From positions 1 to 64,000 of IMG/VR virus record IMGVR_UViG_3300009149_000020: 64,000 nucleotides of DNA; one strand, written 5' to 3'. Shown here one piece after another: positions 1 through 64,000 of the stretch. Each line of letters opens with the position of its first letter. Within the stretch, counting starts at the first letter, position 1. The translations under genes and the position numbers were made by a program. The stretch is from a virus. The notes beneath the pieces are model-generated. The model was given only the letters and a program-made list of their open reading frames with translations, did no database searches and was not told the DNA's origin.

Positions 1-1
1 T

Positions 2-466
2 AGACTGTTTAAAGCTGCTCAGATTGCTAAAGAAGTCAAAAAAGAATTAGCAACAACTATTTCGTTTAATTGCGTTTATGTTGATGAAAATAAACAGATG
101 GTTGTTAAGAGTGTTGATGCTATGTTGCTATCTGTGTATGCGCAGTATAAAGAATTATTCTTTAAAAGAATAGATGCCGAGTGTGATAAGATTAAAGACA
201 AGATTTCAGATTTAAAGTTAATAGCTGTAATAAGACCTGAGTTAAAAGACTACCTTACACTACCTAAAGCCTTTGATAAAATTCTGGATGAGCTTGCTGT
301 AAAAGTAAATAAAAATGTAGAAGATGTTAAAAGGGTTATGTCAAGCTATACAATTAAAACTCTATTGACCTGCAACACAGATATTACTCCATTAAAAGCA
401 CAATTAAAAACAGTTCAGGCACAAAAAACAGAAGCTGAGGTTTTAAAGCAATATGAAGGAATCTAA
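2..466 (+). CDS. Probable type II DNA topoisomerase subunit A-like, C-terminal part (5'-truncated)
   Basis: The frame is open from the window edge, so the true start lies upstream; about 154 residues are visible. The visible part is helical and charged. A segment around KELFFKRIDAECDKIKDKI is followed by 'LKLIAVIRPELKDYL', then a short domain ending in 'TIKTLLTCNTDITPLKAQL' and a coiled tail. This order resembles the end of the breakage-reunion domain of GyrA/ParC and T4 gp52, where a long helix pair is followed by a 'T..e...L..e...l' segment. No catalytic Tyr lies in the visible part, so the call is an inference from layout only. The stop overlaps the start of the next ankyrin gene by 14 bp. 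Confidence 0.45.
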   Translation, partial: RLFKAAQIAKEVKKELATTISFNCVYVDENKQMVVKSVDAMLLSVYAQYKELFFKRIDAECDKIKDKISDLKLIAVIRPELKDYLTLPKAFDKILDELAVKVNKNVEDVKRVMSSYTIKTLLTCNTDITPLKAQLKTVQAQKTEAEVLKQYEGI

Positions 467-869
467 ACTTGATGTGAAGTTGCGTGAAGCTATTACGGAA
501 GGGTCCGTGCCTAAAGCAAAGTTTTTGTTGATGGCAGGAGCTAATCCTAATCTAACACTTCACGGGGAGGCTGCTCTCATACGTTTAACAAAAGCATCCT
601 ACCCTTTTAAAGAATGTATTAAGTTATTTATTGACATAGGAGCAGATGTGAATGCAACATCTGTACACACAAACAAAACAGCACTCATGCTTAGTGCCAT
701 TTATCCTTCATATCCTGATATAATGGAATGGTTACTAAAAGCAGGGGCTGATCCTACCTTGAAAGATAACAAAGGTCACGATGTAGTTCACTTCATATCA
801 TTACACAATACTGATAAACAGCAAAAACTAATGCTCAGCCTTTTAAAACAGTATGGAGGTGCAGGTTGA
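453..869 (+). CDS. Ankyrin repeat protein, small
   Basis: 138 residues with about three ankyrin repeats. The signatures are 'KFLLMAGANPN', 'KLFIDIGADVN' and 'EWLLKAGADPT', each the second helix and turn of an ankyrin unit. It has no signal peptide or membrane segment. Ankyrin repeats bind proteins, and the partner is unknown. The 'KAKFLLMAGA' start and '..LLKQYGGAG' end recur in the next genes, so the first three ankyrin genes of the window look like local duplicates. It overlaps its upstream neighbour by 14 bp. Confidence 0.9.
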   Translation: MKESKLDVKLREAITEGSVPKAKFLLMAGANPNLTLHGEAALIRLTKASYPFKECIKLFIDIGADVNATSVHTNKTALMLSAIYPSYPDIMEWLLKAGADPTLKDNKGHDVVHFISLHNTDKQQKLMLSLLKQYGGAG

Positions 870-1168
870 ATGACCTTGACATAAAACTTGTTGAAGCTGT
901 TAGAACAAACAAGATTGACCAAGTTAAGTTTTACATCATGGCGGGAGCTAACATTAACTTTCAAGACAAAGAGCATGATGCACCTCTAATGTGGGCTGCT
1001 CATAATAACAATTACAAGATCACAAAGATGCTACTTGAAGCAGGAGCGAATGTACATGTTAGAACTCAAAGTGGTTATAGCGTTATCTTTTTTGTTCCTG
1101 CCTGGTGTCGTGAAGTGCGCAAGCTTTTAAAACAGTATGGTGCGGAGGTACATGGAGGTGCGTATTGA
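866..1168 (+). CDS. Ankyrin repeat protein, small, TTG start
   Basis: 100 residues with two clear ankyrin units ('KFYIMAGANINFQD', 'KMLLEAGANVHVR') and the tail 'RKLLKQYGAEV'. The start is TTG at 866, overlapping the previous TGA (TTGA) and placed just after GGAGGTG. No in-frame ATG is available nearby. It looks like a duplicate of the preceding gene, with the same N-terminal 'DIKLVEAV..' helix and the same LLKQYG end. Translational coupling is likely. Confidence 0.88.
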   Translation: MNDLDIKLVEAVRTNKIDQVKFYIMAGANINFQDKEHDAPLMWAAHNNNYKITKMLLEAGANVHVRTQSGYSVIFFVPAWCREVRKLLKQYGAEVHGGAY

Positions 1169-1593
1169 CTGAAGCCGAGAAGAAACATTGTGAAAAAGAA
1201 TTACGCATTGCAATGTTTAGATCGATCAAAGCAGGGTCCTTACCTCGTGTAAAGTTTTACTTAATGTCGGGGGTAAGCGTAAAAAATCCACCAGGTGATG
1301 GGTATACTGCACTAAAGATTGCAATTCGTGAAAATCGTCTTGATATTGTGAAAGTATTGGTAGAAGCAGGTGCTGATATCAACTATAGAAACAAACTAGG
1401 TAATTGCATTTTATTTGATGCAGTCTGTGAACCAGAAATACTAAAATATTTTATTGACAAAGGAGCAGATATATCAGTGAGAAATTGTGCTGGTACGTGT
1501 GCTTTCACTATTGCACGTATGACTGGTTGTACAGAATCTCAAATGTTATTGATGAGCTATGCAAGGCAACAAGGTTATTTTTCAGGAGTGTGA
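1165..1593 (+). CDS. Ankyrin repeat protein, small, TTG start
   Basis: 142 residues and the third ankyrin gene in a row. The repeats are marked by 'KFYLMSGVSV', 'VKVLVEAGADINYRN' and 'LKYFIDKGADISVRN'. As with the gene before it, a TTG codon overlapping the previous TGA serves as the start behind a GGAGGTG site. It is followed by the radical-SAM-like gene after 11 bp. The function beyond protein binding cannot be inferred. Confidence 0.88.
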   Translation: MTEAEKKHCEKELRIAMFRSIKAGSLPRVKFYLMSGVSVKNPPGDGYTALKIAIRENRLDIVKVLVEAGADINYRNKLGNCILFDAVCEPEILKYFIDKGADISVRNCAGTCAFTIARMTGCTESQMLLMSYARQQGYFSGV

Positions 1594-1604
1594 AAGGAGT
1601 AAGA

Positions 1605-2687
1605 ATGGATTGTAAAATATTGTACTTGCCTAATAAGGCTAAGCCCTTTTCTAAACATGTGGAATCAAGTAATTACAATTTTGATTTCTTTTATAAGAGT
1701 GGTCTTTTTCTTAGGTGGGGAAAGACTGAAGACGATGACCCATCATATTCTCCATTCGGGCCTGAGATACTTGATATAGAGATATCAACTATCTGTAATG
1801 GTATTAATGGGAAGCCCTGTACACATTGCTATAAATCAAACACAGGCAAAGGAAAGAATATGTCTTTTGATACATTCAAAACTATCTTTGACAAAATGCC
1901 TGAAACATTGACTCAGGTAGCATTTGGTATTGGAGATATTGATGCAAATCCTGATATGTGGGAAATGTTTAAGTATTGTAGGAGTAATCAGAATACTGTA
2001 GTTGTGCCTAATGTAACTATAAATGGCTGGAATCTAACAGATGAGGCAGCAGATAACTTTTCTTCCTTATGTGGAGCTGTTGCTGTCTCAAGATACCAAC
2101 CTAAAGATGTATGTTATGATGCTGTACAAAAACTAACAGATAAAGGGATGACGCAGGTTAACATACATATGCTACTGTCACAGGAAACATTAGACCAGTG
2201 TTATGAAACAGTATATGATATGAAAATGGACGCTAGGCTACGAAGAGCAAATGCTGTAGTATTTTTGTATCTTAAGCCTAAAGGAATCAGAAATAAGTTT
2301 ACTATGCTACATGGTGCTAGTCATTATGAAAAACTTATTTCGTATTGTTTTAATAACAAGGTTAAGTTTGGGTTTGACTCTTGTTCAGCTCCTACATTTT
2401 TACGAGCAGTAGAACATAGGTCAAATTTTTCTGAACTTGAAATGATGGCAGAGTCCTGTGAAAGTTCTTGTTTCAGCAGCTATATTAATGTGGATGGACG
2501 ATACTTTCATTGTTCTTTTACAGAAGGGGAGCAAGGTTGGAAAGGAATTGACGTAGTCAACTGTAAAGACTTCTTAAAAGATGTATGGTATGGTGATGAG
2601 ACCATAAGATTTAGAGATAGTTTGATTACACAAAATCATGCAATTAGTAACTCATGCAGAGAATGTCCAATATTTGATTTACGGTGA
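1605..2687 (+). CDS. Radical SAM-like enzyme
   Basis: 360 residues from ATG 1605, which follows AAAGGAGT; the frame is open further upstream but lacks a better start. Cys64, Cys72 and Cys75 form a C-x7-C-x2-C cluster (...STIC then PCTHCYKSN), a spaced variant of the radical SAM CX3CX2C 4Fe-4S motif. It is followed by 'KNMSFDTFKTIFDKMP' and 'TQVAFGIGDID', which fit the partial TIM barrel. Seven or so cysteines near residues 285-354 (CESSC, YFHC, NCKDF, SCREC) resemble a SPASM-like auxiliary cluster region. The two downstream genes on either side of 3113-3508 encode SNSSS-start proteins, possible substrates. Radical SAM identity is well supported; the substrate is inference. Confidence 0.8.
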   Translation: MDCKILYLPNKAKPFSKHVESSNYNFDFFYKSGLFLRWGKTEDDDPSYSPFGPEILDIEISTICNGINGKPCTHCYKSNTGKGKNMSFDTFKTIFDKMPETLTQVAFGIGDIDANPDMWEMFKYCRSNQNTVVVPNVTINGWNLTDEAADNFSSLCGAVAVSRYQPKDVCYDAVQKLTDKGMTQVNIHMLLSQETLDQCYETVYDMKMDARLRRANAVVFLYLKPKGIRNKFTMLHGASHYEKLISYCFNNKVKFGFDSCSAPTFLRAVEHRSNFSELEMMAESCESSCFSSYINVDGRYFHCSFTEGEQGWKGIDVVNCKDFLKDVWYGDETIRFRDSLITQNHAISNSCRECPIFDLR

Positions 2688-2708
2688 ACTTTATTTTTAG
2701 GAGAATTT

Positions 2709-3098
2709 ATGAAGATTAGACACGGTTTTGTTAGCAATTCATCTTCGACTGCTTTTATTGTTTGTAGGAATGAGTTAACAAGAGCACAGGAAGATTTATT
2801 GTTAGGATGTACACCTGCATTAGAAGAAGGCTGGAAAATAGGTATTGTAAACGACCACATAATCGGTTATGTTGATATGGATAATTTTGAGATTGAAGAT
2901 GTTTTGTTAGTATTAGAAATACATAGTGCTCGTATTTGTAGCTACCCCGATTTTCTTGATTATGCAGGATTGGAGAAACTTGTTAGATTAGGAAAAGTTT
3001 CTGAGTTTAATGGTCTTTACGGAGTGTGGGACCCAAGCAATAACTTTATTGCAGAAAGGGTGCCTGGCAAGAAATCACGCAAGTCAGCAAAAAGGTGA
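2709..3098 (+). CDS. SNSSS-start protein 1
   Basis: 129 residues. The N-terminus MKIRHGFVSNSSSTAFIV closely matches those of the genes at 3519 and 53024, while the rest of each protein differs. Conservation limited to the first ~18 residues suggests a recognition or processing signal rather than a shared fold. It lies 21 bp downstream of the radical-SAM-like gene with a 'TTTTAGGAGAATTT' ribosome site. The C-terminal end is basic (GKKSRKSAKR). No known catalytic motif is seen. Confidence 0.85.
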   Translation: MKIRHGFVSNSSSTAFIVCRNELTRAQEDLLLGCTPALEEGWKIGIVNDHIIGYVDMDNFEIEDVLLVLEIHSARICSYPDFLDYAGLEKLVRLGKVSEFNGLYGVWDPSNNFIAERVPGKKSRKSAKR

Positions 3099-3112
3099 GC
3101 GTAGGAGGATTT

Positions 3113-3508
3113 ATGGAAAATGATCCGCATATACTTATACAAAGCATTGAAGAAGAAATAACTAATGAAATTCAGCAAGCATCTTTTGGCATATCACTAA
3201 TGCCAGATAACCAACTTAAGGAACTTGCTAAGGATATAGTTGCCGGTAGAGTATTTACAGATAGGCAGGTAAGAAAAAGTGATGTTAGCATGTTATCTAG
3301 TATCTTTATGGTATTAGTATTTATGCAAGGCAATACCTCTTTAGTTTTGTCTGATGCAGGGCTGCTTTATGAATATTTGGATAAGGCTGGCCCTAGATGT
3401 GTCAATGGCTACCCTACATTCATGTCAGTAAGATATGTTCATAAGCATGATATACCTAGACTCTTCGAGACATGTGATAAAGTGCAACAAGCACTAGCTT
3501 CTATTTAA
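3113..3508 (+). CDS. Hypothetical protein between the SNSSS genes
   Basis: 131 residues from ATG 3113, chosen because GGAGGA lies five bases upstream; a GTG at 3095 in the same frame would place this site inside the gene. It is helical, with an acidic start (MENDPHILIQSIEEEI) and 'MLSSIFMVLVFMQGN', a hydrophobic stretch too short and mixed to call a membrane segment. No recognisable domain. It sits between two SNSSS-start genes and may belong to the same unit. Confidence 0.8.
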   Translation: MENDPHILIQSIEEEITNEIQQASFGISLMPDNQLKELAKDIVAGRVFTDRQVRKSDVSMLSSIFMVLVFMQGNTSLVLSDAGLLYEYLDKAGPRCVNGYPTFMSVRYVHKHDIPRLFETCDKVQQALASI

Positions 3509-3518
3509 GGAGGAACTA

Positions 3519-4067
3519 ATGAAAGTTAGACGAGGCTTTGTTAGCAATTCCAGTTCAAGCAGTTTTATAATGGCCTTCTCTGAGAAGATACCTGAAACTG
3601 TTGAGGAATTACATTCAATATTATTTTGGGACAATGTAACAGGAGTTATTACTTCTACCTATTCAGAGTCAGTTGTTAGCACACACTTGCTTGCTACACG
3701 TATTTTTGAGAAAATTAAGAAAGAAGGTACATCTAACAAAGCAGAGATTATTGAAAAACTTGCATGGTCTGATCAAACTCGCGCACTACAAGCGGAGTAC
3801 TTTGCTTTACATGAAAATTATAAAGATGATACAAAGGCTTATAAACAAGCACAGTCTTTGTTAGATCAGCAAATGACTGAAGCAGCTGAAAGAATTTATA
3901 AGTATGTTTTATGTAAAGGCAGTGGGTATGATCACGTTCCTCCCTCAAACGTTGTAATGGTTGAATTCGAAGACAATGGTCTTTCCATAGATGCTATTAT
4001 TGAGCATAGCGCTATTATTAACGATGATGGTTATAGACTTACTGTTGTTACGGTTAATAATCATTAA
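3519..4067 (+). CDS. SNSSS-start protein 2
   Basis: 182 residues. It opens with MKVRRGFVSNSSSSSFIMAF, the most Ser-rich version of the shared N-terminal motif. The remainder is a helical, mildly acidic domain with no known motif. It shares no obvious similarity with SNSSS protein 1 beyond the start. It is preceded by AAGGAGGAACTA. It may be a target of the radical-SAM-like enzyme encoded 0.8 kb upstream; this is inference from position only. Confidence 0.85.
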   Translation: MKVRRGFVSNSSSSSFIMAFSEKIPETVEELHSILFWDNVTGVITSTYSESVVSTHLLATRIFEKIKKEGTSNKAEIIEKLAWSDQTRALQAEYFALHENYKDDTKAYKQAQSLLDQQMTEAAERIYKYVLCKGSGYDHVPPSNVVMVEFEDNGLSIDAIIEHSAIINDDGYRLTVVTVNNH

Positions 4068-4076
4068 GGAGTATTT

Positions 4077-4895
4077 ATGTCTAAATTGGTGAAATTTAAA
4101 ACAGGTGTAACATCCTACGAAATAAACAAAAAGTCTGATCCAGCCTTGTCCATTCTTCATCATATTAGTACAGGTTGGAAGAATTATACTGGCGATAGTA
4201 CTACTTCTACGCTTGTTACAAAGTTTTATATAGCAATGGCTCCTACTCCTGATATAACTTTGTTAGACGAGCAAGCAGATCGCTACTTGTACTATCGTAG
4301 AGGTAAATGGTCTGATCCAGCGGCTGCACACGACCCAGAATCATTAATCAGACAGACCTACCATACGTTATTAGGAGTGGCTACGCAAAATGTTAAACTG
4401 GATGCTGACCAAACTATTAGATATTTATATTATGAAAAGACACATGATCCAGATGCCAAAAAAGATATTGACCAAACTATAAGGTATAGATACTATGAGC
4501 TTTATCCTACCGATCCTGCTGCTAAAGACGATAGTCTTATGCATGCAAGACTCAACTACTATAGAAGTACACTATGGAAAGATAGTGACTGGTGTAAGGA
4601 TAAGACATTGCAAGTAGTTATTTCTGGATTGTATGAATCTTTAGAATTGCAGGTAGACGAAGAGGTGCTCAATGCTTTATTTACAACAGTAGGAGGAATG
4701 GACTTATACAACTTTAGTTATCACACCTTTTTCGTGTTTAAGGATGCTATCATTATCGAAAGACTTGCACAGTTAGTAAAAGAAGTAACTCCCGGGTTAT
4801 TCGGAAGGATGCTTTTAAATATTAAAGATTCTAACAAGAGACAAAAGTTTATGGAGTTTATGAAAAATCTTGGAGTAGTGGAGGAGCCGTGTTAA
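4077..4895 (+). CDS. YY/W repeat family protein
   Basis: 272 residues. From about residue 65 to 170 there are tandem units of ~20-25 residues built on 'IRYLYYE....DPDAKKDID', with a Tyr-Tyr pair, an acidic 'DxDAxxD' turn and a Trp in some copies. The last unit passes into the family core 'LWKDSDWCKD..LQVVISGLY'. The C-terminal segment 'PGLFGRMLLNIKDSNKRQKFMEFM' matches the tail seen in other members and in several ankyrin proteins here. It has no signal peptide. Function is unknown; it is probably an all-helical protein-binding solenoid. It overlaps the next gene by 7 bp. Confidence 0.88.
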   Translation: MSKLVKFKTGVTSYEINKKSDPALSILHHISTGWKNYTGDSTTSTLVTKFYIAMAPTPDITLLDEQADRYLYYRRGKWSDPAAAHDPESLIRQTYHTLLGVATQNVKLDADQTIRYLYYEKTHDPDAKKDIDQTIRYRYYELYPTDPAAKDDSLMHARLNYYRSTLWKDSDWCKDKTLQVVISGLYESLELQVDEEVLNALFTTVGGMDLYNFSYHTFFVFKDAIIIERLAQLVKEVTPGLFGRMLLNIKDSNKRQKFMEFMKNLGVVEEPC

Positions 4896-6565
4896 AATAT
4901 ATTAGTTCAAAGCAACTTACTCGAACTTGTTCTACAGTAAAAGTTGAATTAACTTTTCATAGCAAGAAAGATTCATTATCGGATGCATGGTATGAATTTC
5001 AAAAGAATAATTTTATCAAAAAGCGAGTAGACCTTGTAGCTACGAAATTGGATGTTCACTACGAGGACATAGTTATTAATGGAGAGGATGACGTTAATGA
5101 TGTAGTAACTGTTATTTTTCATGTGTATGACTTTCCATCCGGCTTTTATGTTGATACGGATAATGTGCTCATTAATAGTCGAAATATAATTACATCCATT
5201 TCATTTGTGGTAAAGGCACTTCTTCCTATTGAGGAAGGTGAGGAAGGTGGAGCAACTTTAAGTGATGCAGAAATAGATCAGAAAGCTCTTGGTTTGTTGT
5301 TGAGAGGTAAATCAGGAGAAACGCAGGCAATCACTTTATTTTGTTTAGGTAAAACAGTCAAGGATCTTCCTAAAGAAATGAGGTCAGACATTGATTATTG
5401 TCTTCCTAACAAGTACAAGGAAGTTGTCGGGAACTCTGCTAGCAATAGTTACGGTAAACAGTTAAGTGCTATTCGTGCTAAGTTTGTAGATGTTTTGGAT
5501 AAACGCACGTTGTGGGAAAAGGAGAAGAAAGAACCTAAAGACATTTTTGTTGAACCAGATTATTCAGCATCCTTACTTACTATATCTTTCTTGCTTACTA
5601 AAGATTCTTTATCCAAAAGTGAGCTAAGTTATCTAGGACAGATACTAAGTAAGTCCACAAAAGTAGACTACTATAGAGTCTTTATAGTGCATTCACAAAT
5701 ATTTAAAGTTATTGTTCAATATAGCGTGTATGAAGACCCTGACCTTTTAGCACAGTTTTTATGTTGTAAAGAAGTGTTTGATTACTGCATTAAACAAGGA
5801 CATGCTGGCCTTAATACAGCTGTTCTTGCACACCCTTCTCTTATGGCCAAGAAGACTAACATTTACAATGTTCTTGTTAGAAAATCTTGCTTTGTAGACT
5901 TAGACTACAGTACTTGTATTTCTATGTTAGAAGGCTTAATAACTGAGGAGACTTTTCTTGATACAGAAAGTGTAAAAAAAGTTTTTAGACTTTTTGCGCA
6001 GGTGATGTGGCCTAGTGAATATGAAGTAATATATCGTAAAGCACCTGAGTTACTGTTTATGTTCATTTGTGATAGAGTATCAAAAGGGGATTTTTCTTTT
6101 TGCAATGAGTTGACAGTTTCTCTTGTAGAAGATGCTTATGGTGCAGATCTTCACTCGCTTACTGATAGGAAGTCAAAGTTAATGACCCAGTCATTCCAAG
6201 AACAGGGTATGCTTTATCTAAGCTATCTTCTTGCAGCATGTCTTGACGATAGTAATCAAAAGCATATAGAAAATAATCAAGTTCTTACCGCATTGGGTAA
6301 CGTGCTTACTGATGCTACGAATTTGTACGATTGTTTTGCTATCTCTTGTGTTTTTGGGAAAATTGTACAAAACATGTTACACATCAGTGAACACTTTTTC
6401 CAGGCTTTAGTTTTAAGAAAACCTGAGTTACTGGAAGTTTATAAAACAACGGATGTAAGGGCTGACTTACGTGATAGAAGCTCGTGTGCAGATATTATAT
6501 TCAAGCTTGCTGAAAGAAAGAAGTTGGTAGCAGTAGAGACTTCAGAGGAGGGCAATTGTGCTTAA
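4889..6565 (+). CDS. Large hypothetical protein, GTG start
   Basis: 558 residues beginning at GTG 4889 directly behind GGAGGAG. An N-terminal beta-rich part (to about residue 110) is followed by a long, probably alpha-helical region that looks like degenerate repeats (e.g. 'FDYCIKQGHAGLNTAVLAHPSL'). No enzymatic motif is visible. The next gene has the same start (GTG, MLK), a similar order of beta then helical parts and comparable length, so the two may be diverged paralogs; by-eye similarity is weak. Confidence 0.85.
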   Translation: MLKYISSKQLTRTCSTVKVELTFHSKKDSLSDAWYEFQKNNFIKKRVDLVATKLDVHYEDIVINGEDDVNDVVTVIFHVYDFPSGFYVDTDNVLINSRNIITSISFVVKALLPIEEGEEGGATLSDAEIDQKALGLLLRGKSGETQAITLFCLGKTVKDLPKEMRSDIDYCLPNKYKEVVGNSASNSYGKQLSAIRAKFVDVLDKRTLWEKEKKEPKDIFVEPDYSASLLTISFLLTKDSLSKSELSYLGQILSKSTKVDYYRVFIVHSQIFKVIVQYSVYEDPDLLAQFLCCKEVFDYCIKQGHAGLNTAVLAHPSLMAKKTNIYNVLVRKSCFVDLDYSTCISMLEGLITEETFLDTESVKKVFRLFAQVMWPSEYEVIYRKAPELLFMFICDRVSKGDFSFCNELTVSLVEDAYGADLHSLTDRKSKLMTQSFQEQGMLYLSYLLAACLDDSNQKHIENNQVLTALGNVLTDATNLYDCFAISCVFGKIVQNMLHISEHFFQALVLRKPELLEVYKTTDVRADLRDRSSCADIIFKLAERKKLVAVETSEEGNCA

Positions 6566-8015
6566 GATCAAAGGAATAATTCAAAACCCCGTAGAAGCTT
6601 GGTGGATTAACTTTATGAACGAATTATTGGAGTCTAAGCTTCTTTCCCCTAAAGTAGTATTTAATGAGATAAGTGTACCTATTGTAAAGCTTGAAATACT
6701 TAATAACATTATTCTAATCATAACTGTTCCAGAAACAGAAGGGATGGCCGATCTTTATTATCCATTGTTTGTTCTTTCCATGGAGGACGGAGGAGAATTA
6801 AAATCAGTTGAAATTTTAGGTAACTTTCCTCTTATGCGTAAAGGAGAAGATGCGCCTGCAGACTTTATGTTAGATACAAGACGTGACGTGTTTCTTGCTA
6901 CAGGGGCTACTATAGCACGTAGCCATGAAAACCGGAGTATGAAAAAGGGAGTATCGCTGAGCACGTTCCTTCTTGCAAAAGATGCAAAGCTTTCGGGTGC
7001 AGCAGAGGAGTTCTGTACCTATTTTGGCAATCAGGTAACTTATAGTGATAGACGTCATATATTTCCTGCTCTTCATGCAATAGCTCCTATACTTCTTGCA
7101 AGAAAAGATAAGGAAAATACGAGTAAACATTTAATAGCTTTCTGCCTAAGAGCTACTGAACAATTAAGTTACTATGCTCCTTTGGCAGATTACCAGTCGC
7201 ACGTATGGGAGTTTGTTTACTACTTATACAAGCAACTAGGCGAGCCTATTGAAATGTATCCATATTTAGTAGCACATCCTATGTTTAAGTCAATTATTGA
7301 AAAGAGATCGACAGAATTAGACTTCTTTTCTTACTGTGACAAGGCTTGGCGTCAGATTGAAATAGACTATCAGGAACATCTCTTTTTTGCAGACGGGTTG
7401 GAAAGCTTAACACCGTTTGTAAGTGAGTCGTGCAGGCTGTATCCTTTTAAGTTGTTCTGGGGAGAAGCACAGAGGTATAGCCTTGATAATAGACAAGATA
7501 TGGACAATAAGGTTTCTCCTACAGACGATTATCACACAATGTTGAGTATTTATGTAAACGAGTTACTTAAAGCAACCGTTACAGTTGAAAAGTTAGAATC
7601 ACTAGCGCCACTATATCCTTATATGCTTGACAAAAAGTTAGAAACACTGGCACCTTTTTCTTCCATGCTAGTTAAGTTATTCTTAGGCGAAGTAGACGAA
7701 TTAACAAATGAGGAGGTTGCTGAATTTTCTAGGATGGCAGGAGAGGGTACAACAATTGAAAGTCTTAAACCGAGTCAATTAATTGTTACAGGCTTATTCT
7801 CTCAGAATACAGAAAGGTTAGGTTTATTTCTTTTCAGAACAACGAATACTCCTTTAAAGAAAATGTTAACGTTGTTGATGAAGAGAAAACAAAACTATAC
7901 GAAGAAGTTAGTTGACTGCAGACAGCAAGTTATTAAACAAGTTGAAAAAGCAAAAGCAGCTCAACAAAAGAAAATAAGTGAGGTTTACTGCGAAAAAGAA
8001 GTAGCAAACGTTTAA
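6558..8015 (+). CDS. Large hypothetical protein, GTG start
   Basis: 485 residues from GTG 6558, overlapping the previous stop by 8 bp behind GGAGGG. After a beta-rich N-terminus ('PIVKLEILNNIILIITVPE') the protein is mainly helical. It ends in a Lys/Gln-rich tail ('VEKAKAAQQKKISEVYCEKEV') likely to form a short coiled coil. Residues 340-375 hold two similar phrases, 'EKLESLAPLYPYMLDKK' and 'KLETLAPFSSMLVK', suggesting internal repetition. No known domain recognised. Confidence 0.85.
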   Translation: MLKIKGIIQNPVEAWWINFMNELLESKLLSPKVVFNEISVPIVKLEILNNIILIITVPETEGMADLYYPLFVLSMEDGGELKSVEILGNFPLMRKGEDAPADFMLDTRRDVFLATGATIARSHENRSMKKGVSLSTFLLAKDAKLSGAAEEFCTYFGNQVTYSDRRHIFPALHAIAPILLARKDKENTSKHLIAFCLRATEQLSYYAPLADYQSHVWEFVYYLYKQLGEPIEMYPYLVAHPMFKSIIEKRSTELDFFSYCDKAWRQIEIDYQEHLFFADGLESLTPFVSESCRLYPFKLFWGEAQRYSLDNRQDMDNKVSPTDDYHTMLSIYVNELLKATVTVEKLESLAPLYPYMLDKKLETLAPFSSMLVKLFLGEVDELTNEEVAEFSRMAGEGTTIESLKPSQLIVTGLFSQNTERLGLFLFRTTNTPLKKMLTLLMKRKQNYTKKLVDCRQQVIKQVEKAKAAQQKKISEVYCEKEVANV

Positions 8016-8030
8016 AGTGAGGTGATAGCA

Positions 8031-8606
8031 ATGGCTAGGAAAGATCGTATTAACATTATCCCTTGTTCATGTGTTGATTATACACATACAATGTTAGCAT
8101 TGTATTATGATGCCGAAGATAATTTAATTTATGTATCAGCTTTTCTTGATAATTATAAAACATTTTATCAGCGAGCATTGGATGCTATCAAATACATTAA
8201 AGGAAAGCAAGCTAAATGGTACTGGCATTCGTGGAATCTAGACAATGACTCGGGATACAAAAAAGATATTCTTGCTATGGTAAGCAAGATAGATGAAAAC
8301 AAAGAAAGCACCTATTCTGACAATTACACATTTTATGCAAATGAGCTTACACTCACTTTGTCCAATGAGGAGCTTCTTCTTACGTTTGAGTATGATGGAG
8401 AATTTAATGATGTGCATGCAACTGTATTTCTCAGGCCGAGTAGAAGTATCTTTACAAGAATTAAAAGGGGGTTAAAGTATCTTTTGTGCAACGATGGATT
8501 TGGGAAGTGGGCTGAGTTTCAGCTAACAAATAAACACAAACTCCCTTTTATTGGAGTAATATCACTAATAATGGATGAATCATTTAAAAAACAAGGAGAT
8601 AACTAA
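8031..8606 (+). CDS. Hypothetical protein
   Basis: 191 residues from ATG 8031, preferred over an in-frame ATG at 8022 because GAGGTGAT lies six bases upstream. It opens with 'RKDRINIIPCSCVDYTHTM' and alternates short strands and helices, with several aromatic residues ('KQAKWYWHSWNLDND'). No catalytic motif is recognised. Its TAA overlaps the next ATG. Confidence 0.82.
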   Translation: MARKDRINIIPCSCVDYTHTMLALYYDAEDNLIYVSAFLDNYKTFYQRALDAIKYIKGKQAKWYWHSWNLDNDSGYKKDILAMVSKIDENKESTYSDNYTFYANELTLTLSNEELLLTFEYDGEFNDVHATVFLRPSRSIFTRIKRGLKYLLCNDGFGKWAEFQLTNKHKLPFIGVISLIMDESFKKQGDN

Positions 8607-8941
8607 TGAACATGTTTCCAGGAAAGAAAGAAGAAGTTGTGAAGGGAATCAAAGCTGCAGTCCTGCGACCATTTAATTCTTGTAGTGAAGAAGAGCTTGA
8701 CGAATTTTTGAATAATAATCAAGAGGTACTTGCAGAAGCTGTAGATGAATTCTACCAGGAAAACAAAGAAGCACCATTACATGTTTTATTTACAGGAGAA
8801 CTTGCTAAAGACTGTGCTGTAATGGAATTACAGTGCATATCTTCCATATGGGAACGACTAGAGAAAAAGGTTCCTACTCTCAACGGCCAGGTAGTAAAAC
8901 TTCTAGATTCTAAGAAAGACGAAGAAGCAACAGTTCATTAA
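8606..8941 (+). CDS. Small acidic hypothetical protein
   Basis: 111 residues, strongly acidic ('CSEEELDEFLNNNQEVLAEAVDEFYQ'), probably helical. Its start overlaps the previous TAA. It is the last gene before an intrinsic terminator at 8953-8986, so it closes a transcription unit. No domain recognised. Confidence 0.8.
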   Translation: MNMFPGKKEEVVKGIKAAVLRPFNSCSEEELDEFLNNNQEVLAEAVDEFYQENKEAPLHVLFTGELAKDCAVMELQCISSIWERLEKKVPTLNGQVVKLLDSKKDEEATVH

Positions 8942-8952
8942 GTAACATAATG

Positions 8953-8986
8953 GGGATAGGACATTTAATAATCCTATCCCTTTTTT
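8953..8986 (+). terminator. Intrinsic terminator
   Basis: The nine-base arms GGGATAGGA and TCCTATCCC are perfectly complementary around a short A/T loop, and six T residues follow. It sits 11 bp after the stop at 8941. The next ribosome binding site begins only about 10 bp after the T run, leaving no room for a promoter in between. Confidence 0.9.
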
Positions 8987-9006
8987 CACGTTTAAAGGAG
9001 GGCGGC

Positions 9007-9489
9007 ATGTATTACCCCTACGGGCTAACATTACCTATAGAATTTGTACCTTATCAAGAAAAAATTAATGCAATTATTAATAAATATGTAACTGGTGATT
9101 TTATACATAGTGGCCGTGAAGAAGCACTTTTTAACATGGCTGCAAAGGCTCCATTAAATACAGACTTCGTTGAGAAAGAGGATAGTTTTGCTTTTGGTGT
9201 AGCTTGTACAAGATGTACACCTTTTGAAAAAGTGACTGAGCCTGAAGAACGGATTTTCTCTTTACTTGCAGAGATTCATTGTCTAAATGTTGAAATGGCT
9301 GACCATAGTCTGAATGCAATTAGAAGAGAAGCAACACGTGAAACAGTAGTACCGTTCTTTAGTTTAAATAAAGTTGTAACCATGTTTGATAGTGCTTACT
9401 TAGGTATGAAGAGAAGTAAGTTAGAAGCAAGACGCACAAAGCTTCTAACAATATTGAAAAAAGAAATACGTCAACTAAGTAATGTTTAG
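9007..9489 (+). CDS. Hypothetical protein flanked by two terminators
   Basis: 160 residues from ATG 9007 behind AAAGGAGGGCGGC. An earlier in-frame ATG at 8950 would make the protein read through the terminator hairpin and is rejected. It starts MYYPYGLTLPIEF and has helical segments; no known domain. It lies alone between terminators at 8953 and 9534, so its mRNA level can be set independently of its neighbours. Confidence 0.8.
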   Translation: MYYPYGLTLPIEFVPYQEKINAIINKYVTGDFIHSGREEALFNMAAKAPLNTDFVEKEDSFAFGVACTRCTPFEKVTEPEERIFSLLAEIHCLNVEMADHSLNAIRREATRETVVPFFSLNKVVTMFDSAYLGMKRSKLEARRTKLLTILKKEIRQLSNV

Positions 9490-9533
9490 AGTTTTTATTA
9501 AATGTAAAACTTCTAGTTTTACCCTCTCTTTAT

Positions 9534-9567
9534 AAGGATAGCTCTAATCAGCTATCCTTTTTTTTAT
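9534..9567 (+). terminator. Intrinsic terminator
   Basis: The perfect ten-base arms AAGGATAGCT and AGCTATCCTT enclose a six-base loop and are followed by a run of T. It closes the single-gene unit 9007-9489. The 44 bp before it (9490-9533) are A/T-rich and contain AAAACTTCTAGTTTT, a weak inverted repeat, with no clear promoter. Confidence 0.9.
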
Positions 9568-9592
9568 GCAAAAAATGTAAGGGGTGATGTGA

Positions 9593-10450
9593 ATGGCTTA
9601 TGAAAAAAGTAACAGTCAATTAAGTACTCAGGCAGATGCGCTATCTCGGTTGTTGGGACGAAGTCAACCATGCGTAATGGAGGTAAATCACCTTCTAACA
9701 TCTAGTGAACAAAAATGGATACCTACAGCTTTATTATTTAAGACTATGTTCGATTCTGGTCTTAGTATAAATGAAGCGTTACTTAATGACATGAAAGCAG
9801 GCTGTACACTGGAACGTATGCTATATGCGTTAGCTACTAGTGATCCTATTTGTAAAAAAGACAAATCATTAAAAGTTAAATTCTGTTATCATTTGTCTAT
9901 TGATTTTGTTGATCCCGACGTTTTAAAAACTAAGAGTGTGGTAATTGAAAGGTTAGCCTTAAGAAGAAAACCTGGACTAAGAGATCAAGTTTCAATTTAT
10001 GCTTTAAGCGATGATCGTAGAAGGGCTTATTACAATGAGAAGGGCTGGGCTGAAGCTAAAATGGACCCTAACTACTCGTTTAGAAGATTGTACTATGACT
10101 CTGTAAAATGGAAGGATTACGATTGGTACTGTGATAGAGAAATGGATTTGATAAAAGAAGGCATAACGTTGTGCCCTTCTTTTGTAAATACGGAAGGTTT
10201 GCAAAGGTTTGCGCTTAAGTTAACTACTAATAAAACAGGCATGGAGAAACTATTTTATACACTTTATTGGGCTACCAAGCATTCTCAGGCACGTTGGCAA
10301 GAAATCAAACCGCAGTTTATCAAGTTTTTCTCATTGTTGTCCCCTGCGCAAAATACTGCAATAATGTTCAGTACAAAAAAAGAATACATAAGAGAGTTCT
10401 TTAAGGAAGTGCTTGTTAAGCAAGAAATGTCAGAAGGAGGCTTGAAATGA
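9593..10450 (+). CDS. YY/W repeat family protein
   Basis: 285 residues. Two imperfect YY/W units ('DRRRAYYNEKGWAEAKMD', 'SFRRLYYDSVKWKDYDWY') lead into the core 'DREMDLIKEGI...CPSFVNTEGL', then 'LTTNKTGMEKLF' and a C-terminal segment with 'SPAQNTAIMF' and 'REFFKEVLV'. It is very close to the gene at 10771 and clearly related to 11996: the phrase 'KTG(M/I)' and the spacing are kept. The three form one subgroup with a longer N-terminal domain. Its TGA overlaps the next ATG (ATGA). Confidence 0.88.
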   Translation: MAYEKSNSQLSTQADALSRLLGRSQPCVMEVNHLLTSSEQKWIPTALLFKTMFDSGLSINEALLNDMKAGCTLERMLYALATSDPICKKDKSLKVKFCYHLSIDFVDPDVLKTKSVVIERLALRRKPGLRDQVSIYALSDDRRRAYYNEKGWAEAKMDPNYSFRRLYYDSVKWKDYDWYCDREMDLIKEGITLCPSFVNTEGLQRFALKLTTNKTGMEKLFYTLYWATKHSQARWQEIKPQFIKFFSLLSPAQNTAIMFSTKKEYIREFFKEVLVKQEMSEGGLK

Positions 10451-10626
10451 TTTATCGTGTCAAATATTGGCGGCAGGTTAATCCTGAGTTCGGCGAGTGG
10501 GTACATACTGGTTTGATGAAAAAAGAGCATGCAGAACAGTTGGCAGAGGATCTGTGTAACCGGCATGAGAAAGTCGAAGTTATTATTGATGAATCAGAAA
10601 AGTACAAGAATGTTAAACAACGTTAA
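10447..10626 (+). CDS. Small hypothetical protein (59 aa)
   Basis: 59 residues, start overlapping the previous stop (ATGA) and preceded by AGAAGGAGGC. The sequence begins MIYRVKYWRQVNPEFGEWV, has a helix 'KKEHAEQLAEDLCN' and ends 'KYKNVKQR'; mixed alpha/beta and very hydrophilic. Codon use and spacing fit the surrounding genes. Function unknown. Confidence 0.7.
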   Translation: MIYRVKYWRQVNPEFGEWVHTGLMKKEHAEQLAEDLCNRHEKVEVIIDESEKYKNVKQR

Positions 10627-10638
10627 AAGGAGGAAAGA

Positions 10639-10758
10639 ATGACACAAGAAATAATTACCTGGGCTGTGGTTGTTAATAACTCGTTTGAGTATCTTTTAAT
10701 TTTTGGAGTCATAGCATGTTTTTTCATATTTATTTATAAGATGGCGAGCATCAAGTAA
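10639..10758 (+). CDS. Small single-span membrane protein (39 aa)
   Basis: 39 residues behind AAAGGAGGAAAGA. After a short polar start it has one hydrophobic span ('YLLIFGVIACFFIFIYK'), so it should insert in the membrane. AAAGGAGGAAAGGT for the next gene follows its stop at once, which supports translation of the whole series. Role unknown. Confidence 0.65.
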   Translation: MTQEIITWAVVVNNSFEYLLIFGVIACFFIFIYKMASIK

Positions 10759-10770
10759 AGGAGGAAAGGT

Positions 10771-11673
10771 ATGAGTGCTTTCATAGTTGACCCTAATAAA
10801 AGTCCTATTGAGAATAAAGCGTTAGAGCTTGAAGGTTATTCTTCGGGAGCAGGCAATAGTTCTGCATTGACTTGTATAAATAATACCTTCAGCAATTCCT
10901 GGGCTCCTTTAGCCTTTTTTCTTAAATCCTTAGTGGACTGTGGCCTCACTATGCCTCCAGATATAGTTGCTACTTTGAAGACTTCTTCCCTTGAACTTGA
11001 AAGGATGCTTTATGTTTTATTGACTAAAGACATTGATATGAAGAAAGATCCTAAACTTTCTGTAAAGTTTTGTTATTACCTTTCTGGTGACTTTGAAGAT
11101 ATTGATGTATTAAAGGTACCTAGTATCCCTTTTCAAAGTGCTGTCCTTCAAGCAAAACCTGATATCTTATCAGGCATTCCTGTTGAACGTTGGTCTCAGG
11201 AAGAAAGACAGAAACACTATAACGCTAAAGGTTGGTCTTTAGCAAAGAATGATTCATTCTTTAAATTTCGAATTAATTACTATAGAGAGGACAGGTGGCA
11301 AGATTTTGATTGGTATGAAGACAAAGAAATGAATGTAGTTGTTCAAGGTATTATTAATTGTAAAGATTTTCAAAAGACTGAAGGCCTGACGAAGTTTGCT
11401 ACCAAACTTGCTACTAATAAAACAGGTATTACAAAACTGTTTAAAAAGCATAGATATAGACATCGTAGATGGGAAAACGGTAAATATGTTTGGAAGGAGG
11501 GCTGGTCGGATTATTGGGAACCACATAGACCCCATTACATTAAATTTTTCTCAATGTTTTCTACAGCACAGATAACTGCTCTAATGTTTCAATGTGATAA
11601 GGATTACGCAAGAGAATTCTTTGCAGATCTTTTAGTTTTAAGGAATCAGTCAGAAGGAGAAGCTAATGGTTAA
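10771..11673 (+). CDS. YY/W repeat family protein
   Basis: 300 residues, a close paralog of the product of 9593: 'ERLYVLLTKDIDMKKD'-like N-terminal region, then 'RQKHYNAKGWSLAKND', 'FRINYYREDRWQDFDWY', 'KEMNVVVQGIINC', 'LATNKTGITKLF' and the tail 'STAQITALMFQCDKDYAREFF'. An inserted basic-aromatic stretch (about residues 229-252, many Arg, His and Trp) is absent from its paralog. It overlaps the HTH gene by 8 bp. Confidence 0.88.
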   Translation: MSAFIVDPNKSPIENKALELEGYSSGAGNSSALTCINNTFSNSWAPLAFFLKSLVDCGLTMPPDIVATLKTSSLELERMLYVLLTKDIDMKKDPKLSVKFCYYLSGDFEDIDVLKVPSIPFQSAVLQAKPDILSGIPVERWSQEERQKHYNAKGWSLAKNDSFFKFRINYYREDRWQDFDWYEDKEMNVVVQGIINCKDFQKTEGLTKFATKLATNKTGITKLFKKHRYRHRRWENGKYVWKEGWSDYWEPHRPHYIKFFSMFSTAQITALMFQCDKDYAREFFADLLVLRNQSEGEANG

Positions 11674-11986
11674 AATCTTAGATAAACCGCCTACTAAGTG
11701 GGGAAAGGGTTTTAAAGAAATAATGGAAAAGTACGAAAAAGATCCAGGTTTTACAATAGAGTGTTATAGGAATGACATATGTGAAGAGTTACTCGCTACT
11801 TTAGAGATTGAACAGATACCTGTAGAAAGTCTTCATGAAAAGCTAAATGTATCAAAGACAACAGTTACTCGTTTTCTAAGAGGAACTCTTTCTTTTGAAG
11901 CGCACTTTGAGTTTGCAGCAAAAGCTTTTTGTTATTTAGGATATAGAACTTCATTAGAGATTACTATGTATAGACGTGACGAGTAG
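11666..11986 (+). CDS. Helix-turn-helix DNA-binding protein
   Basis: 106 residues. The segment 'IPVESLHEKLNVSKTTVTRFLRGTLSF' (about residues 50-77) reads as an XRE-like HTH: a helix, a turn at 'LNVSK', a recognition helix 'TTVTRFLRG', then a third helix. It sits among YY/W genes and overlaps the upstream one by 8 bp, so it may regulate this block. It is too short to carry a sensor domain. Confidence 0.7.
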   Translation: MVKILDKPPTKWGKGFKEIMEKYEKDPGFTIECYRNDICEELLATLEIEQIPVESLHEKLNVSKTTVTRFLRGTLSFEAHFEFAAKAFCYLGYRTSLEITMYRRDE

Positions 11987-11995
11987 GAGGTTTAA

Positions 11996-13030
11996 ATGAG
12001 TTCAAGTATAATTAATAAAACTTTTAAAAAGCTACAACGATTATTGTCCTCTGACGAACAAGGTTGTAACTTTCCTGATCGTACGATACCTACTAATGTT
12101 GAACGAAAATGTTTTACTACACTAATGATGGCGTTAAAAGAAATGGGTATACTAAAAATGCCTGCAGAAGGTGATGAGCACTATGAAGCTTTCAAGGATA
12201 TGAAAGAGTCTTCTGTGGTCGAAAAGCTTATATACACTATTATAACCGAAGACCCTGACATGGCGCTTGTTACTAATCCTGACATTAGATACGTATATTA
12301 CATGGCTAAAGGTTTTCCAGAAGAATGCTTAAAGGATAAGGCATCTGCAATAAAGGAGAGTGCTATAAGAGCGCATCCTAAATATATGAATAATGTAAAA
12401 GTATTTTATTCGTTAACTCCTACAGTACGAAGGGAGCATTACATTAAAAATGGTTGGGCCTTAGCAAAGAATGATCCATTCAATGAACATAGAATTGGTT
12501 ATTATAAAAGTGTTAACTGGAAAGATAACGACTGGTATGCTGATAAAGATATTATGGTGATTCTTAATGGAATCCATCATAGCGATACATTTGTTAAAAT
12601 AGATAACATAACTAAAATAATTAAAAAACTTGCAGAAACTAAAACGGGGATTCCTACGTTAATTGCAGGATACCGTTGTGATTTTTCATATTTAAACAAT
12701 CGTTTGGAGAATGGTGCTATTTATCTTCAGAGACCTGACAAGTTTTTTGAAAGTATTTCCGGAGCGCTTCGTACCTCTTATCGTGACGACTATGTTTATT
12801 TAGAACAGGAGTATCACAGTCAAGCAAAGGACAGGTATTTTGATAAAGTTGCTACGTTTCTTTCACAAGCAGATGAAACTTTATTATCAGTACTACTATT
12901 GCAATCAAAGGTAGCAGAGTTTAGACAAATTATTAAGATTGCTCTTGATAAAAAACAAGGCATTGAGCCTGAGCCTGCAAAAGTGCGTGATCCTAAAGGG
13001 AAGCTTAAAAGAAAATTAAATTTTACATAA
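11996..13030 (+). CDS. YY/W repeat family protein
   Basis: 344 residues, third member of the 9593/10771 subgroup. The shared order is the N-terminal helical part 'SVVEKLIYTIITEDPDMALV', YY units ('VRREHYIKNGWALAKND', 'HRIGYYKSVNWKDNDWY'), the core 'KDIMVILNGIHH', 'LAETKTGIPTLI', then the tail 'DETLLSVLLLQSKVAEFRQII'. A basic end (RDPKGKLKRKLNFT) follows. It is preceded by TAGGAGGTTTAA. Function unknown. Confidence 0.88.
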   Translation: MSSSIINKTFKKLQRLLSSDEQGCNFPDRTIPTNVERKCFTTLMMALKEMGILKMPAEGDEHYEAFKDMKESSVVEKLIYTIITEDPDMALVTNPDIRYVYYMAKGFPEECLKDKASAIKESAIRAHPKYMNNVKVFYSLTPTVRREHYIKNGWALAKNDPFNEHRIGYYKSVNWKDNDWYADKDIMVILNGIHHSDTFVKIDNITKIIKKLAETKTGIPTLIAGYRCDFSYLNNRLENGAIYLQRPDKFFESISGALRTSYRDDYVYLEQEYHSQAKDRYFDKVATFLSQADETLLSVLLLQSKVAEFRQIIKIALDKKQGIEPEPAKVRDPKGKLKRKLNFT

Positions 13031-13041
13031 GGAGGTTTATT

Positions 13042-13563
13042 ATGGTAAGCAAGAGAAGAGCATTACTCCCTAAGCAGCTAAAAAGAATCATTCCTGTAGA
13101 GTGGAAAGATGCTCGAGACTCTAGACTTGTAATCGCTTATTATCTAAGCACATCTTGGAAAGATTTTGTTTTCCATGAATCAGGATGTGTTCCCGTTCTT
13201 CTTGCATATTTTCGTTCGACTTCGTGGACAGATTTTAGATGGTATACTTGTAATATGCCTAGTGTTATACATGCAGGTTTTATGGAGTGTCAGACTTTTC
13301 TTATAAATGATGCCTTCTTCAAAGCGTTTGAATACTTCCTTGCAACTAGTAGTCTAATACTGTCACAACAAGGAGTCAAGCCACCTCTCGGTTATAATAC
13401 AGCGACTACAGGAGATCCTTATCCAAAGGATGTATTTAAAAATCTTTTTATGTCTTTTGATAGTGTAGTATTAGCTGAATTGTTATTCCACATAACTATT
13501 AACGAACATATTAAAAAGATTATGGTTGAGTGTATGGATGAAAAAGACAAACTGGAGGATTAA
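13042..13563 (+). CDS. YY/W repeat family protein, short
   Basis: 173 residues; essentially the family core without the long N-terminal part. Two units ('RLVIAYYLSTSWKDF', 'VLLAYFRSTSWTDFRWY') are followed by 'PSVIHAGFMECQTFLINDAFF' and the tail 'SVVLAELLFHITINEHIKKIM'. The phrase 'C.(T/S)FLIN(D/E).F' is shared with 15142 and 55852, defining a second subgroup. Its TAA overlaps the next ATG. Confidence 0.87.
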   Translation: MVSKRRALLPKQLKRIIPVEWKDARDSRLVIAYYLSTSWKDFVFHESGCVPVLLAYFRSTSWTDFRWYTCNMPSVIHAGFMECQTFLINDAFFKAFEYFLATSSLILSQQGVKPPLGYNTATTGDPYPKDVFKNLFMSFDSVVLAELLFHITINEHIKKIMVECMDEKDKLED

Positions 13564-14582
13564 TGCGAAGTATACGAGCATACTATGATATTGTTGTAAA
13601 TGCTGCTACGTTAGCAGGAGACACTCTTCAAAAGCCTCCTGACTCTTTTAAAACTTCTCGTAAGACTATAGAAAGATGTTTTTATGCAATTACATCTAAG
13701 GATGACGCTATGAGTGTCGACCCTAACCCTAATGTAAGAGCTTGTTATTATCATTCAATAGGTTGGTCAGATGGTGCAGCAGTAGGTGACTCAGCGGCTT
13801 ATATTAGAGAGCATTACTTAAAAAGTAGTGATAAGTGGCCTACAAAGATAGGAGACAAAGCAAGTCCTGTTGCTAAAGATAGGAGACGTTACTACTCTTG
13901 TAAGGGTTGGAAAGACGAGGATGCCAAGAAAGACGAAGATCCTGCAACAAGAAAGGCACATTATTCTGCAGGAAGGTGGCAAGACGCAGACGCGAAGAAA
14001 GATAAAGACAGTGGTGTAAGAAGATGCTACTATCAAGAGCATCATTGGAAAGATGAAGATGCTGGCAGGGATAAGGATGCTGGTATAAGAGAGGACTACT
14101 ATGCTAAAAATCCTCAAGACGTTAATGTAATACAATTTGGTAATGTCGAGCAGCGACGTAAATACTATAGGCATGTGGGTTACGCAACAGCAAAAGGAAA
14201 GACGTCTAAAAATGATTCTAATGCTGTTATTCGCTTACAATATTATAACAGTAGTGACTGGAGTGATACTGATTGGATAAAGGATACTAGTTTAACAGTA
14301 GTGCATACTGGTTTTAGAATAGCACCATCTTTTTTTATTACTGATGATTTTACGGAGAAACTCTTAACATTTCTAGAGTCTACGGACGGTGGTATTCGTG
14401 TATGCATTAATCATATGTTATTATTATCTCTTTTGCCTAGTAGTCTGCTTTCAGCGTTACTTTTAAAAAAAGGGTTGCCTGTTAGTGTGAAGGCAATAAT
14501 CAACTATGTTTTGATAATAAAAGTTAATCAGGAGAGTGAAGATGGACTTAGAGGTAAAACCGTCAATTTTCCTTTTAAGTGA
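13563..14582 (+). CDS. YY/W repeat family protein, most repeats
   Basis: 339 residues and the best display of the repeat. Between residues ~50 and 240 there are about eight units, the cleanest being 'RRYYSCKGWKDEDAKKDED', 'RKAHYSAGRWQDADAKKD' and 'RRCYYQEHHWKDEDAGRD'. The repeat is (I/V)RxxYYxxxxWxDxDAxxDxD, 20-22 residues. The core 'DWSDTDWIKD..LTVVHTGF' and tail 'PSSLLSALLLKKGLPVSVKAI' follow. Identical KKDKD/KKDED blocks suggest recent unit duplication. The 3' end overlaps the phosphoesterase gene by 41 bp. Confidence 0.9.
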   Translation: MRSIRAYYDIVVNAATLAGDTLQKPPDSFKTSRKTIERCFYAITSKDDAMSVDPNPNVRACYYHSIGWSDGAAVGDSAAYIREHYLKSSDKWPTKIGDKASPVAKDRRRYYSCKGWKDEDAKKDEDPATRKAHYSAGRWQDADAKKDKDSGVRRCYYQEHHWKDEDAGRDKDAGIREDYYAKNPQDVNVIQFGNVEQRRKYYRHVGYATAKGKTSKNDSNAVIRLQYYNSSDWSDTDWIKDTSLTVVHTGFRIAPSFFITDDFTEKLLTFLESTDGGIRVCINHMLLLSLLPSSLLSALLLKKGLPVSVKAIINYVLIIKVNQESEDGLRGKTVNFPFK

Positions 14583-15141
14583 TACACACTTCTTTCATTG
14601 GCAAATTACATCGAAAACGAATAGACCTGGAAATTGGATGAGACTACTATATGATAATTGGAATGATACCGTCTCAGACAATAATGTTGTATTGCATCTA
14701 GGCGATTTCGCTTTCATCCGAGACTTATACCAGTGTGATCGTTTAAAGGGTCTTAGAGGGCAGATTTTCATAGTAAAAGGAAATCATGATAGAAATTCTA
14801 TTAAATGGTTTAAAGAAAACTTAAATGTAACTGTATTAACTGAACCGATGGGTAAAAAGATTAGGCGAATAGTTTCGTTGTTTTATGAGCATGAAGGAAT
14901 ACGTTTTGTATTCAGTCATAAACCTTTAACAGCTAGGAGATGTGAAGGTTACAGGAAAAGTGGTTATGAGCTTGATACAACAATGTTTGATGTTAACATT
15001 CATGGACACATGCACAATAAAGTACCTTTAATCTGGAAGTCAGAAGATTCTGATAATGTGTTTGTGAATATTTCAGTTGAAAATCTAAACTACATGCCTA
15101 TCACATTACAGACTGTGCTAGACAAAGTGAAAGGAGGTTAA
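14542..15141 (+). CDS. Calcineurin-like metallophosphoesterase
   Basis: 199 residues from ATG 14542; a GTG six bases earlier is too close to its GGAG. All metal-binding motifs are visible in order: 'DTHFFH' near the N-terminus, 'HLGDFAF', 'KGNHD', 'FSHKP' and 'NIHGHMH'. This is the YfcE/phage phosphoesterase type. Likely activity is hydrolysis of phosphomono- or diesters with two metal ions; the substrate cannot be told. It lies inside the YY/W block and overlaps the preceding gene by 41 bp. It is a different branch from the SbcD-like protein at 58952. Confidence 0.9.
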   Translation: MDLEVKPSIFLLSDTHFFHWQITSKTNRPGNWMRLLYDNWNDTVSDNNVVLHLGDFAFIRDLYQCDRLKGLRGQIFIVKGNHDRNSIKWFKENLNVTVLTEPMGKKIRRIVSLFYEHEGIRFVFSHKPLTARRCEGYRKSGYELDTTMFDVNIHGHMHNKVPLIWKSEDSDNVFVNISVENLNYMPITLQTVLDKVKGG

Positions 15142-15927
15142 ATGACAGAAGGAAAAATCGTCACGGTCTTCAAAACAGAAAAAGAGTACAAACATTCCTT
15201 AACAAATACGTTCACTAATGAGGCTAATGCTGCAAAACAACTTGTTAAAATGCTCGAATTTGTCAAAGAATTTATAAAGCAGAAGGGCTACTGGCTTAGA
15301 TACCGTCGCGACCGCGACGTTACAACTTTCTCAGATTTTTTAGCTCTCAAACAAGCAACTGAATGGTGGGAAAGAGAAGACTACTATTCAGCTGTGCGTT
15401 GGCAAGATCTAGATTGTTTTACTGATAGTAGTGAGCATCTACGATATCGTGCTTTTAGACATCATTGTAGATTTGATTTAATGAAAGTAGACCAGGCTTA
15501 TACAATCAGAAAACACTACTATACGCAAACAAACTGGTTGGACAAGGATGCTATAAACGATGCTAGTGTTTACGTTATTAGATACGATTACTACAAACAC
15601 CATTCCTGGACAGATTTTTCGTGGTATGATGATCCTAATGAATATATTATTTGTGCGGGGTTTAAAGAGTGTACAACTTTTTTAATCAATGAACGCTTTT
15701 TTAATATGTTAGGAAGATATGTTATGTGTAAACGTACTGCTTCGCACAAGATTCAGCAACTACTACCACACATACCAGCGGAAGTGATAAAACTTCTTCT
15801 TTTCAAACAGATTCAAACTAAAGCTGTTAGAAATATCTTAGAACAGAGTTTAAAAACAAGAGCCAAGGAGGAAACAAATGGAAACCAAGAACGAAAAACA
15901 AAGACTAACTTTGCTGGATCGAATTAA
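15142..15927 (+). CDS. YY/W repeat family protein
   Basis: 261 residues. Units 'WWEREDYYSAVRWQDLDC', 'IRKHYYTQTNWLDKDAIND' and 'IRYDYYKHHSWTDFSWYDD' precede the core 'EYIICAGFKECTTFLINERFF' and the tail 'PAEVIKLLLFKQIQTKAVRNI'. It belongs to the 'FLIN' subgroup with 13042 and 55852. It starts directly after the phosphoesterase stop and overlaps the next gene by 50 bp, which is long for this window and suggests tight coupling. Confidence 0.88.
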   Translation: MTEGKIVTVFKTEKEYKHSLTNTFTNEANAAKQLVKMLEFVKEFIKQKGYWLRYRRDRDVTTFSDFLALKQATEWWEREDYYSAVRWQDLDCFTDSSEHLRYRAFRHHCRFDLMKVDQAYTIRKHYYTQTNWLDKDAINDASVYVIRYDYYKHHSWTDFSWYDDPNEYIICAGFKECTTFLINERFFNMLGRYVMCKRTASHKIQQLLPHIPAEVIKLLLFKQIQTKAVRNILEQSLKTRAKEETNGNQERKTKTNFAGSN

Positions 15928-16780
15928 GCAAAGGAAAACACTATCGGGATTTGAACAAGGCATTGAAGCTTTTTATTTGATAAAAGCTTTCCCTGCTAAC
16001 GAAGAAGAGATACTGGAGACTCTCTGTCCTTATACAGATGCTAACTCTCTTCTCAGTTTTTCCATTATGTCAGGAAGATGTACGAAAGTTATCCCTATTG
16101 ACAAAAATCAGTCATCCCCTGAGTTTATAGAAAGAGTGAACTTTCTTTTAAATTGTAGGAGACTAAAGCATGGACAGAGCTTATTGGAAACTTCTGAAAC
16201 AAAAAGCACAACTGAAGCAGAAGGAGAGACAGAAGAAGCAGGCAAGCTATTTCATAGAGAGCTTGAAACACTGCGTCGCATTTATAATAATACTGTTCCT
16301 GATTCTGGAGCTTGTAGTTCAAGCCAGTTGATTCAGTTCCTTGAAGAGAATTATGATAAAGAGATGTTGAAAGCTTTGAGGACGGAGAAAGCGCTTAGTC
16401 CGTTACTCAAGTTTTACATTGCTGCTAAAACAGAAATGGAATTGAAGGCTATAACAACTGATCTTGAAAAGTGTGCAATTGAGGAACTAACAGAAGAAAT
16501 CAAAATGGAAGCGCATAGCTCTGACTACTTAGCGTGGCTTGTTCTTCTGTTTGATAAAATTGTTCCTGCACATGAAAAGTACTTGAATTCAGAGAACCGA
16601 TTATTTGTTGCAGCAGCTCATGTACGAATGGGTACAATTGAGACTGGGATTAAGACTGCAATTGAAACTGAAGACGACAATTTAAGAAAGGATTTGAAAC
16701 GTTGCAAACGTGTGATGGGAAGGATTACTCGCTATGTAGAACATCTTGAGGAGAAGCAAAAGGAGGAAGCTAATGGATAA
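15878..16780 (+). CDS. Hypothetical helical protein, paralog of 16773
   Basis: 300 residues behind AAGGAGGAAACAA. The region 'KQRKTLSGFEQGIEAFYL...FPANEEEILE' closely matches 'DGKRTLAAFEKGCEAFYL...FPEYEDDIVE' in the next gene, and both continue with a Cys/Ser-rich helical segment ('SIMSGRCTKVIP' / 'AVIAARFSKLIP'), showing a tandem duplication. Residues ~95-115 are Glu/Thr-rich and probably unstructured. No enzyme motif. It overlaps its paralog by 8 bp. Confidence 0.85.
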   Translation: METKNEKQRLTLLDRIKQRKTLSGFEQGIEAFYLIKAFPANEEEILETLCPYTDANSLLSFSIMSGRCTKVIPIDKNQSSPEFIERVNFLLNCRRLKHGQSLLETSETKSTTEAEGETEEAGKLFHRELETLRRIYNNTVPDSGACSSSQLIQFLEENYDKEMLKALRTEKALSPLLKFYIAAKTEMELKAITTDLEKCAIEELTEEIKMEAHSSDYLAWLVLLFDKIVPAHEKYLNSENRLFVAAAHVRMGTIETGIKTAIETEDDNLRKDLKRCKRVMGRITRYVEHLEEKQKEEANG

Positions 16781-17750
16781 GTTGAAAGAGAATTATACGT
16801 TATTTCGTTACCTTGACGGTAAAAGGACACTGGCTGCTTTTGAAAAAGGGTGTGAGGCTTTTTATTTGAGCCAACATTTTCCGGAATACGAGGACGACAT
16901 TGTTGAATACTTTGCAGAAAAACTAAACACTGCTCCAAGCTGTTTACAGTTTGCTGTCATAGCTGCAAGGTTTTCAAAATTGATTCCAGGATCGCATTCA
17001 TCTACTGTTCCGCTAAGTATGATTCGTTGTATAAATTTCTTTTTGTTACTTAGAAGTATTAGAACAGGTAAGGTGTTTGATGTTGCAACAAAAGAAAGAT
17101 TTGTGACATACTTTCCAGGATCGGGTTGTCCTTTGCTAATTTCTCCTACAGATACCTCAGCTGTATTTCAGTTATTGCGTTCTTCCAAAGATGAGTTGCT
17201 TGATATTCTTACAAAAACACAAGCAGCTACTAAAGCTGACCCAAATGCAGAATATTCACATGTTATGAAGGCAATTACAATTCTTGAGATTCTTAAGGAC
17301 ACTAAACTGGAAGATTTGCTGCTTATAAATGATGATACTCACATTCTCATGAAGTACTATCTTCTGACAAAAAGAAAAGCACCACTTAGTGATTTTGTAG
17401 TGCATTCTAAAAAGGACCCTAATGCTACTAATGTTGCAGCTTTCCTTCTTTTGGTATTTGATCAGGTTGATCTTGATTTCTTTGAGTATATAAGTGAGAC
17501 AAACTTATATGATGTAGCTACTGATGGTGCATTAAGGCTTAGTATGTATATCAGATGCGCAAACAAAGCATTGTTTAGCGTAGGCATGATTGCTGAAAAG
17601 AAAGAAGATATAAGAAAGAAGATTGCAGTAACGTTGAGAGTTCAAAAAAGAGTAGATCGTTTTATGAAGAAAGATGGAGAAATTCTTACTCCTGAGGAAG
17701 AAGAAGAGATTGAGAAAGAGGTTGAAAAAGAAATGGCACAGGTAGGTTAA
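16773..17750 (+). CDS. Hypothetical helical protein, paralog of 15878
   Basis: 325 residues from ATG 16773 behind AAAGGAGGAAGCT; an ATG 27 bases upstream in frame lacks a site. The first 80 residues are plainly related to the preceding protein. Later parts diverge, and the C-terminus is a Glu/Lys-rich coiled coil ('PEEEEEIEKEVEKEMAQ'). Function unknown. Confidence 0.85.
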   Translation: MDKLKENYTLFRYLDGKRTLAAFEKGCEAFYLSQHFPEYEDDIVEYFAEKLNTAPSCLQFAVIAARFSKLIPGSHSSTVPLSMIRCINFFLLLRSIRTGKVFDVATKERFVTYFPGSGCPLLISPTDTSAVFQLLRSSKDELLDILTKTQAATKADPNAEYSHVMKAITILEILKDTKLEDLLLINDDTHILMKYYLLTKRKAPLSDFVVHSKKDPNATNVAAFLLLVFDQVDLDFFEYISETNLYDVATDGALRLSMYIRCANKALFSVGMIAEKKEDIRKKIAVTLRVQKRVDRFMKKDGEILTPEEEEEIEKEVEKEMAQVG

Positions 17751-17752
17751 TA

Positions 17753-17926
17753 ATGACAACTTGCAAAAAATGTGGAACAAGATGTCTAGGAAATGAACAA
17801 CCGGAGGACTGCAATAATTGCAATGAAGTAATTTCAAGTCTTATTAGTTACGTTGCAAGTCATCCAGTGCCAGAACACGATGAGTGGGACTTTATACCAA
17901 CAAGGACAGGTTACCGAGTAAAATAG
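17753..17926 (+). CDS. Small zinc-ribbon-like protein (57 aa)
   Basis: 57 residues, starting two bases after the previous stop. The Cys pattern CKKCGTRC...CNNC near the N-terminus can bind one zinc ion, as in short treble-clef or ribbon proteins. A helical linker and a polar tail follow. It is the last gene before the terminator at 17932. Role unknown. Confidence 0.7.
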   Translation: MTTCKKCGTRCLGNEQPEDCNNCNEVISSLISYVASHPVPEHDEWDFIPTRTGYRVK

Positions 17927-17931
17927 TGAAG

Positions 17932-17969
17932 AAAGGCGGCTTAGCTTTTAACAGACTAAGCCGCCTTTT
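17932..17969 (+). terminator. Intrinsic terminator
   Basis: The thirteen-base perfectly complementary arms AAAGGCGGCTTAG and CTAAGCCGCCTTT enclose an 11-base loop; a TTTT run completes it. It is the strongest hairpin in the window and follows the stop at 17926 by 5 bp. It closes the first YY/W block. Confidence 0.93.
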
Positions 17970-17999
17970 CAAAAAGAGGTTTTTAGTTAGGAGGATATT

Positions 18000-18440
18000 A
18001 TGAGAAAGAGTGATATTGAAACTTTAATAAGAAGGCAGAAGAAAGACATAACAAAGGAAGAAGTTAGTTTAGTAGCTGAGATGCTCTATGTGATAATGGA
18101 TGAGTATACGTTAGGGTTCAATGCAGATGTCCCCAATGAAGAAGCTATTGCAGCTTTTAAGGACAATGTTAGACTATCCGGTAAGAAGAAGATAGCTGAA
18201 GACTGTCTTAAAGAAATAGAGATTCAGGCTAAAAATGTTTTACAAGACTTTTGTAAAGGTCTTCAGAGGTTAGCTTTTGGAGGACAGAAAAATGAAAAAG
18301 AAGAAAAAACGAAAACCAAATGTCCTAAAGGTAATGCGAAAAAAGGCACGGGAAGAACTACCAGTTCCTCCAGAAAAAGTAATAGAGGACAAAACAAAGT
18401 ACTCCCGAAGAAAAAAGCATCAAAAAAGACTGGAGGATGA
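18000..18440 (+). CDS. Hypothetical protein with a basic tail
   Basis: 146 residues behind TTAGGAGGATATT, the first gene after the terminator. Residues 1-95 are helical and mixed in charge ('DIETLIRRQKKDITKEEVS'). Residues ~97-146 are Lys/Arg/Ser-rich ('KKGTGRTTSSSRKSNRGQNK'), a composition expected for a disordered nucleic-acid-binding tail. However, that tail is read from the same DNA as the 53-codon ORF at 18292, so part of its composition may come from the other frame. Confidence 0.72.
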   Translation: MRKSDIETLIRRQKKDITKEEVSLVAEMLYVIMDEYTLGFNADVPNEEAIAAFKDNVRLSGKKKIAEDCLKEIEIQAKNVLQDFCKGLQRLAFGGQKNEKEEKTKTKCPKGNAKKGTGRTTSSSRKSNRGQNKVLPKKKASKKTGG

Positions 18441-18453
18441 TCCTGATGGCTAA
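18292..18453 (+). CDS. Overlapping small basic protein (53 aa)
   Basis: A 53-codon ORF in the frame one base over from 18000-18440, starting at ATG 18292 with GGAGGA eight bases upstream. It reads MKKKKKRKPNVLKVMRKKAR, then 'EELPVPPEKVIEDKTKYSRR' and ends KKHQKRLEDDPDG. This is a plausible compact basic phage protein, and it has its own ribosome site. Its stop overlaps the next gene's start region. Either this, the long C-terminal tail of the host frame, or both are real. Confidence 0.55.
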   Translation: MKKKKKRKPNVLKVMRKKAREELPVPPEKVIEDKTKYSRRKKHQKRLEDDPDG

Positions 18454-19111
18454 CTTTAGGGCACGCCCCAAACGAGTTATTGAAGACTTTATAGTTACCA
18501 TGGAGAAAGAAATCACTATCCCTCCATCACCTATTTTAGTGGAGTGGTCAAGTTTAGCAACAAGAAAAGAAGGACTCGCGATAATGAACGGTGCTGCAAT
18601 GCTTAGCCCGGAAACGTCATCCTTTCTCTTAGCTTATACACAAAACTTTACTCGTCTTATGCAGCGTCATGAGTATATAGATACTACCTGGGAATGTAAA
18701 GTTACGAATATGGATCCTGCCTACATTAAAGAACTTGTTATAGCACAGTGTCGCTTTATGCATATTATAGCAATATATTTGCCTTTTACTACCAAAACTA
18801 TGTTAGTATTTAAAGGTATATTGCCTTCGTACATTTGCAATATGTCTTCAGTTGATATATACCCTAAAACAATATACAGGTTTATGGCTGACGTGCTGTT
18901 GTATAGTTTAGCTAGTTACGTGAAAGGACGTTTGTTTACTGTAGACTATACTAAATTAGGTGAAGAGTTATACACTAAAGATAACAAAGATTTTTATAAG
19001 GACGTAGCACACTCTCTTTACAAGTTTGTGCAAAATATGTTTACTCTGCTAGATATAAATGATAAAGAACTCTTGCATGACATCCATTGTAAATTTCAAA
19101 GGAGGGATTGA
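18446..19111 (+). CDS. Hypothetical protein
   Basis: 221 residues from ATG 18446, nine bases after GGAGG; the ATG at 18437 touches that site and is unlikely. It is helical, with several Met and Tyr residues ('AQCRFMHIIAIYLPF', 'YRFMADVLLYSLASYV'), and lacks a strong membrane span. Its stop TGA shares a base with the next ATG. No domain recognised. Confidence 0.82.
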   Translation: MANFRARPKRVIEDFIVTMEKEITIPPSPILVEWSSLATRKEGLAIMNGAAMLSPETSSFLLAYTQNFTRLMQRHEYIDTTWECKVTNMDPAYIKELVIAQCRFMHIIAIYLPFTTKTMLVFKGILPSYICNMSSVDIYPKTIYRFMADVLLYSLASYVKGRLFTVDYTKLGEELYTKDNKDFYKDVAHSLYKFVQNMFTLLDINDKELLHDIHCKFQRRD

Positions 19112-20154
19112 TGATTAAACTTAGTAATGGTAAAACGATAAAAATCGGAAGATTTAAAGAAGGTAAACATAACTCAATTATAGATGTCAAAGATGTACAA
19201 GTTGGCATGCACACAAACAATGAAAAAGGTAACATTAGTGGCATTACGATAATTGATTCTAAGGAAGATATGTGGTATAGTGCAGGCTGTGCTGTAATTA
19301 ATGGTATTGGAGAAATGACAGGTTTACATGAGCTGAAAGAAACAGGTTCCCTTTCTTCTCCTATTGTTCTTACTAATACTTTATCTGTAGGCATAGTATA
19401 TAATGAAATGTTTGATAATCTTTTAAGACAGGAAGACAGTATTGATGACTTTATTGACTCTAATGGATTGCCTATGCCTGTTGTAGCAGAAACCGATAAT
19501 TCTTATTTATCTTTAACTAAAGCTACTCCAGAGGATGTTCAAGCAGCTCTTGATAACTTAAGTGATAAACCTTTCCAGCAAGGCAGTGTAGGTTCTGGTA
19601 TTGGCATGATGTCTTTTGACTTTTCAGCAGGAATTGGTACATCTTCTAGAGTCCACAACAACTATGGAGCCCTAGGTGTACTTGTCCAAGCTAACTTTGG
19701 GCTTAGGCACAATCTTACTGTAGGAGGGAAAGTGCTTGGGCCGTTCTTAGGTAAAAAACCTAATAAAAGAAAGTCAGGTGGATCTATAATTGTTATTATT
19801 GCTGTCGAGCAATTTCTGCAGTCTTCTACCCTTAGTAGGATAGCTTCCAGGGCTGCTATGGGTATAGGAAGAGTTGGAGGATTTGCATCTACAGACAGTG
19901 GTGAGTTTTCTCTTGCTTTTACAACAAGCCAGGATGACAGATTTGGAAGAGATTGGGATGATGATGCACTTAATTGGTACTTTGAAGCAACAGTAGAATG
20001 TGTAGAGGAAGCTATACTACAATCAATGTTTAATGCTTCTGAGATTAAAGGGCGCAAGAAAAGGAAAGCACCGAAACTTAGTCATACAAAAGTGTCGTCT
20101 TTACTTGCACCCAACGTTAAGTATATTTATAGAGATACTAATGAATGTGATTGA
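19111..20154 (+). CDS. P1/DmpA (S58) family aminopeptidase-like protein
   Basis: 347 residues. Family marks appear in the right order: 'VKDVQVGMHT' (residues 26-35), 'GIGEMTGLHELKETG', 'SPIVLTNTLSVG' (83-94), 'GSVGSGIGMMSFDFSAGIGTSSRV' region (158-181), 'GVLVQANFG' (189-197), 'SGGSIIVIIAVE' (222-233) and 'RIASRAAMGIGRVG' (243-256). In DmpA/BapA the enzyme cuts itself before the Ser of Gly-Ser to expose an N-terminal nucleophile; here that would be Gly224/Ser225. It should therefore be an autoprocessing N-terminal-nucleophile peptidase acting on small N-terminal amino acids. Length is normal for the family. ATG 19111 fits the GGAGG spacing better than TTG 19108. Confidence 0.9.
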   Translation: MIKLSNGKTIKIGRFKEGKHNSIIDVKDVQVGMHTNNEKGNISGITIIDSKEDMWYSAGCAVINGIGEMTGLHELKETGSLSSPIVLTNTLSVGIVYNEMFDNLLRQEDSIDDFIDSNGLPMPVVAETDNSYLSLTKATPEDVQAALDNLSDKPFQQGSVGSGIGMMSFDFSAGIGTSSRVHNNYGALGVLVQANFGLRHNLTVGGKVLGPFLGKKPNKRKSGGSIIVIIAVEQFLQSSTLSRIASRAAMGIGRVGGFASTDSGEFSLAFTTSQDDRFGRDWDDDALNWYFEATVECVEEAILQSMFNASEIKGRKKRKAPKLSHTKVSSLLAPNVKYIYRDTNECD

Positions 20155-20368
20155 ACTATTCTTTTGGGAACTGTTTGTATGGTTGCCTTATCCTACAGGT
20201 GAGTATGTTCTTATGAAGTACTACAAAGTTGAAGAAGTTTGTGTTAATTTTACTAATAGGAGGAAGCATGAAAAAAGATCTCGCAAGGGAAATAGCGAAA
20301 CTTGTTGTAGCAGCAAAACCAGATACCCCTCCAAAGGTGAAGCACAAACCCAGTTTAGCGAATATTAA
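20141..20368 (+). CDS. Possible small protein overlapping the next gene
   Basis: A 75-codon ORF starting at ATG 20141 (MNVIELFFWELFVWLPYPTG) in a frame different from both neighbours. It fills the 113 bp gap before 20268 and then runs through the first 101 bp of the next gene. The gap part looks protein-like, but there is no good ribosome site, and the C-terminal half (RRKHEKRSRKGNSETCCSS) looks like a shadow reading. Weak call. Confidence 0.25.
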   Translation: MNVIELFFWELFVWLPYPTGEYVLMKYYKVEEVCVNFTNRRKHEKRSRKGNSETCCSSKTRYPSKGEAQTQFSEY

Positions 20369-21254
20369 TCTAGAGATAGTACATGGTCAGTTACAAAATG
20401 AGATAGTAATACACCTTGCTTTACAAGGAAAGTCAAGCCATGTTAAACAAATGATTAGGCAAAACCTTAATCTTGTTAAAGCAACGTCTACTTTCCTATC
20501 GTATGGCACAGATAGTGCTAAGGTTGTTGTAAGTACAGATTATGTTTCTCATTTTGAATGGCATAGCCCTGTAAAGCGAGGACCCTTAACTCTTTTTATA
20601 GCAGCGGTCGTAATAAACGATTTAGAGCTTACTGAATACATTTTAAAGAAGTTAAGACGCTGCGGGACTTCTTTTGGCTTTCAAACGGAACTGTCTATAG
20701 CACTCGCAGTTTCTGCAAGCGAAGGTTTTCATGACATATGTCTTTTTTTACTTAAGTATATGGAAGAGTGCACGAATTTTAGCCCTAAGCAAAAACCTTT
20801 GCAATACTCAAACGGGATTACTATCCTTACAGCTGCTTCAATGACTGTAGGATCAAAGAAAAATACAGTTTTGATTAAACCTCTCCTTGAAGCTGGAGCA
20901 GATATAAATCAGATTTTACATGGAGCATTAGTGGAAGCAAAAAAGGAGCTTAATCACCGTAATAACAAAGAGAAGAATGTATCCTATAGAGATTTTATTA
21001 AGCAACTTTTTGAGTATGAAGGAAGCAGCATTGCTATAGCGAGACAGCAGGTTCTCACTAATGAGGACGTTATGAATGTTATGCAAAGATGCAAATTTTC
21101 TACTGCTCAGCTAGGTATAATGCTTTTTAAAATTAAGGATAAAAGAACCAGGTATTTTTTTGAGCAGCTACTTTTAGCAAGAAAAAAGGAGGAAAAGGCT
21201 AAAGGTAAAGCTGAAAAAAGAGAGTATACAAATAATCATGTTATAAGGAGATAG
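20268..21254 (+). CDS. Ankyrin-like repeat protein
   Basis: 328 residues from ATG 20268 behind AATAGGAGGAAGC; an ATG 39 bases upstream would include this site. The one clear ankyrin unit is 'IKPLLEAGADINQILHGAL' near residue 210; earlier parts ('LTLFIAAVVINDLELTEYILKKL', 'HDICLFLLKYME') are degenerate repeats. The tail 'STAQLGIMLFKIKDKRTRYFFEQLLLARKK' resembles the C-terminal segment of the YY/W proteins. It ends in a Lys-rich stretch. Protein binding is likely; the target is unknown. Confidence 0.82.
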   Translation: MKKDLAREIAKLVVAAKPDTPPKVKHKPSLANINLEIVHGQLQNEIVIHLALQGKSSHVKQMIRQNLNLVKATSTFLSYGTDSAKVVVSTDYVSHFEWHSPVKRGPLTLFIAAVVINDLELTEYILKKLRRCGTSFGFQTELSIALAVSASEGFHDICLFLLKYMEECTNFSPKQKPLQYSNGITILTAASMTVGSKKNTVLIKPLLEAGADINQILHGALVEAKKELNHRNNKEKNVSYRDFIKQLFEYEGSSIAIARQQVLTNEDVMNVMQRCKFSTAQLGIMLFKIKDKRTRYFFEQLLLARKKEEKAKGKAEKREYTNNHVIRR

Positions 21255-21255
21255 T

Positions 21256-22758
21256 ATGCCGTTAATAAATAATAAACATTTTGTTACTGTTAAAGAAGCT
21301 ACTGCACTAGGGAAGTGGAAAAGCAGTTATTCTATTTATAGACTTATTAGATTAGGCAAAGTTGATAGTATACGTATTGAGTCTAAGTTATTTATAGAAA
21401 AGGACTCTCTTTTAGATTATCTGGATACGGGGATTGCTTTTGTTTATAAAGGCTTTGATAAAAGTGGTGAAAGAACTTCAGTTTTATCAGAAAAGGCACT
21501 TGCAACTATTGAAGCTAAAAGCAAACAGCAAAAAGAACGGGTTAACAAAGTCAAAAAGAATATGGCACTTTCAGGTTATGTCATGAGTAGTGACCTTAGA
21601 GAGAAATACAAGATAAGTAAATCACGTTTTAGTAGATTAATCAAGTTATATAATATAAAGGCAATGTGTTCTTCTTTAGGCAGTAGATTTCCTTTTTATA
21701 AACAAGAGGATATAAGAAACATGGTAGAAACAGAAGAACACCTTAAAGGAGACACTATGCAAACTGTAGATGCTTTTGTAGAAGAAACTTGTCTCCCTGA
21801 AGAGGATACTGTTGCTAAAAATATAGTAAAGTTTGACGGCAGTAATACTGAATGGGTGCCTTTAAGCACTGTTGCAAAAAAACTAAAGTTGACAAACGGT
21901 CAGATTAGTCGAGTAGCAAAAAAGAAGTTACACCTAGACTTAACTAGAAAATATCCTGAAGGTGACACAGATGTAAGACAAAAAGCGAAAAAAGTAAAAC
22001 ATGTACGTAATAAAGACATAGGAAAGTTGCTTGACTACTTTAAGGAAGACTCGACAGCTGAAGGAAGAGCAGCTATAGAAGAGTTAGTAGTAGTAAGAGA
22101 AAAAGGTTATGTAACTGTAAGTGAAGCCTCCACACTTACAGGTTGTCCTAAAACAAAAATCTATGATATGAAAAATAGAAAAGTTATAGATGCAATATCG
22201 ACTGCTATTGGATGGTTTGTGCATTTGGAAGAAGTACAACAGCAGTTTGATGCAGCGAATAAAGTTGAAGTACCTATTGTAAATGAAGAGACTATACCTA
22301 AGGAGGTTACAGTTGAAAATCATGAAATTGAAGAGGACTCTAGACAAGTTCAGGAACCTCCTAAAACTCAAAGAAAATCTTTTGAGCAACTCAAGCAGGA
22401 CCTCCCCCTTGCCGCCTCTTCTAGTAACACCTCCAAAACAGAAGGAACATTAAAAGTACAGTTACTTGGATCACTTGTTACTATTAAGAAAGGCTATTAT
22501 GATGATCCAGCTGATTGCCACAAAGGTATATCTGATGTAGGTAAAAAAGAAATTAAAATAAATTGTAAAGACAAAACCATTATGTTTGACGTTGCTCTTG
22601 CGGAACTTACTAGGCAATTTTGCTGGTTGTCGGGTTATAGAAGCCATCAGATGTTGAAAAGAAATGATATTTGTCATTTAACTTCTGCATTTGTTACAGC
22701 TTTATTGAGAGAGAATGGTGATGATATCCTCTCAACGCTTAGAGCGTGGTGTAGTTAA
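21256..22758 (+). CDS. Multi-HTH DNA-binding protein
   Basis: 500 residues. Four segments read like MerR/excisionase-type winged HTH units: ~8-50 ('VTVKEATALGKW..YSIYRLIRLGK'), ~109-155 ('VMSSDLREKYKISKSRFSRLI'), ~198-235 ('VPLSTVAKKLKLTNGQISRVAKK') and ~278-325 ('VTVSEASTLTGCPKTKIYDMKNR'). Units 1 and 4 share 'VTV.EA..L'. A low-complexity linker rich in Glu, Pro and Thr follows, then a distinct C-terminal domain (~405-500). It probably binds an array of sites on phage DNA as a regulator or a DNA-organising factor. The ribosome site is ATAAGGAGATAGT. It is the last gene before the terminator at 22791. Confidence 0.75.
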   Translation: MPLINNKHFVTVKEATALGKWKSSYSIYRLIRLGKVDSIRIESKLFIEKDSLLDYLDTGIAFVYKGFDKSGERTSVLSEKALATIEAKSKQQKERVNKVKKNMALSGYVMSSDLREKYKISKSRFSRLIKLYNIKAMCSSLGSRFPFYKQEDIRNMVETEEHLKGDTMQTVDAFVEETCLPEEDTVAKNIVKFDGSNTEWVPLSTVAKKLKLTNGQISRVAKKKLHLDLTRKYPEGDTDVRQKAKKVKHVRNKDIGKLLDYFKEDSTAEGRAAIEELVVVREKGYVTVSEASTLTGCPKTKIYDMKNRKVIDAISTAIGWFVHLEEVQQQFDAANKVEVPIVNEETIPKEVTVENHEIEEDSRQVQEPPKTQRKSFEQLKQDLPLAASSSNTSKTEGTLKVQLLGSLVTIKKGYYDDPADCHKGISDVGKKEIKINCKDKTIMFDVALAELTRQFCWLSGYRSHQMLKRNDICHLTSAFVTALLRENGDDILSTLRAWCS

Positions 22759-22790
22759 CACTAAGTTTTTATTTGCTACGTTTTTGTGTG

Positions 22791-22834
22791 AACCTTGTGG
22801 AAAGACTAAGAAATCTTCACAAGGTTTATTTTTT
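22791..22834 (+). terminator. Intrinsic terminator
   Basis: The nine-base arms AACCTTGTG and CACAAGGTT pair perfectly. The inner part can pair further (AAGA with TCTT), and TTATTTTTT follows. It lies 32 bp after the stop at 22758 and just before the ribosome site of the next gene. Confidence 0.88.
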
Positions 22835-22852
22835 ATTATTGGAGGTGTTCAA

Positions 22853-23101
22853 GTGGAACATAATGTAAAAGATGATGTATGTGACCAGCTTTGTGAACAG
22901 GTGGTAGAACTACTTAGCTTGAGCACTAAAGTAATCGAACTACATCAAAGGTATGATACTTCAAGAGAATTGCGTGATGACCAATCTCGCAAGTTACACA
23001 AGGACCTAAGCGGTTATATTGGACTATTTATTTGTATAGTTTCAGTAACCGCAATATATATAGCCTCTCTTGTATGGAGAGTGAGGAGGTATAATGGATA
23101 G
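22853..23101 (+). CDS. Small single-span membrane protein
   Basis: 82 residues from GTG 22853, seven bases after GGAGG; a longer in-frame ORF would run through the terminator and is rejected. The N-terminal ~50 residues form a hydrophilic helix ('CEQVVELLSLSTKVIELHQRY'). A single membrane span follows ('YIGLFICIVSVTAIYIASLVW') and a short basic end (RVRRYNG) places the C-terminus in the cytoplasm. Role unknown; a spanin, holin or exclusion role is possible but unsupported. Confidence 0.75.
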   Translation: MEHNVKDDVCDQLCEQVVELLSLSTKVIELHQRYDTSRELRDDQSRKLHKDLSGYIGLFICIVSVTAIYIASLVWRVRRYNG

Positions 23102-23345
23102 AAAACTGTTATGGTTTTATCATATTTCATCTCGAAAAAATTGGGGAAGGCTTGAATTAAAACAGGGAAATCTTATTATGTTTTATATTGAAAGAGTACC
23201 ATCAAACGACAACAAACACTTCAGATTAGTACATGAGCTAGATTGTCTTAAAAGAGGAGAAGTTTTCCATAAAACTGTTGAAGAGGCTAAAGAAGAAGCA
23301 CAAAGAATTTGTGACGTTTTTATAACAGAAATGAAGGAGGAATAA
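23094..23345 (+). CDS. Small hypothetical protein
   Basis: 83 residues; starts within the end of the membrane protein gene (8 bp overlap) behind GAGGAGGTATA. Beta-rich first half ('RKLLWFYHISSRKNWGRLEL'), then a helix 'KTVEEAKEEAQRICDVFI'. No domain recognised. Confidence 0.78.
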   Translation: MDRKLLWFYHISSRKNWGRLELKQGNLIMFYIERVPSNDNKHFRLVHELDCLKRGEVFHKTVEEAKEEAQRICDVFITEMKEE

Positions 23346-24287
23346 ATGAAAAGACTACTTAGGATTCCTTCAGCTAAGGCAGTACATGAAACAGATAGGT
23401 TACAGTTTTATAGAGAAACTAACTGGTCAGGTTTATCGTGGCTTTCAGATACTTCTGAAATAGTACTAAAAGAAGGCATAGAATCAGTTAAATTTAAAAA
23501 AGCACCTAACAGAAAAGGAGTAGAGATAACTACTCATGTAGTAGACATGTTATTTAAGGATGATTATTCTTACTATGGTGACGCAACTATTTATAGTAAT
23601 TTATTAGTACCTTTAATAAATAACCCCTCTGCTACATATGATGTAATAGGGCAGCCTTTTCTTGAAAATGTTGCTTCTAGGATGTCTTTAGCAAGTCTTC
23701 AAGCTATAGCTACTCTTACCTTTACAAGAAAAGCTGAACTAGAGGCATTCTTTGGACAAGCAGTGAAGGATAGAGAGTATGAGAGAGAAGTTAACAAATG
23801 TATCTGTTTAAGAACGGACCCTGAGTTATATGCTAAGCTTGTTGAAATGGGAGTATTTTTTGAGATTAACCTGGCGATAATAAAACACCATTATACAAGT
23901 AGAGAGTATGTAGTAGTTGCAGCTGAATTACTCAAAGCATTGGTTCCAGAGAAGTATGCAGAATTTTCTAAAATAATATTTAGTGAAATAGTAAAAACTG
24001 TAGACGAAGAATGTATAGAAAGGCTACAACAGCCGCCTTCTCCTTGGAGGTATAAAGAGGATATTCGAGCTGATTCCAAAGCTACAAAGGAAGGATGGAT
24101 GGCTGTTAATAAACACGGCGAGGTCAGTAGTCTGGCTAGTGAGGGACTTAAGAATGTGAGAAGTGCTGTTCGAAGTACAGATGAAGTTTTGCCTAATTGT
24201 TATGGAGAAGCTTTTTCTCCTAAAAACAAGCAATGTAAACAGTGTGTAATGAGGAATGATTGTCGTACTAAATTTTTGGAGTTTTAA
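23346..24287 (+). CDS. YY/W-core protein with Cys-rich C-terminal tail
   Basis: 313 residues. One YY/W-like unit ('RLQFYRETNWSGLSWLSD') and core ('EIVLKEGIE') open the protein, followed by the family tail 'MSLASLQAIATLTFTRKAELEAFFG' near residue 130. A second helical domain follows. The last 30 residues contain C-Y-G-x4-SPKNKQCKQC-x5-C-RTKFL. The same Cys pattern ends the SSB-like protein at 63052, so it is a portable, probably zinc-binding tail. This combination is unique in the window. Function unknown; a link to replication proteins is possible. Confidence 0.82.
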   Translation: MKRLLRIPSAKAVHETDRLQFYRETNWSGLSWLSDTSEIVLKEGIESVKFKKAPNRKGVEITTHVVDMLFKDDYSYYGDATIYSNLLVPLINNPSATYDVIGQPFLENVASRMSLASLQAIATLTFTRKAELEAFFGQAVKDREYEREVNKCICLRTDPELYAKLVEMGVFFEINLAIIKHHYTSREYVVVAAELLKALVPEKYAEFSKIIFSEIVKTVDEECIERLQQPPSPWRYKEDIRADSKATKEGWMAVNKHGEVSSLASEGLKNVRSAVRSTDEVLPNCYGEAFSPKNKQCKQCVMRNDCRTKFLEF

Positions 24288-25009
24288 TGAAAAAAAAGCA
24301 AACAAACTCGACGAGCCTTTCACGAGCTAAGTTACAATTTATTGTTGATAGTTTTGTTATGAATCCTAAATTCATTCTTCAGTTTCTTTATCATTCTATC
24401 GACATTCAAGCACATGACAGTTTTGATTATGTTTATAGCAGAATAAAAACAGACCCTGAGTTGGAAACGTCGAAGGACTCAATAGACTGGGCGTTATGTA
24501 TTAAGATAGCCTGTGCTAGAAACGACGACAAGCTTATTAAAATTATGTTAACGCATGCAGAGAAATTACTCAATTCAGTTGATTTAAAAGCAGCACTTAA
24601 TCCTTGTTTAGCCTCTTGCGCTTGCAACAACAATCTTAAGATGTATAAGCTTTTAGTTAAAGCAGGCGCAGACATTTCTTACAACCCAGCCTGGTTATTT
24701 AGGACATTGACTGCAACAGACAATCTTGAGTTCATGAAATACTTAGTGGAGACGCTTAAGTATTCCTTATCGGAGGGAGGGAATGCACTAGGAATAGCTA
24801 TAGAGTCTGAAGCATACGAATGTGCAAAATACTTGTTTATTGAAAAGCACTCATACCTTCCTACACCTTTTCCTCATGATTTCTTAGACATAGTAGGAGA
24901 TGCAACTCTAAAGCATATGTTGTTTAAAAAGACATTGCCCGAACAATACAAAGAATTAATTGGCGAAAGATTTAGTGAGAACAAGAAACAGAGAGGAGGA
25001 GTAAAATGA
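24287..25009 (+). CDS. Ankyrin-like repeat protein
   Basis: 240 residues, ATG overlapping the previous TAA. One good ankyrin unit ('MYKLLVKAGADISYNPAWL') sits among degenerate helix pairs ('LIKIMLTHAEKLLNSVD', 'FMKYLVETLKYSLSEGGNALGIAIE'). The N-terminus is basic, and the C-terminus 'HMLFKKTLPEQYKELIGERF' is a possible version of the common tail. Protein-binding role presumed. Confidence 0.78.
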   Translation: MKKKQTNSTSLSRAKLQFIVDSFVMNPKFILQFLYHSIDIQAHDSFDYVYSRIKTDPELETSKDSIDWALCIKIACARNDDKLIKIMLTHAEKLLNSVDLKAALNPCLASCACNNNLKMYKLLVKAGADISYNPAWLFRTLTATDNLEFMKYLVETLKYSLSEGGNALGIAIESEAYECAKYLFIEKHSYLPTPFPHDFLDIVGDATLKHMLFKKTLPEQYKELIGERFSENKKQRGGVK

Positions 25010-25881
25010 GTCATTTCTTACTTTATGTTATCGGTGATAATCCAGGAGAGCAGTTAGAGCCATTTTATGAGTGTAGCGAAGATAACCGCTATAGGGAATT
25101 TGTGAGTACGGAGGAAGAATATAGAGAGGAGTGGGAGAAAGATAAGGATAAGTCTGTTGCGGATTATGCGTCATTTGAAGAATACATGGAAGGTATAGGT
25201 TACGATAAAGATGAAGCTACAGGACAGTATGGTTATTGGACTAATCCTAATGGTAAGTGGGATTGGTATTCAGTAGGAGGACGCTGGACAGGCTTTTTCA
25301 GATTAAAACCTGATTGTGATCCTGAAAACATTATGTTAGGACAAAGCGGCGCTTTCAGAAATACACCAGAACAGTCGGGCGAAGGTTTGCGCTCTGATCA
25401 AGCACGAAAAGAGGCAATAGACATTGAGGGTATGCGAGAGGAATGCAGAAAAGTGGCAATTGAGAAATATGATAAATTTGAGAAGATTGTTGAAGGTATT
25501 GACCCTCCTACAAAAACATGGGAGCAGACAATAGACGAATTTGGTGAAGATAACATTAACCAAGCACAAAAAGCATATAACCAACATCCGTGGATACTGG
25601 CTTTTCGTACTTCGGAAATGCGCAGTATTTGGGGAGATCCCGTTGAAAAGTTTTTTGTGTATAATGGAGGAAGAGCAGCTTATGTACAGCATGCAGTAAA
25701 TCAAGCATTTGCGCCTTTTGCTATTTTAAAAGATGGTCAATGGTATGAGAAAGGCAAAATGTGCTCGTTTGGTATGGTAGCCGATGAAAAAGAAGCGGAA
25801 GAGTGGGAAAGTCAAGTTAATACGTTAATTGATGGATTACCTGGTGATACTTTAATTACAGTTGTTGACTGTCACAGTTAA
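25006..25881 (+). CDS. Conserved phage protein of the 'MSHF' type
   Basis: 291 residues. It begins MSHFLLYVIGDNPGEQLEPF and contains 'PNGKWDWYSVGGRWTGFF' near residues 84-101. These two features are typical of a phage family of unknown function that occurs in many unrelated phages. The protein is acidic and rich in Trp and Tyr. The GGRW segment may be a ligand-binding site, but no activity is established to my knowledge. Overlaps the preceding gene by 4 bp. Confidence 0.82.
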   Translation: MSHFLLYVIGDNPGEQLEPFYECSEDNRYREFVSTEEEYREEWEKDKDKSVADYASFEEYMEGIGYDKDEATGQYGYWTNPNGKWDWYSVGGRWTGFFRLKPDCDPENIMLGQSGAFRNTPEQSGEGLRSDQARKEAIDIEGMREECRKVAIEKYDKFEKIVEGIDPPTKTWEQTIDEFGEDNINQAQKAYNQHPWILAFRTSEMRSIWGDPVEKFFVYNGGRAAYVQHAVNQAFAPFAILKDGQWYEKGKMCSFGMVADEKEAEEWESQVNTLIDGLPGDTLITVVDCHS

Positions 25882-25898
25882 GGAAAAAGGAAAGAACA

Positions 25899-26438
25899 AT
25901 GAACACACTTGATAATCAATTAATTGATGCTGCCAAAGCAGGAAATGTAAAGCTCACTAAATTCCTTTTAATGTCAGGTGCGGCGCCTAATGCCTGCGAT
26001 CTTAATGGAGTAACGGCACTAATGCGTACTTGTCATAACCCTATAAGTCTTTTACAGAACAGTGCGATAGAAATAGCTGAATTACTTCTTGAAGCAGGTG
26101 CGAATCCAAATATCAACGATACCTTAGGAGGTACCCCTCTTGCTTATTCTATAAGGAATCGATATGACACTAGTCAAGTTTTGATATCTTTGCTCATCGA
26201 AGCGGGCGCAGACGTTAATCAGGCACAGGAAGGAGGATACCCTGCTTTGCTTCTTTTAGGTTATCATCCTAACTACTCTAAAGCGGAGATGTTAGTGAAT
26301 GCAGGTGCTGATGTAAACGCTGTAGTTAATGGCATACGCTTATTACAAAGATTACTGTCATTACATTTTCTTTATGGGAGTTCTACAATAGATCGTATTA
26401 TACAATTACTTGTAGCTAATGGTGCTACGCTAACTTAA
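25899..26438 (+). CDS. Ankyrin repeat protein
   Basis: 179 residues with four canonical ankyrin units: 'TKFLLMSGAAPNACDLNGVTALM', 'AELLLEAGANPNINDTLGGTPLA' region, 'ISLLIEAGADVNQAQEGGYPALL' region and 'AEMLVNAGADVNAVVNG'. It is one of the most regular ankyrin proteins here. It ends 'LLVANGATLT'. No extra domain. The target is unknown. Confidence 0.92.
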   Translation: MNTLDNQLIDAAKAGNVKLTKFLLMSGAAPNACDLNGVTALMRTCHNPISLLQNSAIEIAELLLEAGANPNINDTLGGTPLAYSIRNRYDTSQVLISLLIEAGADVNQAQEGGYPALLLLGYHPNYSKAEMLVNAGADVNAVVNGIRLLQRLLSLHFLYGSSTIDRIIQLLVANGATLT

Positions 26439-26450
26439 GGAGGATTTACA

Positions 26451-26753
26451 ATGGCGGTTACTATTACAAAGATTAGCCCTAAGTGGTGCTTTTTTGGATT
26501 TGAGCTTACCTTCGACGTGAAAGGAATGCATATTATGCAGCTTATACTCCATGGCTGTATTCAACTAGGACTCTACGTTGGTCAATGGTTTTGTCTAATC
26601 ATGTCTGTTAATTATCTTATGAAAGAAGGCTTTCCTCTTAAGGAAGATTTGTACACAGTCCTGGCTTTGTATATAATTTTTTGGTTTATTGTTATTATGC
26701 CTGTTTCTTGTCTCACTAAGCAGCTGAAAGAGTTGAGGAGGAAAGATGCCTGA
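26451..26753 (+). CDS. Small membrane protein, two or more spans
   Basis: 100 residues. Hydrophobic stretches 'MQLILHGCIQLGLYVGQWFCLIMSV' and 'YTVLALYIIFWFIVIMPVSCL' predict two membrane spans with a short loop. The positively charged end (KQLKELRRK) should face the cytoplasm. It sits between two ankyrin genes and overlaps the next by 8 bp. Function unknown. Confidence 0.8.
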   Translation: MAVTITKISPKWCFFGFELTFDVKGMHIMQLILHGCIQLGLYVGQWFCLIMSVNYLMKEGFPLKEDLYTVLALYIIFWFIVIMPVSCLTKQLKELRRKDA

Positions 26754-27975
26754 GTATGACGTAAGTATTCATTTTGATGGACAATTTACTATAAAAATTA
26801 CAGCGGATTGTGCGCGTGACGCATTAGTTAAAGTTCAACAATTAGACAAAACTTTATTGACTAGTAAGGAAGTTATAAAAGAGCATTTAGTGATTGACGA
26901 GGTTGATGCATATCTAAGTACTGCTAGCTTACAAAATACCGTACGTACTGAGATAAATCAATTAGAAAACTTAGTTAGGAACCCTGATGTTTCGGTACAG
27001 ACTATCTTGGACTTTATGGCAGAAAGAAAGATTCTACTATCAGAAACAGATTTCCGCTGTAACAACCGTTGGAGTTGTACATTTGAAAACTTAGTTGCTT
27101 GGCACGGTCGACTAGATATTATTAAGTATTTGAAGGAGCACAACCTCCGCCCCAACTTAGCCTATTTCGAAGCATGGAAAGGATGTGTATACAATAACAA
27201 TCTTTCTTTCTTAAAAGAGTTACTAGCACTTGATGATTTTCGTGATAAATGGGAGAAGATTAAAGAAGATACAGCTGAGGGGGTATATCGTGCGTTAGTG
27301 GCTAGGTTTTCTTTTGACATGCTAACCAATGATACTGTAAGAAAGAAAGGATGGTTTGAAATCTTTAAAGTAGTATACGAGTTTGGCGAAAAGTTTGTTG
27401 CAGAGAATCAAAGGAAAAATTTCGCCACACTCGTATTGGAGCAGGTATGTCACGGTGCTTCAAGATTCAATAATGCTGTATATTTACCTACTCTCGACTA
27501 CTTACTACAGAAAAAGAATGCTTCTTGTAAAAGACAAACTATAATTACAAAAGTATTATTTAGCGAAGATAAAGAGCTCATCAACTACTTCTTTGATAGA
27601 GGTGCTACGGATTGTGTTTACAGCAGAGGTGCGGTTCATATAAATTCAGATGATACTACTGGTATCTTAGACTATATGATAAGTTTCGTTGACATGAAAG
27701 CATTTAAGGAATTCTTTAAAGATGTTGATAAAGAGAAACTGTCGTCCTTAGTCAAACAGAATACGATCAAGAAGTGCATCACATGTTGTAAAGATGAGCA
27801 GTTACGCTACTTTATGCATTGGGCGGGCTATTCACCTTCAGCACAAAAAACGATTCTTTCCTCCTGCTTACTTGATAAACAGCTCGCTACTTGTAAAGAT
27901 TATATAGTTAAGGTACTTATTCCTAGTATAGGTACAATACCTATTGAGGAGGTAATAAATGGCAAAGAAAAGTAA
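26746..27975 (+). CDS. Large ankyrin-like helical repeat protein
   Basis: 409 residues. After a beta-rich N-terminal domain (~1-50, 'EYDVSIHFDGQFTIKIT') it continues as helix pairs resembling degenerate ankyrin units ('ENLVAWHGRLDIIKYLKEHNLRPN', 'LINYFFDRGATDCV'). The end 'QKTILSSCLLDKQLATCKDYIVKVL' fits the common C-terminal segment loosely. Overlaps neighbours by 8 and 17 bp. Confidence 0.8.
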   Translation: MPEYDVSIHFDGQFTIKITADCARDALVKVQQLDKTLLTSKEVIKEHLVIDEVDAYLSTASLQNTVRTEINQLENLVRNPDVSVQTILDFMAERKILLSETDFRCNNRWSCTFENLVAWHGRLDIIKYLKEHNLRPNLAYFEAWKGCVYNNNLSFLKELLALDDFRDKWEKIKEDTAEGVYRALVARFSFDMLTNDTVRKKGWFEIFKVVYEFGEKFVAENQRKNFATLVLEQVCHGASRFNNAVYLPTLDYLLQKKNASCKRQTIITKVLFSEDKELINYFFDRGATDCVYSRGAVHINSDDTTGILDYMISFVDMKAFKEFFKDVDKEKLSSLVKQNTIKKCITCCKDEQLRYFMHWAGYSPSAQKTILSSCLLDKQLATCKDYIVKVLIPSIGTIPIEEVINGKEK

Positions 27976-28471
27976 GAAAGATAAAAAGCAAGAAGCGTTA
28001 GTTGACAAAATGATGGATGCTATTGACAAAAAGTATAATCAAGCATTTTTTAGTATAGTCAAGGATCTATACAAATCCTATAGGGATATTGACCCCATTC
28101 CCGGCACAGAGGGAACAGTAGCTATTTTAATTGCTGACATAAACAGATGGTTTGAGGAAGCGTTTGATATGGAGTATCACAAAAAGAATAAGAAACCTCG
28201 TGATGACATGCAAAAGAAAATTGAAGCTTTAAAGACTGTTGAAGGCATCATCGAGTTTTTTGAAACAGAGCACGAGCTTTCTGCAAAGAAGATTTTAGAC
28301 TGGATAGAGGATTTGTTATATCCAAATGCTTGTAAAGCTTTAATGCTTGCTAGTCCAGCTAATCTTCCTCATGAGCAATTTTATACACTGTACGCTCTTA
28401 AAGAAGAAGAGCTCATAGGAGAAGAAACATACAATAAATTTAAGAAAGCAATTAACGCCCGCTTTATGTAG
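27959..28471 (+). CDS. Hypothetical helical protein
   Basis: 170 residues, highly charged, Lys-rich at the start (AKKSKKDKKQEALVDKMMDA) and all-helical in appearance. 'LFYPNACKAL'-like and 'EEELIGEETYNKFKKAI' segments do not match a family I know. Behind GAGGAGGTAATAA inside the end of the preceding gene. Confidence 0.8.
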   Translation: MAKKSKKDKKQEALVDKMMDAIDKKYNQAFFSIVKDLYKSYRDIDPIPGTEGTVAILIADINRWFEEAFDMEYHKKNKKPRDDMQKKIEALKTVEGIIEFFETEHELSAKKILDWIEDLLYPNACKALMLASPANLPHEQFYTLYALKEEELIGEETYNKFKKAINARFM

Positions 28472-28481
28472 GAGGTATGAA

Positions 28482-28790
28482 ATGAAAGCATACATACTTA
28501 TTAAAGATGCTGTGCCTCTTGGGAAAGCTATTACAGCTGCAGCTCATGCGTCATTAGCAATGTATTTGAAGTTTCAGAATACATCAGAAGTGAAACAATG
28601 GCTTGATCCTGGTCCATTCAAGAAAGTTATCTGTAAAGTAGATGCTGCTAAGTTTGAAGAGATGAAGGGTTCATTTATACCACATGTAATACTAACTGAG
28701 TCTTCGATGGATAATCAGGAAGTTGCTATTGCTTATTTGCCGCAAATTGACTATCCTAAGATATTCAAATTTTTACCACTTTACAAGTAA
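28482..28790 (+). CDS. Peptidyl-tRNA hydrolase 2 (PTH2)-like protein
   Basis: 102 residues. 'KAYILIKDAVPLGKAITAAAHASL' region (residues 2-25) matches the Pth2 N-terminus (hydrophobic strand, short loop, then 'K..A..AHAS'), followed by 'WLDPGPFKKVICKVDA', 'HVILTESSMDNQEVAIAYLP'. Pth2 recycles peptidyl-tRNA. Phage versions keep the fold, but the activity is unproven. The conserved Asp-Ala-Gly near the usual active site is replaced by T-E-S-S, so catalysis is doubtful and a tRNA- or protein-binding role is possible. Confidence 0.75.
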   Translation: MKAYILIKDAVPLGKAITAAAHASLAMYLKFQNTSEVKQWLDPGPFKKVICKVDAAKFEEMKGSFIPHVILTESSMDNQEVAIAYLPQIDYPKIFKFLPLYK

Positions 28791-28799
28791 GGAGGAATG

Positions 28800-29108
28800 A
28801 TGGAAGATAACAACTTTTCAGGTTTGTGTGAAAACTGTGGGGAATGTCTTACCGCAACACTGACTCATATCACGGAAACGGATGATCTGAGTGCGTTCAA
28901 CATTATGATGAGTCGTAAGAAAAATTGGTCGTCTGGGTTTGATATTATAAGTAGGCGGTTGTCCATTACTTGTGCTTGCGGTCATCCTGATGTAAATGAA
29001 GATGACATTGAGATGTTATTTAATCCTGGTAAAAAAGGTTGTAGCATAAATGTAATTGTAGTAATTGACAAAACAGGCGCTGTTGATTCATTTTATAAGA
29101 ATGAATGA
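28800..29108 (+). CDS. Small Cys-rich protein
   Basis: 102 residues from ATG 28800 (a second ATG three bases earlier touches the GGAGGA site). Cys pairs CENCGEC near residue 12 and 'CACGH' near residue 60 could hold one zinc ion. The rest is polar. Overlaps the next unit by 4 bp of its longer frame. Role unknown. Confidence 0.78.
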   Translation: MEDNNFSGLCENCGECLTATLTHITETDDLSAFNIMMSRKKNWSSGFDIISRRLSITCACGHPDVNEDDIEMLFNPGKKGCSINVIVVIDKTGAVDSFYKNE

Positions 29109-29119
29109 GGAGGTATGAA

Positions 29120-29380
29120 ATGAATACTGATTATCATGGAAAACCTGTACCGGATAATGAAAGTCCTGACAAGATAATAGATGTATGGGAAATTGAACCG
29201 TCTCTAGATACGAGCTATGATTATGTTACTATCCGCAGTTATCAAGATGCTGTAGAATATGCTAAGCAAGTAGTTGAAGAATTGATGGATAACCTGGAAC
29301 AGGAATTCCCGATTAAGATTGAAATAAGAAAAGGAGAAATGACTGTCGGTGCATACCTTGAATTGCAGGAGGAGGAATGA
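29120..29380 (+). CDS. Small acidic hypothetical protein
   Basis: 86 residues from ATG 29120, behind GAGGAGGTATGAA; an ATG at 29105 would include this site. Acidic, with a long helix 'YQDAVEYAKQVVEELMDNLEQEF' followed by a strand. No family recognised. Confidence 0.78.
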   Translation: MNTDYHGKPVPDNESPDKIIDVWEIEPSLDTSYDYVTIRSYQDAVEYAKQVVEELMDNLEQEFPIKIEIRKGEMTVGAYLELQEEE

Positions 29381-29553
29381 TGGACCAACAAACTAAGGAA
29401 AGAATTGTGGAGAAAGTTTATGATTGGTTGATGTCTCAATCTTTTGAAGATTGGCAAGAAACAATTTTTATGGATCATGTGTGTGCGGAAGAAGGCTGTC
29501 AGTCACGCGAAGAGATTAAAGAAACAATTTCTCGCAAGTTATTCAAAGATTGA
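29380..29553 (+). CDS. Small hypothetical protein (57 aa)
   Basis: 57 residues, ATG 29380 overlapping the previous TGA by one base and four bases after GGAGGA. Helical ('KERIVEKVYDWLMSQSFEDW') with two Cys near residue 37 and an end 'REEIKETISRKLFKD'. The next gene's GAGGAGG follows immediately. Function unknown. Confidence 0.68.
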   Translation: MDQQTKERIVEKVYDWLMSQSFEDWQETIFMDHVCAEEGCQSREEIKETISRKLFKD

Positions 29554-29568
29554 GGTGAGGAGGAATAA

Positions 29569-30843
29569 ATGAAAAGATCTTATAATGATGTACCTTATGA
29601 CGAGACCCTTGTAACGACAGCCCTTCATGTTATTTTTAAAAAGCTATATGATCTCCCAGATAAGAGATTATTTAGAGTAGTATATGCTCGATTCATAGAT
29701 AAACAAACTCTGAAAGCTATTGCAAAGAAGGAGAAGCTGTCACATGATAGAATACATCAGTTAGAGTGTAAAGGCTTAAAAAAGGTAGCACCTCTCTTAG
29801 CTTATTTCTTTGACGAGTTTACTAACGCTGGTCGAAATAGTTACCCGTATGTTTTTAATGGCTCTCAGCCACTGAAGGTGCATGTAAAGTATGTCATACA
29901 TACATTAGTTTCTAGTGATCCTGTACAAGCAAAAGATATAGCTGATTGTATAGGAGCAGGTTGTAAGATACGTGATGACTATATGGAAATCATTGAACAT
30001 CCTGAACCTATAACAGAGACAACTACATTATTTTCTGATATGTTCCGTGATGGTGTTAGTCATGTACGCGTATCAACTAGACTAATGAATTCTCTTAACG
30101 CAGCAGGTATCCAGACAGTTGGTGACTTGGTTCAGAAAACAGTGAACGATTTAACGGATCTTAAAGACTTTGGGAGAACGAGTCTTGATGCTGTTCGCTA
30201 TTTTTTACTAAAGAACAATATTGATTGCGACCTAACTAAAGCATGCAAAAAAGTAGGCGAGGATGTTGAGATAACACTTGACACCTCTTTAACGCAGGAC
30301 ATGTTAGATAGAAGAGCGATGGGTTGCTGTAAACTAGGAAATATCCGAACAGTTGGTGACTTAGTTGGAAAGACGCCTAGCGAATTGTACGGACTTAGAA
30401 ACTTTGGAAGAAAGACTTATAGTATTATACAACAGTTCCTTAAGAATAACAATCTTTCTTTAAAAGAAGAGCCTAAGAAAACATACGCACACAAGGAAGG
30501 CACGGCAAAAAGAACGCAAAGCATTGAAGTTGAATCAGAAGCAGGCATGACAAAAATGCTCGATATGGTTCCAAAATGTGAAGAGCGCACTCACTTACAC
30601 ATAGTGCGGGAGGGTGCGAAAGGGGCAACTGTTACCTGTTCCTGCGAAAGAAACACTTGTAAATTTGATAAAGCTGAGGATAAGCATGGCTCAGGTGATT
30701 TAGAAGATTTCTATCGCCAAAGACTTTCGGAGCTTCGAAAAAAGCAAGACAAAATGATTGAGGACTTAGCAGCGGTAAACACAGAAATAAAAGAAACACA
30801 GAAGTCTATCTTAAGCATAGACAACAGATATGAGGAGGAATAA
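29569..30843 (+). CDS. Transcription factor with sigma-4-like HTH and two alpha-CTD-like domains
   Basis: 424 residues. Residues ~37-75 ('RLFRVVYARFIDKQTLKAI' then 'KLSHDRIHQLECKGLKKV') resemble sigma-70 region 4. Residues ~166-217 and ~243-291 each match the RNA polymerase alpha C-terminal domain: 'STRLMNSLNAAGIQTVGDLVQKT...DFGRTSL' and 'DRRAMGCCKLGNIRTVGDLVGKT...NFGRKTY'. The E. coli DNA-contact residues Arg265, Asn268, Gly296 and Ser299 appear kept in copy 1; copy 2 keeps the Arg and Gly. A Cys-containing segment (~345-365, TCSCERNTC) and a coiled coil (~385-424) end the protein. It probably redirects host RNA polymerase by binding UP-element-like DNA. No sigma region 2 is seen, so it is not a complete sigma factor. 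Confidence 0.82.
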   Translation: MKRSYNDVPYDETLVTTALHVIFKKLYDLPDKRLFRVVYARFIDKQTLKAIAKKEKLSHDRIHQLECKGLKKVAPLLAYFFDEFTNAGRNSYPYVFNGSQPLKVHVKYVIHTLVSSDPVQAKDIADCIGAGCKIRDDYMEIIEHPEPITETTTLFSDMFRDGVSHVRVSTRLMNSLNAAGIQTVGDLVQKTVNDLTDLKDFGRTSLDAVRYFLLKNNIDCDLTKACKKVGEDVEITLDTSLTQDMLDRRAMGCCKLGNIRTVGDLVGKTPSELYGLRNFGRKTYSIIQQFLKNNNLSLKEEPKKTYAHKEGTAKRTQSIEVESEAGMTKMLDMVPKCEERTHLHIVREGAKGATVTCSCERNTCKFDKAEDKHGSGDLEDFYRQRLSELRKKQDKMIEDLAAVNTEIKETQKSILSIDNRYEEE

Positions 30844-31106
30844 TGAAATTATTACTTTTTCACAAGATGGCTATTTTGATTATTATTGCTTTTATTGTGC
30901 TAATGTTAGGAGCTTATTCTGCTAGAACTATTGAGTACATTCAGCAATATGAAATGGAGCAGAAAGTTACAGTAGGTTTTGGCGGCGTAGCCATACTTAT
31001 CTTGATAGGAGTATTTTTTATGTCTGCAGACCCTCATGTTAAGAAGTGGACTACAGTATTTATGATTGTTGCAGCAATTATAACGTTTGGCCTTTTATAC
31101 ATGTGA
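30843..31106 (+). CDS. Small membrane protein, three spans
   Basis: 87 residues. Hydrophobic spans 'MAILIIIAFIVLMLGAY', 'VGFGGVAILILIGVFFM' and 'TTVFMIVAAIITFGLLYM' predict three membrane helices with short charged loops. ATG overlaps the previous TAA. A holin-like role is possible from size and topology, but no lysis genes lie nearby. Confidence 0.82.
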   Translation: MKLLLFHKMAILIIIAFIVLMLGAYSARTIEYIQQYEMEQKVTVGFGGVAILILIGVFFMSADPHVKKWTTVFMIVAAIITFGLLYM

Positions 31107-31117
31107 AGGAGGAATAA

Positions 31118-31306
31118 ATGAAAAAACCTAAATGTCAGGTTATAGGAGAGAACGGTAATGTGTTTAACATTATCGCTATAGTGAAAAAAGCGTTGAATGA
31201 TTCTGGGCAACGTGATAAAGGGCTGGAGTGGCAGAAACGTGCTATTCAGTCTAAGAGTTATGATGATGTTTTGAACTTGATGCATGAATATGTAGATGTT
31301 ATTTGA
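31118..31306 (+). CDS. Small hypothetical protein (62 aa)
   Basis: 62 residues behind AAGGAGGAATAA. 'FNIIAIVKKALNDSGQRDKG' then 'WQKRAIQSKSYDDVLNLMHEY': helical, hydrophilic, resembles the short phage/host proteins that span one small helical domain. No function assigned. Confidence 0.75.
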   Translation: MKKPKCQVIGENGNVFNIIAIVKKALNDSGQRDKGLEWQKRAIQSKSYDDVLNLMHEYVDVI

Positions 31307-31315
31307 GGAGGAATA

Positions 31316-31579
31316 ATGTCGAAATTATGTACGATTTGTTATTGGAAGAATCTTAGACATGAAATTCTCATACGGAATGAGATTGTAGAGGTGTGTGATA
31401 TTGATCAGGATGAGCATGATCCTGACCACATAGTTTTATTAAAGGTAAAGGATCACTGTAATCAGTTTCTCGATGAGAATGATCCTCTGATACAAGAAAC
31501 AATTGATGATCGTAAGTATTACTTGGAAACTGGAAACTTACCCAGTAAGAGGAGGAATAATGGAATACGAAATTATTAG
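31316..31579 (+). CDS. Small hypothetical protein
   Basis: 87 residues behind GAGGAGGAATA. Starts MSKLCTICYWKNLRHEIL with a CxxC that could be half of a metal site. Acidic middle ('DIDQDEHDPDH'). The last codons overlap the start of the next gene by 20 bp. Unknown. Confidence 0.72.
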   Translation: MSKLCTICYWKNLRHEILIRNEIVEVCDIDQDEHDPDHIVLLKVKDHCNQFLDENDPLIQETIDDRKYYLETGNLPSKRRNNGIRNY

Positions 31580-31883
31580 TGGATATGACTCTGCTGATGT
31601 GACACGAAGAGTTACAGAAAAATTAAATAAGGGATATTGGACAGTAGGCAATCTGGTTGTAACAGTATCGCCTCATTCTTGCAATCAAAACTTCAAGGGA
31701 TGTAACATATTATATAGTCAGGCATTAAAAAGGAAGGTAAGGCGAAGAGTCTTATATCAGGTTGATGCGAAGCCTGCGGCCAAAAAACCTAGGAAGACTC
31801 TCCAAGAGCTAGTCGAAGATCGTCAAGCAGCTAGACAAACGACTGAAACGTTTGTTGAGAAGGTAATAAGGTTTTTTGCTTAA
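31560..31883 (+). CDS. Small protein with DUF1737-like N-terminus
   Basis: 107 residues from ATG 31560 behind AGAGGAGGAATA; an upstream in-frame ATG at 31503 would swallow this site. 'YEIISGYDSADVTRRVTEKLNKGYW' has the order of the small DUF1737 fold (strand, helix, 'GW/YW..G'). A basic tail follows ('AKKPRKTLQELVEDRQAARQ'). The family function is unknown. Confidence 0.72.
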   Translation: MEYEIISGYDSADVTRRVTEKLNKGYWTVGNLVVTVSPHSCNQNFKGCNILYSQALKRKVRRRVLYQVDAKPAAKKPRKTLQELVEDRQAARQTTETFVEKVIRFFA

Positions 31884-31907
31884 ACCAAAAAGAGTAAAGG
31901 AGTCGAA

Positions 31908-32126
31908 ATGAAACTTAAAATGCGTTGCAAGATCTGCGGATGGGTGGGCGCACCTTGTGCTGATGAACACGAAGCCGAACTTGCTTATCAGCGCCACATT
32001 GATTCTGGTGATTGCACAGATGTTGAGAAGCTTACTAATGAGGAGCTTGTTCAGAAGCTTGTTGAAACAGGAGCGGTTGCTAATACGCCAGAAGCGATTG
32101 CTAGGGCTTTACGTAGTTTAAACTAA
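31908..32126 (+). CDS. Small zinc-finger-like protein
   Basis: 72 residues. 'RCKICGWVGAPC....H......H.......C' in the first 36 residues gives a C-x2-C plus His/Cys set fit for one zinc ion. A helical end 'NEELVQKLVETGAVANTPEAI' follows. It may bind nucleic acid or protein. Behind TAAAGGAGTCGAA. Confidence 0.75.
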   Translation: MKLKMRCKICGWVGAPCADEHEAELAYQRHIDSGDCTDVEKLTNEELVQKLVETGAVANTPEAIARALRSLN

Positions 32127-32135
32127 GGAGGAACA

Positions 32136-32360
32136 ATGAAAGAAGTTTTAGTAGATATTTTTGATCCCGAAAAGGTTTATGTTTGTATTAGTACTCACGG
32201 CACTATCTTCCTGCAAGTATTAACACTTACTGAAAATGGCTTGTATATGTGGCGCCCCCTCGTTCTTGACTGTTCCAGTGATGCATGGGCAGAACATCAT
32301 ACTACATTATTGGGTGCTATGGGTGATAAACTTGCTTCAGATTATAATCACATATATTAG
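32136..32360 (+). CDS. Small hypothetical protein (74 aa)
   Basis: 74 residues behind TAAGGAGGAACA. Beta-rich ('EKVYVCISTHGTIFLQVLTL') with 'YMWRPLVLDCSSDAWAEHH'. No family recognised. Confidence 0.75.
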   Translation: MKEVLVDIFDPEKVYVCISTHGTIFLQVLTLTENGLYMWRPLVLDCSSDAWAEHHTTLLGAMGDKLASDYNHIY

Positions 32361-32391
32361 TTTATGAATTATTTTATTCAAGGAGAAAATA

Positions 32392-32511
32392 ATGTATAAA
32401 GGATGGATAGAAGTTAGTCTTAAAAATGAAAATTTTGAGAATAACTTTGATGAGTGGTTGGAGTTATTTTTAAAAGCAAGATACAAATTATTATATTCTG
32501 AGGGGGAATGA
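32392..32511 (+). CDS. Small hypothetical protein (39 aa)
   Basis: 39 residues, ATG 32392 behind CAAGGAGAAAATA. Sequence 'YKGWIEVSLKNENFENNFDE' then a helix. Its stop TGA shares a base with the next ATG, a pattern of coupled genes in this window. Unknown. Confidence 0.6.
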   Translation: MYKGWIEVSLKNENFENNFDEWLELFLKARYKLLYSEGE

Positions 32512-32942
32512 TGGATGAATCAAAAGAAATATGGATTGCATCAACATTACAAAAATATGACCATATTGGCCCTGACGATCCTGCTACAACATGGTCTGCG
32601 ACTCTAAGAACTCCCGAATCAAAAACATCTAAAGAAGTGATGTTAACTAATCTAAAAAACTATGAATATGCTTTTATGGCTAAAGAAGCAATCAACTTAC
32701 TTGAAGAAATTGATGACTTTGAGGAGTTTATTAATTACATGGATAAAACTTCTGATAGTAATGAGGCAATCGAATATAACGAGGTCTATTGTAACATTCT
32801 TATGCCTCATGTAATTACAATTACTTTATTTATGGGAAATCATTTTGAAGTTCCCTTAGGTGTAGCAATAACTCAGCTAGTTAGGGCTAATGTTTTTGAT
32901 CTTGATAAAGATGAAAATGTAATTATGAGTGATTGTGGATAA
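32511..32942 (+). CDS. Hypothetical acidic protein
   Basis: 143 residues from ATG 32511; a second ATG at 32508 lies too close to the GGGGG site. Acidic and helical ('EAINLLEEIDDFEEFINYMD'), with a hydrophobic 'NILMPHVITITLFMG' stretch. No family recognised. Confidence 0.78.
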   Translation: MDESKEIWIASTLQKYDHIGPDDPATTWSATLRTPESKTSKEVMLTNLKNYEYAFMAKEAINLLEEIDDFEEFINYMDKTSDSNEAIEYNEVYCNILMPHVITITLFMGNHFEVPLGVAITQLVRANVFDLDKDENVIMSDCG

Positions 32943-32966
32943 CTAAATAATGTGGAGGAATGATGC

Positions 32967-33179
32967 ATGGGTAGATACGCAGAAACATATATTGAGCATT
33001 GTGGTGAATGTGGTGAATGTAGAATAGGACCTCGCTATATAAAAGATGGGTGGCATGTTAACCCTATTATATGTGGTATAAATGGAAAAGAGATAGCCAC
33101 CCCAAAAGATGGTGATATTGACCCAGGAACATACGCTATGGAATTAGCTCATGTGCCCGACTGGTGCCCACTACAATAA
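32967..33179 (+). CDS. Small Cys-rich protein (70 aa)
   Basis: 70 residues behind TGGAGGAATGATGC. 'HCGECGECRIGPRYIKDGWH' carries three Cys in CxxCxxC near residue 12, and later 'IICGINGKE' and a final Cys; a metal site is plausible. Unknown. Confidence 0.72.
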   Translation: MGRYAETYIEHCGECGECRIGPRYIKDGWHVNPIICGINGKEIATPKDGDIDPGTYAMELAHVPDWCPLQ

Positions 33180-33189
33180 GGGAGGAATT

Positions 33190-33444
33190 ATGGAACTGTT
33201 AGAAGTTAACGTTGAGGTTATTGCAGGCGGTCTTTCTTGTGAGCATAACTACCCGTGTCCAGTATATAGTGATAAGCCTGCTGTGTACACTAGCTATGGC
33301 TATTTCCAGCCATCATGGGAAGCACAGAAGGAAGGCTGGAAATTAATCCGAACTACTAACAGGTTTCAGCGATTTATACTGAAATGGTTTTTTAATGATC
33401 GACCCATACCTGCTGTAAACAAGGAGAATAAAACACATGATTAA
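33190..33444 (+). CDS. Small hypothetical protein
   Basis: 84 residues from ATG 33190 behind AGGGAGGAATT; an ATG at 33151 in frame lies within the preceding gene. Mixed strand/loop with Tyr and Pro ('CEHNYPCPVYSDKPAVYTSYG') and an aromatic-basic helix near the end ('FQRFILKWFF'). Overlaps the next start by 8 bp. Confidence 0.76.
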   Translation: MELLEVNVEVIAGGLSCEHNYPCPVYSDKPAVYTSYGYFQPSWEAQKEGWKLIRTTNRFQRFILKWFFNDRPIPAVNKENKTHD

Positions 33445-33709
33445 GGCAAAGGTGTACGATAGTTACGTAGAGTTCGACGAAGATGAAATATATGAGTTCC
33501 TCGCAGAAAAGTATGATATAGAGGATGAAGATGAGATAGAACGGAAATGGGTGGCTGGAGAAATTACTAAAGAAGATGTATTTGCCGCGGCTAAAAACAG
33601 AATAGGCAATATCTATTCTATGCGTGGTGACTGTCCAGAGGATGATGCTATTCATATCATCGACGTAGAGGACTGGATGAAGATGAAGGAGAATAATGAT
33701 GGAAAATGA
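33437..33709 (+). CDS. MIKAKV-type small protein 1
   Basis: 90 residues, strongly acidic. Starts MIKAKVYDSYVEFDEDEIYEF and has a layout close to the gene at 34160: the MIKAKV strand, an acidic helix with 'EDE(I/V)', a (K/E)-rich turn, 'AAAKNRIGN' and a 'D(A/I)..I..I..V' end. The two are probably old duplicates separated by two small genes. Function unknown. Confidence 0.76.
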   Translation: MIKAKVYDSYVEFDEDEIYEFLAEKYDIEDEDEIERKWVAGEITKEDVFAAAKNRIGNIYSMRGDCPEDDAIHIIDVEDWMKMKENNDGK

Positions 33710-33944
33710 AATTGAACGGCTGAAGGTGGAGATTGAAGCAAAAGACAAGCAGATCAAAACATTGAGGAAGTTTGTGGAGGGTCTATCAAAACCTGAGCAA
33801 TGCCACGAACATAGCAAATGCGAAAGCTACAACGGTGATGCTGCAACAAATGAAACGATATTGCACGAACAAAGATCAGCATGCCTTGATTGTATATCAT
33901 TGGCAGCCGAGCAACTACTAGCCGAACTCGGCAAGGAGGAATGA
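33699..33944 (+). CDS. Small coiled-coil protein with Cys/His motif
   Basis: 81 residues (start 33699 or 33696, both acceptable behind AAGGAG). Residues 1-27 form a coiled coil ('ENEIERLKVEIEAKDKQIKTL'). A C-x3-H-x3-C set (QCHEHSKCES) and C-x2-C later (ACLDC) could bind metal. Overlaps the previous gene by 11 bp. Confidence 0.75.
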   Translation: MENEIERLKVEIEAKDKQIKTLRKFVEGLSKPEQCHEHSKCESYNGDAATNETILHEQRSACLDCISLAAEQLLAELGKEE

Positions 33945-33947
33945 AGA

Positions 33948-34061
33948 ATGAACATGGGATACACTGCGATAAGAGTTGGGGTGCTTAAAATCATAGGCTG
34001 TATTTTATTTTTCTCAGGGTGTGCTTTGGGTTTTTCAGTTTATTGGATTTTAGATAACTAG
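33948..34061 (+). CDS. Small membrane peptide (37 aa), in-frame open stretch after the TAG
   Basis: 37 residues, ATG 33948 behind AAGGAGGAATGAAG. One hydrophobic span ('VGVLKIIGCILFFSGCALGFSV'). It ends at TAG 34059-34061. The same frame then stays open for 33 codons to TGA 34161, which overlaps the next gene's start; see the entry at 34070. Confidence 0.6.
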   Translation: MNMGYTAIRVGVLKIIGCILFFSGCALGFSVYWILDN

Positions 34062-34069
34062 GAGGGAAA

Positions 34070-34163
34070 ATGGTATCACCAGAATGAACAAATTAAGGTT
34101 TCAACGAAAACTCTTAAACAATTAATTAATGATATGAAGAGGTTGGTGAAGGAGGAAAAATGA
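34070..34163 (+). pseudogene. Possible frameshifted or recoded small ORF
   Basis: AGGAGGGAAA followed by ATG 34070 looks like a proper start, but that frame ends after five codons. The frame one base over reads WYHQNEQIKVSTKTLKQLIN and continues to a basic end, stopping at TGA 34161-34163 in an ATGA overlap with the next ATG, exactly as real genes here do. So a small gene may have suffered a one-base change. Alternatively it is reached by readthrough of the TAG at 34059 or by frameshifting. Confidence 0.4.
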
Positions 34164-34429
34164 TTAAAGCAAAGGTAACCATTTTACTAGAGGAAGACAA
34201 TGAGAAGCTTGTAAGTAAACTTGCAAAGGCAAACAACATTTCAGAAGATGAAGTTAAACGAAGATTTAAAACAAAAGAATTTCCCATTAATCATTTAATA
34301 GAAGTGGCCAAAACGGTTATCGCAGATACCTGCTTCGATACTACCGATGGAACAATACGCCCACTTCATAATGATATAAACATACGTGAAATTACTGGAG
34401 TATACAAAGCTCCAGAAAATAATTGTTAA
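34160..34429 (+). CDS. MIKAKV-type small protein 2
   Basis: 89 residues, starting MIKAKVTILLEEDNEKLVSK. Likely paralog of 33437 (same start, same position of 'ISEDEV' / 'EDEDEI' and of the (V/A)AK helix). The DNA-level 'AAGGAGGAAAA ATGATTAA(A/G)GC' region is similar too. Unknown function. Confidence 0.76.
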   Translation: MIKAKVTILLEEDNEKLVSKLAKANNISEDEVKRRFKTKEFPINHLIEVAKTVIADTCFDTTDGTIRPLHNDINIREITGVYKAPENNC

Positions 34430-34438
34430 GGAGACCGA

Positions 34439-34831
34439 ATGAATTGGGAAACTATTGTATGTGTTGCCAAGAGACAAATAGATATGATTCCTTCAATTCT
34501 ATTTATAATAGGTAATCTTTACTTTGTTTGGTGTATATGGTCTCTTTCTTTTCCATGTAAAGTACAACCTGACAACGTAAGCGAGCCAGAAGATATAGTA
34601 ACAGAACCCAAGAAAGAATCAAAAAGTATAATACCAGAACCCAAGAAAGTATACAAGATAGAAATGCCAGAACTTTCTAAGGCTCCTGAAAAGGTGATCC
34701 CTCATCGTTCTTATAATGATCGCAAAACTGTCGAAAAAAAGGATGAGAGACTGGATCGGTGGAGAGATGAAGCGGCAGAACGAAGATTACGTAAACGACG
34801 AGAACGAGATCGCCAATACTGGGGATATTAA
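34439..34831 (+). CDS. Single-span membrane protein with charged cytoplasmic tail
   Basis: 130 residues. One hydrophobic span 'MIPSILFIIGNLYFVWCIWSL' (about residues 16-36). A Pro/Lys/Glu-rich linker with two 'EPKK' copies follows, then a very basic Arg-rich end ('ERRLRKRRERDRQYWGY'). The tail could contact nucleic acid or phospholipid. Behind TAAGGAGACCGA. Confidence 0.78.
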   Translation: MNWETIVCVAKRQIDMIPSILFIIGNLYFVWCIWSLSFPCKVQPDNVSEPEDIVTEPKKESKSIIPEPKKVYKIEMPELSKAPEKVIPHRSYNDRKTVEKKDERLDRWRDEAAERRLRKRRERDRQYWGY

Positions 34832-34843
34832 TAGGAGGAATGA

Positions 34844-35380
34844 ATGGATAACCATCAAGAAGTATGTACTTTAATTGAGAGGAGACTTAATCTATTTGAC
34901 GAGCTTATGACGGAGAATATTAGCAAATTTGTTGAGTTTACTGATACTGTAGAAGTACTTAATAATCTTAGTAAAAAATCAATAAAAGAGTACACTACAA
35001 GGATCACTAATGCTACTGATAGAATCAGTAGCAGATGTTCTAAGGATCCTGTAGTATCAGAAATCGTTAGTATAGCTCTAGGAAATGATGACTTAGGTAA
35101 GTCAATGAGAAACGTTTTGATGTGCATTATTAATCAAGGATTTAGAAATGATAGTTCTTTAGGGATTTTGGAACTTATAGATAGAGCTTTAAACCATTTG
35201 ACAGATGAGTACTGTAAATTGATAATCAAACAAGTAGAGTTATGTGGTGCAAGAATTTGTACGATATATAGACTTGTGGATCATAAGGATTATGAGCAGT
35301 ATGAAGGTATTGCGACAAGCGACTTAACAATACTGATAAAAGTAGCTAGGATTAATGCACTGGTACCTAAAGTTGAATAG
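34844..35380 (+). CDS. Hypothetical helical protein
   Basis: 178 residues behind ATAGGAGGAATGA. All-helical and hydrophilic ('TLIERRLNLFDELMTENIS'), with several Ser/Thr and a few Cys. No family recognised. Confidence 0.8.
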   Translation: MDNHQEVCTLIERRLNLFDELMTENISKFVEFTDTVEVLNNLSKKSIKEYTTRITNATDRISSRCSKDPVVSEIVSIALGNDDLGKSMRNVLMCIINQGFRNDSSLGILELIDRALNHLTDEYCKLIIKQVELCGARICTIYRLVDHKDYEQYEGIATSDLTILIKVARINALVPKVE

Positions 35381-35392
35381 GAGATAAAAATT

Positions 35393-35515
35393 ATGTATTG
35401 TAAGAAGAAGTGTCCTCATTTGAAAATATCCTTAACTGGTTTTCCTTATTGTATGAAATATGATAATGCAGTTTTACGTCATGATGGAGTTAGAAGCGGA
35501 GTCACTTTTATTTAA
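35393..35515 (+). CDS. Small Cys-containing protein (40 aa)
   Basis: 40 residues, ATG 35393 behind TAGGAGATAAAAATT. 'MYCKKKCPHLKISLTGFPYC' gives a C-x3-C-x-H-...-C set that may bind zinc. It lies between a hypothetical gene and the exported protein gene. The longer in-frame upstream extension of the exported protein runs through it and is not used. Confidence 0.5.
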   Translation: MYCKKKCPHLKISLTGFPYCMKYDNAVLRHDGVRSGVTFI

Positions 35516-35531
35516 TACAAAGGAGAACATT

Positions 35532-38303
35532 ATGAAAAGATTTGCTATTTTATTTCTGTGTTTAGTTCTTGCATTTCCCGTATTTGCAGATAATGGTATT
35601 ACATGGCTAGGCGTACCGGAAGATTTTTTAGTAGCTGCCGATTCAGCTGGACAGTCTTCTACAGTTTCTGTTGGTTATCAATTTGACCCGCCATTCTATT
35701 CTTCTACAGGCTGGCATATTTCAGTATTTACTAATGGTGTACTCAGAACAGGTTTAGAAAAATCAAGTGATTATGGTCATAGTCGAGTGCTTAGTATCAG
35801 CGTGACTTATCCTGCTGCAGGGAAATCCATTGATAACAGTGTTACTCTCTCAACCTACCCTGAAGGAAGTTTCCCTACCAGCACTTCCACTAAAACATAT
35901 GATTACACTATCACTACGTTACCCGAAGAGGAAAATGACACTGATGGCGATGTTGATGCCGATACTGTAAGCACACATCTATATACTGAGGCTAATACTG
36001 TATATACATTTGACTGGGATGTAGTTATTAATCATGGTACAGATAACTACGATTGGTTTTGTGTATATGTGGATGATACAGACGTTGAAACATTTCGAGA
36101 AGCAGGAAGCAACGGAGACGAGGATACGCATTCCGGTACTTGGGATTTATTTTTACCTGCGGCGGGTCAGTCGGAAACTCATGTCATTAAGCTTTACGGA
36201 GGGAAGTCGGAAGACAGCATTAATGACTTACTAGACGACGATGCGTTTACTTTCTCCACTGAAGCTGCTCCTGTAGTTATAACACCTACAACTGTATCTT
36301 CTTTCATATTTACTGATGCTATCTATCCTTATACATCTGCAGGTAACAGTGTTACAGTATCCTGCACTTTTTCTTATACAAAAGGTAATGATGGTGCTAC
36401 AAGTTTATTCATTGATGCAAATGGACAATCCTATCCATTAGATGCGTCAACGGGTAGCATAACAGTTGACTTAAGTTATCTAGCATCAGATCCTGGAGTA
36501 GTAGCGTCATACACAGTGTCATTGAATGTAATGGCAGCTACTTCAGTTTTAAAAACATACTCAAGTTCTTTTACACTTACAACAGAAGCAGCTCCTTTGT
36601 ATAAGACAGTTGAAGAGATTAAAAGCTATTTATTGTCCATACAAGTAAGCGGCTTTGGTATTTTTGTAGAAGCTCGTCCTCAGTATGACGATGTTGTTTA
36701 TTTAGCTCCTAAAGCAGTTCCGGGTTCTTTGTCCACTGTTACATTGTATAATGTAAAAGAAGACGATTTTATTGAAGCATACAAACAACTAGACGCTGAA
36801 GGCTTTGATTGCAATATGATGCTAACGGATTTAGGTACAGATATTTATATGTATACTGATGCTTACATTCAAGGGCAAAAGGAGATTTTTTACAAAGAAC
36901 TGCAAAAAACTGCAATTGACTTAGAGGAAGGGTTAAAAGCATTTTCATTAATTGCTACACTTAGGTGTGGAAATGACGCTCTTGATGCAGCACAGGAGGA
37001 TACATGTAATGCTTGGTTTGACTCTTGCTTCTATGTATGGGTTGTGACAAGTACAGCAGCCGGTGTATCTATGACGCCTGTAGTAGGCCTAATGGTAGCT
37101 TTTGCAGAATTGCAGGCTTTTGAATTACTTGTAGAACGGCCCTTTAATCTTGTAGTTCTTCTTATAGATTCAAGACGTGCTGATGTTTTTATATATGAAA
37201 CACTTTCTAGTTATATCAAAGGAACAGATGTTGTATTTGATGCTGATGATAAAGAAGAAGCATTGTACCATCTTAAAACGTTATCAGGTGACGCACTTAT
37301 GGTCTTGTTAACAGAGTCAGGTATAAAAGTGCTTCGTTCTATTCCTTTTGTTAGTAAGCTTGAGAATTTTACAGGAAGGATATTTAGCAATGTTGTTAAA
37401 AGTAATGCTGCTAAAACAACTTTAACAAAACTTGATGACATTGTAAGATGGGTAGGACGAAAGAGTATTTATGCATGGGAAGCAGGACCTAAGCCTTATA
37501 GAGATTTTCTTGATTGGATGCTTACATGGCAGACTACGAAAACAAAGACATCGTACATGACAAAATATCAAAATATATTTCTAGCTTCTCCTAAAATAAA
37601 TTCAGCACCTAATATGATATCTTTTGCTAATCCTGATGATTTTGTTCGTTATATGGATGATATAGTTAAAGCAGGCAATATGGAATTTACAGTTTTTAAT
37701 GACAAAGTAGCGAAGGGCAGTTTTCTGGACTCCTTTTTTGGCTCTCTTGCAGAAAAAACTAAAACAGTTTTGCGTGCTACTATTTCAAATAACCCAACTA
37801 AAGGATTACATACTACAGCTGATATGATGGCTATAATAGATACGCCTACTGGGAAAAGACTTCTTATAATAGAAAATAAGCTTCAACAGAGATTAAGGCA
37901 GGCTCTAAATGATGCTATTGTTCAGGCTACTAGTTACTATAATATAGTAAAGAAAGGCGCACTATCAGGAGATGTTGATGATTTTGCTCCTCTTGTTTTT
38001 AAAGACGCCGTAACTAAACAAGTTGAAGTAACAGCAGAAGAGATTGCTGAATTTGCAGCTAGGGATGCAATTGACTATGTTATTAATGTTGTGGATGACT
38101 ATGGTAACTTTGTACTTGAGATAATTCCTACATCTAACCTTGAGGCATTTAGTTCGGGTTTAAGTACATTAGCAGACTTAGCAAACGATTTAAAACTTCG
38201 TGCTCCTAAAAGAGTGCCTTCAGTTGAAGATGTTAAAGCACTTAAAACGCAGTACAATGTTTGTATCGAGCAGCTTAGTTTACTTGCAGAAGATTTGTTA
38301 TAA
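35532..38303 (+). CDS. Large exported protein with beta domains, a hydrophobic middle and a possible nuclease-like end
   Basis: 923 residues from ATG 35532 behind AAAGGAGAACATT. A Sec signal peptide is clear: basic start MKR, hydrophobic core 'FAILFLCLVLAFPVF', cleavage after A-x-A-like 'VFA'. Three Ser/Thr-rich beta domains follow (to about residues 105, 237 and 350), each ending in a similar strand ('YTITTLPEE', 'FTFSTEAAP', 'FTLTTEAAP'). A helical part holds a hydrophobic segment (~497-533, 'TSTAAGVSMTPVVGLMVAF'). Near residue 769-783 'AIIDTPTGKRLLIIENKLQQ' gives D-x(11)-E-N-K, which could be a PD-(D/E)XK nuclease core. A surface or secreted effector is likely; the nuclease reading is speculative. 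Confidence 0.78.
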   Translation: MKRFAILFLCLVLAFPVFADNGITWLGVPEDFLVAADSAGQSSTVSVGYQFDPPFYSSTGWHISVFTNGVLRTGLEKSSDYGHSRVLSISVTYPAAGKSIDNSVTLSTYPEGSFPTSTSTKTYDYTITTLPEEENDTDGDVDADTVSTHLYTEANTVYTFDWDVVINHGTDNYDWFCVYVDDTDVETFREAGSNGDEDTHSGTWDLFLPAAGQSETHVIKLYGGKSEDSINDLLDDDAFTFSTEAAPVVITPTTVSSFIFTDAIYPYTSAGNSVTVSCTFSYTKGNDGATSLFIDANGQSYPLDASTGSITVDLSYLASDPGVVASYTVSLNVMAATSVLKTYSSSFTLTTEAAPLYKTVEEIKSYLLSIQVSGFGIFVEARPQYDDVVYLAPKAVPGSLSTVTLYNVKEDDFIEAYKQLDAEGFDCNMMLTDLGTDIYMYTDAYIQGQKEIFYKELQKTAIDLEEGLKAFSLIATLRCGNDALDAAQEDTCNAWFDSCFYVWVVTSTAAGVSMTPVVGLMVAFAELQAFELLVERPFNLVVLLIDSRRADVFIYETLSSYIKGTDVVFDADDKEEALYHLKTLSGDALMVLLTESGIKVLRSIPFVSKLENFTGRIFSNVVKSNAAKTTLTKLDDIVRWVGRKSIYAWEAGPKPYRDFLDWMLTWQTTKTKTSYMTKYQNIFLASPKINSAPNMISFANPDDFVRYMDDIVKAGNMEFTVFNDKVAKGSFLDSFFGSLAEKTKTVLRATISNNPTKGLHTTADMMAIIDTPTGKRLLIIENKLQQRLRQALNDAIVQATSYYNIVKKGALSGDVDDFAPLVFKDAVTKQVEVTAEEIAEFAARDAIDYVINVVDDYGNFVLEIIPTSNLEAFSSGLSTLADLANDLKLRAPKRVPSVEDVKALKTQYNVCIEQLSLLAEDLL

Positions 38304-38312
38304 GGAGGTGTT

Positions 38313-38609
38313 ATGATGATTAGAATATGCATGACAATAATGCTGGTAGTATTTGCTTGTTGTTTATTTTATGGTTGTGGTGGTGGAGGTGGAGGTAGTG
38401 GTAGTGGTAGTGGAACTGGTGTAGTTACTACACTTTCACTTTCAAAAAAGAATCCTGAAAAGAATTATATGGCTACACGACTTTCACCAAATGATAATGT
38501 TTTTATCATCACAGCACTAGATGCTTCTATTCCTATGGATTTAGGAGATGACATTCCGTTGCCTATAGGGAATGGAGAATACATTGTAGTAAGTGATAAG
38601 CTAGAATGA
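38313..38609 (+). CDS. Small lipoprotein
   Basis: 98 residues behind TAAGGAGGTGTT. Hydrophobic start 'CMTIMLVVFACCLFYGC' with a lipobox-like LFYGC, so the Cys near residue 22 should be lipidated. A Gly/Ser linker of about 15 residues follows (GGGGGGSGSGSGTG), then a small folded part. It starts 9 bp after the exported protein and is probably co-expressed; it could anchor, chaperone or neutralise that product. Confidence 0.8.
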   Translation: MMIRICMTIMLVVFACCLFYGCGGGGGGSGSGSGTGVVTTLSLSKKNPEKNYMATRLSPNDNVFIITALDASIPMDLGDDIPLPIGNGEYIVVSDKLE

Positions 38610-38710
38610 ACGAAATTAGTTTAGCATCTTTGTTAAATAACTTAGAAAAGACGCGTAGAGGAAGTAGAAAAACCAAAAGAAAGGAGAATACACATGAAGA
38701 ATCGAACTAA
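38606..38710 (+). CDS. Possible small basic peptide (34 aa)
   Basis: 34 codons from ATG 38606, overlapping the lipoprotein TGA (ATGA). Reads MNEISLASLLNNLEKTRRGS, then a Lys/Arg-rich end. No strong ribosome site of its own, so it would depend on coupling; it also overlaps the next gene by 17 bp. It fills an otherwise empty 84-bp gap. Confidence 0.4.
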   Translation: MNEISLASLLNNLEKTRRGSRKTKRKENTHEESN

Positions 38711-39032
38711 TTCCTTAACACCTGCACCTTGTCCTGAAGCAACCAAATGTCCCTTCTGTGCTGGAACACATATGCTTATTGATACTATTACTTATACGGA
38801 TGAAGAGTATGGGGATTCTATACAATATGCTGTATGGTGTGGTAGTTGTGGAACATCCACTTGTGAAACGGAAAACAAAAGCACAGCCATTAGAAATTGG
38901 AATATGCGCCTTGAGGATGAATCTGTGATCAGAAAAATGTTAGAATGGGAAGCTAGTATAGAGAATAAAGATGTAATTGAAAACTATGATAAACTAAAGG
39001 AAATCTTAGCGCCCTACAGGGAGAAGAAATGA
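38694..39032 (+). CDS. Lar-like (restriction alleviation) zinc protein
   Basis: 112 residues behind AAAGGAGAATACAC. 'KCPFCAGTHMLIDTI' and 'VWCGSCGTSTCET' give paired CxxC zinc knuckles, followed by 'STAIRNWNMR', which matches the 'A...WN.R' end of the Lar/restriction-alleviation family. In E. coli prophages Lar modulates type I restriction. Whether this one does is unknown. The C-terminal 40 residues are an added helix. Confidence 0.72.
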   Translation: MKNRTNSLTPAPCPEATKCPFCAGTHMLIDTITYTDEEYGDSIQYAVWCGSCGTSTCETENKSTAIRNWNMRLEDESVIRKMLEWEASIENKDVIENYDKLKEILAPYREKK

Positions 39033-39469
39033 TTTTTACAAGTCAGCCAGATGACATTATGGTAGCAAGAGAAAAAGAGATTAATGCTTTTTTAGACAGT
39101 TACAATGTAGGCGCAAGGATATTTATGAGGTATGATTCCAAAGCTAAATTCCCCTACACAGTCATTATCCATATTAAAAGAGAACGGCTTAGTACAATAA
39201 TGAGCACACACCCTACTTTTAGAGCATTATCATCATATCTTAAAGGATGGGCAAATGCATTAACATGGTGTTATAGAGTTAGACCTGATCTTTGTAGAAG
39301 ATGTTTGGATCAAACCGCTAATGCTAAAGTTGATTGCGTAACGCACATACTTGGTACAACAGAAAAGTATATTTCTGAGAATCCTGAATTCAGCCTTGTT
39401 GAAAAAGATGTTACAAGAGCGCAAGCTTATGATTCTATTAGGACTATTTTTAAATTTAAGAAGGCTTAG
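39029..39469 (+). CDS. Hypothetical protein
   Basis: 146 residues overlapping the previous stop by 4 bp (ATGA). Basic, with 'CYRVRPDLCRRCLDQTANAKVDC' giving several Cys, and a helical end. No family recognised. Confidence 0.78.
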   Translation: MIFTSQPDDIMVAREKEINAFLDSYNVGARIFMRYDSKAKFPYTVIIHIKRERLSTIMSTHPTFRALSSYLKGWANALTWCYRVRPDLCRRCLDQTANAKVDCVTHILGTTEKYISENPEFSLVEKDVTRAQAYDSIRTIFKFKKA

Positions 39470-39480
39470 GGCGGAGACAT

Positions 39481-40050
39481 ATGGAAGAAAAGGGGGCATG
39501 GATGAAGGAGCTAAACGAAAGGTTAATGACTGCTATTTATGAAGGATCGTCTAAAGCTGTTAAATTTCTTTTAATGTCAGGAGCTGATCCAAATTGTATA
39601 CTATGGACTGGTTTTGTTACAGATAAATTTGTAGTAACATCTGAAAAAGATGGAAAGGCTACTAATTTGAATTTGACTAAAACGTCTGCTTTAATTCTAG
39701 CGTGCGAGACTCCTAGTATGTATAATGCTAACCAGGATGCTAATTTAAAAATAATAAGATTACTACTTGATGCAGGCGCTGACGTGAACGCTGCGATTAT
39801 GTATACTGCTTGGGAGGCTCTGCGTAAGGATACACCGTTATTTGCAGCTATTGATATGGAAGACGTTCCTGCAATAAAGTTATTATTAACTTATAACGCT
39901 GATCCTTCTTTAAAAGATGCTGACGAACGCGATGCACTTTCTTGTGCCGTTTATTCATGTTCGTCGAACGACGAGCGCAGGTGTGAAATAATTAGAGTTA
40001 TTGTAAAGGCAGAACTTGCTTGGAATGCAGGCAAGGAGAAGGAGAACTAA
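39481..40050 (+). CDS. Ankyrin repeat protein
   Basis: 189 residues with three ankyrin units: 'KAVKFLLMSGADPNCILW', 'IRLLLDAGADVNAAIMY' and 'IKLLLTYNADPSLKDADERDAL'. The start 'KELNERLMTAIYEGSSKAVKFLLMSGADPN' region closely matches the start of the gene at 453. TAA overlaps the next ATG. Confidence 0.9.
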   Translation: MEEKGAWMKELNERLMTAIYEGSSKAVKFLLMSGADPNCILWTGFVTDKFVVTSEKDGKATNLNLTKTSALILACETPSMYNANQDANLKIIRLLLDAGADVNAAIMYTAWEALRKDTPLFAAIDMEDVPAIKLLLTYNADPSLKDADERDALSCAVYSCSSNDERRCEIIRVIVKAELAWNAGKEKEN

Positions 40051-40397
40051 TGACTGAACATGCAGTTAAATGGCTAAGACCTGCCGACTTGGCACCTCTC
40101 GATTTTGAATGTTTAAACGCTGTTTTCAAAAAAGATATTAAGAAAGTTAAGTTCTGCATTATGGCGGGAGCTAACGTTAACGTTGCTGTGTATGGTTGCA
40201 TATCAGGGTTATTCAGAGCTGTTATCTGCGGAAACTTTGAGATGGCAAAGCTTTTAGTTGAGGCAGGAGCTGATGTTAACTTCAACCCTACAGGAAAGGA
40301 ATCTATACTGGATGCTTTAAAGAGTCGCTCTTTTAGAACAAGAGGGTTGAAAGTTAAACTCAAACATCTTTTAGTGAAAGGAGGTGCTCATGAATGA
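40050..40397 (+). CDS. Ankyrin repeat protein, small
   Basis: 115 residues from ATG 40050 (AAGGAGAACTA upstream; an earlier in-frame ATG at 40020 would include the site). Two ankyrin units: 'KKVKFCIMAGANVNVAVYG' and 'AKLLVEAGADVNFNPTGKE'. It resembles the second ankyrin gene of the window (866) in size and first helix. Confidence 0.88.
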   Translation: MTEHAVKWLRPADLAPLDFECLNAVFKKDIKKVKFCIMAGANVNVAVYGCISGLFRAVICGNFEMAKLLVEAGADVNFNPTGKESILDALKSRSFRTRGLKVKLKHLLVKGGAHE

Positions 40398-41283
40398 TAT
40401 AATAGTGGTCAAAGAAAATCAAGTACTTTTTGAGATATTAGCAGGACTTGACTCTACAGAACAATCCCAACTGCTTGGTCATTTGTTTGCCGCTGCTATT
40501 ACTCCCGGAGCTAGCGGAGATCTACTTAAACAGTTGAATAAGATAGCATGCTATTTAGATGTGCCTATACTTTTACAGCATGAAGGCTGTGTTGATACTA
40601 TGTGCAATATAGGAAAGTGGTGTGATGCGGAAACAATTGACTGGATTATAAATTTAATACAAGATGATGCATCCCCAGGAGTAGTTCTGCAGCCTAATAC
40701 GAACTTCAAGAGAAATTCAGCTATACATGTCATATTAAAAGGGATTGCTTCTTATGAAGGGTTTCAAAAACTTAAGAAGTTTTTTAAAGAGCCCAACCAT
40801 CCGCTTATGTTAGCATTTCTTAAGTTAGGAGAGGAACTGCTTACACAGCCTCCGTATCGTCGTTATTTTTATCAATTGCTAGTAGAAGAGCCTGAGTTTG
40901 CATATGAGTTATGGCAGCTGGTAGGTTGTGACAAAAAGAAGATTCTTACTGACTACATTATATTTGGTTTTGCAAGAAACAATAAAAAAGCAAAAAAAGG
41001 CTTACCGGGTCTACTTAAAACATTCAAAGTCAACTTTTTAGATCTTCCTATTGCTAAATCTCTTACTGAAATAGAGTGGTATAACATAGGGTATAGAAGT
41101 AGCCCTGAAAAGATACGTCAAGTATATGTAGCTGCTAAATGCTTTTTAACGCAAGAACAATTTACACACTTTTATTTACAGAAAGGAGGTTTGTGGAAAG
41201 AAATAGCAACGCATCATTTTAAAGAAACTGCACGAATAGAAAAGATACGTCAACGAGCAAAAGAGCGAAAGAAAGGAGCGTGA
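40390..41283 (+). CDS. Hypothetical helical protein
   Basis: 297 residues from ATG 40390 behind GGAGGTGCTC (GTG at 40384 lies in that site). All-helical, with no ankyrin signature; 'GASGDLLKQLNKIACYLDVPIL' and 'EEPEFAYELWQLVGCDKKKIL' suggest HEAT-like or other helical repeats. The C-terminus is basic ('EKIRQRAKERKKGA'). Overlaps the preceding ankyrin gene by 8 bp. Confidence 0.8.
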   Translation: MNDIIVVKENQVLFEILAGLDSTEQSQLLGHLFAAAITPGASGDLLKQLNKIACYLDVPILLQHEGCVDTMCNIGKWCDAETIDWIINLIQDDASPGVVLQPNTNFKRNSAIHVILKGIASYEGFQKLKKFFKEPNHPLMLAFLKLGEELLTQPPYRRYFYQLLVEEPEFAYELWQLVGCDKKKILTDYIIFGFARNNKKAKKGLPGLLKTFKVNFLDLPIAKSLTEIEWYNIGYRSSPEKIRQVYVAAKCFLTQEQFTHFYLQKGGLWKEIATHHFKETARIEKIRQRAKERKKGA

Positions 41284-41287
41284 CATT

Positions 41288-41743
41288 ATGGAAAATACAA
41301 GACATATATTTAGAGTATGGAATACAAGCACAAATACATGGGAAACAGGTACAATAATGGCAACTAAAAATGGAGAATTAGTATCTTTCTCAGCTAAGGA
41401 GCAAAAGATATTAGATCGTAAAATATATATTAGACAGGAGTGTACAGGTCTAAAAGACAAAAATGGTGTATTGATTTTTGAAGGAGACATACTTAGCAAA
41501 GATTGTTACATGTGGATGGATGAAGGCAAACAGAATTATGTTGCAGTAGTTGAGTGGATATATTCATGTTGGCAAGTTGTAGCTGAATGTGTTAATCCAA
41601 ACAGAAGCGGAATCTCAAGCGGCATTAATCAACTTTTAAACGAAGATGGATTTGAAGAAGATGAGCATTCAGATTGGGAAGTCATTGGTAACACTTTTGA
41701 CAATAGTGATTTGCTATTACTAAGAGAAAAGGAACAGTTATGA
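41288..41743 (+). CDS. YopX-domain protein
   Basis: 151 residues. 'HIFRVWNTSTNTWE' at the start, 'QECTGLKDKNGVLIFEGDIL' near residue 57 and 'WEVIGNTFDNSDLLL' near the end match the YopX family (R.W....., .YTGLKDKNG.EIYEGDI, VIGN..ENPELL). The family is widespread in phages and prophages; its function is not established. Confidence 0.88.
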   Translation: MENTRHIFRVWNTSTNTWETGTIMATKNGELVSFSAKEQKILDRKIYIRQECTGLKDKNGVLIFEGDILSKDCYMWMDEGKQNYVAVVEWIYSCWQVVAECVNPNRSGISSGINQLLNEDGFEEDEHSDWEVIGNTFDNSDLLLLREKEQL

Positions 41744-41757
41744 AATAGGAGGAAAGA

Positions 41758-42225
41758 ATGAAGAAGTTTAAAGTATGCGCTGCTAATTCGTCTGCTTGGT
41801 GTCTTGTTGACGCAGAGAATGAGACTAGAGCACAGGAAGTAGCGATGGAGCTAATTGACTGGGAAGGCATTCCTCCAATAGTAGTAGGTTCTGCAGAAGA
41901 ACTTGACTTATCTTTAACAGTTACTATGATTAGTCAGAAGATTGCTTTAGGCAACTTCCCTGCTATAATTAATAAAATGATGAAGGATACAGAATATCGG
42001 GATGAGGGTATTGGAGAGTGGTTAGCGGAGCCAGTAAGGATAAAAATTAAAGAGGTGCTTAAAGAATACTCTCTGCCTTGTTCATTAACCGCGCTTGAAG
42101 GTTTGTTATATGACGATGAAGACTTTCGTGAGGTTGTTGACGAAATTGATACTTCCGCAAGAGAGAGGGTATTGTTTCGTGTAATTCAAGCTGTTATACT
42201 CGCAATAGTACAGGACTGCTTATAG
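41758..42225 (+). CDS. Hypothetical protein
   Basis: 155 residues behind ATAGGAGGAAAGA. Strand-rich first 50 residues ('KKFKVCAANSSAWCLVDAEN'), then helical and acidic, ending in a hydrophobic helix 'VLFRVIQAVILAIVQ'. No family recognised. Confidence 0.8.
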   Translation: MKKFKVCAANSSAWCLVDAENETRAQEVAMELIDWEGIPPIVVGSAEELDLSLTVTMISQKIALGNFPAIINKMMKDTEYRDEGIGEWLAEPVRIKIKEVLKEYSLPCSLTALEGLLYDDEDFREVVDEIDTSARERVLFRVIQAVILAIVQDCL

Positions 42226-42267
42226 AATAAGGAGGAAGATAATGATTGAGATTAAAGGAGAAATAAA

Positions 42268-42708
42268 ATGAAAATAATTAATGTTAAGGAAACACCTGTT
42301 CACATTAAGTGCTCTGATTTTAACGAAGGTATTAATATCATTCCCTTCACTTATACATGTCCTGCTACCCCGGGTCTTGCTTTTCATGAACAGCCTACGC
42401 AGGAGCACGGAGTTGTAATCATAATACCTAGCAACGGTGGCTATATGATCATAGCGCGTTGTGTAGACGGAGCTTATGTAAAGTTTGAGGTGATTGGCTA
42501 CTATACTAGTTTTGGTTATGTCAAGCAAGAAGCTGATATGACTTATGAGTCGACATCAGGTCCTCAGCTACAAGCTCGACGAGGCACAGACATTGAGCAG
42601 GACGGTCATGCACAATTTCTTGAGCAGATTCCTGAAATGGCTCGTGAAGAAGTTGATCACGTTCTCAAGAATTACAAACTTGGTTATTATAGTATTAAGG
42701 AGGACTGA
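42268..42708 (+). CDS. Hypothetical protein
   Basis: 146 residues, ATG 42268 behind AAAGGAGAAATAAA. Beta-rich ('HGVVIIIPSNGGYMIIARC'), then helical. Upstream at 42242 a nine-codon ORF (MIEIKGEIK) begins with the same 18 bases as the rtcB gene at 44076. No family recognised. TGA overlaps the next ATG. Confidence 0.8.
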   Translation: MKIINVKETPVHIKCSDFNEGINIIPFTYTCPATPGLAFHEQPTQEHGVVIIIPSNGGYMIIARCVDGAYVKFEVIGYYTSFGYVKQEADMTYESTSGPQLQARRGTDIEQDGHAQFLEQIPEMAREEVDHVLKNYKLGYYSIKED

Positions 42709-42875
42709 TGGATAGTAATAGCATAAGATTCTACGTACTAGCTGCTCAATCTATATTTGGTATTAAGAAAGCTGAGAAATGGTTAGATGAAACTTCTGAC
42801 AAGTTAATTAGATCAGTTAAGGATGAGGAGGAAGCAAAGTCTGCGATATATCGATTATTAGAAGGGTCCGAATAG
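42708..42875 (+). CDS. Small hypothetical protein (55 aa)
   Basis: 55 residues, ATG 42708 overlapping TGA and behind AAGGAGGACTG. Helical ('SIRFYVLAAQSIFGIKKAEKW') and charged. It is the gene directly before the repressor-like gene. Unknown. Confidence 0.65.
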   Translation: MDSNSIRFYVLAAQSIFGIKKAEKWLDETSDKLIRSVKDEEEAKSAIYRLLEGSE

Positions 42876-42886
42876 GAGGACTAGTT

Positions 42887-43510
42887 ATGAGCTTTAACAA
42901 AGAAGGATTTGGGAAGATTCTTCAGGAAAGATTAACTGCTTTACACCTAACGCAGGCGCAATTAGCATACTTAGTAGGTTGTGGTAAAGACTCAATTTCT
43001 AATTATGTAAATGGCAAAGGGTTTCCAAGACTTGATAGATTGATTAGGATAACTGAGGCGTTAGGGATAACTCTTCCTGACTTTATAGGAAAAGTAAAAG
43101 AGCATCCTGAAAACATTGTAACTGTACCAATTCTTACAGGCATCCCGAGAGACTTATCTATTGCTAAAGATTGTGTAGAAGCTACTGAAAACCTGTATTT
43201 TGCTAGAGGATTTTTTGAAGAGGATAATCTTTATGCCTTCACTGTTTCGACAAGTCACATGCACGATCGTCTTTGTGTTGGGTCTTTAGCGGTTGTTGCT
43301 GTAAATACTAAACCCCGAACAGGCCAAATTGCTGCTATAAGATACAAAGGACTATTGATGGTGAGTAGGATAGTATGGAAGGATAAAAAAGATTATGTTT
43401 TAGTTCCAACAAACCCTGTTCACGATGTGATAGAGGTAGACAGTTCACTAAGAAAGACTTACCCCATAGTTGGAACCGTACTTTTTTCGTATGTTGATTA
43501 TAGAACATGA
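42887..43510 (+). CDS. CI-like repressor: XRE HTH plus S24-like domain
   Basis: 207 residues behind ATAGGAGGACTAGTT. Residues ~8-62 form an XRE HTH ('LTQAQLAYLVGCGKDSISNYVNG'). Residues ~110-205 follow the LexA/CI C-terminal (S24) layout: 'LYAFTVSTSHMHDRLCVGSL', 'RTGQIAAIRYKGLLMVSRIV', 'LVPTNP' and 'YPIVGTVLF'. In active S24 proteins a Ser sits just before Met in 'G(D/N)SM' and a Lys in the '(F/Y)..K.(I/L)' strand; here these read 'SHM' and 'LMVSRI', so self-cleavage is probably lost. A dimerising repressor that does not respond to RecA is the best reading. Confidence 0.8.
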   Translation: MSFNKEGFGKILQERLTALHLTQAQLAYLVGCGKDSISNYVNGKGFPRLDRLIRITEALGITLPDFIGKVKEHPENIVTVPILTGIPRDLSIAKDCVEATENLYFARGFFEEDNLYAFTVSTSHMHDRLCVGSLAVVAVNTKPRTGQIAAIRYKGLLMVSRIVWKDKKDYVLVPTNPVHDVIEVDSSLRKTYPIVGTVLFSYVDYRT

Positions 43511-43551
43511 AAGGTATGCTTTGGTGAAGATAAGAAGATGAAGGAGAAAAA

Positions 43552-43689
43552 ATGATTGAAGAACTATTACTCACGAAAGAGGGCGGTGTCTTGCTGTATG
43601 AAGGTTTGAAATTAATTGCAGAGTCATTAGGATCAATTAGCACATCAATAATAGTAGCTGCTTTAATTAGGGCATTTTTTAATAAATAA
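43552..43689 (+). CDS. Small amphipathic/hydrophobic peptide (45 aa)
   Basis: 45 residues, ATG 43552 behind GAAGGAGAAAAA. A charged first third, then 'LIAESLGSISTSIIVAALIRAF', long enough for one membrane helix. Small membrane-active peptides beside repressor genes can be toxins or exclusion factors; this is a suggestion only. AAGGAGGAC of the next gene follows. Confidence 0.65.
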   Translation: MIEELLLTKEGGVLLYEGLKLIAESLGSISTSIIVAALIRAFFNK

Positions 43690-43699
43690 GGAGGACTAG

Positions 43700-44083
43700 G
43701 TGCTTAGTGAAGAGAAGATGAAAGAGTATCAAAAAGAATGGTATCAGAAAAACAAAGAAAAGATAAAAGAAAAGCATAAAGAATACCGTCAGAAAAACAA
43801 AGAAAAGATAAAAGAAAAGCATAAAGAATACCGTCAGGAAAACAAAGAAAAGATAAAAGAATACTATCAGGAAAATAAAGAGAAGCTACAAGAGTATCAA
43901 AAAGAGTACTATCAGGAAAATAAAGAGAAGCGGAAAGCATATTTACAGGAAAATAAAGAGAAGATACAAGAGTATCAAAAAGAGTATCAAAAAGAGTATC
44001 AAAAAGAGTATCAAAAAGAGTATCGTATCAAAAATAAACAGAGAGCAAACGCACAGAAGATGAAGGAGAAAAGTAATGATTGA
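43700..44083 (+). CDS. Lys/Glu/Tyr repeat coiled-coil protein, GTG start
   Basis: 127 residues from GTG 43700 (AAGGAGGACTAG upstream). Almost entirely built of 'EYQKE(W/Y)YQ.NKEKIKE' units: an exact 15-codon repeat (QKNKEKIKEKHKEYR) twice, looser copies, then four exact copies of a four-codon repeat (EYQK). Expected to be a long, charged helix. Similar stretches occur beside HNH/homing endonuclease domains in phages, but no such domain is present here. Overlaps rtcB by 8 bp. Confidence 0.75.
   Translation: MLSEEKMKEYQKEWYQKNKEKIKEKHKEYRQKNKEKIKEKHKEYRQENKEKIKEYYQENKEKLQEYQKEYYQENKEKRKAYLQENKEKIQEYQKEYQKEYQKEYQKEYRIKNKQRANAQKMKEKSND
43745..44029 (+). repeat. In-gene tandem repeats (45 bp and 12 bp)
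   Basis: Two identical 45-bp copies lie at 43745-43789 and 43790-43834. Further on, GAGTATCAAAAA occurs four times in exact tandem (43970-44017), followed by the partial copy GAGTATCGTATC. Both keep the reading frame (15 and 4 codons). Exact identity implies recent slippage or unequal exchange, so length may vary between relatives. Confidence 0.92.
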
Positions 44084-45554
44084 GATTAAAGGAAAGTACA
44101 CTGAAGCAATTGTACATATTGATGAGGTAGAAGAAAGCTGCATTGCGCAAATTCAGTCAATGTGCAATCATTCTGCATTTACAAACCCTATTAAAATCAT
44201 GCCTGATTGTCATGCAGGTAAAGGTTCTGTGATAGGCTTTACTATGCCGTTAGGAGACATGCTAATTGCTAATGTGGTCGGAGTTGACATAAACTGCGGA
44301 ATGCTGTCTATAAATGTAGGCCCTGACGCATTTACAAAGTTAACTTTTGTTGAAGTTGAGAAAAAGATAAGAGAAGCTATTCCATTCGGAATGTCAACAC
44401 ATACTCCAGAAGACGCTATTAATATGGAGAAAGAGTTTCCGTGGAAGAACGTTAATGAAGAAGTAAGAGAATTTCTAAGGGCATTTGAAAAGAAATTTGG
44501 CTTTACAGTGGCTCCTCCTGTTATTAATTATGAATGGTTCAGGGCTAAGTGTAAACAAATAAGCTGTGACCCTTCAAGAGCTATAAGAAGTCTCGGAACA
44601 CTTGGCTCGGGCAATCATTTCGTCGAAGTTGGAAAGGCTGAAACCACTAGAGACTACTGGGTTACAATCCATTCAGGTTCTAGAAACTTTGGTAAATGTA
44701 TTTGTGATTATTGGCAAGGAGTTGCTAAGAAAATGCTCGATGATAAAAGAAACGGTGCATATCAAGAGAGAGTGTTAACGCTTAGAAGTAACCACGAAGC
44801 TGCCGGTACACCTGAGTTAATTCCTCAAGGCATAAAGCAACTTCGAGAAGAGTTAGGCTTTCTTGGTATAACCAAAGGAATGGAAGCATTAGAAGGAACT
44901 GATATGCTTAGTTATTTGATAGACATGGTCTTTACACAGAAGTATGCTGATGTGAACAGACAAGTCATGGCTTTCAAAATTAAAGGTATCTTTAAGTGTG
45001 AAGAAAAAGACTCTATTCACACTAAACATAACTTTATAGACTTCAAGGATTTCATAATTCGTAAAGGAGCTATCAGAAGTTATGTAGATGAAAGAATGAT
45101 TATTCCTTTTAACATGCGTGATGGTATTTTAATCTGTGAAGGCAAATCTAATACTGACTGGAACTTTTCAGCTCCTCATGGTGCAGGAAGAGTAATGAGC
45201 AGAGGAGATGCAAAAAGGAAACTTAACATGGAGCAGTTTACACATCAGATGAAAGGCATCTATACTACGTCTGTTTGTGAAAGCACATTAGACGAAGCTC
45301 CTAATGCTTATAAAAAGTCAGAGTTAATTGAAAGTTTGATAGGAGACACAGTTACAATTCTTGATAGGGTTAAACCAGTAATTTCTATGAAAGACAGAGG
45401 CTCTGCTCAAACTGCTATTGATAGAAAGAAAGCAAAAAGATCGTGGAAGAAAGAAAGAAGAGAAGCTGCAAGATACAAAATGCAGGAAGCAAACGCAACT
45501 GCAAACCTTCAGAATAACAGACATGGAGTAGATGAAGAAGGGAGGTTATTTTGA
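44076..45554 (+). CDS. rtcB: RtcB-like RNA ligase
   Basis: 492 residues behind GAAGGAGAAAAGTA. RtcB motifs in order: 'MPDCHAGKG' (metal), 'VGVDINCGM' (metal Asp/Cys), 'GTLGSGNHF', 'IHSGSRNFG', 'HNFID', 'IRKGAIRS' and 'APHGAGRVMSR' with the His that accepts GMP. RtcB joins 2',3'-cyclic phosphate and 5'-OH RNA ends using GTP and Mn2+. A phage copy can repair tRNAs cut by host anticodon nucleases or splice RNA. A basic C-terminal extension (~440-492) exceeds the core. Length is within the family range. Confidence 0.95.
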   Translation: MIEIKGKYTEAIVHIDEVEESCIAQIQSMCNHSAFTNPIKIMPDCHAGKGSVIGFTMPLGDMLIANVVGVDINCGMLSINVGPDAFTKLTFVEVEKKIREAIPFGMSTHTPEDAINMEKEFPWKNVNEEVREFLRAFEKKFGFTVAPPVINYEWFRAKCKQISCDPSRAIRSLGTLGSGNHFVEVGKAETTRDYWVTIHSGSRNFGKCICDYWQGVAKKMLDDKRNGAYQERVLTLRSNHEAAGTPELIPQGIKQLREELGFLGITKGMEALEGTDMLSYLIDMVFTQKYADVNRQVMAFKIKGIFKCEEKDSIHTKHNFIDFKDFIIRKGAIRSYVDERMIIPFNMRDGILICEGKSNTDWNFSAPHGAGRVMSRGDAKRKLNMEQFTHQMKGIYTTSVCESTLDEAPNAYKKSELIESLIGDTVTILDRVKPVISMKDRGSAQTAIDRKKAKRSWKKERREAARYKMQEANATANLQNNRHGVDEEGRLF

Positions 45555-46624
45555 GTTATCGTGATAGAGAGGAGTATGCAGGACGTATATTCGTAAACTT
45601 AGGAAGTCCTAAAGGTGAACGTAGTTTAGATGAGGTTTTGGTAGACTCTTCTTTTACAGAAAAGACAATGCCGGCTGTTTATGCACAGATTAAAAAGCAG
45701 GTACCCGATATGTTAGCAGTTTTGTATAACGGGACTCCTTACACAGGTCGTTTCACTAATGTTCTTAGCTTAGCTTTTCAGAATAATAACCCTTCAATAT
45801 TTCTTTTTCTATTAAAAATCTTTTTAAGGAAAAGGGTGAAGAAAAAGCTGCGTTTGTATAATACATACGGTGATGTCATGTCCGCACAACAGATACTATA
45901 TCAGGCCTGCAAGAAAGACTGTAAAGTATATGATCTTTTAAAAGCGTTAATAGACGATGCAGGGTTGCCTTACAAGACAGCATTTGGTAAGAATTACTTT
46001 ATCCACTACATTGCAAAGGTGTTATCGCCCGACATTTGTATTAAGGAATGCACCAAGCTTGTAGAGTTTTTAATTAGTAAAGGTTATACGCTCAATGATA
46101 AAAAGCAAGTTCCTGCTATCTTTTCTGCATGCGTGCAGGGAAAGCTTAAGATGCTTCCTGTGTTGCTTAAACATTCTACTGTTAAAAGTTTAAATGTCTC
46201 TTATAAAAAATGTACCCCGTTAACACTACTGCCAATACATTCTAAAAAATTAGGAAATGCTACTATTATGAAGGCTGTAAAATCTCTTATTGCTGCCGGA
46301 GCTGATCCTACTTTTTGTCCAGAGGAAGGCGTAACACTTTGGGAAGCTGCTGTAAAGTATAAAAATTGGGAGCTAGCACAGTTTCTTGTAAAAAAGAAAT
46401 ATAATGGACCTAGCGATTTATTGGAAAGAGATCTTGCTATTTTTTCAAAGATTTTTCAAAAAGAAGAAATCTACACACTGCAGGATGTAATTGAGCTTCT
46501 TAACGTAATTACAATGTTCCCTAAAGGCGTCTTTTCTGCATTATGTTTTTCAAAAGATCCATTAACTAAGGAGTTCGCTATAACGCTTCTTAAGCTTCAA
46601 GATTATTTTAAGGAGAATAAATAA
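45551..46624 (+). CDS. Ankyrin-like repeat protein, TTG start
   Basis: 357 residues, TTG 45551 overlapping the rtcB TGA (TTGA) behind GGAGGTTATT. Repeats such as 'VEFLISKGYTLNDKKQVPAIF' and 'VKSLIAAGADPTFCPEEGVTLWEAA' are ankyrin units. The C-terminus 'PKGVFSALCFSKDPLTKEFAITLLKLQDYF' is the clearest ankyrin-class example of the shared tail. ATG of the next gene overlaps its TAA. Confidence 0.86.
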   Translation: MSYRDREEYAGRIFVNLGSPKGERSLDEVLVDSSFTEKTMPAVYAQIKKQVPDMLAVLYNGTPYTGRFTNVLSLAFQNNNPSIFLFLLKIFLRKRVKKKLRLYNTYGDVMSAQQILYQACKKDCKVYDLLKALIDDAGLPYKTAFGKNYFIHYIAKVLSPDICIKECTKLVEFLISKGYTLNDKKQVPAIFSACVQGKLKMLPVLLKHSTVKSLNVSYKKCTPLTLLPIHSKKLGNATIMKAVKSLIAAGADPTFCPEEGVTLWEAAVKYKNWELAQFLVKKKYNGPSDLLERDLAIFSKIFQKEEIYTLQDVIELLNVITMFPKGVFSALCFSKDPLTKEFAITLLKLQDYFKENK

Positions 46625-47028
46625 TGACTAATGAATTAAACCGCTCTATTGTTGCTATAAAAGCAAGAGACGGAATTCTTTTTGGGGAGGCCGGCCCTAC
46701 TTACTCAGGAGGAACTTGTCCTTTTGCAGGGATTGATTTCTATGCGTTAGATATGTTGATACAGATGGGTGTTATTGCTTTAGATGAATGTCAGAACAAT
46801 TCGCCAACGGTGCAAGAATTTAAAGCTTTCTTATCAGAGCACCCTGAATTTCAGGCACATGGTTATGCTGTATCTGCTGAAAGGAAAGATTACAGAGTAA
46901 CCCTTGAGGGCTTAGCAGGTACAGCTTCCAATATGCAAGCAGCTTTAGCTTTTTCACAATTTTTTAATAATGCAGATGTTTGTAGAGTTGATCAGCAGAC
47001 ATTAGAATGTCGCAGCTGGTATGACTAA
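46624..47028 (+). CDS. Hypothetical protein
   Basis: 134 residues, start overlapping TAA. 'FGEAGPTYSGGTCPFAGIDFYALDML' near the start and 'FKAFLSEHPEFQAHGYAVSA' later; mixed alpha/beta. No family recognised. Lies between ankyrin genes. Confidence 0.8.
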   Translation: MTNELNRSIVAIKARDGILFGEAGPTYSGGTCPFAGIDFYALDMLIQMGVIALDECQNNSPTVQEFKAFLSEHPEFQAHGYAVSAERKDYRVTLEGLAGTASNMQAALAFSQFFNNADVCRVDQQTLECRSWYD

Positions 47029-47041
47029 CTAGAGGTTTTAT

Positions 47042-47317
47042 ATGAATAATTTTGAAAAAGCACAGGAAATGAAGAAAAAATATCCAGGTACTTTTGATGC
47101 ACCCACTCCTGCAGAATTAGATTCTATAGAATTTAATGATTATGTTAAGGTATGCGCAGGCAGTGAAAGATTTTGGATAACTGTGAAAGGTGTTGAGGAT
47201 GACGTGATTTATGGAATGGTTAACAATGATTTAGTATGTACATTTGATCATGGACTACACTGCGGAGATTCTGTAAAGTTTAAAAAATGTCATGTATACA
47301 ATATCATGAAAGGATAG
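47042..47317 (+). CDS. Small hypothetical protein
   Basis: 91 residues. Strand-rich middle ('DYVKVCAGSERFWITVKGVE', 'IYGMVNNDLVC') that looks like a small beta-barrel such as those in phage DUF2314-like proteins, but I cannot confirm the family. Ribosome site weak (AGAGGTTTT). Confidence 0.76.
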   Translation: MNNFEKAQEMKKKYPGTFDAPTPAELDSIEFNDYVKVCAGSERFWITVKGVEDDVIYGMVNNDLVCTFDHGLHCGDSVKFKKCHVYNIMKG

Positions 47318-47323
47318 GTACTT

Positions 47324-48151
47324 ATGCCTAAATTAACATTTTCAACAGATATGCAAAATCGCTTGCCTGAACTAATACGACGTTTAGACATCACACAGTT
47401 TCAACAGCATGCGGTTTATATTAGAGAGCGTTGTAATATTGCGTTTAAACGCCATGGCACCTTATGGCCTAATCTTTTATTTTATGCAGTGGAGCATCAC
47501 GTAGCCTATGGGTCCCGTTATGGACGTAATGTTATGGAGGGGGTGGAATTAATCACGCTTTTAGTTGAGTGGGGCCATAACGTCAACTTAGCAAACAAGC
47601 GTGAAGGCGATAACTTAGCACATCGTATATGCTACAATTCTGAGCATCCTGCAGCGGTACAAATATTAAAACTTTTAGCAAGGCATGGATTGGATCTTCA
47701 TTTAAAAAATAAGATTGGTGCTACCCCTTTATCGAAAACCCTTACTTTTCAGCGCCCTAATCCAGATGTGCTTAGATTTTTATTAGACAAAGGCGCAGAT
47801 GTAACAGTTATGATTAAACCGTATAATAGGAATTTGCTTTATTATTTAATTAGGCATCATCAATATTCCTTTATTGATGAGTTTATTGAAAAAGGCTGTG
47901 ACCTACTACACCAGGATAATAAAAAACAGTTAGCAATTGAGGCATTACTAACTACAAATTACACTTTAGATAAATTGACCGTATTATTTACTATATTTCA
48001 ACGAGTACCTGAAGCTGTGTTGAGACGGTTCTGTTTTTCTGAGAACAAAAAACTTAGGGCTTTTTGTAGTCTTTTAATCCAACTTAGACAGCAAGTTAGG
48101 AACAGTGACGCAAGGGAGGAAAATCAAAATGAGAAAAGTGCTACATATTAA
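47324..48151 (+). CDS. Ankyrin repeat protein
   Basis: 275 residues. Units 'LLVEWGHNVNLANKREGDNLAH', 'LKLLARHGLDLHLKNKIGATPLSK' and 'LRFLLDKGADVTVMIKP' are canonical. The tail 'PEAVLRRFCFSENKKLRAFCSLLIQL' matches the shared C-terminal segment. Ribosome site GGATAGGT is weaker than average. Overlaps the next gene by 23 bp. Confidence 0.9.
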   Translation: MPKLTFSTDMQNRLPELIRRLDITQFQQHAVYIRERCNIAFKRHGTLWPNLLFYAVEHHVAYGSRYGRNVMEGVELITLLVEWGHNVNLANKREGDNLAHRICYNSEHPAAVQILKLLARHGLDLHLKNKIGATPLSKTLTFQRPNPDVLRFLLDKGADVTVMIKPYNRNLLYYLIRHHQYSFIDEFIEKGCDLLHQDNKKQLAIEALLTTNYTLDKLTVLFTIFQRVPEAVLRRFCFSENKKLRAFCSLLIQLRQQVRNSDAREENQNEKSATY

Positions 48152-48578
48152 AAACAAGCATGAAAGGAATGTAGATTTTGAAATAGAAAAGAAAGTTTTA
48201 ATAGGTGTTAAAACTTTTAACTATTCAATTGCATTATTGTTTGAGGACAACGAAGCAATGGTTTTTTCTTATGGAGAGGTTCCTCCAGAAGATTCAGTAT
48301 CTGGTCATGAAGAGTATTATTGGGAATGTGAGGGTCCAAGAAGGCTTTTACATTTGGACGATATACAACATCATGGCCCACTTACACATGACATCGTGCG
48401 ATGTAAAAAATTAGGGATAATTGTAGATGATGATGAAATATTTGAAAAAATTAATAAACTAGAAGAAGCTTACAGAAAGAAAAAAGCAGTGGAGTGCAAA
48501 CAAGCTAGGTACAAGCATTATCTAACACTAAAAAAGGAATTTGAGAATGAGGAAGTTTCGGAGGACACAAATGGGTAA
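48129..48578 (+). CDS. Hypothetical protein
   Basis: 149 residues from ATG 48129 behind AGGGAGGAAAATCAAA. Beta-rich N-terminal half, acidic; helical and Lys-rich C-terminal part ('EAYRKKKAVECKQARYKHYL'). No family recognised. Confidence 0.8.
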   Translation: MRKVLHIKNKHERNVDFEIEKKVLIGVKTFNYSIALLFEDNEAMVFSYGEVPPEDSVSGHEEYYWECEGPRRLLHLDDIQHHGPLTHDIVRCKKLGIIVDDDEIFEKINKLEEAYRKKKAVECKQARYKHYLTLKKEFENEEVSEDTNG

Positions 48579-48750
48579 ACTTAAATTTAGTGATGGTATT
48601 GAATTTGAGACTAGTGGTGCCTTTAGAGTAGAAACAAGACATGATGGTCATTATGTAGTTGGACGAGGTTTTTTAATACCTGTCATGTCAGAGGACGAAG
48701 GAAGAGAAAAGATTAAAGACTTAGTGAGGAAGGAGGTTAATAATGAGTAA
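48571..48750 (+). CDS. Small hypothetical protein (59 aa)
   Basis: 59 residues from ATG 48571 (GGAGGACACAA upstream). 'KLKFSDGIEFETSGAFRVET' then 'YVVGRGFLIPVMSEDEGREK': a small beta-sheet and helix. Overlaps both neighbours by 8 bp. Unknown. Confidence 0.72.
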   Translation: MGKLKFSDGIEFETSGAFRVETRHDGHYVVGRGFLIPVMSEDEGREKIKDLVRKEVNNE

Positions 48751-49858
48751 ATCTGCAGAAGTTCCAGCATTGGCTACATGCCCTCTTGTCCGGTTAGGCA
48801 GATTTACTGTAATGGAAACCGTTCATACGTTACGCACCGAAACGCAGTTTACAAGTATTGTTGCTAATCTGGCTAAGCTTAACATCTCTATTGATGACCC
48901 GTTTGTATGGACGTCATCACTTTATACTTTCTTCCATGAAGGGCCTCGTCCCGTGACAAATCTATTAACAGAAGCTGTATCGTCAGGAAATGCTAGTTTT
49001 ACACTATGGTTATTGAATCAAGGTATTAAGCCTAGCATTTATAATACCAAAGGAATTGCCGAGCCATCGCATCTCCTATACAAATTGTTACGTGTTGCTG
49101 GCAGAAGAAGGACTTCCTTAGCCGCACTTATACAAACGTATAAGTTTCTCCTTTCCAAATACAACTTTGATTTTCAAGCACTGGATGCTCCTTACGGTAA
49201 CAAAAAGACATTGCTTCACACAGTATGTGAAATCTCCACAACTCGAGAAAGAGAGCTTGAGGCTTTGATGCAGTTTTTAATTGAAGCAGGGGTTAACATT
49301 AATCAACAAGACTCCGGAGGAAATACCTCATTGCACATAGCAGTAAATACGTCATTGTCTGCTACACGCACTCTATTAAAGTTTTCCCCTGAATTAAACA
49401 TTTTTAATAACTCAGGACAAACACCTTTGTTAAAAGCATGTCAGCTCGGAAGTGACTTAATAGTACCTATACTGTTAGAGGCGGGTGCTGATGTTAATGC
49501 TAAACATAAAAAATCAGGAGCAACACCTTTATCTATCGCCATAGGTAAAAGAAATTGGGAGATGTTTAATTGTTGTATGAAGGCGGGTGCTAATAGTGCG
49601 CAAGCCTTCGAAGGACCGGAAAGTCCTTTAAAAGAAATGTTTAGAAAGACACATAAGAACACGCCTTATGGAGCGACATGTGCTTTTCTTGATTTGATTG
49701 CTGCCCTCCCTGTTGAAATGTTATCAGTAATGTGTTTTGCTAAAGATACTAAAACGAGTACATTAGCAAAAAAGATGCTTGTGTTAAAACAACGTTTTAC
49801 AGAGCACGACGCAGCAAAAGCTACAAAGGAGGATGTCGATGGATTGGCAACCACGTGA
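48743..49858 (+). CDS. Ankyrin repeat protein
   Basis: 371 residues, ATG 48743 behind GAAGGAGGTTAATA. Ankyrin units from about residue 70 on: 'FTLWLLNQGIKPSIYNTKG', 'MQFLIEAGVNINQQDSGGNTSLH', 'NNSGQTPLLKACQLGSDLIV', 'VPILLEAGADVNAKHKKSGATPL'. The tail 'PVEMLSVMCFAKDTKTSTLAKKMLVLKQRF' is the shared segment. It is closely related to the next gene in order and length. Confidence 0.92.
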   Translation: MSKSAEVPALATCPLVRLGRFTVMETVHTLRTETQFTSIVANLAKLNISIDDPFVWTSSLYTFFHEGPRPVTNLLTEAVSSGNASFTLWLLNQGIKPSIYNTKGIAEPSHLLYKLLRVAGRRRTSLAALIQTYKFLLSKYNFDFQALDAPYGNKKTLLHTVCEISTTRERELEALMQFLIEAGVNINQQDSGGNTSLHIAVNTSLSATRTLLKFSPELNIFNNSGQTPLLKACQLGSDLIVPILLEAGADVNAKHKKSGATPLSIAIGKRNWEMFNCCMKAGANSAQAFEGPESPLKEMFRKTHKNTPYGATCAFLDLIAALPVEMLSVMCFAKDTKTSTLAKKMLVLKQRFTEHDAAKATKEDVDGLATT

Positions 49859-50963
49859 GAAGGACATAAAACTTGCATGTAAAGTAGAGTATACACATGG
49901 TGATGGAACAGTACAAACCAAGGATCTTGCTACCTTTATAAGTTGTGGAATACGTTCGTGCTTAGCACCTCAAGGACTTGAGAAGCTCCTCACTGTATTA
50001 AAAGCGCTTGATGTTACAGATGATACACTTAGTTTATGCTATGTTCAACACTATGGTTACATGCCGCTCTTTCAAGTTCTTATAAGGTCAAATGATCCTT
50101 TCACTATTGACTTTTTTGTAAGAAAGGAAACAATTAACCTTGATGATTATCCTGACCTTATTGAGGATATAGGTCGGAATTACACTAACTGGTATCATGA
50201 GCATACTCCTACTGCGCCTGTGCCTACGCTACTGTCCATATTTAAGTATGTAATAGATGAAAGAAAGCATATTAGCTTTGCTACTAAGAAAAGCAAACCA
50301 AAGAAGCTACTTGAGCGGTTGTTAAACTGTACTTATCGTTTACGATTAACGCGTGATGAATGGGTTGAATTATTTGACTATTTTGAAACAAAAGGTTATC
50401 CTTTTGATAAAAAGAATTCATCGGGAACAACACCACTCATGGTTGCATGCGAGGCTAGCAATATAGAGGCAGTCGCAGCACTTATCACAAAAGGAGCTAA
50501 TGTTAACAATGTTAATAGTTCAGGATTGACACCGTTGTTAAAAGCTGTAAAAGTAGATAATCTTACTACAGTTGGGATGCTTCTTGAAGCAGGCGCTGAC
50601 ATAGATAAGACACAAAAAAATTCAGGAAAGTCTGCTCTTGAACTAGCAGTGACTTCAGGCAATACTGAAATGGTTAAGTTGCTTAAACGTTCCGGTGCTA
50701 ACATGCTTGTAGCTTGTGAAGGAAAAAATAATCCGTTTTTTATTAAATCTGATACTTATGGAAAGATTGATTTTGATAAAATACTCAGTTTACTTGAACT
50801 TGCAGCAGACTCCCCTGAAGGGTTGTTAACCGCAATGCTTTTTGCTATTCCTGCTAAAAATAAGGAAGCACGCGATCTTCTTGAAAAGATTTTAAAGATT
50901 AAAAATAGCAACAAGCAAGCTAAGGAGGATACTAATGAGGAAGGCAGTGAGGTGGATGTGTGA
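49839..50963 (+). CDS. Ankyrin repeat protein
   Basis: 374 residues from ATG 49839 (GGAGG six bases upstream; ATG 49833 is in the site). Ankyrin units: 'SGTTPLMVACEASNIEAVAALI', 'SSGLTPLLKAVKVDNLTTVGML', 'SGKSALELAVTSGNTEMVKLL'. The tail 'PEGLLTAMLFAIPAKNKEARDLLEKILKI' is the shared segment. Probable tandem duplicate of 48743. Overlaps the next gene by 29 bp. Confidence 0.92.
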   Translation: MDWQPREKDIKLACKVEYTHGDGTVQTKDLATFISCGIRSCLAPQGLEKLLTVLKALDVTDDTLSLCYVQHYGYMPLFQVLIRSNDPFTIDFFVRKETINLDDYPDLIEDIGRNYTNWYHEHTPTAPVPTLLSIFKYVIDERKHISFATKKSKPKKLLERLLNCTYRLRLTRDEWVELFDYFETKGYPFDKKNSSGTTPLMVACEASNIEAVAALITKGANVNNVNSSGLTPLLKAVKVDNLTTVGMLLEAGADIDKTQKNSGKSALELAVTSGNTEMVKLLKRSGANMLVACEGKNNPFFIKSDTYGKIDFDKILSLLELAADSPEGLLTAMLFAIPAKNKEARDLLEKILKIKNSNKQAKEDTNEEGSEVDV

Positions 50964-51543
50964 AAAATGTAAGCAGGAGTTTAGGACTGCCTGTGAGTGT
51001 AATACACATGAACTAACATGTGAGGAGACTCCTGTTGAGTCAGTCCTCGCATCAAAACTTTTGGACATAGAGGATGCTAGAGGTTCGGGAATCATAGGAA
51101 GTGTTATTCCTTATGATCTGATTTTAACCGTAATTGCAACAAGATCTAACGCTCTATATTTTTGTGCGCGGGTAGATGAAATAGCCACATCTTGTGATAA
51201 AAAGCCTATGCGAGCATATCAAGAAGTTTATGTTGAAACAACCGTAGAGGAAATTAGGCAGCTTAACAAAGGTGAAATCTCCTTTTCGTCTATTGTTATG
51301 CATCCTAGGAATTCAATAATAATTATGGAGGAGTCTACAGCACACGATGTAGCAAGCATACATGCTCCTGAAAAGTCAGAACAGCTTCCATTTATTACAA
51401 CTATTTTAAGTTTTCCTAGAGAGTATTTTGGGAGTGAGTTTGATCTTGATAATTATGTTGATAAAGATGACATAGGTTTTATAAACGAGACGTTTGAGGA
51501 TAAGCTTGCGAATATTGAAAGGAGGATCAATGCCGACAGCTAA
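50935..51543 (+). CDS. Zinc-finger N-terminus protein
   Basis: 202 residues. 'WMCEKCKQEFRTACECNTHE' followed by Cys gives C-x2-C-x(12)-H-x3-C, a C2HC/C2H2-like finger in the first 30 residues. The rest (~45-200) is alpha/beta and unidentified. A DNA- or protein-binding finger is likely. Overlaps both neighbours (29 and 14 bp). Confidence 0.8.
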   Translation: MRKAVRWMCEKCKQEFRTACECNTHELTCEETPVESVLASKLLDIEDARGSGIIGSVIPYDLILTVIATRSNALYFCARVDEIATSCDKKPMRAYQEVYVETTVEEIRQLNKGEISFSSIVMHPRNSIIIMEESTAHDVASIHAPEKSEQLPFITTILSFPREYFGSEFDLDNYVDKDDIGFINETFEDKLANIERRINADS

Positions 51544-52183
51544 AAAAGATTTAAAAGAAGGATACATTTATAGAGTGAGAACAAGAAGCATGGGAATGGC
51601 GGCTGTATGGACAGGTGTATCCTTTTTAGGTGTTAGGGAGAAATTTGGAGCTATTTTCTTGTTCGAGGAATTTTGTTACGAGGACGGGCCTCCTTTTGGA
51701 ACAGTTACCTGTCATGAAGAAATCAGAAAATGTGAAGCTCCTTTACGTGTGGATGATAAATGGAACAAGGCTTTAATTAAAATTATTGAGGATGTACACG
51801 ATAGTCTTAAATCCAGAGATTATGTTAGAACACAGAATATGTTATATAGATGGACAGAAGATGCAATAGGATATGTTATGGATTCTAACGAAGCTTTGTG
51901 GGCTTATGGAGGTAGAGTTTTATCAAACCTTTTAGATACTGGTCCTGTTTGTATAGAAGATTATCCTGGCAAGGTAGCAGAGACTATTAAACAAACACGA
52001 GTATTTTATAACATGTCTGTTCAAGAGTTAGCAGAAAAAACTGGGTTAGCAGAAGCTGTTATCTCTGACATTGAAAACCCTAAAAAGGTTAATGATATCC
52101 ATGATATAGCTAAAGTCTGCGCAGAACTAAATCTCAATGTTCTTACAATAGGTATAGCGACTACAAAAGGAGAGGTAACATGA
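51530..52183 (+). CDS. Protein with C-terminal XRE-like HTH
   Basis: 217 residues from ATG 51530 behind AAAGGAGGATCA. Strand-rich N-terminal domain; residues ~155-215 ('ETIKQTRVFYNMSVQELAEKTG' then 'AVISDIENPKKVNDIHDIAKVC') are an XRE-type HTH. The C-terminal placement of the HTH is unusual for a repressor and resembles antitoxins of the HigA/MqsA kind, where an N-terminal domain binds a partner. No toxin gene is evident beside it. Confidence 0.78.
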   Translation: MPTAKKDLKEGYIYRVRTRSMGMAAVWTGVSFLGVREKFGAIFLFEEFCYEDGPPFGTVTCHEEIRKCEAPLRVDDKWNKALIKIIEDVHDSLKSRDYVRTQNMLYRWTEDAIGYVMDSNEALWAYGGRVLSNLLDTGPVCIEDYPGKVAETIKQTRVFYNMSVQELAEKTGLAEAVISDIENPKKVNDIHDIAKVCAELNLNVLTIGIATTKGEVT

Positions 52184-53049
52184 GTAAAAAAGAAAAGCAA
52201 CCACAAGTAAAAGAATTAACAAAGGAACAGCAAGCATTGTTCTTTGATTTGCCTGCAAGTACAAAAAGTGCGTTTCTTAGAAGGATGATTTATAGTGCAC
52301 TTGGTAGAAAGGATATCATAGCACTTAAAGAACTTGCATCGTTAGCTGATACATTAGGGTCTAATGTTTTTACACACGCTTCCACTTTAAAAGAAATAGG
52401 ACTCAGAGCCTCTTATGAAACTATACGTTTTTTAATGGAGCATCCTTTTATACAAAAAAATATTAAGAAGGGTAACGCTTTTCCTTTATTAAAAGGAGTG
52501 TGTATTTCAAAGGATACTGAATCACTACATTATTTTGTTGATCACCCTGAACATCCTGTGACACAATTAATTAAGGAAGCAGGTGTAGGTAATCGTATGT
52601 TTGCAAGCTATAATGACGAGCACAGTCCTATAATTGTGGCAGCTAGAGAAAAAGATCTGCATCTTATCAAAAAAATTATTGCAATGTATCCTCCAAATTC
52701 TAGATTCTCTCTTGAAGAAAAAAGTACAATTGTTTTAGACTACTTACGTAGTGCACTCAGTCCTTTGTCAACTGGTCTCACTTCTAAAAAAAAGCAGCAA
52801 GTGAAATCGGAGTGTCTTCGTATTGTTGACGAGATACTTTCTACAATGCATATAGAATTTGAAGAAATTGTAGCCCCTAAATATCATCCACTTACACACT
52901 GGATGCTTCCTTTTGTAGGCGAATTTATTTTTAAAGAAAAGCATTTAGGTATGTTAGCAATGCGTAAAGATTGGCAAGGTGAGGTTGCTAGAGAGCTATT
53001 AGCTAAAAAAGAGGAGAAGACTAATGAAAATCAGAACAGGCTTTATTAG
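52180..53049 (+). CDS. Ankyrin-like helical repeat protein
   Basis: 289 residues. Degenerate helix pairs ('LKEIGLRASYETIRFLMEHPFI', 'SPIIVAAREKDLHLIKKIIAMY') fit ankyrin spacing but lack the GADvN turn. The end 'HLGMLAMRKDWQGEVARELLAKKEE' resembles the shared C-terminal segment. Overlaps SNSSS protein 3 by 26 bp. Confidence 0.8.
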   Translation: MSKKEKQPQVKELTKEQQALFFDLPASTKSAFLRRMIYSALGRKDIIALKELASLADTLGSNVFTHASTLKEIGLRASYETIRFLMEHPFIQKNIKKGNAFPLLKGVCISKDTESLHYFVDHPEHPVTQLIKEAGVGNRMFASYNDEHSPIIVAAREKDLHLIKKIIAMYPPNSRFSLEEKSTIVLDYLRSALSPLSTGLTSKKKQQVKSECLRIVDEILSTMHIEFEEIVAPKYHPLTHWMLPFVGEFIFKEKHLGMLAMRKDWQGEVARELLAKKEEKTNENQNRLY

Positions 53050-53539
53050 TAACAGTTCGAGCAGTTCTTTCATTGTAGGAATAGGTATGCATCTATTAGA
53101 TGACATAAAAGATATGGAAAAATTAAAGTACATGCTTTGTGTAGAAGACTGGACAGAAGTTAATCCTTATAACGAGCCTGGAGAAGGTTTACCTATAGAC
53201 GAAGCTATTTCTATTTTACAAAATGACTTAGCGGAGGCTAAAGACGCAACTGAAGAAGAAATAATTGAATTATTATCGCGCAGTTACACATTGCAGTTGT
53301 ATGTTGCTGACAGTAATAACCTAGGTTTAGAGGATACACGAGAACAGCATGCTGCGCGCATTGCTAAAATACGCAAGGATTCTTTAGAGCTTGCTAAAAA
53401 CTATTGGAATAACTACAAGAAAGATAACACAAAGTATTTTATTCTTGACTATGCTGACGACGAAGATGCATGTATGGAACACGGCGGGTTACTTGAGCAA
53501 GGTGCAGGTGTTAGCTGTATTAGAATTTCGAATCATTAA
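53024..53539 (+). CDS. SNSSS-start protein 3
   Basis: 171 residues, ATG 53024 (AAGAGGAGAAGACTA upstream). Opens MKIRTGFISNSSSSSFIVGI, nearly identical to the two at 2.7 and 3.5 kb, although 50 kb away and surrounded by ankyrin-type genes. The remainder is acidic and helical ('LARIAKIRKDSLELAKN'-like). It ends '..GVSCIRISNH', and SNSSS protein 2 ends '..TVVTVNNH', so a short beta-strand plus N-H end may also be shared. No radical SAM gene lies near this copy in the window. Confidence 0.88.
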   Translation: MKIRTGFISNSSSSSFIVGIGMHLLDDIKDMEKLKYMLCVEDWTEVNPYNEPGEGLPIDEAISILQNDLAEAKDATEEEIIELLSRSYTLQLYVADSNNLGLEDTREQHAARIAKIRKDSLELAKNYWNNYKKDNTKYFILDYADDEDACMEHGGLLEQGAGVSCIRISNH

Positions 53540-53553
53540 GTGAGGAGAAGATA

Positions 53554-53895
53554 ATGAGCAAGGATGATGTATGTACCCCACTAGCTGATTTAGATAGAGT
53601 TGAATTCGTAGATAAATTTAAAAAAGAACTATGCCATAAATGTAGAAGTAACGCAGTTGTTTATTTATTACGTGAAAGAGATAAGGGCTTTATTGCTGGT
53701 AAAGGAAAAGGAAAGCGAGAGGGTAAGCAAAAAATCCTCAATGCTATAGCGATCCCTCTAGCTGAGTTAATTCTTAAGCACGAAGGATTACTTGGACAGT
53801 TATTGCTTGATCCTGATATGACTGATGAAGTTAAATATTTTCTACTCGAACAAAAAAAGTTTTATGACAAGTATCTAAAAAATGTTGTCAAATAG
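53554..53895 (+). CDS. Hypothetical protein
   Basis: 113 residues behind GTGAGGAGAAGATA. Basic, helical ('KFKKELCHKCRSNAVVYLL' contains a CxxC). 'GKGKGKREGKQK' in the middle is a flexible Lys/Gly-rich loop. Unknown. Confidence 0.78.
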   Translation: MSKDDVCTPLADLDRVEFVDKFKKELCHKCRSNAVVYLLRERDKGFIAGKGKGKREGKQKILNAIAIPLAELILKHEGLLGQLLLDPDMTDEVKYFLLEQKKFYDKYLKNVVK

Positions 53896-53903
53896 GAGTT
53901 AGT

Positions 53904-54311
53904 ATGATTACAAAAAGTATTGATTCTTGCTTTGAGTTTGAATGGACTCCTTTGTATGTTCAAGACGTTTCCACTATTGAAGTAGACCAGAATGAATTAA
54001 CAGACATGTTAAATTTATGGAATAATCATAATAAACATTCTATACCTTACGACCAACATCCTACAGTCTTAGTTACTTGTGATATATTTGCACCAGTAGT
54101 GTCAGATAGTGATTTGGACGACATTTTAGAAGTTATGTGTACATGTGAAAGTTTTATGTTTTTTGTAATAACAGCTGCGAAAGACATAAAAGAAGTTGAC
54201 AACAAAATAATGAAGTCTGATGTTACCAGCAGGTACTTAGGTGGCGGAGATTATTTAGTGAATTTAAATGTATTGTTTATAGCACGACACCGAGATATAG
54301 TAGTTGCATAG
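53904..54311 (+). CDS. Hypothetical protein
   Basis: 135 residues behind ATAGGAGTTAGT. Alpha/beta with acidic surface ('SDSDLDDILEVMCTCESFMF') and strands near the end ('GDYLVNLNVLFIARH'). No family recognised. Confidence 0.78.
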   Translation: MITKSIDSCFEFEWTPLYVQDVSTIEVDQNELTDMLNLWNNHNKHSIPYDQHPTVLVTCDIFAPVVSDSDLDDILEVMCTCESFMFFVITAAKDIKEVDNKIMKSDVTSRYLGGGDYLVNLNVLFIARHRDIVVA

Positions 54312-54319
54312 GAGAGTTT

Positions 54320-55192
54320 ATGGCATATATTAGTTTCAAAAAACCTAGCACAAAAAAGCATCGACCTAATCTTAAAAGTAAAGATTTAAAAGTGCTTAAT
54401 CACGATACAATTAAACCTTGGATACAAAAGCATTTATATGCGTCTGCGTTAGGGTATGTTAAGAGTCGCTCGAGGGTGAAGGAAGAGTATCCTTCTAAAG
54501 CTACAGATTTGTTTATGCTTTTAAGAACGCTAAAGATTCCTATTAGAGGAAGACTTCTTTTTGCCATTGGAGAAAGAGGCACAGTACAGTTTATAAGCTG
54601 GTTTATTGATGAGATGCAAAACGGGAAACTTTCACACTCGTCAGCCTATCGTATATTAATGGGAATGGTTTACAGTGGAAGGCGTGATGAAATCGCATAC
54701 TTACTTAAAAAATATATACATCTTTTTAAACCTGTATTACACAAACCTTGGAATCAGCACGCTGATGGAGCTATGGGTAACTCCATTTTTTCAGCCCTAA
54801 CTAATGTAAATGGAGGATATCACCCTGATATTAGGGACATCCTAAAAGAAGCGTTTAAAGGTGAAAATATTCCCGAACTATTTCCTAAAAACACTTTCCT
54901 AGAGTTACTAACGTATCGGAAGGTTAAGTGTGCTTTAGTAATACTTGATGTATTAAGCATTAACCCCTTTGTAGACATACCCTCTAAATACTTTGAATTA
55001 GAAGGAAGAGGGAGTAACAACTTTGTAGGTTATGAAAAAGAACTAACTAATGTACTATGCCAGTATATAGTTAACAATTGTGATGAATCTGAAGCAAGTA
55101 TGTTATGTTTTCATAAAAATACAATAATAAAACAGGCTGCTTCTAACGCTCTACTACTTATCAGTAAAGGAGAAAATAATGGAGACGTTTAA
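54320..55192 (+). CDS. Ankyrin-like helical repeat protein
   Basis: 290 residues. Basic N-terminus (KKPSTKKHRPNLKSKDLK), then helix pairs with weak ankyrin spacing ('GTVQFISWFIDEMQNGKL', 'RRDEIAYLLKKYIHLF'). The tail 'SEASMLCFHKNTIIKQAASNALLL' is the shared C-terminal segment. Overlaps the next YY/W gene by 14 bp, placing the two tail-bearing classes side by side. Confidence 0.8.
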   Translation: MAYISFKKPSTKKHRPNLKSKDLKVLNHDTIKPWIQKHLYASALGYVKSRSRVKEEYPSKATDLFMLLRTLKIPIRGRLLFAIGERGTVQFISWFIDEMQNGKLSHSSAYRILMGMVYSGRRDEIAYLLKKYIHLFKPVLHKPWNQHADGAMGNSIFSALTNVNGGYHPDIRDILKEAFKGENIPELFPKNTFLELLTYRKVKCALVILDVLSINPFVDIPSKYFELEGRGSNNFVGYEKELTNVLCQYIVNNCDESEASMLCFHKNTIIKQAASNALLLISKGENNGDV

Positions 55193-55847
55193 AGTTCATA
55201 CTAGCTCTTATAAACTTGCTAAACTTGGAAATTTTTTATCATACTTCGATTGTCCTTTTCCTCCAAGAATAAGTGATGGCGCAACATTGTTAGGGGCCAT
55301 CCTCGAATTAATGAAAAGAGGGGCAACTGTTGAATTACCTGAAACATTTAAAACTTCTAAGGATTGGTGGGATAGAGCGGCTTATTGTTTAACAACAGGA
55401 AAGGAGCTTCCAAATGACACATCTAAGTTAGTGAGGTGCGCTTACTTAATGACTTGTCCTGAAGTAGAAGAAGCCAAGCATAATTCTTACGAAGTAATTA
55501 GAGCATTATACTATACAGCAAATAATTGGACAGACCCTGATTGGTTGTTGGATGACTCTGCTAAGATACGTAGACAAGGTGCTGTATTGAGCCCAAGCGT
55601 TGACTTTACCCAAGAGAGTGTAACAACAGCATATATCGCTTTACTTAATGATATTCTTCAAACTACACATGCTAAACGTTTAACTAGTAAAAATGACTTT
55701 AACATTTTACGAACATTACAAAAGCTGGAGAAAGCTATACTTTCGCGTTTACTACTTGAGAATGACAAAATTATACACCCACGTTTTAAAAAAGTTATTA
55801 AAGACATTCTTGACGAAGTACCAGTTGAAAAGATTTTTGGAGGGTAA
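55179..55847 (+). CDS. YY/W repeat family protein
   Basis: 222 residues. N-terminal 'KTSKDWWDRAAYCLTTGKELP' resembles the pre-repeat region of 13563; then 'VIRALYYTANNWTDPDWLLDD' and core 'KIRRQGAVLSPSVDF'. The tail 'LEKAILSRLLLENDKIIHPRFKKVIKDIL' fits the shared segment. Only one full YY/W unit, so this is a short member. Confidence 0.85.
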   Translation: METFKVHTSSYKLAKLGNFLSYFDCPFPPRISDGATLLGAILELMKRGATVELPETFKTSKDWWDRAAYCLTTGKELPNDTSKLVRCAYLMTCPEVEEAKHNSYEVIRALYYTANNWTDPDWLLDDSAKIRRQGAVLSPSVDFTQESVTTAYIALLNDILQTTHAKRLTSKNDFNILRTLQKLEKAILSRLLLENDKIIHPRFKKVIKDILDEVPVEKIFGG

Positions 55848-55851
55848 GCGT

Positions 55852-56676
55852 ATGGGATGGTTAACCGGAAAGGGTACCGAAGTAGAGAAAAAGGAAAAAA
55901 CAGAAGATGTGTTTGACTATAAGATTAAAAGAGATTCAGACAATTATGTTAACGTTAAACACTATAGGCAAAAGTATTCGCTTAATTATCGAGATAGGTT
56001 TGAGTATTATGCTAATGTAACGGACTGGAAGGACGAAGACGCAAGAGACGATCCTGCAGAAACAGTCAGACGTACTTACTATGATACGTGTGCTTGGAAG
56101 GATGCTTATGCAAAAAAAGATGAGTCTGTAACTATTAGATATACTTATTACAAAAATAATAAATGGAAGGACGCTGATGCAAAAAAAGATGAAAATGCAG
56201 ATATACGTATTTCCTACTATGATGCTCATAACTGGTCTGACTTTGATTGGTATACGGAGACAAACTTATCTGTTATAAACAAAGGTTTTAGCTCCTGCCA
56301 GTCATTCTTAATAAACGACGACTTTATACAATGCTTAGAACTAGTTCTTGTACAGCCACCACCTTATTCTCAGATCGCAGTATGGTTAGGCCCCTTTGAC
56401 CTATATTCTTTATTTAAACTAGTATCTAGGTTATCTGAAGCACTATGTTCTAGATTATTATTTGCTCAGTTGCAAGACGCAACTCGAGAGCTTATTGGAT
56501 TTTTTATGACAATTAAGAATGATGATAAAAAATTTGTACAGTTCTGGCAGATCATTATAGAAGCTAATGATGATCATCCATCTTTAAAGTGTACCTCACT
56601 AGCTACAGCTGTAGCAGAATGTACTGTCGCAGATTTAGAAGAGACGGAGGAAGTGATTGAAGAAACCGAAATATAG
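55852..56676 (+). CDS. YY/W repeat family protein
   Basis: 274 residues from ATG 55852; a longer in-frame ORF from 55693 overlaps the preceding gene throughout and is rejected. Five regular units between residues ~25 and 135, such as 'VRRTYYDTCAWKDAYAKKDE', 'IRYTYYKNNKWKDADAKKDE' and 'IRISYYDAHNWSDFDWY'. Core 'LSVINKGFSSCQSFLINDDF', tail 'SEALCSRLLFAQLQDATRELI'. 'FLIN' subgroup. The last 35 residues are acidic. Overlaps the next gene by 20 bp. Confidence 0.9.
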   Translation: MGWLTGKGTEVEKKEKTEDVFDYKIKRDSDNYVNVKHYRQKYSLNYRDRFEYYANVTDWKDEDARDDPAETVRRTYYDTCAWKDAYAKKDESVTIRYTYYKNNKWKDADAKKDENADIRISYYDAHNWSDFDWYTETNLSVINKGFSSCQSFLINDDFIQCLELVLVQPPPYSQIAVWLGPFDLYSLFKLVSRLSEALCSRLLFAQLQDATRELIGFFMTIKNDDKKFVQFWQIIIEANDDHPSLKCTSLATAVAECTVADLEETEEVIEETEI

Positions 56677-56914
56677 AGTCAAACATATTCTTAAGATAAC
56701 CAAAACTTTGAAGTATGAAAAAGTTGTTACACTGGATGAAGGTATTGCTAGAGTATTAACATTAGTCGGAAAAGATTATGGAACGGCTTCTGTAGTTAGA
56801 GCCAACATTGATTTAGAATTATTAAATGAGCAAGGTAAATGGCAATCGTGGGTTGATGACAATGGTCATGATATTATCGATATATTAAATGTTGAGGTAT
56901 TTGAGAATGTATAA
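56657..56914 (+). CDS. Small hypothetical protein, TTG start
   Basis: 85 residues from TTG 56657, six bases after GGAGG; no in-frame ATG fits. Basic first 20 residues (KKPKYRVKHILKITKTLKY), then beta/alpha. No family recognised. Confidence 0.72.
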   Translation: MKKPKYRVKHILKITKTLKYEKVVTLDEGIARVLTLVGKDYGTASVVRANIDLELLNEQGKWQSWVDDNGHDIIDILNVEVFENV

Positions 56915-56923
56915 GGAGGTTAA

Positions 56924-57775
56924 ATGACCACTGAAGAAAACGCAAAGTTTTTGAAAACATTTATAGAGAAAATAGATTATACTGTCATAAATGGCGCCAC
57001 TTTACGCATAATGACATCTGGCTTACTAGCACTAAAAGCAGCAAGAAACCTTACGAAGGTTACGGTAAGATCTAATTGCCTAGTTTCACGTAACTGGCAG
57101 TACTCTACCATATTTATAAATATGTTTGATGCTATTACATGTGATTGTACTAAAGAGGATGAGCAAAAGTATTTAAAGAATTTAGACATAAGCGTAAGAC
57201 TTTGCTATTATGCAAATGCACAAAATATTAAATTGATGTTTGAGGATCATTGTGTAGATGTTAGGAGAATAGGGTATGAGTTAGCAATGTATCCAGAGGA
57301 GATGAAAAAAGATAGAGCGACTAGTATTCGCCGTGGGTATTATAAGTATCATCATATGGGATATCATTTAGATATGAAACATGATACGCATTATGAGGTA
57401 AAGAGACAATATTACAAACATAACGCTTATCAAGATATAGATTGGATCATCGATCCTCACAGTCAAATTTTTTGCAATGGTTTTAATAATGCGTTGGATG
57501 GTAATCGTTTGTCCGATGACCAAGTAGCAGCGCTTAAAGCATCATTAACTAAGCGGCATATAAAAAGATTTTTTGAAAGAATCATAAACCTTAATTATTA
57601 TAGTCAACGATTCACTAGTAATAATGTGGGTAAACAGCAACTTCTTAGTATCATGTATGATTTAGCGCCAACACTATTTGTGCGTACTGTATTTTCATTA
57701 AAGGACGCAGAAGCACGAAAGGCCTGGCAATCAATAGTTCATGAGAAAGAAAGGAGGAACGTATGCAAGAAGTAG
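56924..57775 (+). CDS. YY/W repeat family protein
   Basis: 283 residues behind TAAGGAGGTTAA. Loose units 'ISVRLCYYANAQNIKLMFED', 'IRRGYYKYHHMGYHLDMKHD', then 'VKRQYYKHNAYQDIDWIID' and core 'SQIFCNGFNNALDG'. The tail 'APTLFVRTVFSLKDAEARKAW' keeps the pattern. It is the most diverged of the repeat-bearing members (Trp often replaced). Overlaps the next gene by 13 bp. Confidence 0.85.
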   Translation: MTTEENAKFLKTFIEKIDYTVINGATLRIMTSGLLALKAARNLTKVTVRSNCLVSRNWQYSTIFINMFDAITCDCTKEDEQKYLKNLDISVRLCYYANAQNIKLMFEDHCVDVRRIGYELAMYPEEMKKDRATSIRRGYYKYHHMGYHLDMKHDTHYEVKRQYYKHNAYQDIDWIIDPHSQIFCNGFNNALDGNRLSDDQVAALKASLTKRHIKRFFERIINLNYYSQRFTSNNVGKQQLLSIMYDLAPTLFVRTVFSLKDAEARKAWQSIVHEKERRNVCKK

Positions 57776-58011
57776 ACGACAAACACTATACTCTTTATGT
57801 ATTCGAATGTGTGATTGCTAGATATAAATTAATGTTTAATAGGATTGTTAATGATGACGGTGACGTCAGTTTTGAGGAAGAGGTTATCATTAATGGTTTT
57901 ATGGATTGTCCTCTTTGTACATTAGCTGAAAATGAAGCTGAGGCAAGAAAGATACTTATAGATGCAGGTGACGACTATACTGATATTGGAAGATTACTTG
58001 CGACAATGTGA
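57763..58011 (+). CDS. Small acidic hypothetical protein
   Basis: 82 residues behind AAAGGAGGAACGT. 'YTLYVFECVIARYKLMFNRI' then acidic 'DDGDVSFEEEVIING'; CPLC near residue 50. Unknown. Confidence 0.77.
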   Translation: MQEVDDKHYTLYVFECVIARYKLMFNRIVNDDGDVSFEEEVIINGFMDCPLCTLAENEAEARKILIDAGDDYTDIGRLLATM

Positions 58012-58021
58012 GGAGGCAATA

Positions 58022-58288
58022 ATGAAGTATTACCAAGTAGTAAAAACACTGGAGTATAAAAATATTTCAAAAATTTGCAATGAGTTTTTATGCATGCCAT
58101 GTGCAATAGGAAACATCAACGATCGTAGGAAATATTATCCTGAAGGTGCATACATCACAGATAAGGGGCACGAGCAAGCCATCCGTAAAAATGCATTTGA
58201 ATTAAGAGCATCTAACCACCATGCGTTTGATTATTATGATTTTGCTATTACATTCTTTCGAGAGGTTACAGCAGAGGAGGCACAATGA
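58022..58288 (+). CDS. Small hypothetical protein
   Basis: 88 residues from ATG 58022 behind TGAGGAGGCAATA; an in-frame ATG at 57962 lies inside the previous gene. Mixed alpha/beta with 'CNEFLCMPCAIGNINDRRKY'. Overlaps the next start by 4 bp. Confidence 0.77.
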   Translation: MKYYQVVKTLEYKNISKICNEFLCMPCAIGNINDRRKYYPEGAYITDKGHEQAIRKNAFELRASNHHAFDYYDFAITFFREVTAEEAQ

Positions 58289-58656
58289 CTAATTTTGTAG
58301 CAATGTATCATGTTATATCATCTGAAGGACCGGACAACCTATATGTTAACATTCCTTTTGTTGCTGAAAATGGTTTATATATAGCTGTGTTTGAGGATGA
58401 GGACGACCCTAATCAATCGTATATTGAAATTGCTGACAATAAGTATGAGCACAACACGAAAGTATACTATTCCTTTTGTGGGTTCGCTGATGAAGAAGAA
58501 GCACTCAAAGTTTGCAAAGAAATATGTGCTCTTGTAAATCAATACTGGCAGATAAAGCTTGACAACATACAGCAACAAGCTGTTACAATGAAAAAACTTT
58601 CAAGACGTTTAGTCTTTGAGGAGAGAAAGCAAGATGAAAAATCAATCCCCTCCTGA
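58285..58656 (+). CDS. Hypothetical protein
   Basis: 123 residues. Strand-rich first half ('NFVAMYHVISSEGPDNLYVN'), then helical and Gln/Lys-rich. Starts in an ATGA overlap behind GAGGAGGCACA. The following 80 bp (58657-58736) hold no gene I can support, only a few very short ORFs. Confidence 0.78.
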   Translation: MTNFVAMYHVISSEGPDNLYVNIPFVAENGLYIAVFEDEDDPNQSYIEIADNKYEHNTKVYYSFCGFADEEEALKVCKEICALVNQYWQIKLDNIQQQAVTMKKLSRRLVFEERKQDEKSIPS

Positions 58657-58736
58657 GTTAAAAGAACAAAAATAATTGAACAATGAGAAGAGTTCACGTA
58701 TTATTGATAAGGTAATCTATAAGGAGCACATTGCTC

Positions 58737-58952
58737 ATGAACAGTATTTCGTTTGTTGACTTAATTCTTTTTCTTTTGAAACATAAAACTTCAGTTAAAA
58801 AATCGCTTACTACAGTATTTAGTTACTATACGGCTAGACTACTCAAAGGGGAGTCAGTTATTATCCAAACAGAACACATTTACGATACTAACTGGGATCA
58901 CGTCGCAACCACCGAATGTTTAATGTATGTAAAGGAGATGAAAGGGGCTTGA
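58737..58952 (+). CDS. Small hypothetical protein
   Basis: 71 residues from ATG 58737 (AAGGAG ten bases upstream; TTG 58731 with four-base spacing is an alternative). Hydrophobic start 'SISFVDLILFLLKHKTSVKK', which may be a membrane-associated helix, then polar. Its end shares one base with the SbcD-like gene start. Unknown. Confidence 0.7.
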   Translation: MNSISFVDLILFLLKHKTSVKKSLTTVFSYYTARLLKGESVIIQTEHIYDTNWDHVATTECLMYVKEMKGA

Positions 58953-59947
58953 TGAAGATTTTACACCTGGCAGATATTCACTATAGTAAACTTGCAGAAC
59001 GCACCATCGACGATTTTTTTACAAAGTTACAGGCATTAACTAAACCTGATGTCTGTGTAATAGCAGGGGACTTATTCGACTCCTCGGTTTTCTTCGATGA
59101 TGCTGCCAGCTCAGGTGTATTAGATTTTATTACTAAGTTATATGAAATCGTTGATACAGACATACTTATAGTAAGAGGAACTCCTAGTCATGACAGAGAC
59201 AACTTAAATACATTAAAAACAGTATTTAAAAAAAATACAAAAATCCGTATCTTTACTGCACCAGTAGAGTGGAAGGACTTTTGTTGTGTACCTGAACCTA
59301 ACATATCCAATTCAAAACAATCTATACAGCTTTTATCACAGACTCAGTTACCTTATGTAGTATTTCATGGAAGTATTGAATCATCTGTACTTCCTATGGG
59401 TTTAACTATTGAAAGTGTTTCAAAGGTGTTCTTAAAGAAAGCTTTATTTAAGAAATTTAAACTGGGCTGTTGCGGACATATTCATATTGCACAGCAATTA
59501 AAAAATACTACGTGTTATTACTCAGGGTCCTTAGGTCGTTTTGCTTTTGGAGAAGAACATCCGAAAGGGTTTTACTATCACAATCTTGCTGATAAGACGC
59601 ATGATTTTATACAAGTAGACTCGCCTCCTTATGAAACGTATGAGTTTGATAACGAAGATGGTGTAAAAGATTTTCTTGAAACATGTAATAAAGAAGATCC
59701 TGTCAGAGTTATTTTAACTAAGCCTCGACAACAACAATTAGAAATTCCGTCGAATATTAAAATCGAAGTAAGGGTAGATAAAAAATCTGTAACCGAGGAT
59801 ACGGAACTTCAACGACTTGCAGGTATTGAAGGAATGCCTTTAGCTGATAAGACATTAGCTTATATGCGGGACAAAATGAAGTTAACGGTTACCGATGAAT
59901 TAGAAGCAGAGTTAAGATTGTTGTTCGAGGAAGCGGGCGTTTCGTAA
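58952..59947 (+). CDS. SbcD/Mre11/gp47-like nuclease subunit
   Basis: 331 residues from ATG 58952 (AAAGGGGCTTG upstream). Metallophosphoesterase motifs: 'LHLADIHY' at the start, 'VIAGDLFDSS' near 45, 'RGTPSHDRDN' near 75 (in place of GNHD), 'FHGSIES' and 'GCCGHIHIAQ'. This is the layout of Mre11/SbcD and T4 gp47, which with an ATPase partner (SbcC/gp46) process DNA ends. No gp46-like ATPase is visible, so it should lie outside the window. It starts the replication cluster. Confidence 0.87.
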   Translation: MKILHLADIHYSKLAERTIDDFFTKLQALTKPDVCVIAGDLFDSSVFFDDAASSGVLDFITKLYEIVDTDILIVRGTPSHDRDNLNTLKTVFKKNTKIRIFTAPVEWKDFCCVPEPNISNSKQSIQLLSQTQLPYVVFHGSIESSVLPMGLTIESVSKVFLKKALFKKFKLGCCGHIHIAQQLKNTTCYYSGSLGRFAFGEEHPKGFYYHNLADKTHDFIQVDSPPYETYEFDNEDGVKDFLETCNKEDPVRVILTKPRQQQLEIPSNIKIEVRVDKKSVTEDTELQRLAGIEGMPLADKTLAYMRDKMKLTVTDELEAELRLLFEEAGVS

Positions 59948-59964
59948 GGAGGCAAAAGTAACCT

Positions 59965-62409
59965 ATGAAGTTTTCTGACTTAGTTGAAAATACTCTTAAG
60001 TTTAAAAAAAGCGCAAGTTGTGTAGATTGTCCTATTGCAAATTCAATTTTCGTTCCACCACATGTTAACCAAGACTGCGAAGTTTTACTTATAGGAGAAG
60101 CTCCAGGAAAGACTGAGGTAGCACAGCGTGTTCCTTTTGTAGGTACTGCTGGTAAATTATTAAAAAAGTCTTTAGAAGATGCAGGGTTTGATATCTCCAC
60201 TATGTCGGTAACAAATATTGTTAAATGTAGACCCTATGATGAGAAAGGTGCTACTAGAACTCCTACAAAGAAAGAGTTTATGAAGTGTGGGTCAACTTTC
60301 ATTGATGCAGAAGTATCTAGTTTTGGTAAGTTAAAAGTAGTAATTCTTTTAGGCAAATCTCCTTTTGACTATTTTTTTCCAAAAGGGAGCTATGCAAAGA
60401 GTAGAGGTCATTTCTTAAAGGAAGGCGGAAAAGTATTTTTTGTTTCAATGCATCCCTCTCATGCGCTATACAATCCTAATAAAGAAACAGAGCTTGCAAA
60501 TGATATGCTGAAGGTTAAAGAGTATCTTGATAACAAATTATTTTCAGGCAGAAGTTACCACTTTGTAGATAATATAGCGTCACTGGAAGCATGCAAGGCT
60601 GACTTACTTGCTGCAAGGAAAGTAGCTATTGACATTGAAACGCCTCCTATACCCGATGAGAGATTAGTTGATGCGTTACCGATTAAGTGTTTTACAATTT
60701 GTACACAAAAAGATCACGTGTATGGTTTTTACTTTGAATGTAAAAAGACGATTTCCCTTGAGTATAGAAAGGCAGTTTGGGCTTTATTAAAAGAGATACT
60801 TGAAGATGAGAAGACCATTAAGATTTTTCATAATGCTAAATTTGAATACTTGAACTTTTTAAAAAGAGATTGTAAGGTTGTTAACTATCGAGACACTATG
60901 TTAGAGGCTTTCCTCTTAGATGAGAATAGGGAAGTAGGCTTGAAACCTTTAGCAGCTATTTACACAAAGGGTTATAGAAATGTTGTTACGGATTTTAAGA
61001 ATGTTGATATAACTGAATTAATTGGTTACTGTGCTGAAGACGCTGATTTAACTATGCAACTTCACGAAACCTTTTATCCTAATGTAAAAGGAGATACCGG
61101 CTTAAACTATGTGTACAAGGAGATTTTATTACCTGCCGTCCATGTCCTGGCCACTATAGAAAAGAATGGCGTAAGCTTTGACGTAGACTATGCTCAGACG
61201 TTAGAAAGAGACATATTAGCAAAGATACAAGTAATAGAAGATCAACTATATGCAGCACACAGGAATCTAAAGTTTATAAATTTGGATTCTACTAAACAGT
61301 TAAGCGACTTTCTGTTTAATAATCTGAAGGTTATTCCTGTATCAAAAACAAAAGGAGGTCAGCCCGCTCTAGGAAAGAATGATTTAATTGTCTTTAGTGA
61401 AAGAGGTTTAACAATAGCTGACCCTTTACTCGATAGAAGGAAGTATAAAAAACAGCTGACTACTTATGTAAAAGCTCTTCCAAAGCTAATCGGGATGGAC
61501 CGTCGAATAAATTCTTCTTACAAGCTCACAGGTACTGTTACTGGAAGGCTTGCAAGTGCTAACCCCAACCTGCAGAATATACCTCGAGATAAATCAATTA
61601 AGAATCTTATTATAGCAGAGATGATTGATTCTTATTTTGAGCAACACGGCTTAAACAAATATTGTTTACTCCAAGGAGATTTCTCTCAAGCAGAATTAAG
61701 GATAGCAGCATCTATTGCTAACGATGCAGAAATGATAAGAGTTTATAATACACCTGGTGGTGATATTCATAATACTACAGGTGCGACGGTAGCCGGAGTA
61801 TCTCTGGAAGAGGTTACAAAAGAAATGAGACAAGGCGCCAAAGCTGTTAACTTTGGTTTCATTTATGGAATGGAGTGGGAAGGTTTTAAAAGCTACGCAA
61901 AGTTTCAGTATAAAGTTGAATTTTCAGATAAGGATGCAAAACTAGCAAGGACTAAGTTCTTTGCTAAGTATTGTTCATTGCTTCCTTGGCATGAAAAAGC
62001 TAAAGCATTCGCAACTAAGAATGGATTTATTCTATCCCCTCTGGGTAGGAAAAGGAGGTTACCACAAGTATGGTCTAAAGAGCAGGGAAAAAGGAATGCT
62101 GCTCTTAGGCAAGCTATCAATTCTCCTGTGCAGGGAACTGCGTCTGACTTAACTGTTTACACTATGATTCAAGCTCAAAAATTTCTTGAAAAGAAGAACA
62201 TGCAAAGCAAGATTGTTCTTACTGTGCATGACTCTATTATCTTTTCAGCACACGAAAAAGAAGTCGATGGAATCATTTTCTTTCTTATGAATACTGTTGC
62301 AGGTCTCCAAGACAAATTTAACTTCCTCAGAGTGCCAATGGTTATGGACTTTGAGAAGGGTGATAGATGGGGTAATCTCGAGAAAATAAATACCGCAGAC
62401 TATCTGTAA
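59965..62409 (+). CDS. Family-4 uracil-DNA glycosylase / DNA polymerase A fusion
   Basis: 814 residues. Residues 1-190 form a family-4 UDG: C19-x2-C22, C88 and C108 as Fe-S ligands, 'GEAPG' (44-48), 'NIVKCRP' and 'MHPSHAL' (162-168). Residues ~219-370 carry a 3'-5' exonuclease: 'AIDIETPP' (D223/E225), 'FHNAKFEYL' and 'YCAEDADLT'. Residues ~370-814 form family A polymerase: 'TGRLASANPNLQNIPR', motif A 'QGDFSQAELR', O-helix 'RQGAKAVNFGFIYG', motif C 'VHDS'. The UDG-like N-terminus is known from phage SPO1 polymerase. All key residues are present, so replication and possible uracil recognition or removal are both plausible. The ribosome site is 12 bases from ATG 59965, longer than usual. Confidence 0.94.
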   Translation: MKFSDLVENTLKFKKSASCVDCPIANSIFVPPHVNQDCEVLLIGEAPGKTEVAQRVPFVGTAGKLLKKSLEDAGFDISTMSVTNIVKCRPYDEKGATRTPTKKEFMKCGSTFIDAEVSSFGKLKVVILLGKSPFDYFFPKGSYAKSRGHFLKEGGKVFFVSMHPSHALYNPNKETELANDMLKVKEYLDNKLFSGRSYHFVDNIASLEACKADLLAARKVAIDIETPPIPDERLVDALPIKCFTICTQKDHVYGFYFECKKTISLEYRKAVWALLKEILEDEKTIKIFHNAKFEYLNFLKRDCKVVNYRDTMLEAFLLDENREVGLKPLAAIYTKGYRNVVTDFKNVDITELIGYCAEDADLTMQLHETFYPNVKGDTGLNYVYKEILLPAVHVLATIEKNGVSFDVDYAQTLERDILAKIQVIEDQLYAAHRNLKFINLDSTKQLSDFLFNNLKVIPVSKTKGGQPALGKNDLIVFSERGLTIADPLLDRRKYKKQLTTYVKALPKLIGMDRRINSSYKLTGTVTGRLASANPNLQNIPRDKSIKNLIIAEMIDSYFEQHGLNKYCLLQGDFSQAELRIAASIANDAEMIRVYNTPGGDIHNTTGATVAGVSLEEVTKEMRQGAKAVNFGFIYGMEWEGFKSYAKFQYKVEFSDKDAKLARTKFFAKYCSLLPWHEKAKAFATKNGFILSPLGRKRRLPQVWSKEQGKRNAALRQAINSPVQGTASDLTVYTMIQAQKFLEKKNMQSKIVLTVHDSIIFSAHEKEVDGIIFFLMNTVAGLQDKFNFLRVPMVMDFEKGDRWGNLEKINTADYL

Positions 62410-62425
62410 AAAACCGAGTTAAAAG

Positions 62426-62460
62426 TTGTCGTTCTCGCGTTTTTACATATATGTAAAAAC
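62426..62460 (+). promoter_or_regulatory. Perfect 22-bp palindrome, possible operator/promoter
   Basis: 62439-62460 is a perfect inverted repeat (GTTTTTACATA and its complement TATGTAAAAAC with no gap). It lies in the 71-bp gap between the polymerase and the next gene. TTGTCG at 62426 and TATATG at 62448 are 16 bases apart, weakly resembling -35 and -10 boxes, so the palindrome would cover the -10. A dimeric repressor site is likely. A transcript hairpin is also possible but A/T-rich with no T run after it. Confidence 0.4.
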
Positions 62461-62480
62461 AGTGAATAGGAGGCATGTTA

Positions 62481-62975
62481 ATGAGTGTCGTTAAAGAAAA
62501 TCTTCCCATCAGTTTTACACTTTCAATCAGTGGAAAGACTCAAGAGATTTCTGTAGACTTGAATGAGCTGATGGATATCGATGAAGACAATATCAGGGAT
62601 GTTTTATCAAAGCATCCTGGGAATGTTGCTTGGTTCGGTGCCTTGCTTGCTACTTACCAAAAACAACTCAATAGTGAAAAAGACTCTCTAAAGCTTTTAG
62701 AGGCAGAGTTGTATGAATCTAAGCGGCAAGAACTAGAAGATGAAGGAGCTAAGGCTACGGAAGCTTCCATCAAATCAAGGCAACTCCAAGATCCCTCGTA
62801 TGTGCTACAACTTAAGCGTTTAAGAGAAGCTGAAATGTCCTACAATATGTTAGTAGGCATTAAAGTTGCCCTGGATCATAAACGCGACTGCTTGGTTCAA
62901 ATTTCAGGTTTTTGTAAACGTGAAATGGATCTTAATACTTATGCTGAGCAGGTAGGTGGAGCAAACGAGGAATAA
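62481..62975 (+). CDS. Possible UvsY-like recombination mediator
   Basis: 164 residues from ATG 62481 (GGAGG seven bases upstream; ATG 62475 is too close). After a beta-rich start, 'KHPGNVAWFGALLATYQKQL' leads into a long helical region with charged heptads ('LLEAELYESKRQELEDEG', 'LKRLREAEMSYNMLVGIKVAL'). This layout is common for a phage protein placed next to SSB and polymerase and often annotated as a recombination mediator. The assignment is by position and style, not by a definite motif. Next gene: gp32-like SSB. Confidence 0.75.
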   Translation: MSVVKENLPISFTLSISGKTQEISVDLNELMDIDEDNIRDVLSKHPGNVAWFGALLATYQKQLNSEKDSLKLLEAELYESKRQELEDEGAKATEASIKSRQLQDPSYVLQLKRLREAEMSYNMLVGIKVALDHKRDCLVQISGFCKREMDLNTYAEQVGGANEE

Positions 62976-63051
62976 AAAGTTCTTCAAAACATCAGTAAGG
63001 TGAGTAAATTTTAAAACAGGACAAGTCAACTTAACAGGAGGATCGGCACAC

Positions 63052-63978
63052 ATGGGTTTAAACATTGATAACCTAAGAAAAAATTGGAAAGGCCAAAACA
63101 AGGGATTTTGGACTCCAGATGATGGCGAAAATAACATCCGTATTTTGCCAAGGTCACTAGCGTACTTTAGTGAAGAAGAGGATTCTGATTTCGCTTTTAT
63201 GTTTTATCAGCATTACAAAATAAGCGATTCAGCTCCAGTACTTGTATGTCCTACATCTGCGCATATTGGAAAAAAATGCCCGATATGTGAAAAGGTAAGG
63301 GGACTGTATAAGTCGAATTCAGAGGAAGATAAAGAACTTGCTAAGTCATTATCCAGATCAAAAAGATTTCATTTTAACATCATTGATCTTGATAACATCG
63401 AAGCAGGCGTCCAGGTTATGGAAACAGGACCATTCATTTATAAAGAGATTATGAAGTTTGTTCTTGATCCTGACTGGGGTGACTTATTTGACATTAAGAC
63501 AGGCAGAAATATTGTTATCTGCAAGAATCCTCCAAGTGGTGGTAACCAGTGGGCTTCTTATGAAGTAAAACCAAAACCAGCTGCAACTAATGCAAAAGAC
63601 AATTTGCCTACTACTTGGAAACAGGACATTGCAGCGTTGATGAAGAAGCTTCCTACTGCTAAAGAGTATGATGAAATAAACACGCTTCTTGATCCAACAC
63701 TTCCTTTGCAGAAAGCTGTAGCTCCTATACAGAACACATCTACTAATTTTGATGATGATGACGACGATGATACTAACGTCCATGAAGTAACTGATGATGA
63801 CGTAGCTGAAGTTGCAGCAGAATTAGAAGTAGAAGTAGCAGCAAAGCCAAAAGCAACCACTGGTGGAAAGCCTGAATGTTTTGGTAATGAATATTCTCCA
63901 AAAGATGAAAAATGTAAAGCATGTGCAACCGATATTAAAGGTGCATGTCGCGCAGCCTTCCTTGACGTAGAAGATTGA
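63052..63978 (+). CDS. gp32-like single-stranded DNA-binding protein
   Basis: 308 residues, ATG 63052 behind ACAGGAGGATCGGCACAC (nine-base spacing). 'WTPDDGENNIRILPRS', 'CPTSAHIGKKCPICEKV' (a C/H/C/C zinc set), 'RFHFNIIDL' and 'DLFDIKTGRNIVI' follow the order of T4 gp32-type SSBs seen in large phages. An acidic tail (FDDDDDDDT) regulates partner binding in such proteins. After it, C-F-G-x4-SPKDEKCKAC-x7-C ends the protein, the same Cys pattern found at the end of the gene at 23346. It should coat single strands for the polymerase and SbcD-like nuclease encoded just upstream. Confidence 0.82.
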   Translation: MGLNIDNLRKNWKGQNKGFWTPDDGENNIRILPRSLAYFSEEEDSDFAFMFYQHYKISDSAPVLVCPTSAHIGKKCPICEKVRGLYKSNSEEDKELAKSLSRSKRFHFNIIDLDNIEAGVQVMETGPFIYKEIMKFVLDPDWGDLFDIKTGRNIVICKNPPSGGNQWASYEVKPKPAATNAKDNLPTTWKQDIAALMKKLPTAKEYDEINTLLDPTLPLQKAVAPIQNTSTNFDDDDDDDTNVHEVTDDDVAEVAAELEVEVAAKPKATTGGKPECFGNEYSPKDEKCKACATDIKGACRAAFLDVED

Positions 63979-64000
63979 CAAACATTTTCATTATATAAGT

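What the first reader, a model, noticed from the sequence alone, without database searches (positions are those of the whole stretch)
1605..4067. Radical-SAM-like enzyme beside two proteins sharing a MKxRxGFVSNSSS start
Seen: an enzyme with C-x7-C-x2-C plus a Cys-rich C-terminal region is followed by two unrelated-bodied proteins whose only common part is the first ~18 residues. Known: in radical-SAM RiPP-like systems, substrates share a leader while bodies vary, or the motif itself is modified. Inference: the SNSSS segment could be a modification or tagging site, giving an uncharacterised post-translational system in a phage. A counter-argument is that the third copy (53024) lies far away and SNSSS starts may occur without such an enzyme elsewhere.
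Basis: partly seen in the sequence, partly recalled or inferred. Interest (0 to 1): 0.72.

Follow-up and report, generated by a model that had tools for sequence, protein, structure and literature searches.

The report
Radical enzyme with shared N-terminal tag
Large phages, and some bacteria beside immune-type genes, carry an unnamed radical-SAM enzyme almost always next to small unrelated proteins that start with the same 16-18 residues, which points to an undescribed system that marks proteins through a common N-terminal tag.

Summary
A SPASM-like radical-SAM (rSAM) gene (1605-2687) precedes two proteins (2709-3098, 3519-4067) that share only MK[IV]RxGFVSNSSSSxF. A third lies at 53024-53539. 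The tag is widespread: more than 119 stretches in IMG/VR, often tandem arrays, with at least 14 body families that profile comparison does not relate. The link to this rSAM family (phrog_7293) works both ways. 38 of 50 large tag-bearing viral contigs carry it, against 0 of 50 control contigs (p=4e-17). 63 of 69 loci found by the enzyme alone hold tagged genes, against none in 117 control loci. 245 of 249 motif matches sit exactly at Met1, and codons vary freely, so selection acts on the peptide. Reference T4-like phages (RB16, RB43, KP15) carry both. In bacteria and plasmids the pair often lies in operons with NACHT/STAND ATPases related to Avs defence proteins: STAND, untagged paralogue, tagged protein, rSAM. 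Best explanation: the rSAM modifies the NSS core of the tag on many proteins. Enzyme-substrate pairing is strongly inferred; the modification, its chemistry and its function are not shown. No curated family fits, and no paper found in the searchable library describes it.

The parts
1605..2687 (+). rSAM enzyme, 360 aa, reduced SPASM-like C-terminus (phrog_7293)
1794..1829 (+). C64-x7-C72-x2-C75, the radical-SAM cluster motif
   Evidence: sequence; near-invariant columns
2382..2666 (+). stretch holding C260, C285, C303 and C354, invariant in 76 homologues; probable auxiliary cluster ligands (inference)
2709..3098 (+). tagged protein 1, 129 aa; its body family also occurs in other phages and in cellular loci
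2709..2762 (+). tag of protein 1, MKIRHGFVSNSSSTAFIV
3095..3508 (+). untagged ORF, 137 aa, between the two tagged genes; role unknown
   Evidence: no family match apart from weak ones
3519..4067 (+). tagged protein 2, 182 aa; phrog_7397-like body family
3519..3572 (+). tag of protein 2, MKVRRGFVSNSSSSSFIM
53024..53539 (+). tagged protein 3, 171 aa; singleton body in this sample
53024..53077 (+). tag of protein 3, MKIRTGFISNSSSSSFIV

Best explanation
The rSAM enzyme is a dedicated maturase for proteins bearing the N-terminal tag MK[IV]RxGF[VI][ST]NSSSSSF. The tag is read at the extreme N-terminus, and the 5'-deoxyadenosyl radical changes a residue in its invariant core (N10-S11-S12). One enzyme thus marks several proteins with unrelated bodies. 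Shown: the two-way genetic linkage, strict N-terminal placement, peptide-level conservation that ends at residue 18, mutually unrelated bodies, and a predicted rSAM/SPASM fold closest to peptide-modifying enzymes. Inferred: that the tagged proteins are the substrates, that the change lies in the tag, which residue it hits, and what the mark does. The marked N-terminus may be a docking or recognition handle. In bacteria it probably belongs to a STAND-ATPase immune complex; in phages the tagged arrays may be host- or defence-directed proteins (speculative).
For: Tag to enzyme: 38/50 large tag-bearing viral contigs against 0/50 controls; 45/49 cellular genomes with the tag have a homologue, and in 38/50 cellular loci it lies inside the fetched stretch. 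Enzyme to tag: 63/69 viral loci, 273 tagged ORFs in 1.30 Mb against 0 in 1.09 Mb. Cellular rSAM found without the motif: 6 of 7 hits in the class-level genome search lie beside a tag (one of these, L462, is the search centre, already known), and plasmid hits of 3 genera lie beside MKLKMDFVSNSSSTSF or MKIKMDFVSNSSSTSF. 392/393 tag-enzyme pairs are on one strand, median gap 1.2 kb. Reference phages: enzyme in 173 records, two tagged proteins in 175 and 174, same host groups. Among 2,214 ORFs of the 69 loci only the tagged proteins recur in most loci; the next family is in 11. R4, N10, S11 and S12 are essentially invariant in viral tags; alphaproteobacterial tags keep FVSNSSS but have K4 and D6. 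245/249 motif matches start at M1; 59% of within-genome S11/S12 comparisons differ in codon. AF2 of a bacterial tagged protein: residues 1-10 of low confidence, then a strand. Closest folds: SuiB, TigE, anSME, CteB.
Against: No modification has been observed. 12 of 50 tag-bearing viral contigs lack the enzyme, and 7 of these lack any rSAM; fragments or host enzymes may explain this. 6 of 69 enzyme loci show no tag within 10 kb. In T4-like phages the genes lie about 20 kb apart. The viral enzymes have a reduced SPASM region, so chemistry cannot be read across from SuiB or anSME. An untagged paralogue of a tagged protein sits in the bacterial operons, so the body can do without the tag.
Confidence: 0.7

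Rival explanations
1. The tag is only a recognition leader: the rSAM docks on it, but the chemical change is made in the protein bodies, or the tag is later removed.
For: Leader-guided catalysis is the rule in rSAM RiPP systems (established knowledge). Tag shared, bodies variable.
Against: The larger body families are unrelated in profile comparison and offer no common acceptor that I could see. The invariant part is a polar N-S-S core rather than a hydrophobic docking helix. No recurrent protease lies nearby.
Confidence: 0.15
2. The tag is a localisation or packaging signal, as in T4 internal proteins with capsid-targeting N-termini, and the rSAM is only a companion gene of the same regulon.
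For: N-terminal signals on unrelated phage proteins are known (own knowledge of T4 internal proteins). 12 of 50 contigs carry tags without the enzyme.
Against: The same tag stands beside the same enzyme family on bacterial chromosomes and plasmids, where there is no capsid. No other gene family recurs with the tag.
Confidence: 0.08
3. The tagged proteins are partners of the rSAM (adaptors, regulators or inhibitors that bind it through the tag) and are not chemically changed.
For: Linkage alone cannot tell partner from substrate; the tag N-terminus is predicted flexible.
Against: Many tagged proteins with different bodies per single enzyme fit substrates better than partners.
Confidence: 0.05
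4. The co-occurrence is hitchhiking or a sampling artefact.
For: Related contigs occur in the sample, and control contigs are only roughly size-matched.
Against: Two-way tests with controls, recurrence in deeply separated rSAM clades and in bacteria.
Confidence: 0.01

Closest known systems
SPASM rSAM peptide maturases: SuiB (streptide), CteB (sactisynthase), TigE, anSMEcpe
   Same: Closest solved folds. rSAM core plus a Cys-rich C-terminus that binds auxiliary clusters; genetic coupling to the substrate gene.
   Different: Here the presumed substrates are many proteins of mostly 80-300 aa that share an N-terminal tag. Viral enzymes have Cx6-8CxxC or longer spacing and a reduced SPASM. No NCBIfam rSAM equivalog reaches its cut-off. 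Sequence identity to these folds is only 9-16%.
rSAM-SPASM with peptide effector in vWA-MoxR-FtsH conflict systems (Kaur et al. 2020, PMC7159879)
   Same: That paper predicts an rSAM that modifies a peptide effector inside a prokaryotic conflict system.
   Different: Its partners are vWA, MoxR, FtsH and a metallopeptidase; here STAND NTPases and no recurrent peptidase. Whether the rSAM families are related was not tested.
AVAST (Avs) and MBL-trypsin nuclease-protease modules (PMC12799240)
   Same: Some bacterial operons hold an MBL gene like Avs1a/LmuA (E=2e-36 and 4e-56) and STAND proteins with Avs2-like NTPase regions. The MBL-trypsin pair is described in that paper.
   Different: Most STAND proteins seen are short (about 680-990 aa), and the operon adds an untagged paralogue, a tagged protein and an rSAM; a full-text search for radical SAM found no mention in that paper.
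PHROG families 7293 and 7397
   Same: They hold the enzyme and one tagged protein of the T4-like phages.
   Different: Both are listed as unknown function; the pairing and the common tag are not described there.

Membership tests
Radical SAM superfamily | Three-Cys [4Fe-4S] motif and partial TIM barrel | tested here: met
   C64-x7-C72-x2-C75. Window protein just below the Pfam cut-off (27.3 against 29.5), bacterial homologues above it (57.3); fold match E=2e-10 to SuiB.
SPASM subfamily | Seven-Cys C-terminal domain binding two auxiliary clusters | tested here: inconclusive
   Window 17.1 against cut-off 21.5 bits. Bacterial members above the cut-off with the extra C-terminal Cys. Viral members keep four invariant Cys.
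RiPP precursor and maturase system | Short precursor peptide with removable leader, plus protease or exporter | tested here: not met
   Tagged proteins are mostly 80-300 aa, one modelled as folded with pLDDT 90. No protease or transporter family recurs in the 69 loci.
RiPP precursor and maturase system | RRE leader-binding domain on the maturase | tested here: inconclusive
   No RRE family matched in Pfam or NCBIfam. The model has an N-terminal beta extension; no dedicated RRE search was made.
AVAST type I | Avs1a MBL plus Avs1b trypsin-STAND plus Avs1c | tested here: not met
   MBL hits Avs1a, but LmuA better. STAND hits Avs1b only in the trypsin part and Avs2 in the NTPase part. The tagged and untagged small proteins have no PADLOC hit. 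Absent from the viral loci.
phrog_7293 (rSAM) | Full-length profile match | tested here: met
   E=1e-94, residues 17-357.
phrog_7397 (tagged protein) | Full-length profile match | tested here: not met
   Window proteins match the first 19-35 positions only, though protein 2 clusters with full members by BLASTP of the body.
Enzyme-substrate pair | Enzyme-dependent mass change of the tagged protein | not testable with these tools
   Needs expression and mass spectrometry.

The most novel reading that the evidence does not exclude
A general N-terminal mark installed by a radical enzyme works on both sides of the phage-host conflict. Large phages mark arrays of small effector proteins with it, and bacteria build the same marked-protein module into NLR-like STAND immune operons, as a sensor, bait or trigger tied to the phage system.
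Probability: 0.3. Interest if true: 0.95.

Novelty: new variant of a known kind. Interest (0 to 1): 0.85.

Why it matters
If true, it is a tag-directed radical protein modification acting on unrelated proteins, encoded by laboratory-tractable T4-like phages and many large environmental phages. It would give a common explanation to scores of 'hypothetical' genes, offer a new N-terminal handle for peptide chemistry, and link a phage maturation system to NLR-like bacterial immunity. The central question becomes directly testable in RB16 or KP15.

Tried and rejected
Chance motif: rejected by shuffles and by control contigs. DNA-level element: rejected because codons vary between copies in one genome and no Rfam match was found in 1400-4300. 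RiPP export cluster: no recurrent protease or transporter. Known rSAM equivalog: none reaches its NCBIfam cut-off. Homologous bodies: HHalign shows the larger families unrelated, save a possible 2-14 pair. Fold of a bacterial tagged body: no PDB match. Co-variation of Cys spacing with tag residue 9: only a tendency, and many loci could not be typed by the simple pattern. Glycyl-radical motif: considered because of R-x-G-F, set aside because G6 is not invariant (D in Agrobacterium and some Clostridia). Literature: no paper with the motif except an unrelated hemp-peptide hit, and none found that describes the pair. The full alignment A2 was too diverse for a pattern scan, so a narrower one (A5) was used.

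Full report
1. Observation. The window is part of an IMG/VR virus record of 82,826 bases. The two neighbours align only over residues 1-22. Three pattern matches occur in the window against none in shuffles.

2. The enzyme. Pfam scores for the window protein are just under the curated cut-offs, but phrog_7293 matches at E=1e-94, and bacterial homologues exceed the cut-offs for Radical_SAM and SPASM. AlphaFold2 gives a mean pLDDT of 95. The closest solved folds are SuiB, TigE, anSMEcpe and CteB, which act on peptides or proteins (roles from established knowledge). The first Cys motif is Cx7CxxC in the window; many viral members have Cx6-8 or longer loops, while bacterial ones include the canonical CxxxCxxC. 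Four Cys (260, 285, 303, 354) are invariant in 76 homologues; that they hold one auxiliary cluster is inference.

3. The tag. That scan biases the fixed positions, so conservation was measured again on loci found through the enzyme only (tagged ORFs picked by a profile score over 15 bits, which no control locus reached): R4, N10, S11 and S12 about 100%, V8 98, S9 96, F16 96, F7 95, G6 94, with information dropping from 2.3 to 0.4 bits at residue 19. 245 of 249 matches begin exactly at Met1, and Ser codons switch freely, so selection is on the peptide. Alphaproteobacterial and clostridial tags such as MKLKMDFVSNSSSTSF and MKVRLDYVTNSSSVSY keep V-[ST]-N-S-S-S, which narrows the core. In a bacterial tagged protein, residues 1-10 have low model confidence and residues 13-20 form a strand.

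4. The bodies. BLASTP clusters give 26 multi-member families and 81 singletons. HHalign between the larger families finds no relation except a possible pair 2-14. Several families are shared by phages and cellular genomes. One bacterial tagged body has no PDB fold match.

5. Linkage. Tag to enzyme: 38 of 50 viral contigs of at least 53 kb, against 0 of 50 contigs chosen by an unrelated P-loop pattern (p=4e-17). Enzyme to tag: 63 of 69 non-redundant loci within 10 kb, against 0 of 117 control loci (p=4e-43). The control contigs are matched for size only roughly, contigs are not phylogenetically independent, so the p-values are indicative, and IMG/VR records may be fragments. 392 of 393 pairs are on one strand with a median gap of 1.2 kb. 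No other family recurs in more than 11 of the 69 loci. In reference phages the enzyme (173 records) and two tagged proteins (175 and 174) occur in the same Straboviridae groups, about 20 kb apart.

6. Bacteria. A scan of 84,980 species genomes found the tag in 50 places; 45 of 49 genomes have an rSAM homologue, and in 38 of 50 loci it lies in the fetched stretch, usually adjacent. In 20 of 50 loci a NACHT/STAND NTPase homologue lies within 8 kb, and nearly all of those tested match PADLOC Avs2 models. None occurs in the viral loci. The gene order is STAND, a protein of about 140 aa, tagged protein, rSAM, with overlapping or abutting ends. The 140-aa protein is an untagged paralogue of the tagged one (HHalign 84.7%, E=7e-6). 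STAND N-termini differ: trypsin with an upstream MBL gene, SMEK, or hydrophobic segments read from the sequence. Agrobacterium, Rhizobium and Rhodobacter plasmids, found by the enzyme alone, show SMEK-STAND, about 121 aa, tagged protein, rSAM. In the class of Acetatifactor muris 6 of 391 genomes have the enzyme, patchy as defence genes are. The rSAM tree splits with full support into a chromosomal clade (20 rows, 14 STAND-linked) and a viral clade that also holds 10 rows from cellular assemblies, possibly viral contigs binned with cells.

7. Mechanism. Most likely the enzyme modifies the N-S-S core of the tag. Steps shown: linkage, N-terminal placement, peptide selection, enzyme class. Steps inferred: substrate relation, site, chemistry, function. 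Function in phages is open. In bacteria the context predicts immunity, but no defence was tested.

8. Novelty. Coupled rSAM and substrate genes are a known kind; Kaur et al. 2020 predicted an rSAM and peptide effector in conflict systems (PMC7159879), and MBL-trypsin modules in Avs are known (PMC12799240). A common N-terminal tag on unrelated proteins served by one rSAM, in phages and in STAND operons, was not found in curated families or in the searched papers. The paper library lacks most subscription journals, so an earlier description elsewhere cannot be excluded.

Noticed in passing
L449 5993-12694, L453, L454, L456, L450; plasmid loci L459-L461: Bacterial operons STAND NTPase - untagged paralogue - tagged protein - rSAM with different STAND N-terminal effectors (trypsin plus MBL gene, SMEK) or effector-type neighbours (SIR2 and HerA): a candidate defence system.
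   Followed up: partly
G028:C1:33936-35150 and G031:C1:64484-65689: In two viral records the rSAM match breaks at the same profile position (about 268-273) with roughly 100 bases and a stop in between: a possible insertion, recoding or small intervening element.
   Followed up: no
G048, G034, G024, G007 and others: Several viral rSAM matches contain an in-frame TAA, TAG or TGA; some may be only the natural stop inside the match, some could mean an altered code.
   Followed up: no
RB16 NC_014467 67920-71000; L444 11590-12843: A vWA-like protein lies beside the tagged RB16p111, and an AAA ATPase that looks MoxR-like occurs in 4 of the 69 viral rSAM loci, reminiscent of vWA-MoxR conflict systems.
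   Followed up: no
window 453-1593, 25899-26438, 39481-40397: Small ankyrin-repeat-like ORFs, some in tandem just upstream of the rSAM gene (Pfam run for 1165-1593 only).
   Followed up: partly
L227, L207, L224, L247, L249: Tags, some with viral-type rSAM, in contigs assigned to Asgard archaea: archaeal viruses, or phage contigs binned wrongly.
   Followed up: no
L208, L209 (L451, L452): Clostridium caldaquaticum and Fusibacter have very large tagged proteins (742 and 717 aa) beside the rSAM and a 330-aa protein, with no STAND gene detected.
   Followed up: no
alignment A3: The phrog_7397-like tagged family ends in a conserved YSDNxG...LEHG...H motif with a C-terminal His.
   Followed up: no

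Follow-up and report, generated by a model that had tools for sequence, protein, structure and literature searches.

The C-terminal domain (alpha-CTD) of the RNA polymerase (RNAP) alpha subunit is usually regarded as a tethered part of that subunit. What, then, might it do when two copies of it sit in a separate protein together with a sigma-region-4-like (sigma4-like) helix-turn-helix (HTH), in a virus whose own RNAP appears to have no alpha? This is the question raised by one gene in the window analysed here, a 64,000-nucleotide stretch of DNA from a virus record of 82,826 bases (IMGVR_UViG_3300009149_000020); positions given as "record" count along the whole record, the others along the window. 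An earlier note on this DNA had placed an open reading frame (ORF) with a sigma4-like HTH and two alpha-CTDs at 29569-30843, and our searches recover it at exactly those coordinates. The features of the gene, with the evidence for each in brackets, are:

29569-30843, plus strand: gene encoding a sigma4-HTH / tandem alpha-CTD protein of 424 aa (ORF; Pfam, NCBIfam and PDB matches)
29557-29564, plus strand: GAGGAGGA, the gene's Shine-Dalgarno sequence (seen in the DNA letters themselves)
29674-29787, plus strand: sigma-70 region-4-like HTH, residues 36-73 (Sigma70_r4, hhalign, pLDDT)
29836-30018, plus strand: predicted helical linker, about residues 90-150 (AlphaFold model, mostly pLDDT 46-68)
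30055-30198, plus strand: alpha-CTD copy 1, with R171 equivalent to E. coli R265 (PF03118, PDB matches, alignment)
30286-30444, plus strand: alpha-CTD copy 2, with R249 equivalent to E. coli R265 and Gly252 at the N268 position (PF03118, alignment)
30694-30837, plus strand: predicted C-terminal coiled coil, residues 376-423 (AlphaFold model, pLDDT 84-96 at residues 381-424)

The reading frame starts with ATG; in the intergenic DNA of the record, GGAGG-type words are the commonest among the enriched words. Profile matches and the structure model together show one sigma-region-4-like HTH, two alpha-CTDs (at about residues 160-218 and 240-299) that retain the key DNA-contact arginine, and at the C-terminus a predicted coiled coil, which is a possible oligomerisation element. 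The linker (about residues 90-150) matched no family, and residues 316-370, ahead of the coiled coil, are poorly modelled by AlphaFold. Close relatives of the whole protein were found neither in IMG/VR nor in GTDB, and none were found in INPHARED at 1e-5.

To the Pfam model of the alpha-CTD (RNA_pol_A_CTD, PF03118) the whole protein matches in two stretches with E=9.9e-22 (76.9 bits), and each domain alone exceeds the curated cut-off of 23.8 bits (copy 1, 46.7 bits; copy 2, 36.0 bits). The NCBIfam RpoA models match both copies, and the phmmer matches of the protein in the PDB are almost entirely RNAP alpha subunits. The two copies align to each other with a local score of 97, where 2000 shuffles reached 48 at most, and both carry the GDLV(Q/G)KT and (D/N)FGR(T/K) signatures pointed out earlier: TVGDLVQKT...KDFGRTS in copy 1 (last residue 205) and TVGDLVGKT...RNFGRKT in copy 2 (last residue 283). 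The earlier note had also left room for unrelated helix-hairpin-helix (HhH) domains, such as those of ligases or polymerases, fitting better than the alpha-CTD. HhH models do match the protein, but far more weakly (RAD51D_N, 3.6e-6; HHH_5, 1.3e-4; Pfam), and a generic HhH was rejected, the E-value of the alpha-CTD model being better by roughly 15 powers of ten.

Our AlphaFold model was built on 42 aligned viral alpha-CTD proteins, a single-sequence model having reached a pLDDT of only 44; an alpha-CTD motif had served to select that alignment, which makes the model and the sequence evidence less than fully independent. Alpha-CTD 1 is modelled with confidence (mostly pLDDT 88-96), as is the terminal coiled coil, and alpha-CTD 2 moderately (pLDDT 71-79 over residues 261-300). 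In a Foldseek search, each of the 50 best-ranked PDB matches was an RNAP alpha chain or the CTD of one. Superposition on isolated alpha-CTD chains, a check proposed in the earlier note, gave TM-scores by target of up to 0.91, with an rmsd of about 1 A. By profile and predicted fold, both domains are alpha-CTDs, and binding to A/T-rich UP DNA is predicted for them.

The contact residues were numbered via Salmonella RpoA, whose alpha-CTD region is as in E. coli. In this alignment the Arg265 equivalent, which had seemed to be kept in both copies, is indeed R171 in copy 1 and R249 in copy 2, and the G296 equivalent is present in both as well (G202 and G280). At the N268 position stand N174 in copy 1 and G252 in copy 2, at K298 T204 and K282, and at S299 S205 and T283, respectively; the E302 equivalent is lost from both. 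The R265-type minor-groove residue by which we judged the alpha-CTD class thus appears in each copy, with the remaining contacts partly kept. Compared with the RNAP alpha-CTD (PF03118; 8y5t, 7vpd, 1lb2, 3gfk), the domains are alike in fold, motif spacing and the R265 and G296 equivalents, whereas copy 2 is without an N268 equivalent and neither copy has E302. The chain as a whole also differs, carrying two copies behind a sigma4-like HTH and no alpha-NTD assembly domain. Because the alpha-NTD family (PF01000) is absent from the protein, as it is from the whole record, we rejected the window protein as an RpoA; it is not an alpha subunit.

Residues 36-73 are likely a sigma-70 region-4 HTH, albeit a borderline one. 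When the protein alone was scanned against Pfam, Sigma70_r4 matched with E=7.4e-5 and 22.6 bits, just below the cut-off of 24.1; in the genome search it scored 25.8 bits, above the cut-off. Because this match is joined by an hhalign comparison of the region with five other sigma4 regions (E=4e-6, 87%) and by a helical fold (residues 21-80, pLDDT above 86 in blocks of ten in the AlphaFold model), we favour the assignment, and the sigma-4-like helix pair read by eye in the earlier note gains support. Its DRIHQLECKGLKKV recognition helix aligns to the ERIRQIEAKALRKL-type helices of sigma-70 region 4 (PF04545). However, the face contacting the -35 element is altered relative to sigma70. Four residues which we take to form that face are R584, E585, R588 and Q589; the first three are replaced by H59, D60 and H63, and Q589 is kept as Q64. 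Since Pfam found no match in the protein to sigma region 2 (-10 recognition, core binding), we rejected it as a sigma factor; it departs from the sigma-70 family in having neither region 2 nor region 3, in its altered base-contact residues and in its borderline Pfam score. A 221-aa ORF elsewhere (record 66044-66709) looked sigma-like by eye; it had no Pfam support and was not used.

Is this architecture peculiar to the window protein? The earlier note had found it unfamiliar in phages, which holds for the tandem alone. With a degenerate DNA pattern for the alpha-CTD we retrieved 65 IMG/VR stretches, mostly genuine alpha-CTD proteins with diverse partners; in phages the module is joined to Cro-like HTH, HTH_17, DUF3310 and coiled coils. 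In set A5 (n=43, including the window protein), all 43 proteins match PF03118 and 8 match Sigma70_r4. The combination thus occurs in 7 of the 42 other viral proteins (L141, L147, L151, L156, L157, L159 and L167), each assigned by a single scan or by near identity. Two human-gut phage contigs encode near full-length relatives of L141, and the Chryseobacterium plasmid protein WP_124785686.1 likewise has a sigma4-HTH followed by a single alpha-CTD. All of these share with the window protein the order of HTH and alpha-CTD, but they have one alpha-CTD against its two, and some have an extra N-terminal HTH; on those of the viral records that were searched, no RNAP genes were found. None has an annotation more specific than "alpha C-terminal domain-containing protein". 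The window protein therefore falls into a recurrent architecture, in which a single chain carries a sigma4-type HTH and, after it, one or more alpha-CTDs, and among the sigma4 plus alpha-CTD relatives found it is the only one with tandem alpha-CTDs. As far as our searches show, the design is recurrent, has no description in the literature searched, and is new here in its tandem form.

Judged from its genes, the virus encodes its own alpha-less RNAP, with a beta' gene (record 71994-74900; 968 aa, NADFDGD intact) in tandem with a beta gene (record 74917-78075; 1052 aa), both outside the window (record 71994-78075 is L003 8095-14176). A clade of Caudovirales with beta and beta' is already known, the mReC phages (PMC7481178), and phage-encoded beta and beta' with NADFDGD are common to them and the virus analysed here; a search of PMC7481178 for "alpha" and "sigma factor" found neither. 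The RNAPs of jumbo phages have been described as being without alpha (PMC7598289, PMC5312081). The record also encodes RecA, an SbcC-like protein and 21 tRNAs, and directly upstream of beta' is a gene (L003 6506-8056) with a LigD 3'-phosphoesterase-like domain (PF13298, E=3e-24).

About 41 kb separate the window gene from the genes for beta' and beta; it is not in the conserved RNAP block but in a region of the genome that varies. A beta' alignment search of IMG/VR retrieved 59 loci. The closest RNAP relative, the 84-kb contig IMG/VR 3300009149_000019 (60-62% identical for beta'/beta), has 58.9-79 kb of the record in common in the same order, and no homologue of the window protein was found in it. 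Among 46 records encoding a related beta' (several above 200 kb, many of them fragments), PF03118 exceeded its cut-off in none, with one weak match in a 618-aa frame; unlike the window record, the RNAP relatives found here are thus without an alpha-CTD protein. Given this absence from the closest relative and from the 46 beta'-encoding records, many of them fragments, the window gene is by comparison an accessory gene and not a conserved RNAP subunit.

Elsewhere in the genome we observed an expanded family of paralogues in which R..YY....W.D.D/A motifs recur (IRYTYYKNNKWKDADAKKDENADIRISYY, for example); relatives also occur in the sister contig, and the single member scanned had no Pfam match:

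Window 4077-4895, 9593-10450, 10771-11673, 11996-13030, 13042-13563, 13563-14582: R..YY....W.D.D/A family
Window 15142-15927, 55179-55847, 55693-56676, 56924-57775; record 78636-79391: further members of the family

The three proteins encoded at 2709-3098, 3519-4067 and 53024-53539 have a common MK(I/V)R.GF(V/I)SNSSS start and then differ. Ankyrin-repeat-like proteins are many, by eye unusual for a phage (453-1593, 25899-26438, 39481-40397, 48743-50963 and others), and an RtcB RNA ligase (44076-45554) is 48% identical to its copy in the sister contig, with different neighbouring genes.

On which DNA might the window protein act? The earlier note had suggested looking for A/T tracts upstream of phage promoters, and such tracts were found at two near-consensus sigma70-type promoters, at record 65686 and record 80146, where 23-24 of the 26 upstream bases are A/T and A-tracts stand directly upstream of TTGACA (AAAAAATAATTTAAAAAAAGCTAAAAAAAGG-TTGACA-N18-TATACT; AAAAATAAAAAATAAAAAGG-TTGACA-N17-TATACT). 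At record 65686 the A-tracts are about one turn apart and the promoter precedes a small gene; the second promoter precedes a 21-tRNA array (record 80387-82469; L003 16488-18570). The strict promoter combination, observed twice against none in 40 Markov simulations, is a setting chosen after both sites had been seen. It was not found in 3300009149_000019, which is without the window protein and also less A/T-rich. Counted genome-wide, all -35/-10 matches were no more frequent than in shuffles, and word and dyad counts in the intergenic DNA gave no phage-specific promoter motif beyond ribosome-binding sites and chance.

Our leading explanation, held at somewhat less than an even chance, is that the window protein is a phage accessory transcription-initiation factor. 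The two alpha-CTDs of an RNAP sit on the proximal and distal UP subsites. In the mechanism that we propose, the two alpha-CTDs of the window protein would grip the A/T-rich minor groove upstream of phage promoters, the sigma4-like HTH would then touch the -35 region, an RNAP beta-flap or both, and promoters like those at record 65686 and 80146 would be favoured; DNA binding, RNAP contact, the partner and the sign of the effect are what we infer here. As partner we favour the host holoenzyme over the phage enzyme, for two reasons: the promoters carry -35/-10 boxes of the host sigma70 type, and the gene shows no tie to the phage RNAP block. Sigma4 plus alpha-CTD proteins also occur on contigs without a recognised RNAP (G058, G060, G062, G065 and G066) and, if these are truly RNAP-less, could only serve the host enzyme there; the contigs are 35-105 kb long and may be fragments, and RNAP genes may have been missed. 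Roughly divided, our expectation falls foremost on the host RNAP, next on other activities and last on the phage RNAP. Against the leading explanation, host alpha would act on the A-tract promoters in any case, and in the alignments the -35 face of the HTH seems altered, copy 2 without an N268 equivalent and both copies without an E302 equivalent.

A rather unlikely role, though the best of the alternatives, is that of a dissociable specificity subunit of the phage's own RNAP, which would give an alpha-less enzyme UP-element reading and a sigma4-like contact, the two alpha-CTDs in one chain replacing the two CTDs of the alpha dimer. The record does encode beta' (968 aa) and beta (1052 aa) with no alpha-NTD, in keeping with the phage RNAPs described without alpha (PMC7598289, PMC5312081), and two further, apparently independent RNAP-encoding lineages carry alpha-CTD proteins. 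One of them has gp119 of Bacillus phage AR9 (YP_009283024.1; L021 1243-1956, minus strand; AR9 NC_031039 93982-94695), of which PBS1 has near-identical copies and Goe21 one at 84%; AR9 gp119 and PBS1 gp6 carry the annotations "RNA polymerase" or "RNA polymerase subunit A". Both domains are weak by Pfam (E=0.011, 0.017) and co-linear by profile comparison (E=2e-5), and the AR9/PBS1/Goe21 protein is probably a divergent sigma4-HTH plus alpha-CTD protein. AR9 gp119 resembles the window protein in having a sigma4-like HTH ahead of an alpha-CTD-like domain, and AR9 too encodes multisubunit RNAPs (msRNAPs) of its own, but gp119 is very divergent, with a single CTD and no detectable full-length homology to the window protein. 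The third lineage, one of large phages, has a 103-120-aa alpha-CTD-only protein, 56-95% identical, on its four contigs above 150 kb (157-194 kb), all four of which encode RNAP (L110, L111, L113, L123, L126, L129, L139, L154, L160, L171; G047, G048, G064, G070). The catalytic motif is intact in both RNAPs read, and in G047 beta-like and N-terminal beta'-like parts share one 1488-aa frame. The pairing of alpha-CTD proteins with an own msRNAP in three lineages, those of the window record, AR9 and the alpha-CTD-only protein, is suggestive at the level of gene content.

Most of the msRNAP phages examined, however, have no alpha-CTD, and on many alpha-CTD-bearing contigs no RNAP gene was found; profile A6, when run against phage genomes, is insensitive, missing AR9 and finding Goe21 weakly, so that its negatives carry little weight. 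The subunit role is further opposed by the lack of PF03118 over cut-off in all 46 beta'-encoding records and of any homologue in the closest, 62%-identical relative, by the position of the gene outside the conserved RNAP block, by its not being co-conserved with the RNAP genes, and by alpha-CTD proteins in many phages without known RNAP genes. The AR9 nvRNAP holoenzyme, moreover, has five subunits, with gp226 for specificity and gp119 not among them (PMC9209446). If the subunit role were right, the window protein would resemble the jumbo-phage nvRNAP subunits AR9 gp226 and phiKZ gp68 (PMC9209446) in being a separate protein with sigma-like elements that gives a phage RNAP its specificity; compared by description, AR9 gp226 has sigma2, a finger and a sigma4 helix, with no alpha-CTD described.

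It is a little less probable still that the window protein is an ordinary operator-binding regulator or a DNA-architecture protein, its alpha-CTDs mere minor-groove modules without RNAP contact. The many unrelated partners of the alpha-CTD in phages argue for such a generic use of the module, and the predicted coiled coil suggests an oligomer, but the recurrent pairing with a sigma4-type HTH (8/43 in set A5) points to promoters and not to arbitrary sites. Very improbable is a host-takeover decoy that lowers host transcription by occupying host UP elements, -35 boxes or sigma/flap surfaces: both modules mimic surfaces of the host holoenzyme and phages are known to attack the alpha-CTD (Alt on Arg265, as cited in PMC5312081; Rac, PMC7552054), but the conserved DNA-contact residues and the UP-like promoters in the phage suggest activation as readily, inhibition and activation being indistinguishable by sequence.

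We keep to the accessory initiation factor, probably one acting with the host holoenzyme, as our preferred reading. Wider in reach, and doubtful in our estimate, is the idea that a detachable module gives alpha-less viral msRNAPs two missing functions, UP-element reading and a sigma4-type upstream contact, and has done so independently in at least three lineages. If true, at least three RNAP-encoding phage lineages would independently have put the alpha-CTD back as a separate protein, and this would contradict the notion that no homologues of initiation factors can be recognised in such phages. Two questions become testable, namely how alpha-less phage polymerases recognise upstream DNA and whether free phage alpha-CTDs reprogramme the strength of host promoters. 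AR9/PBS1 gp119 may have been overlooked as a candidate protein of this kind; its phage is a jumbo phage that can be grown in the laboratory and is said to be without recognisable initiation factors.
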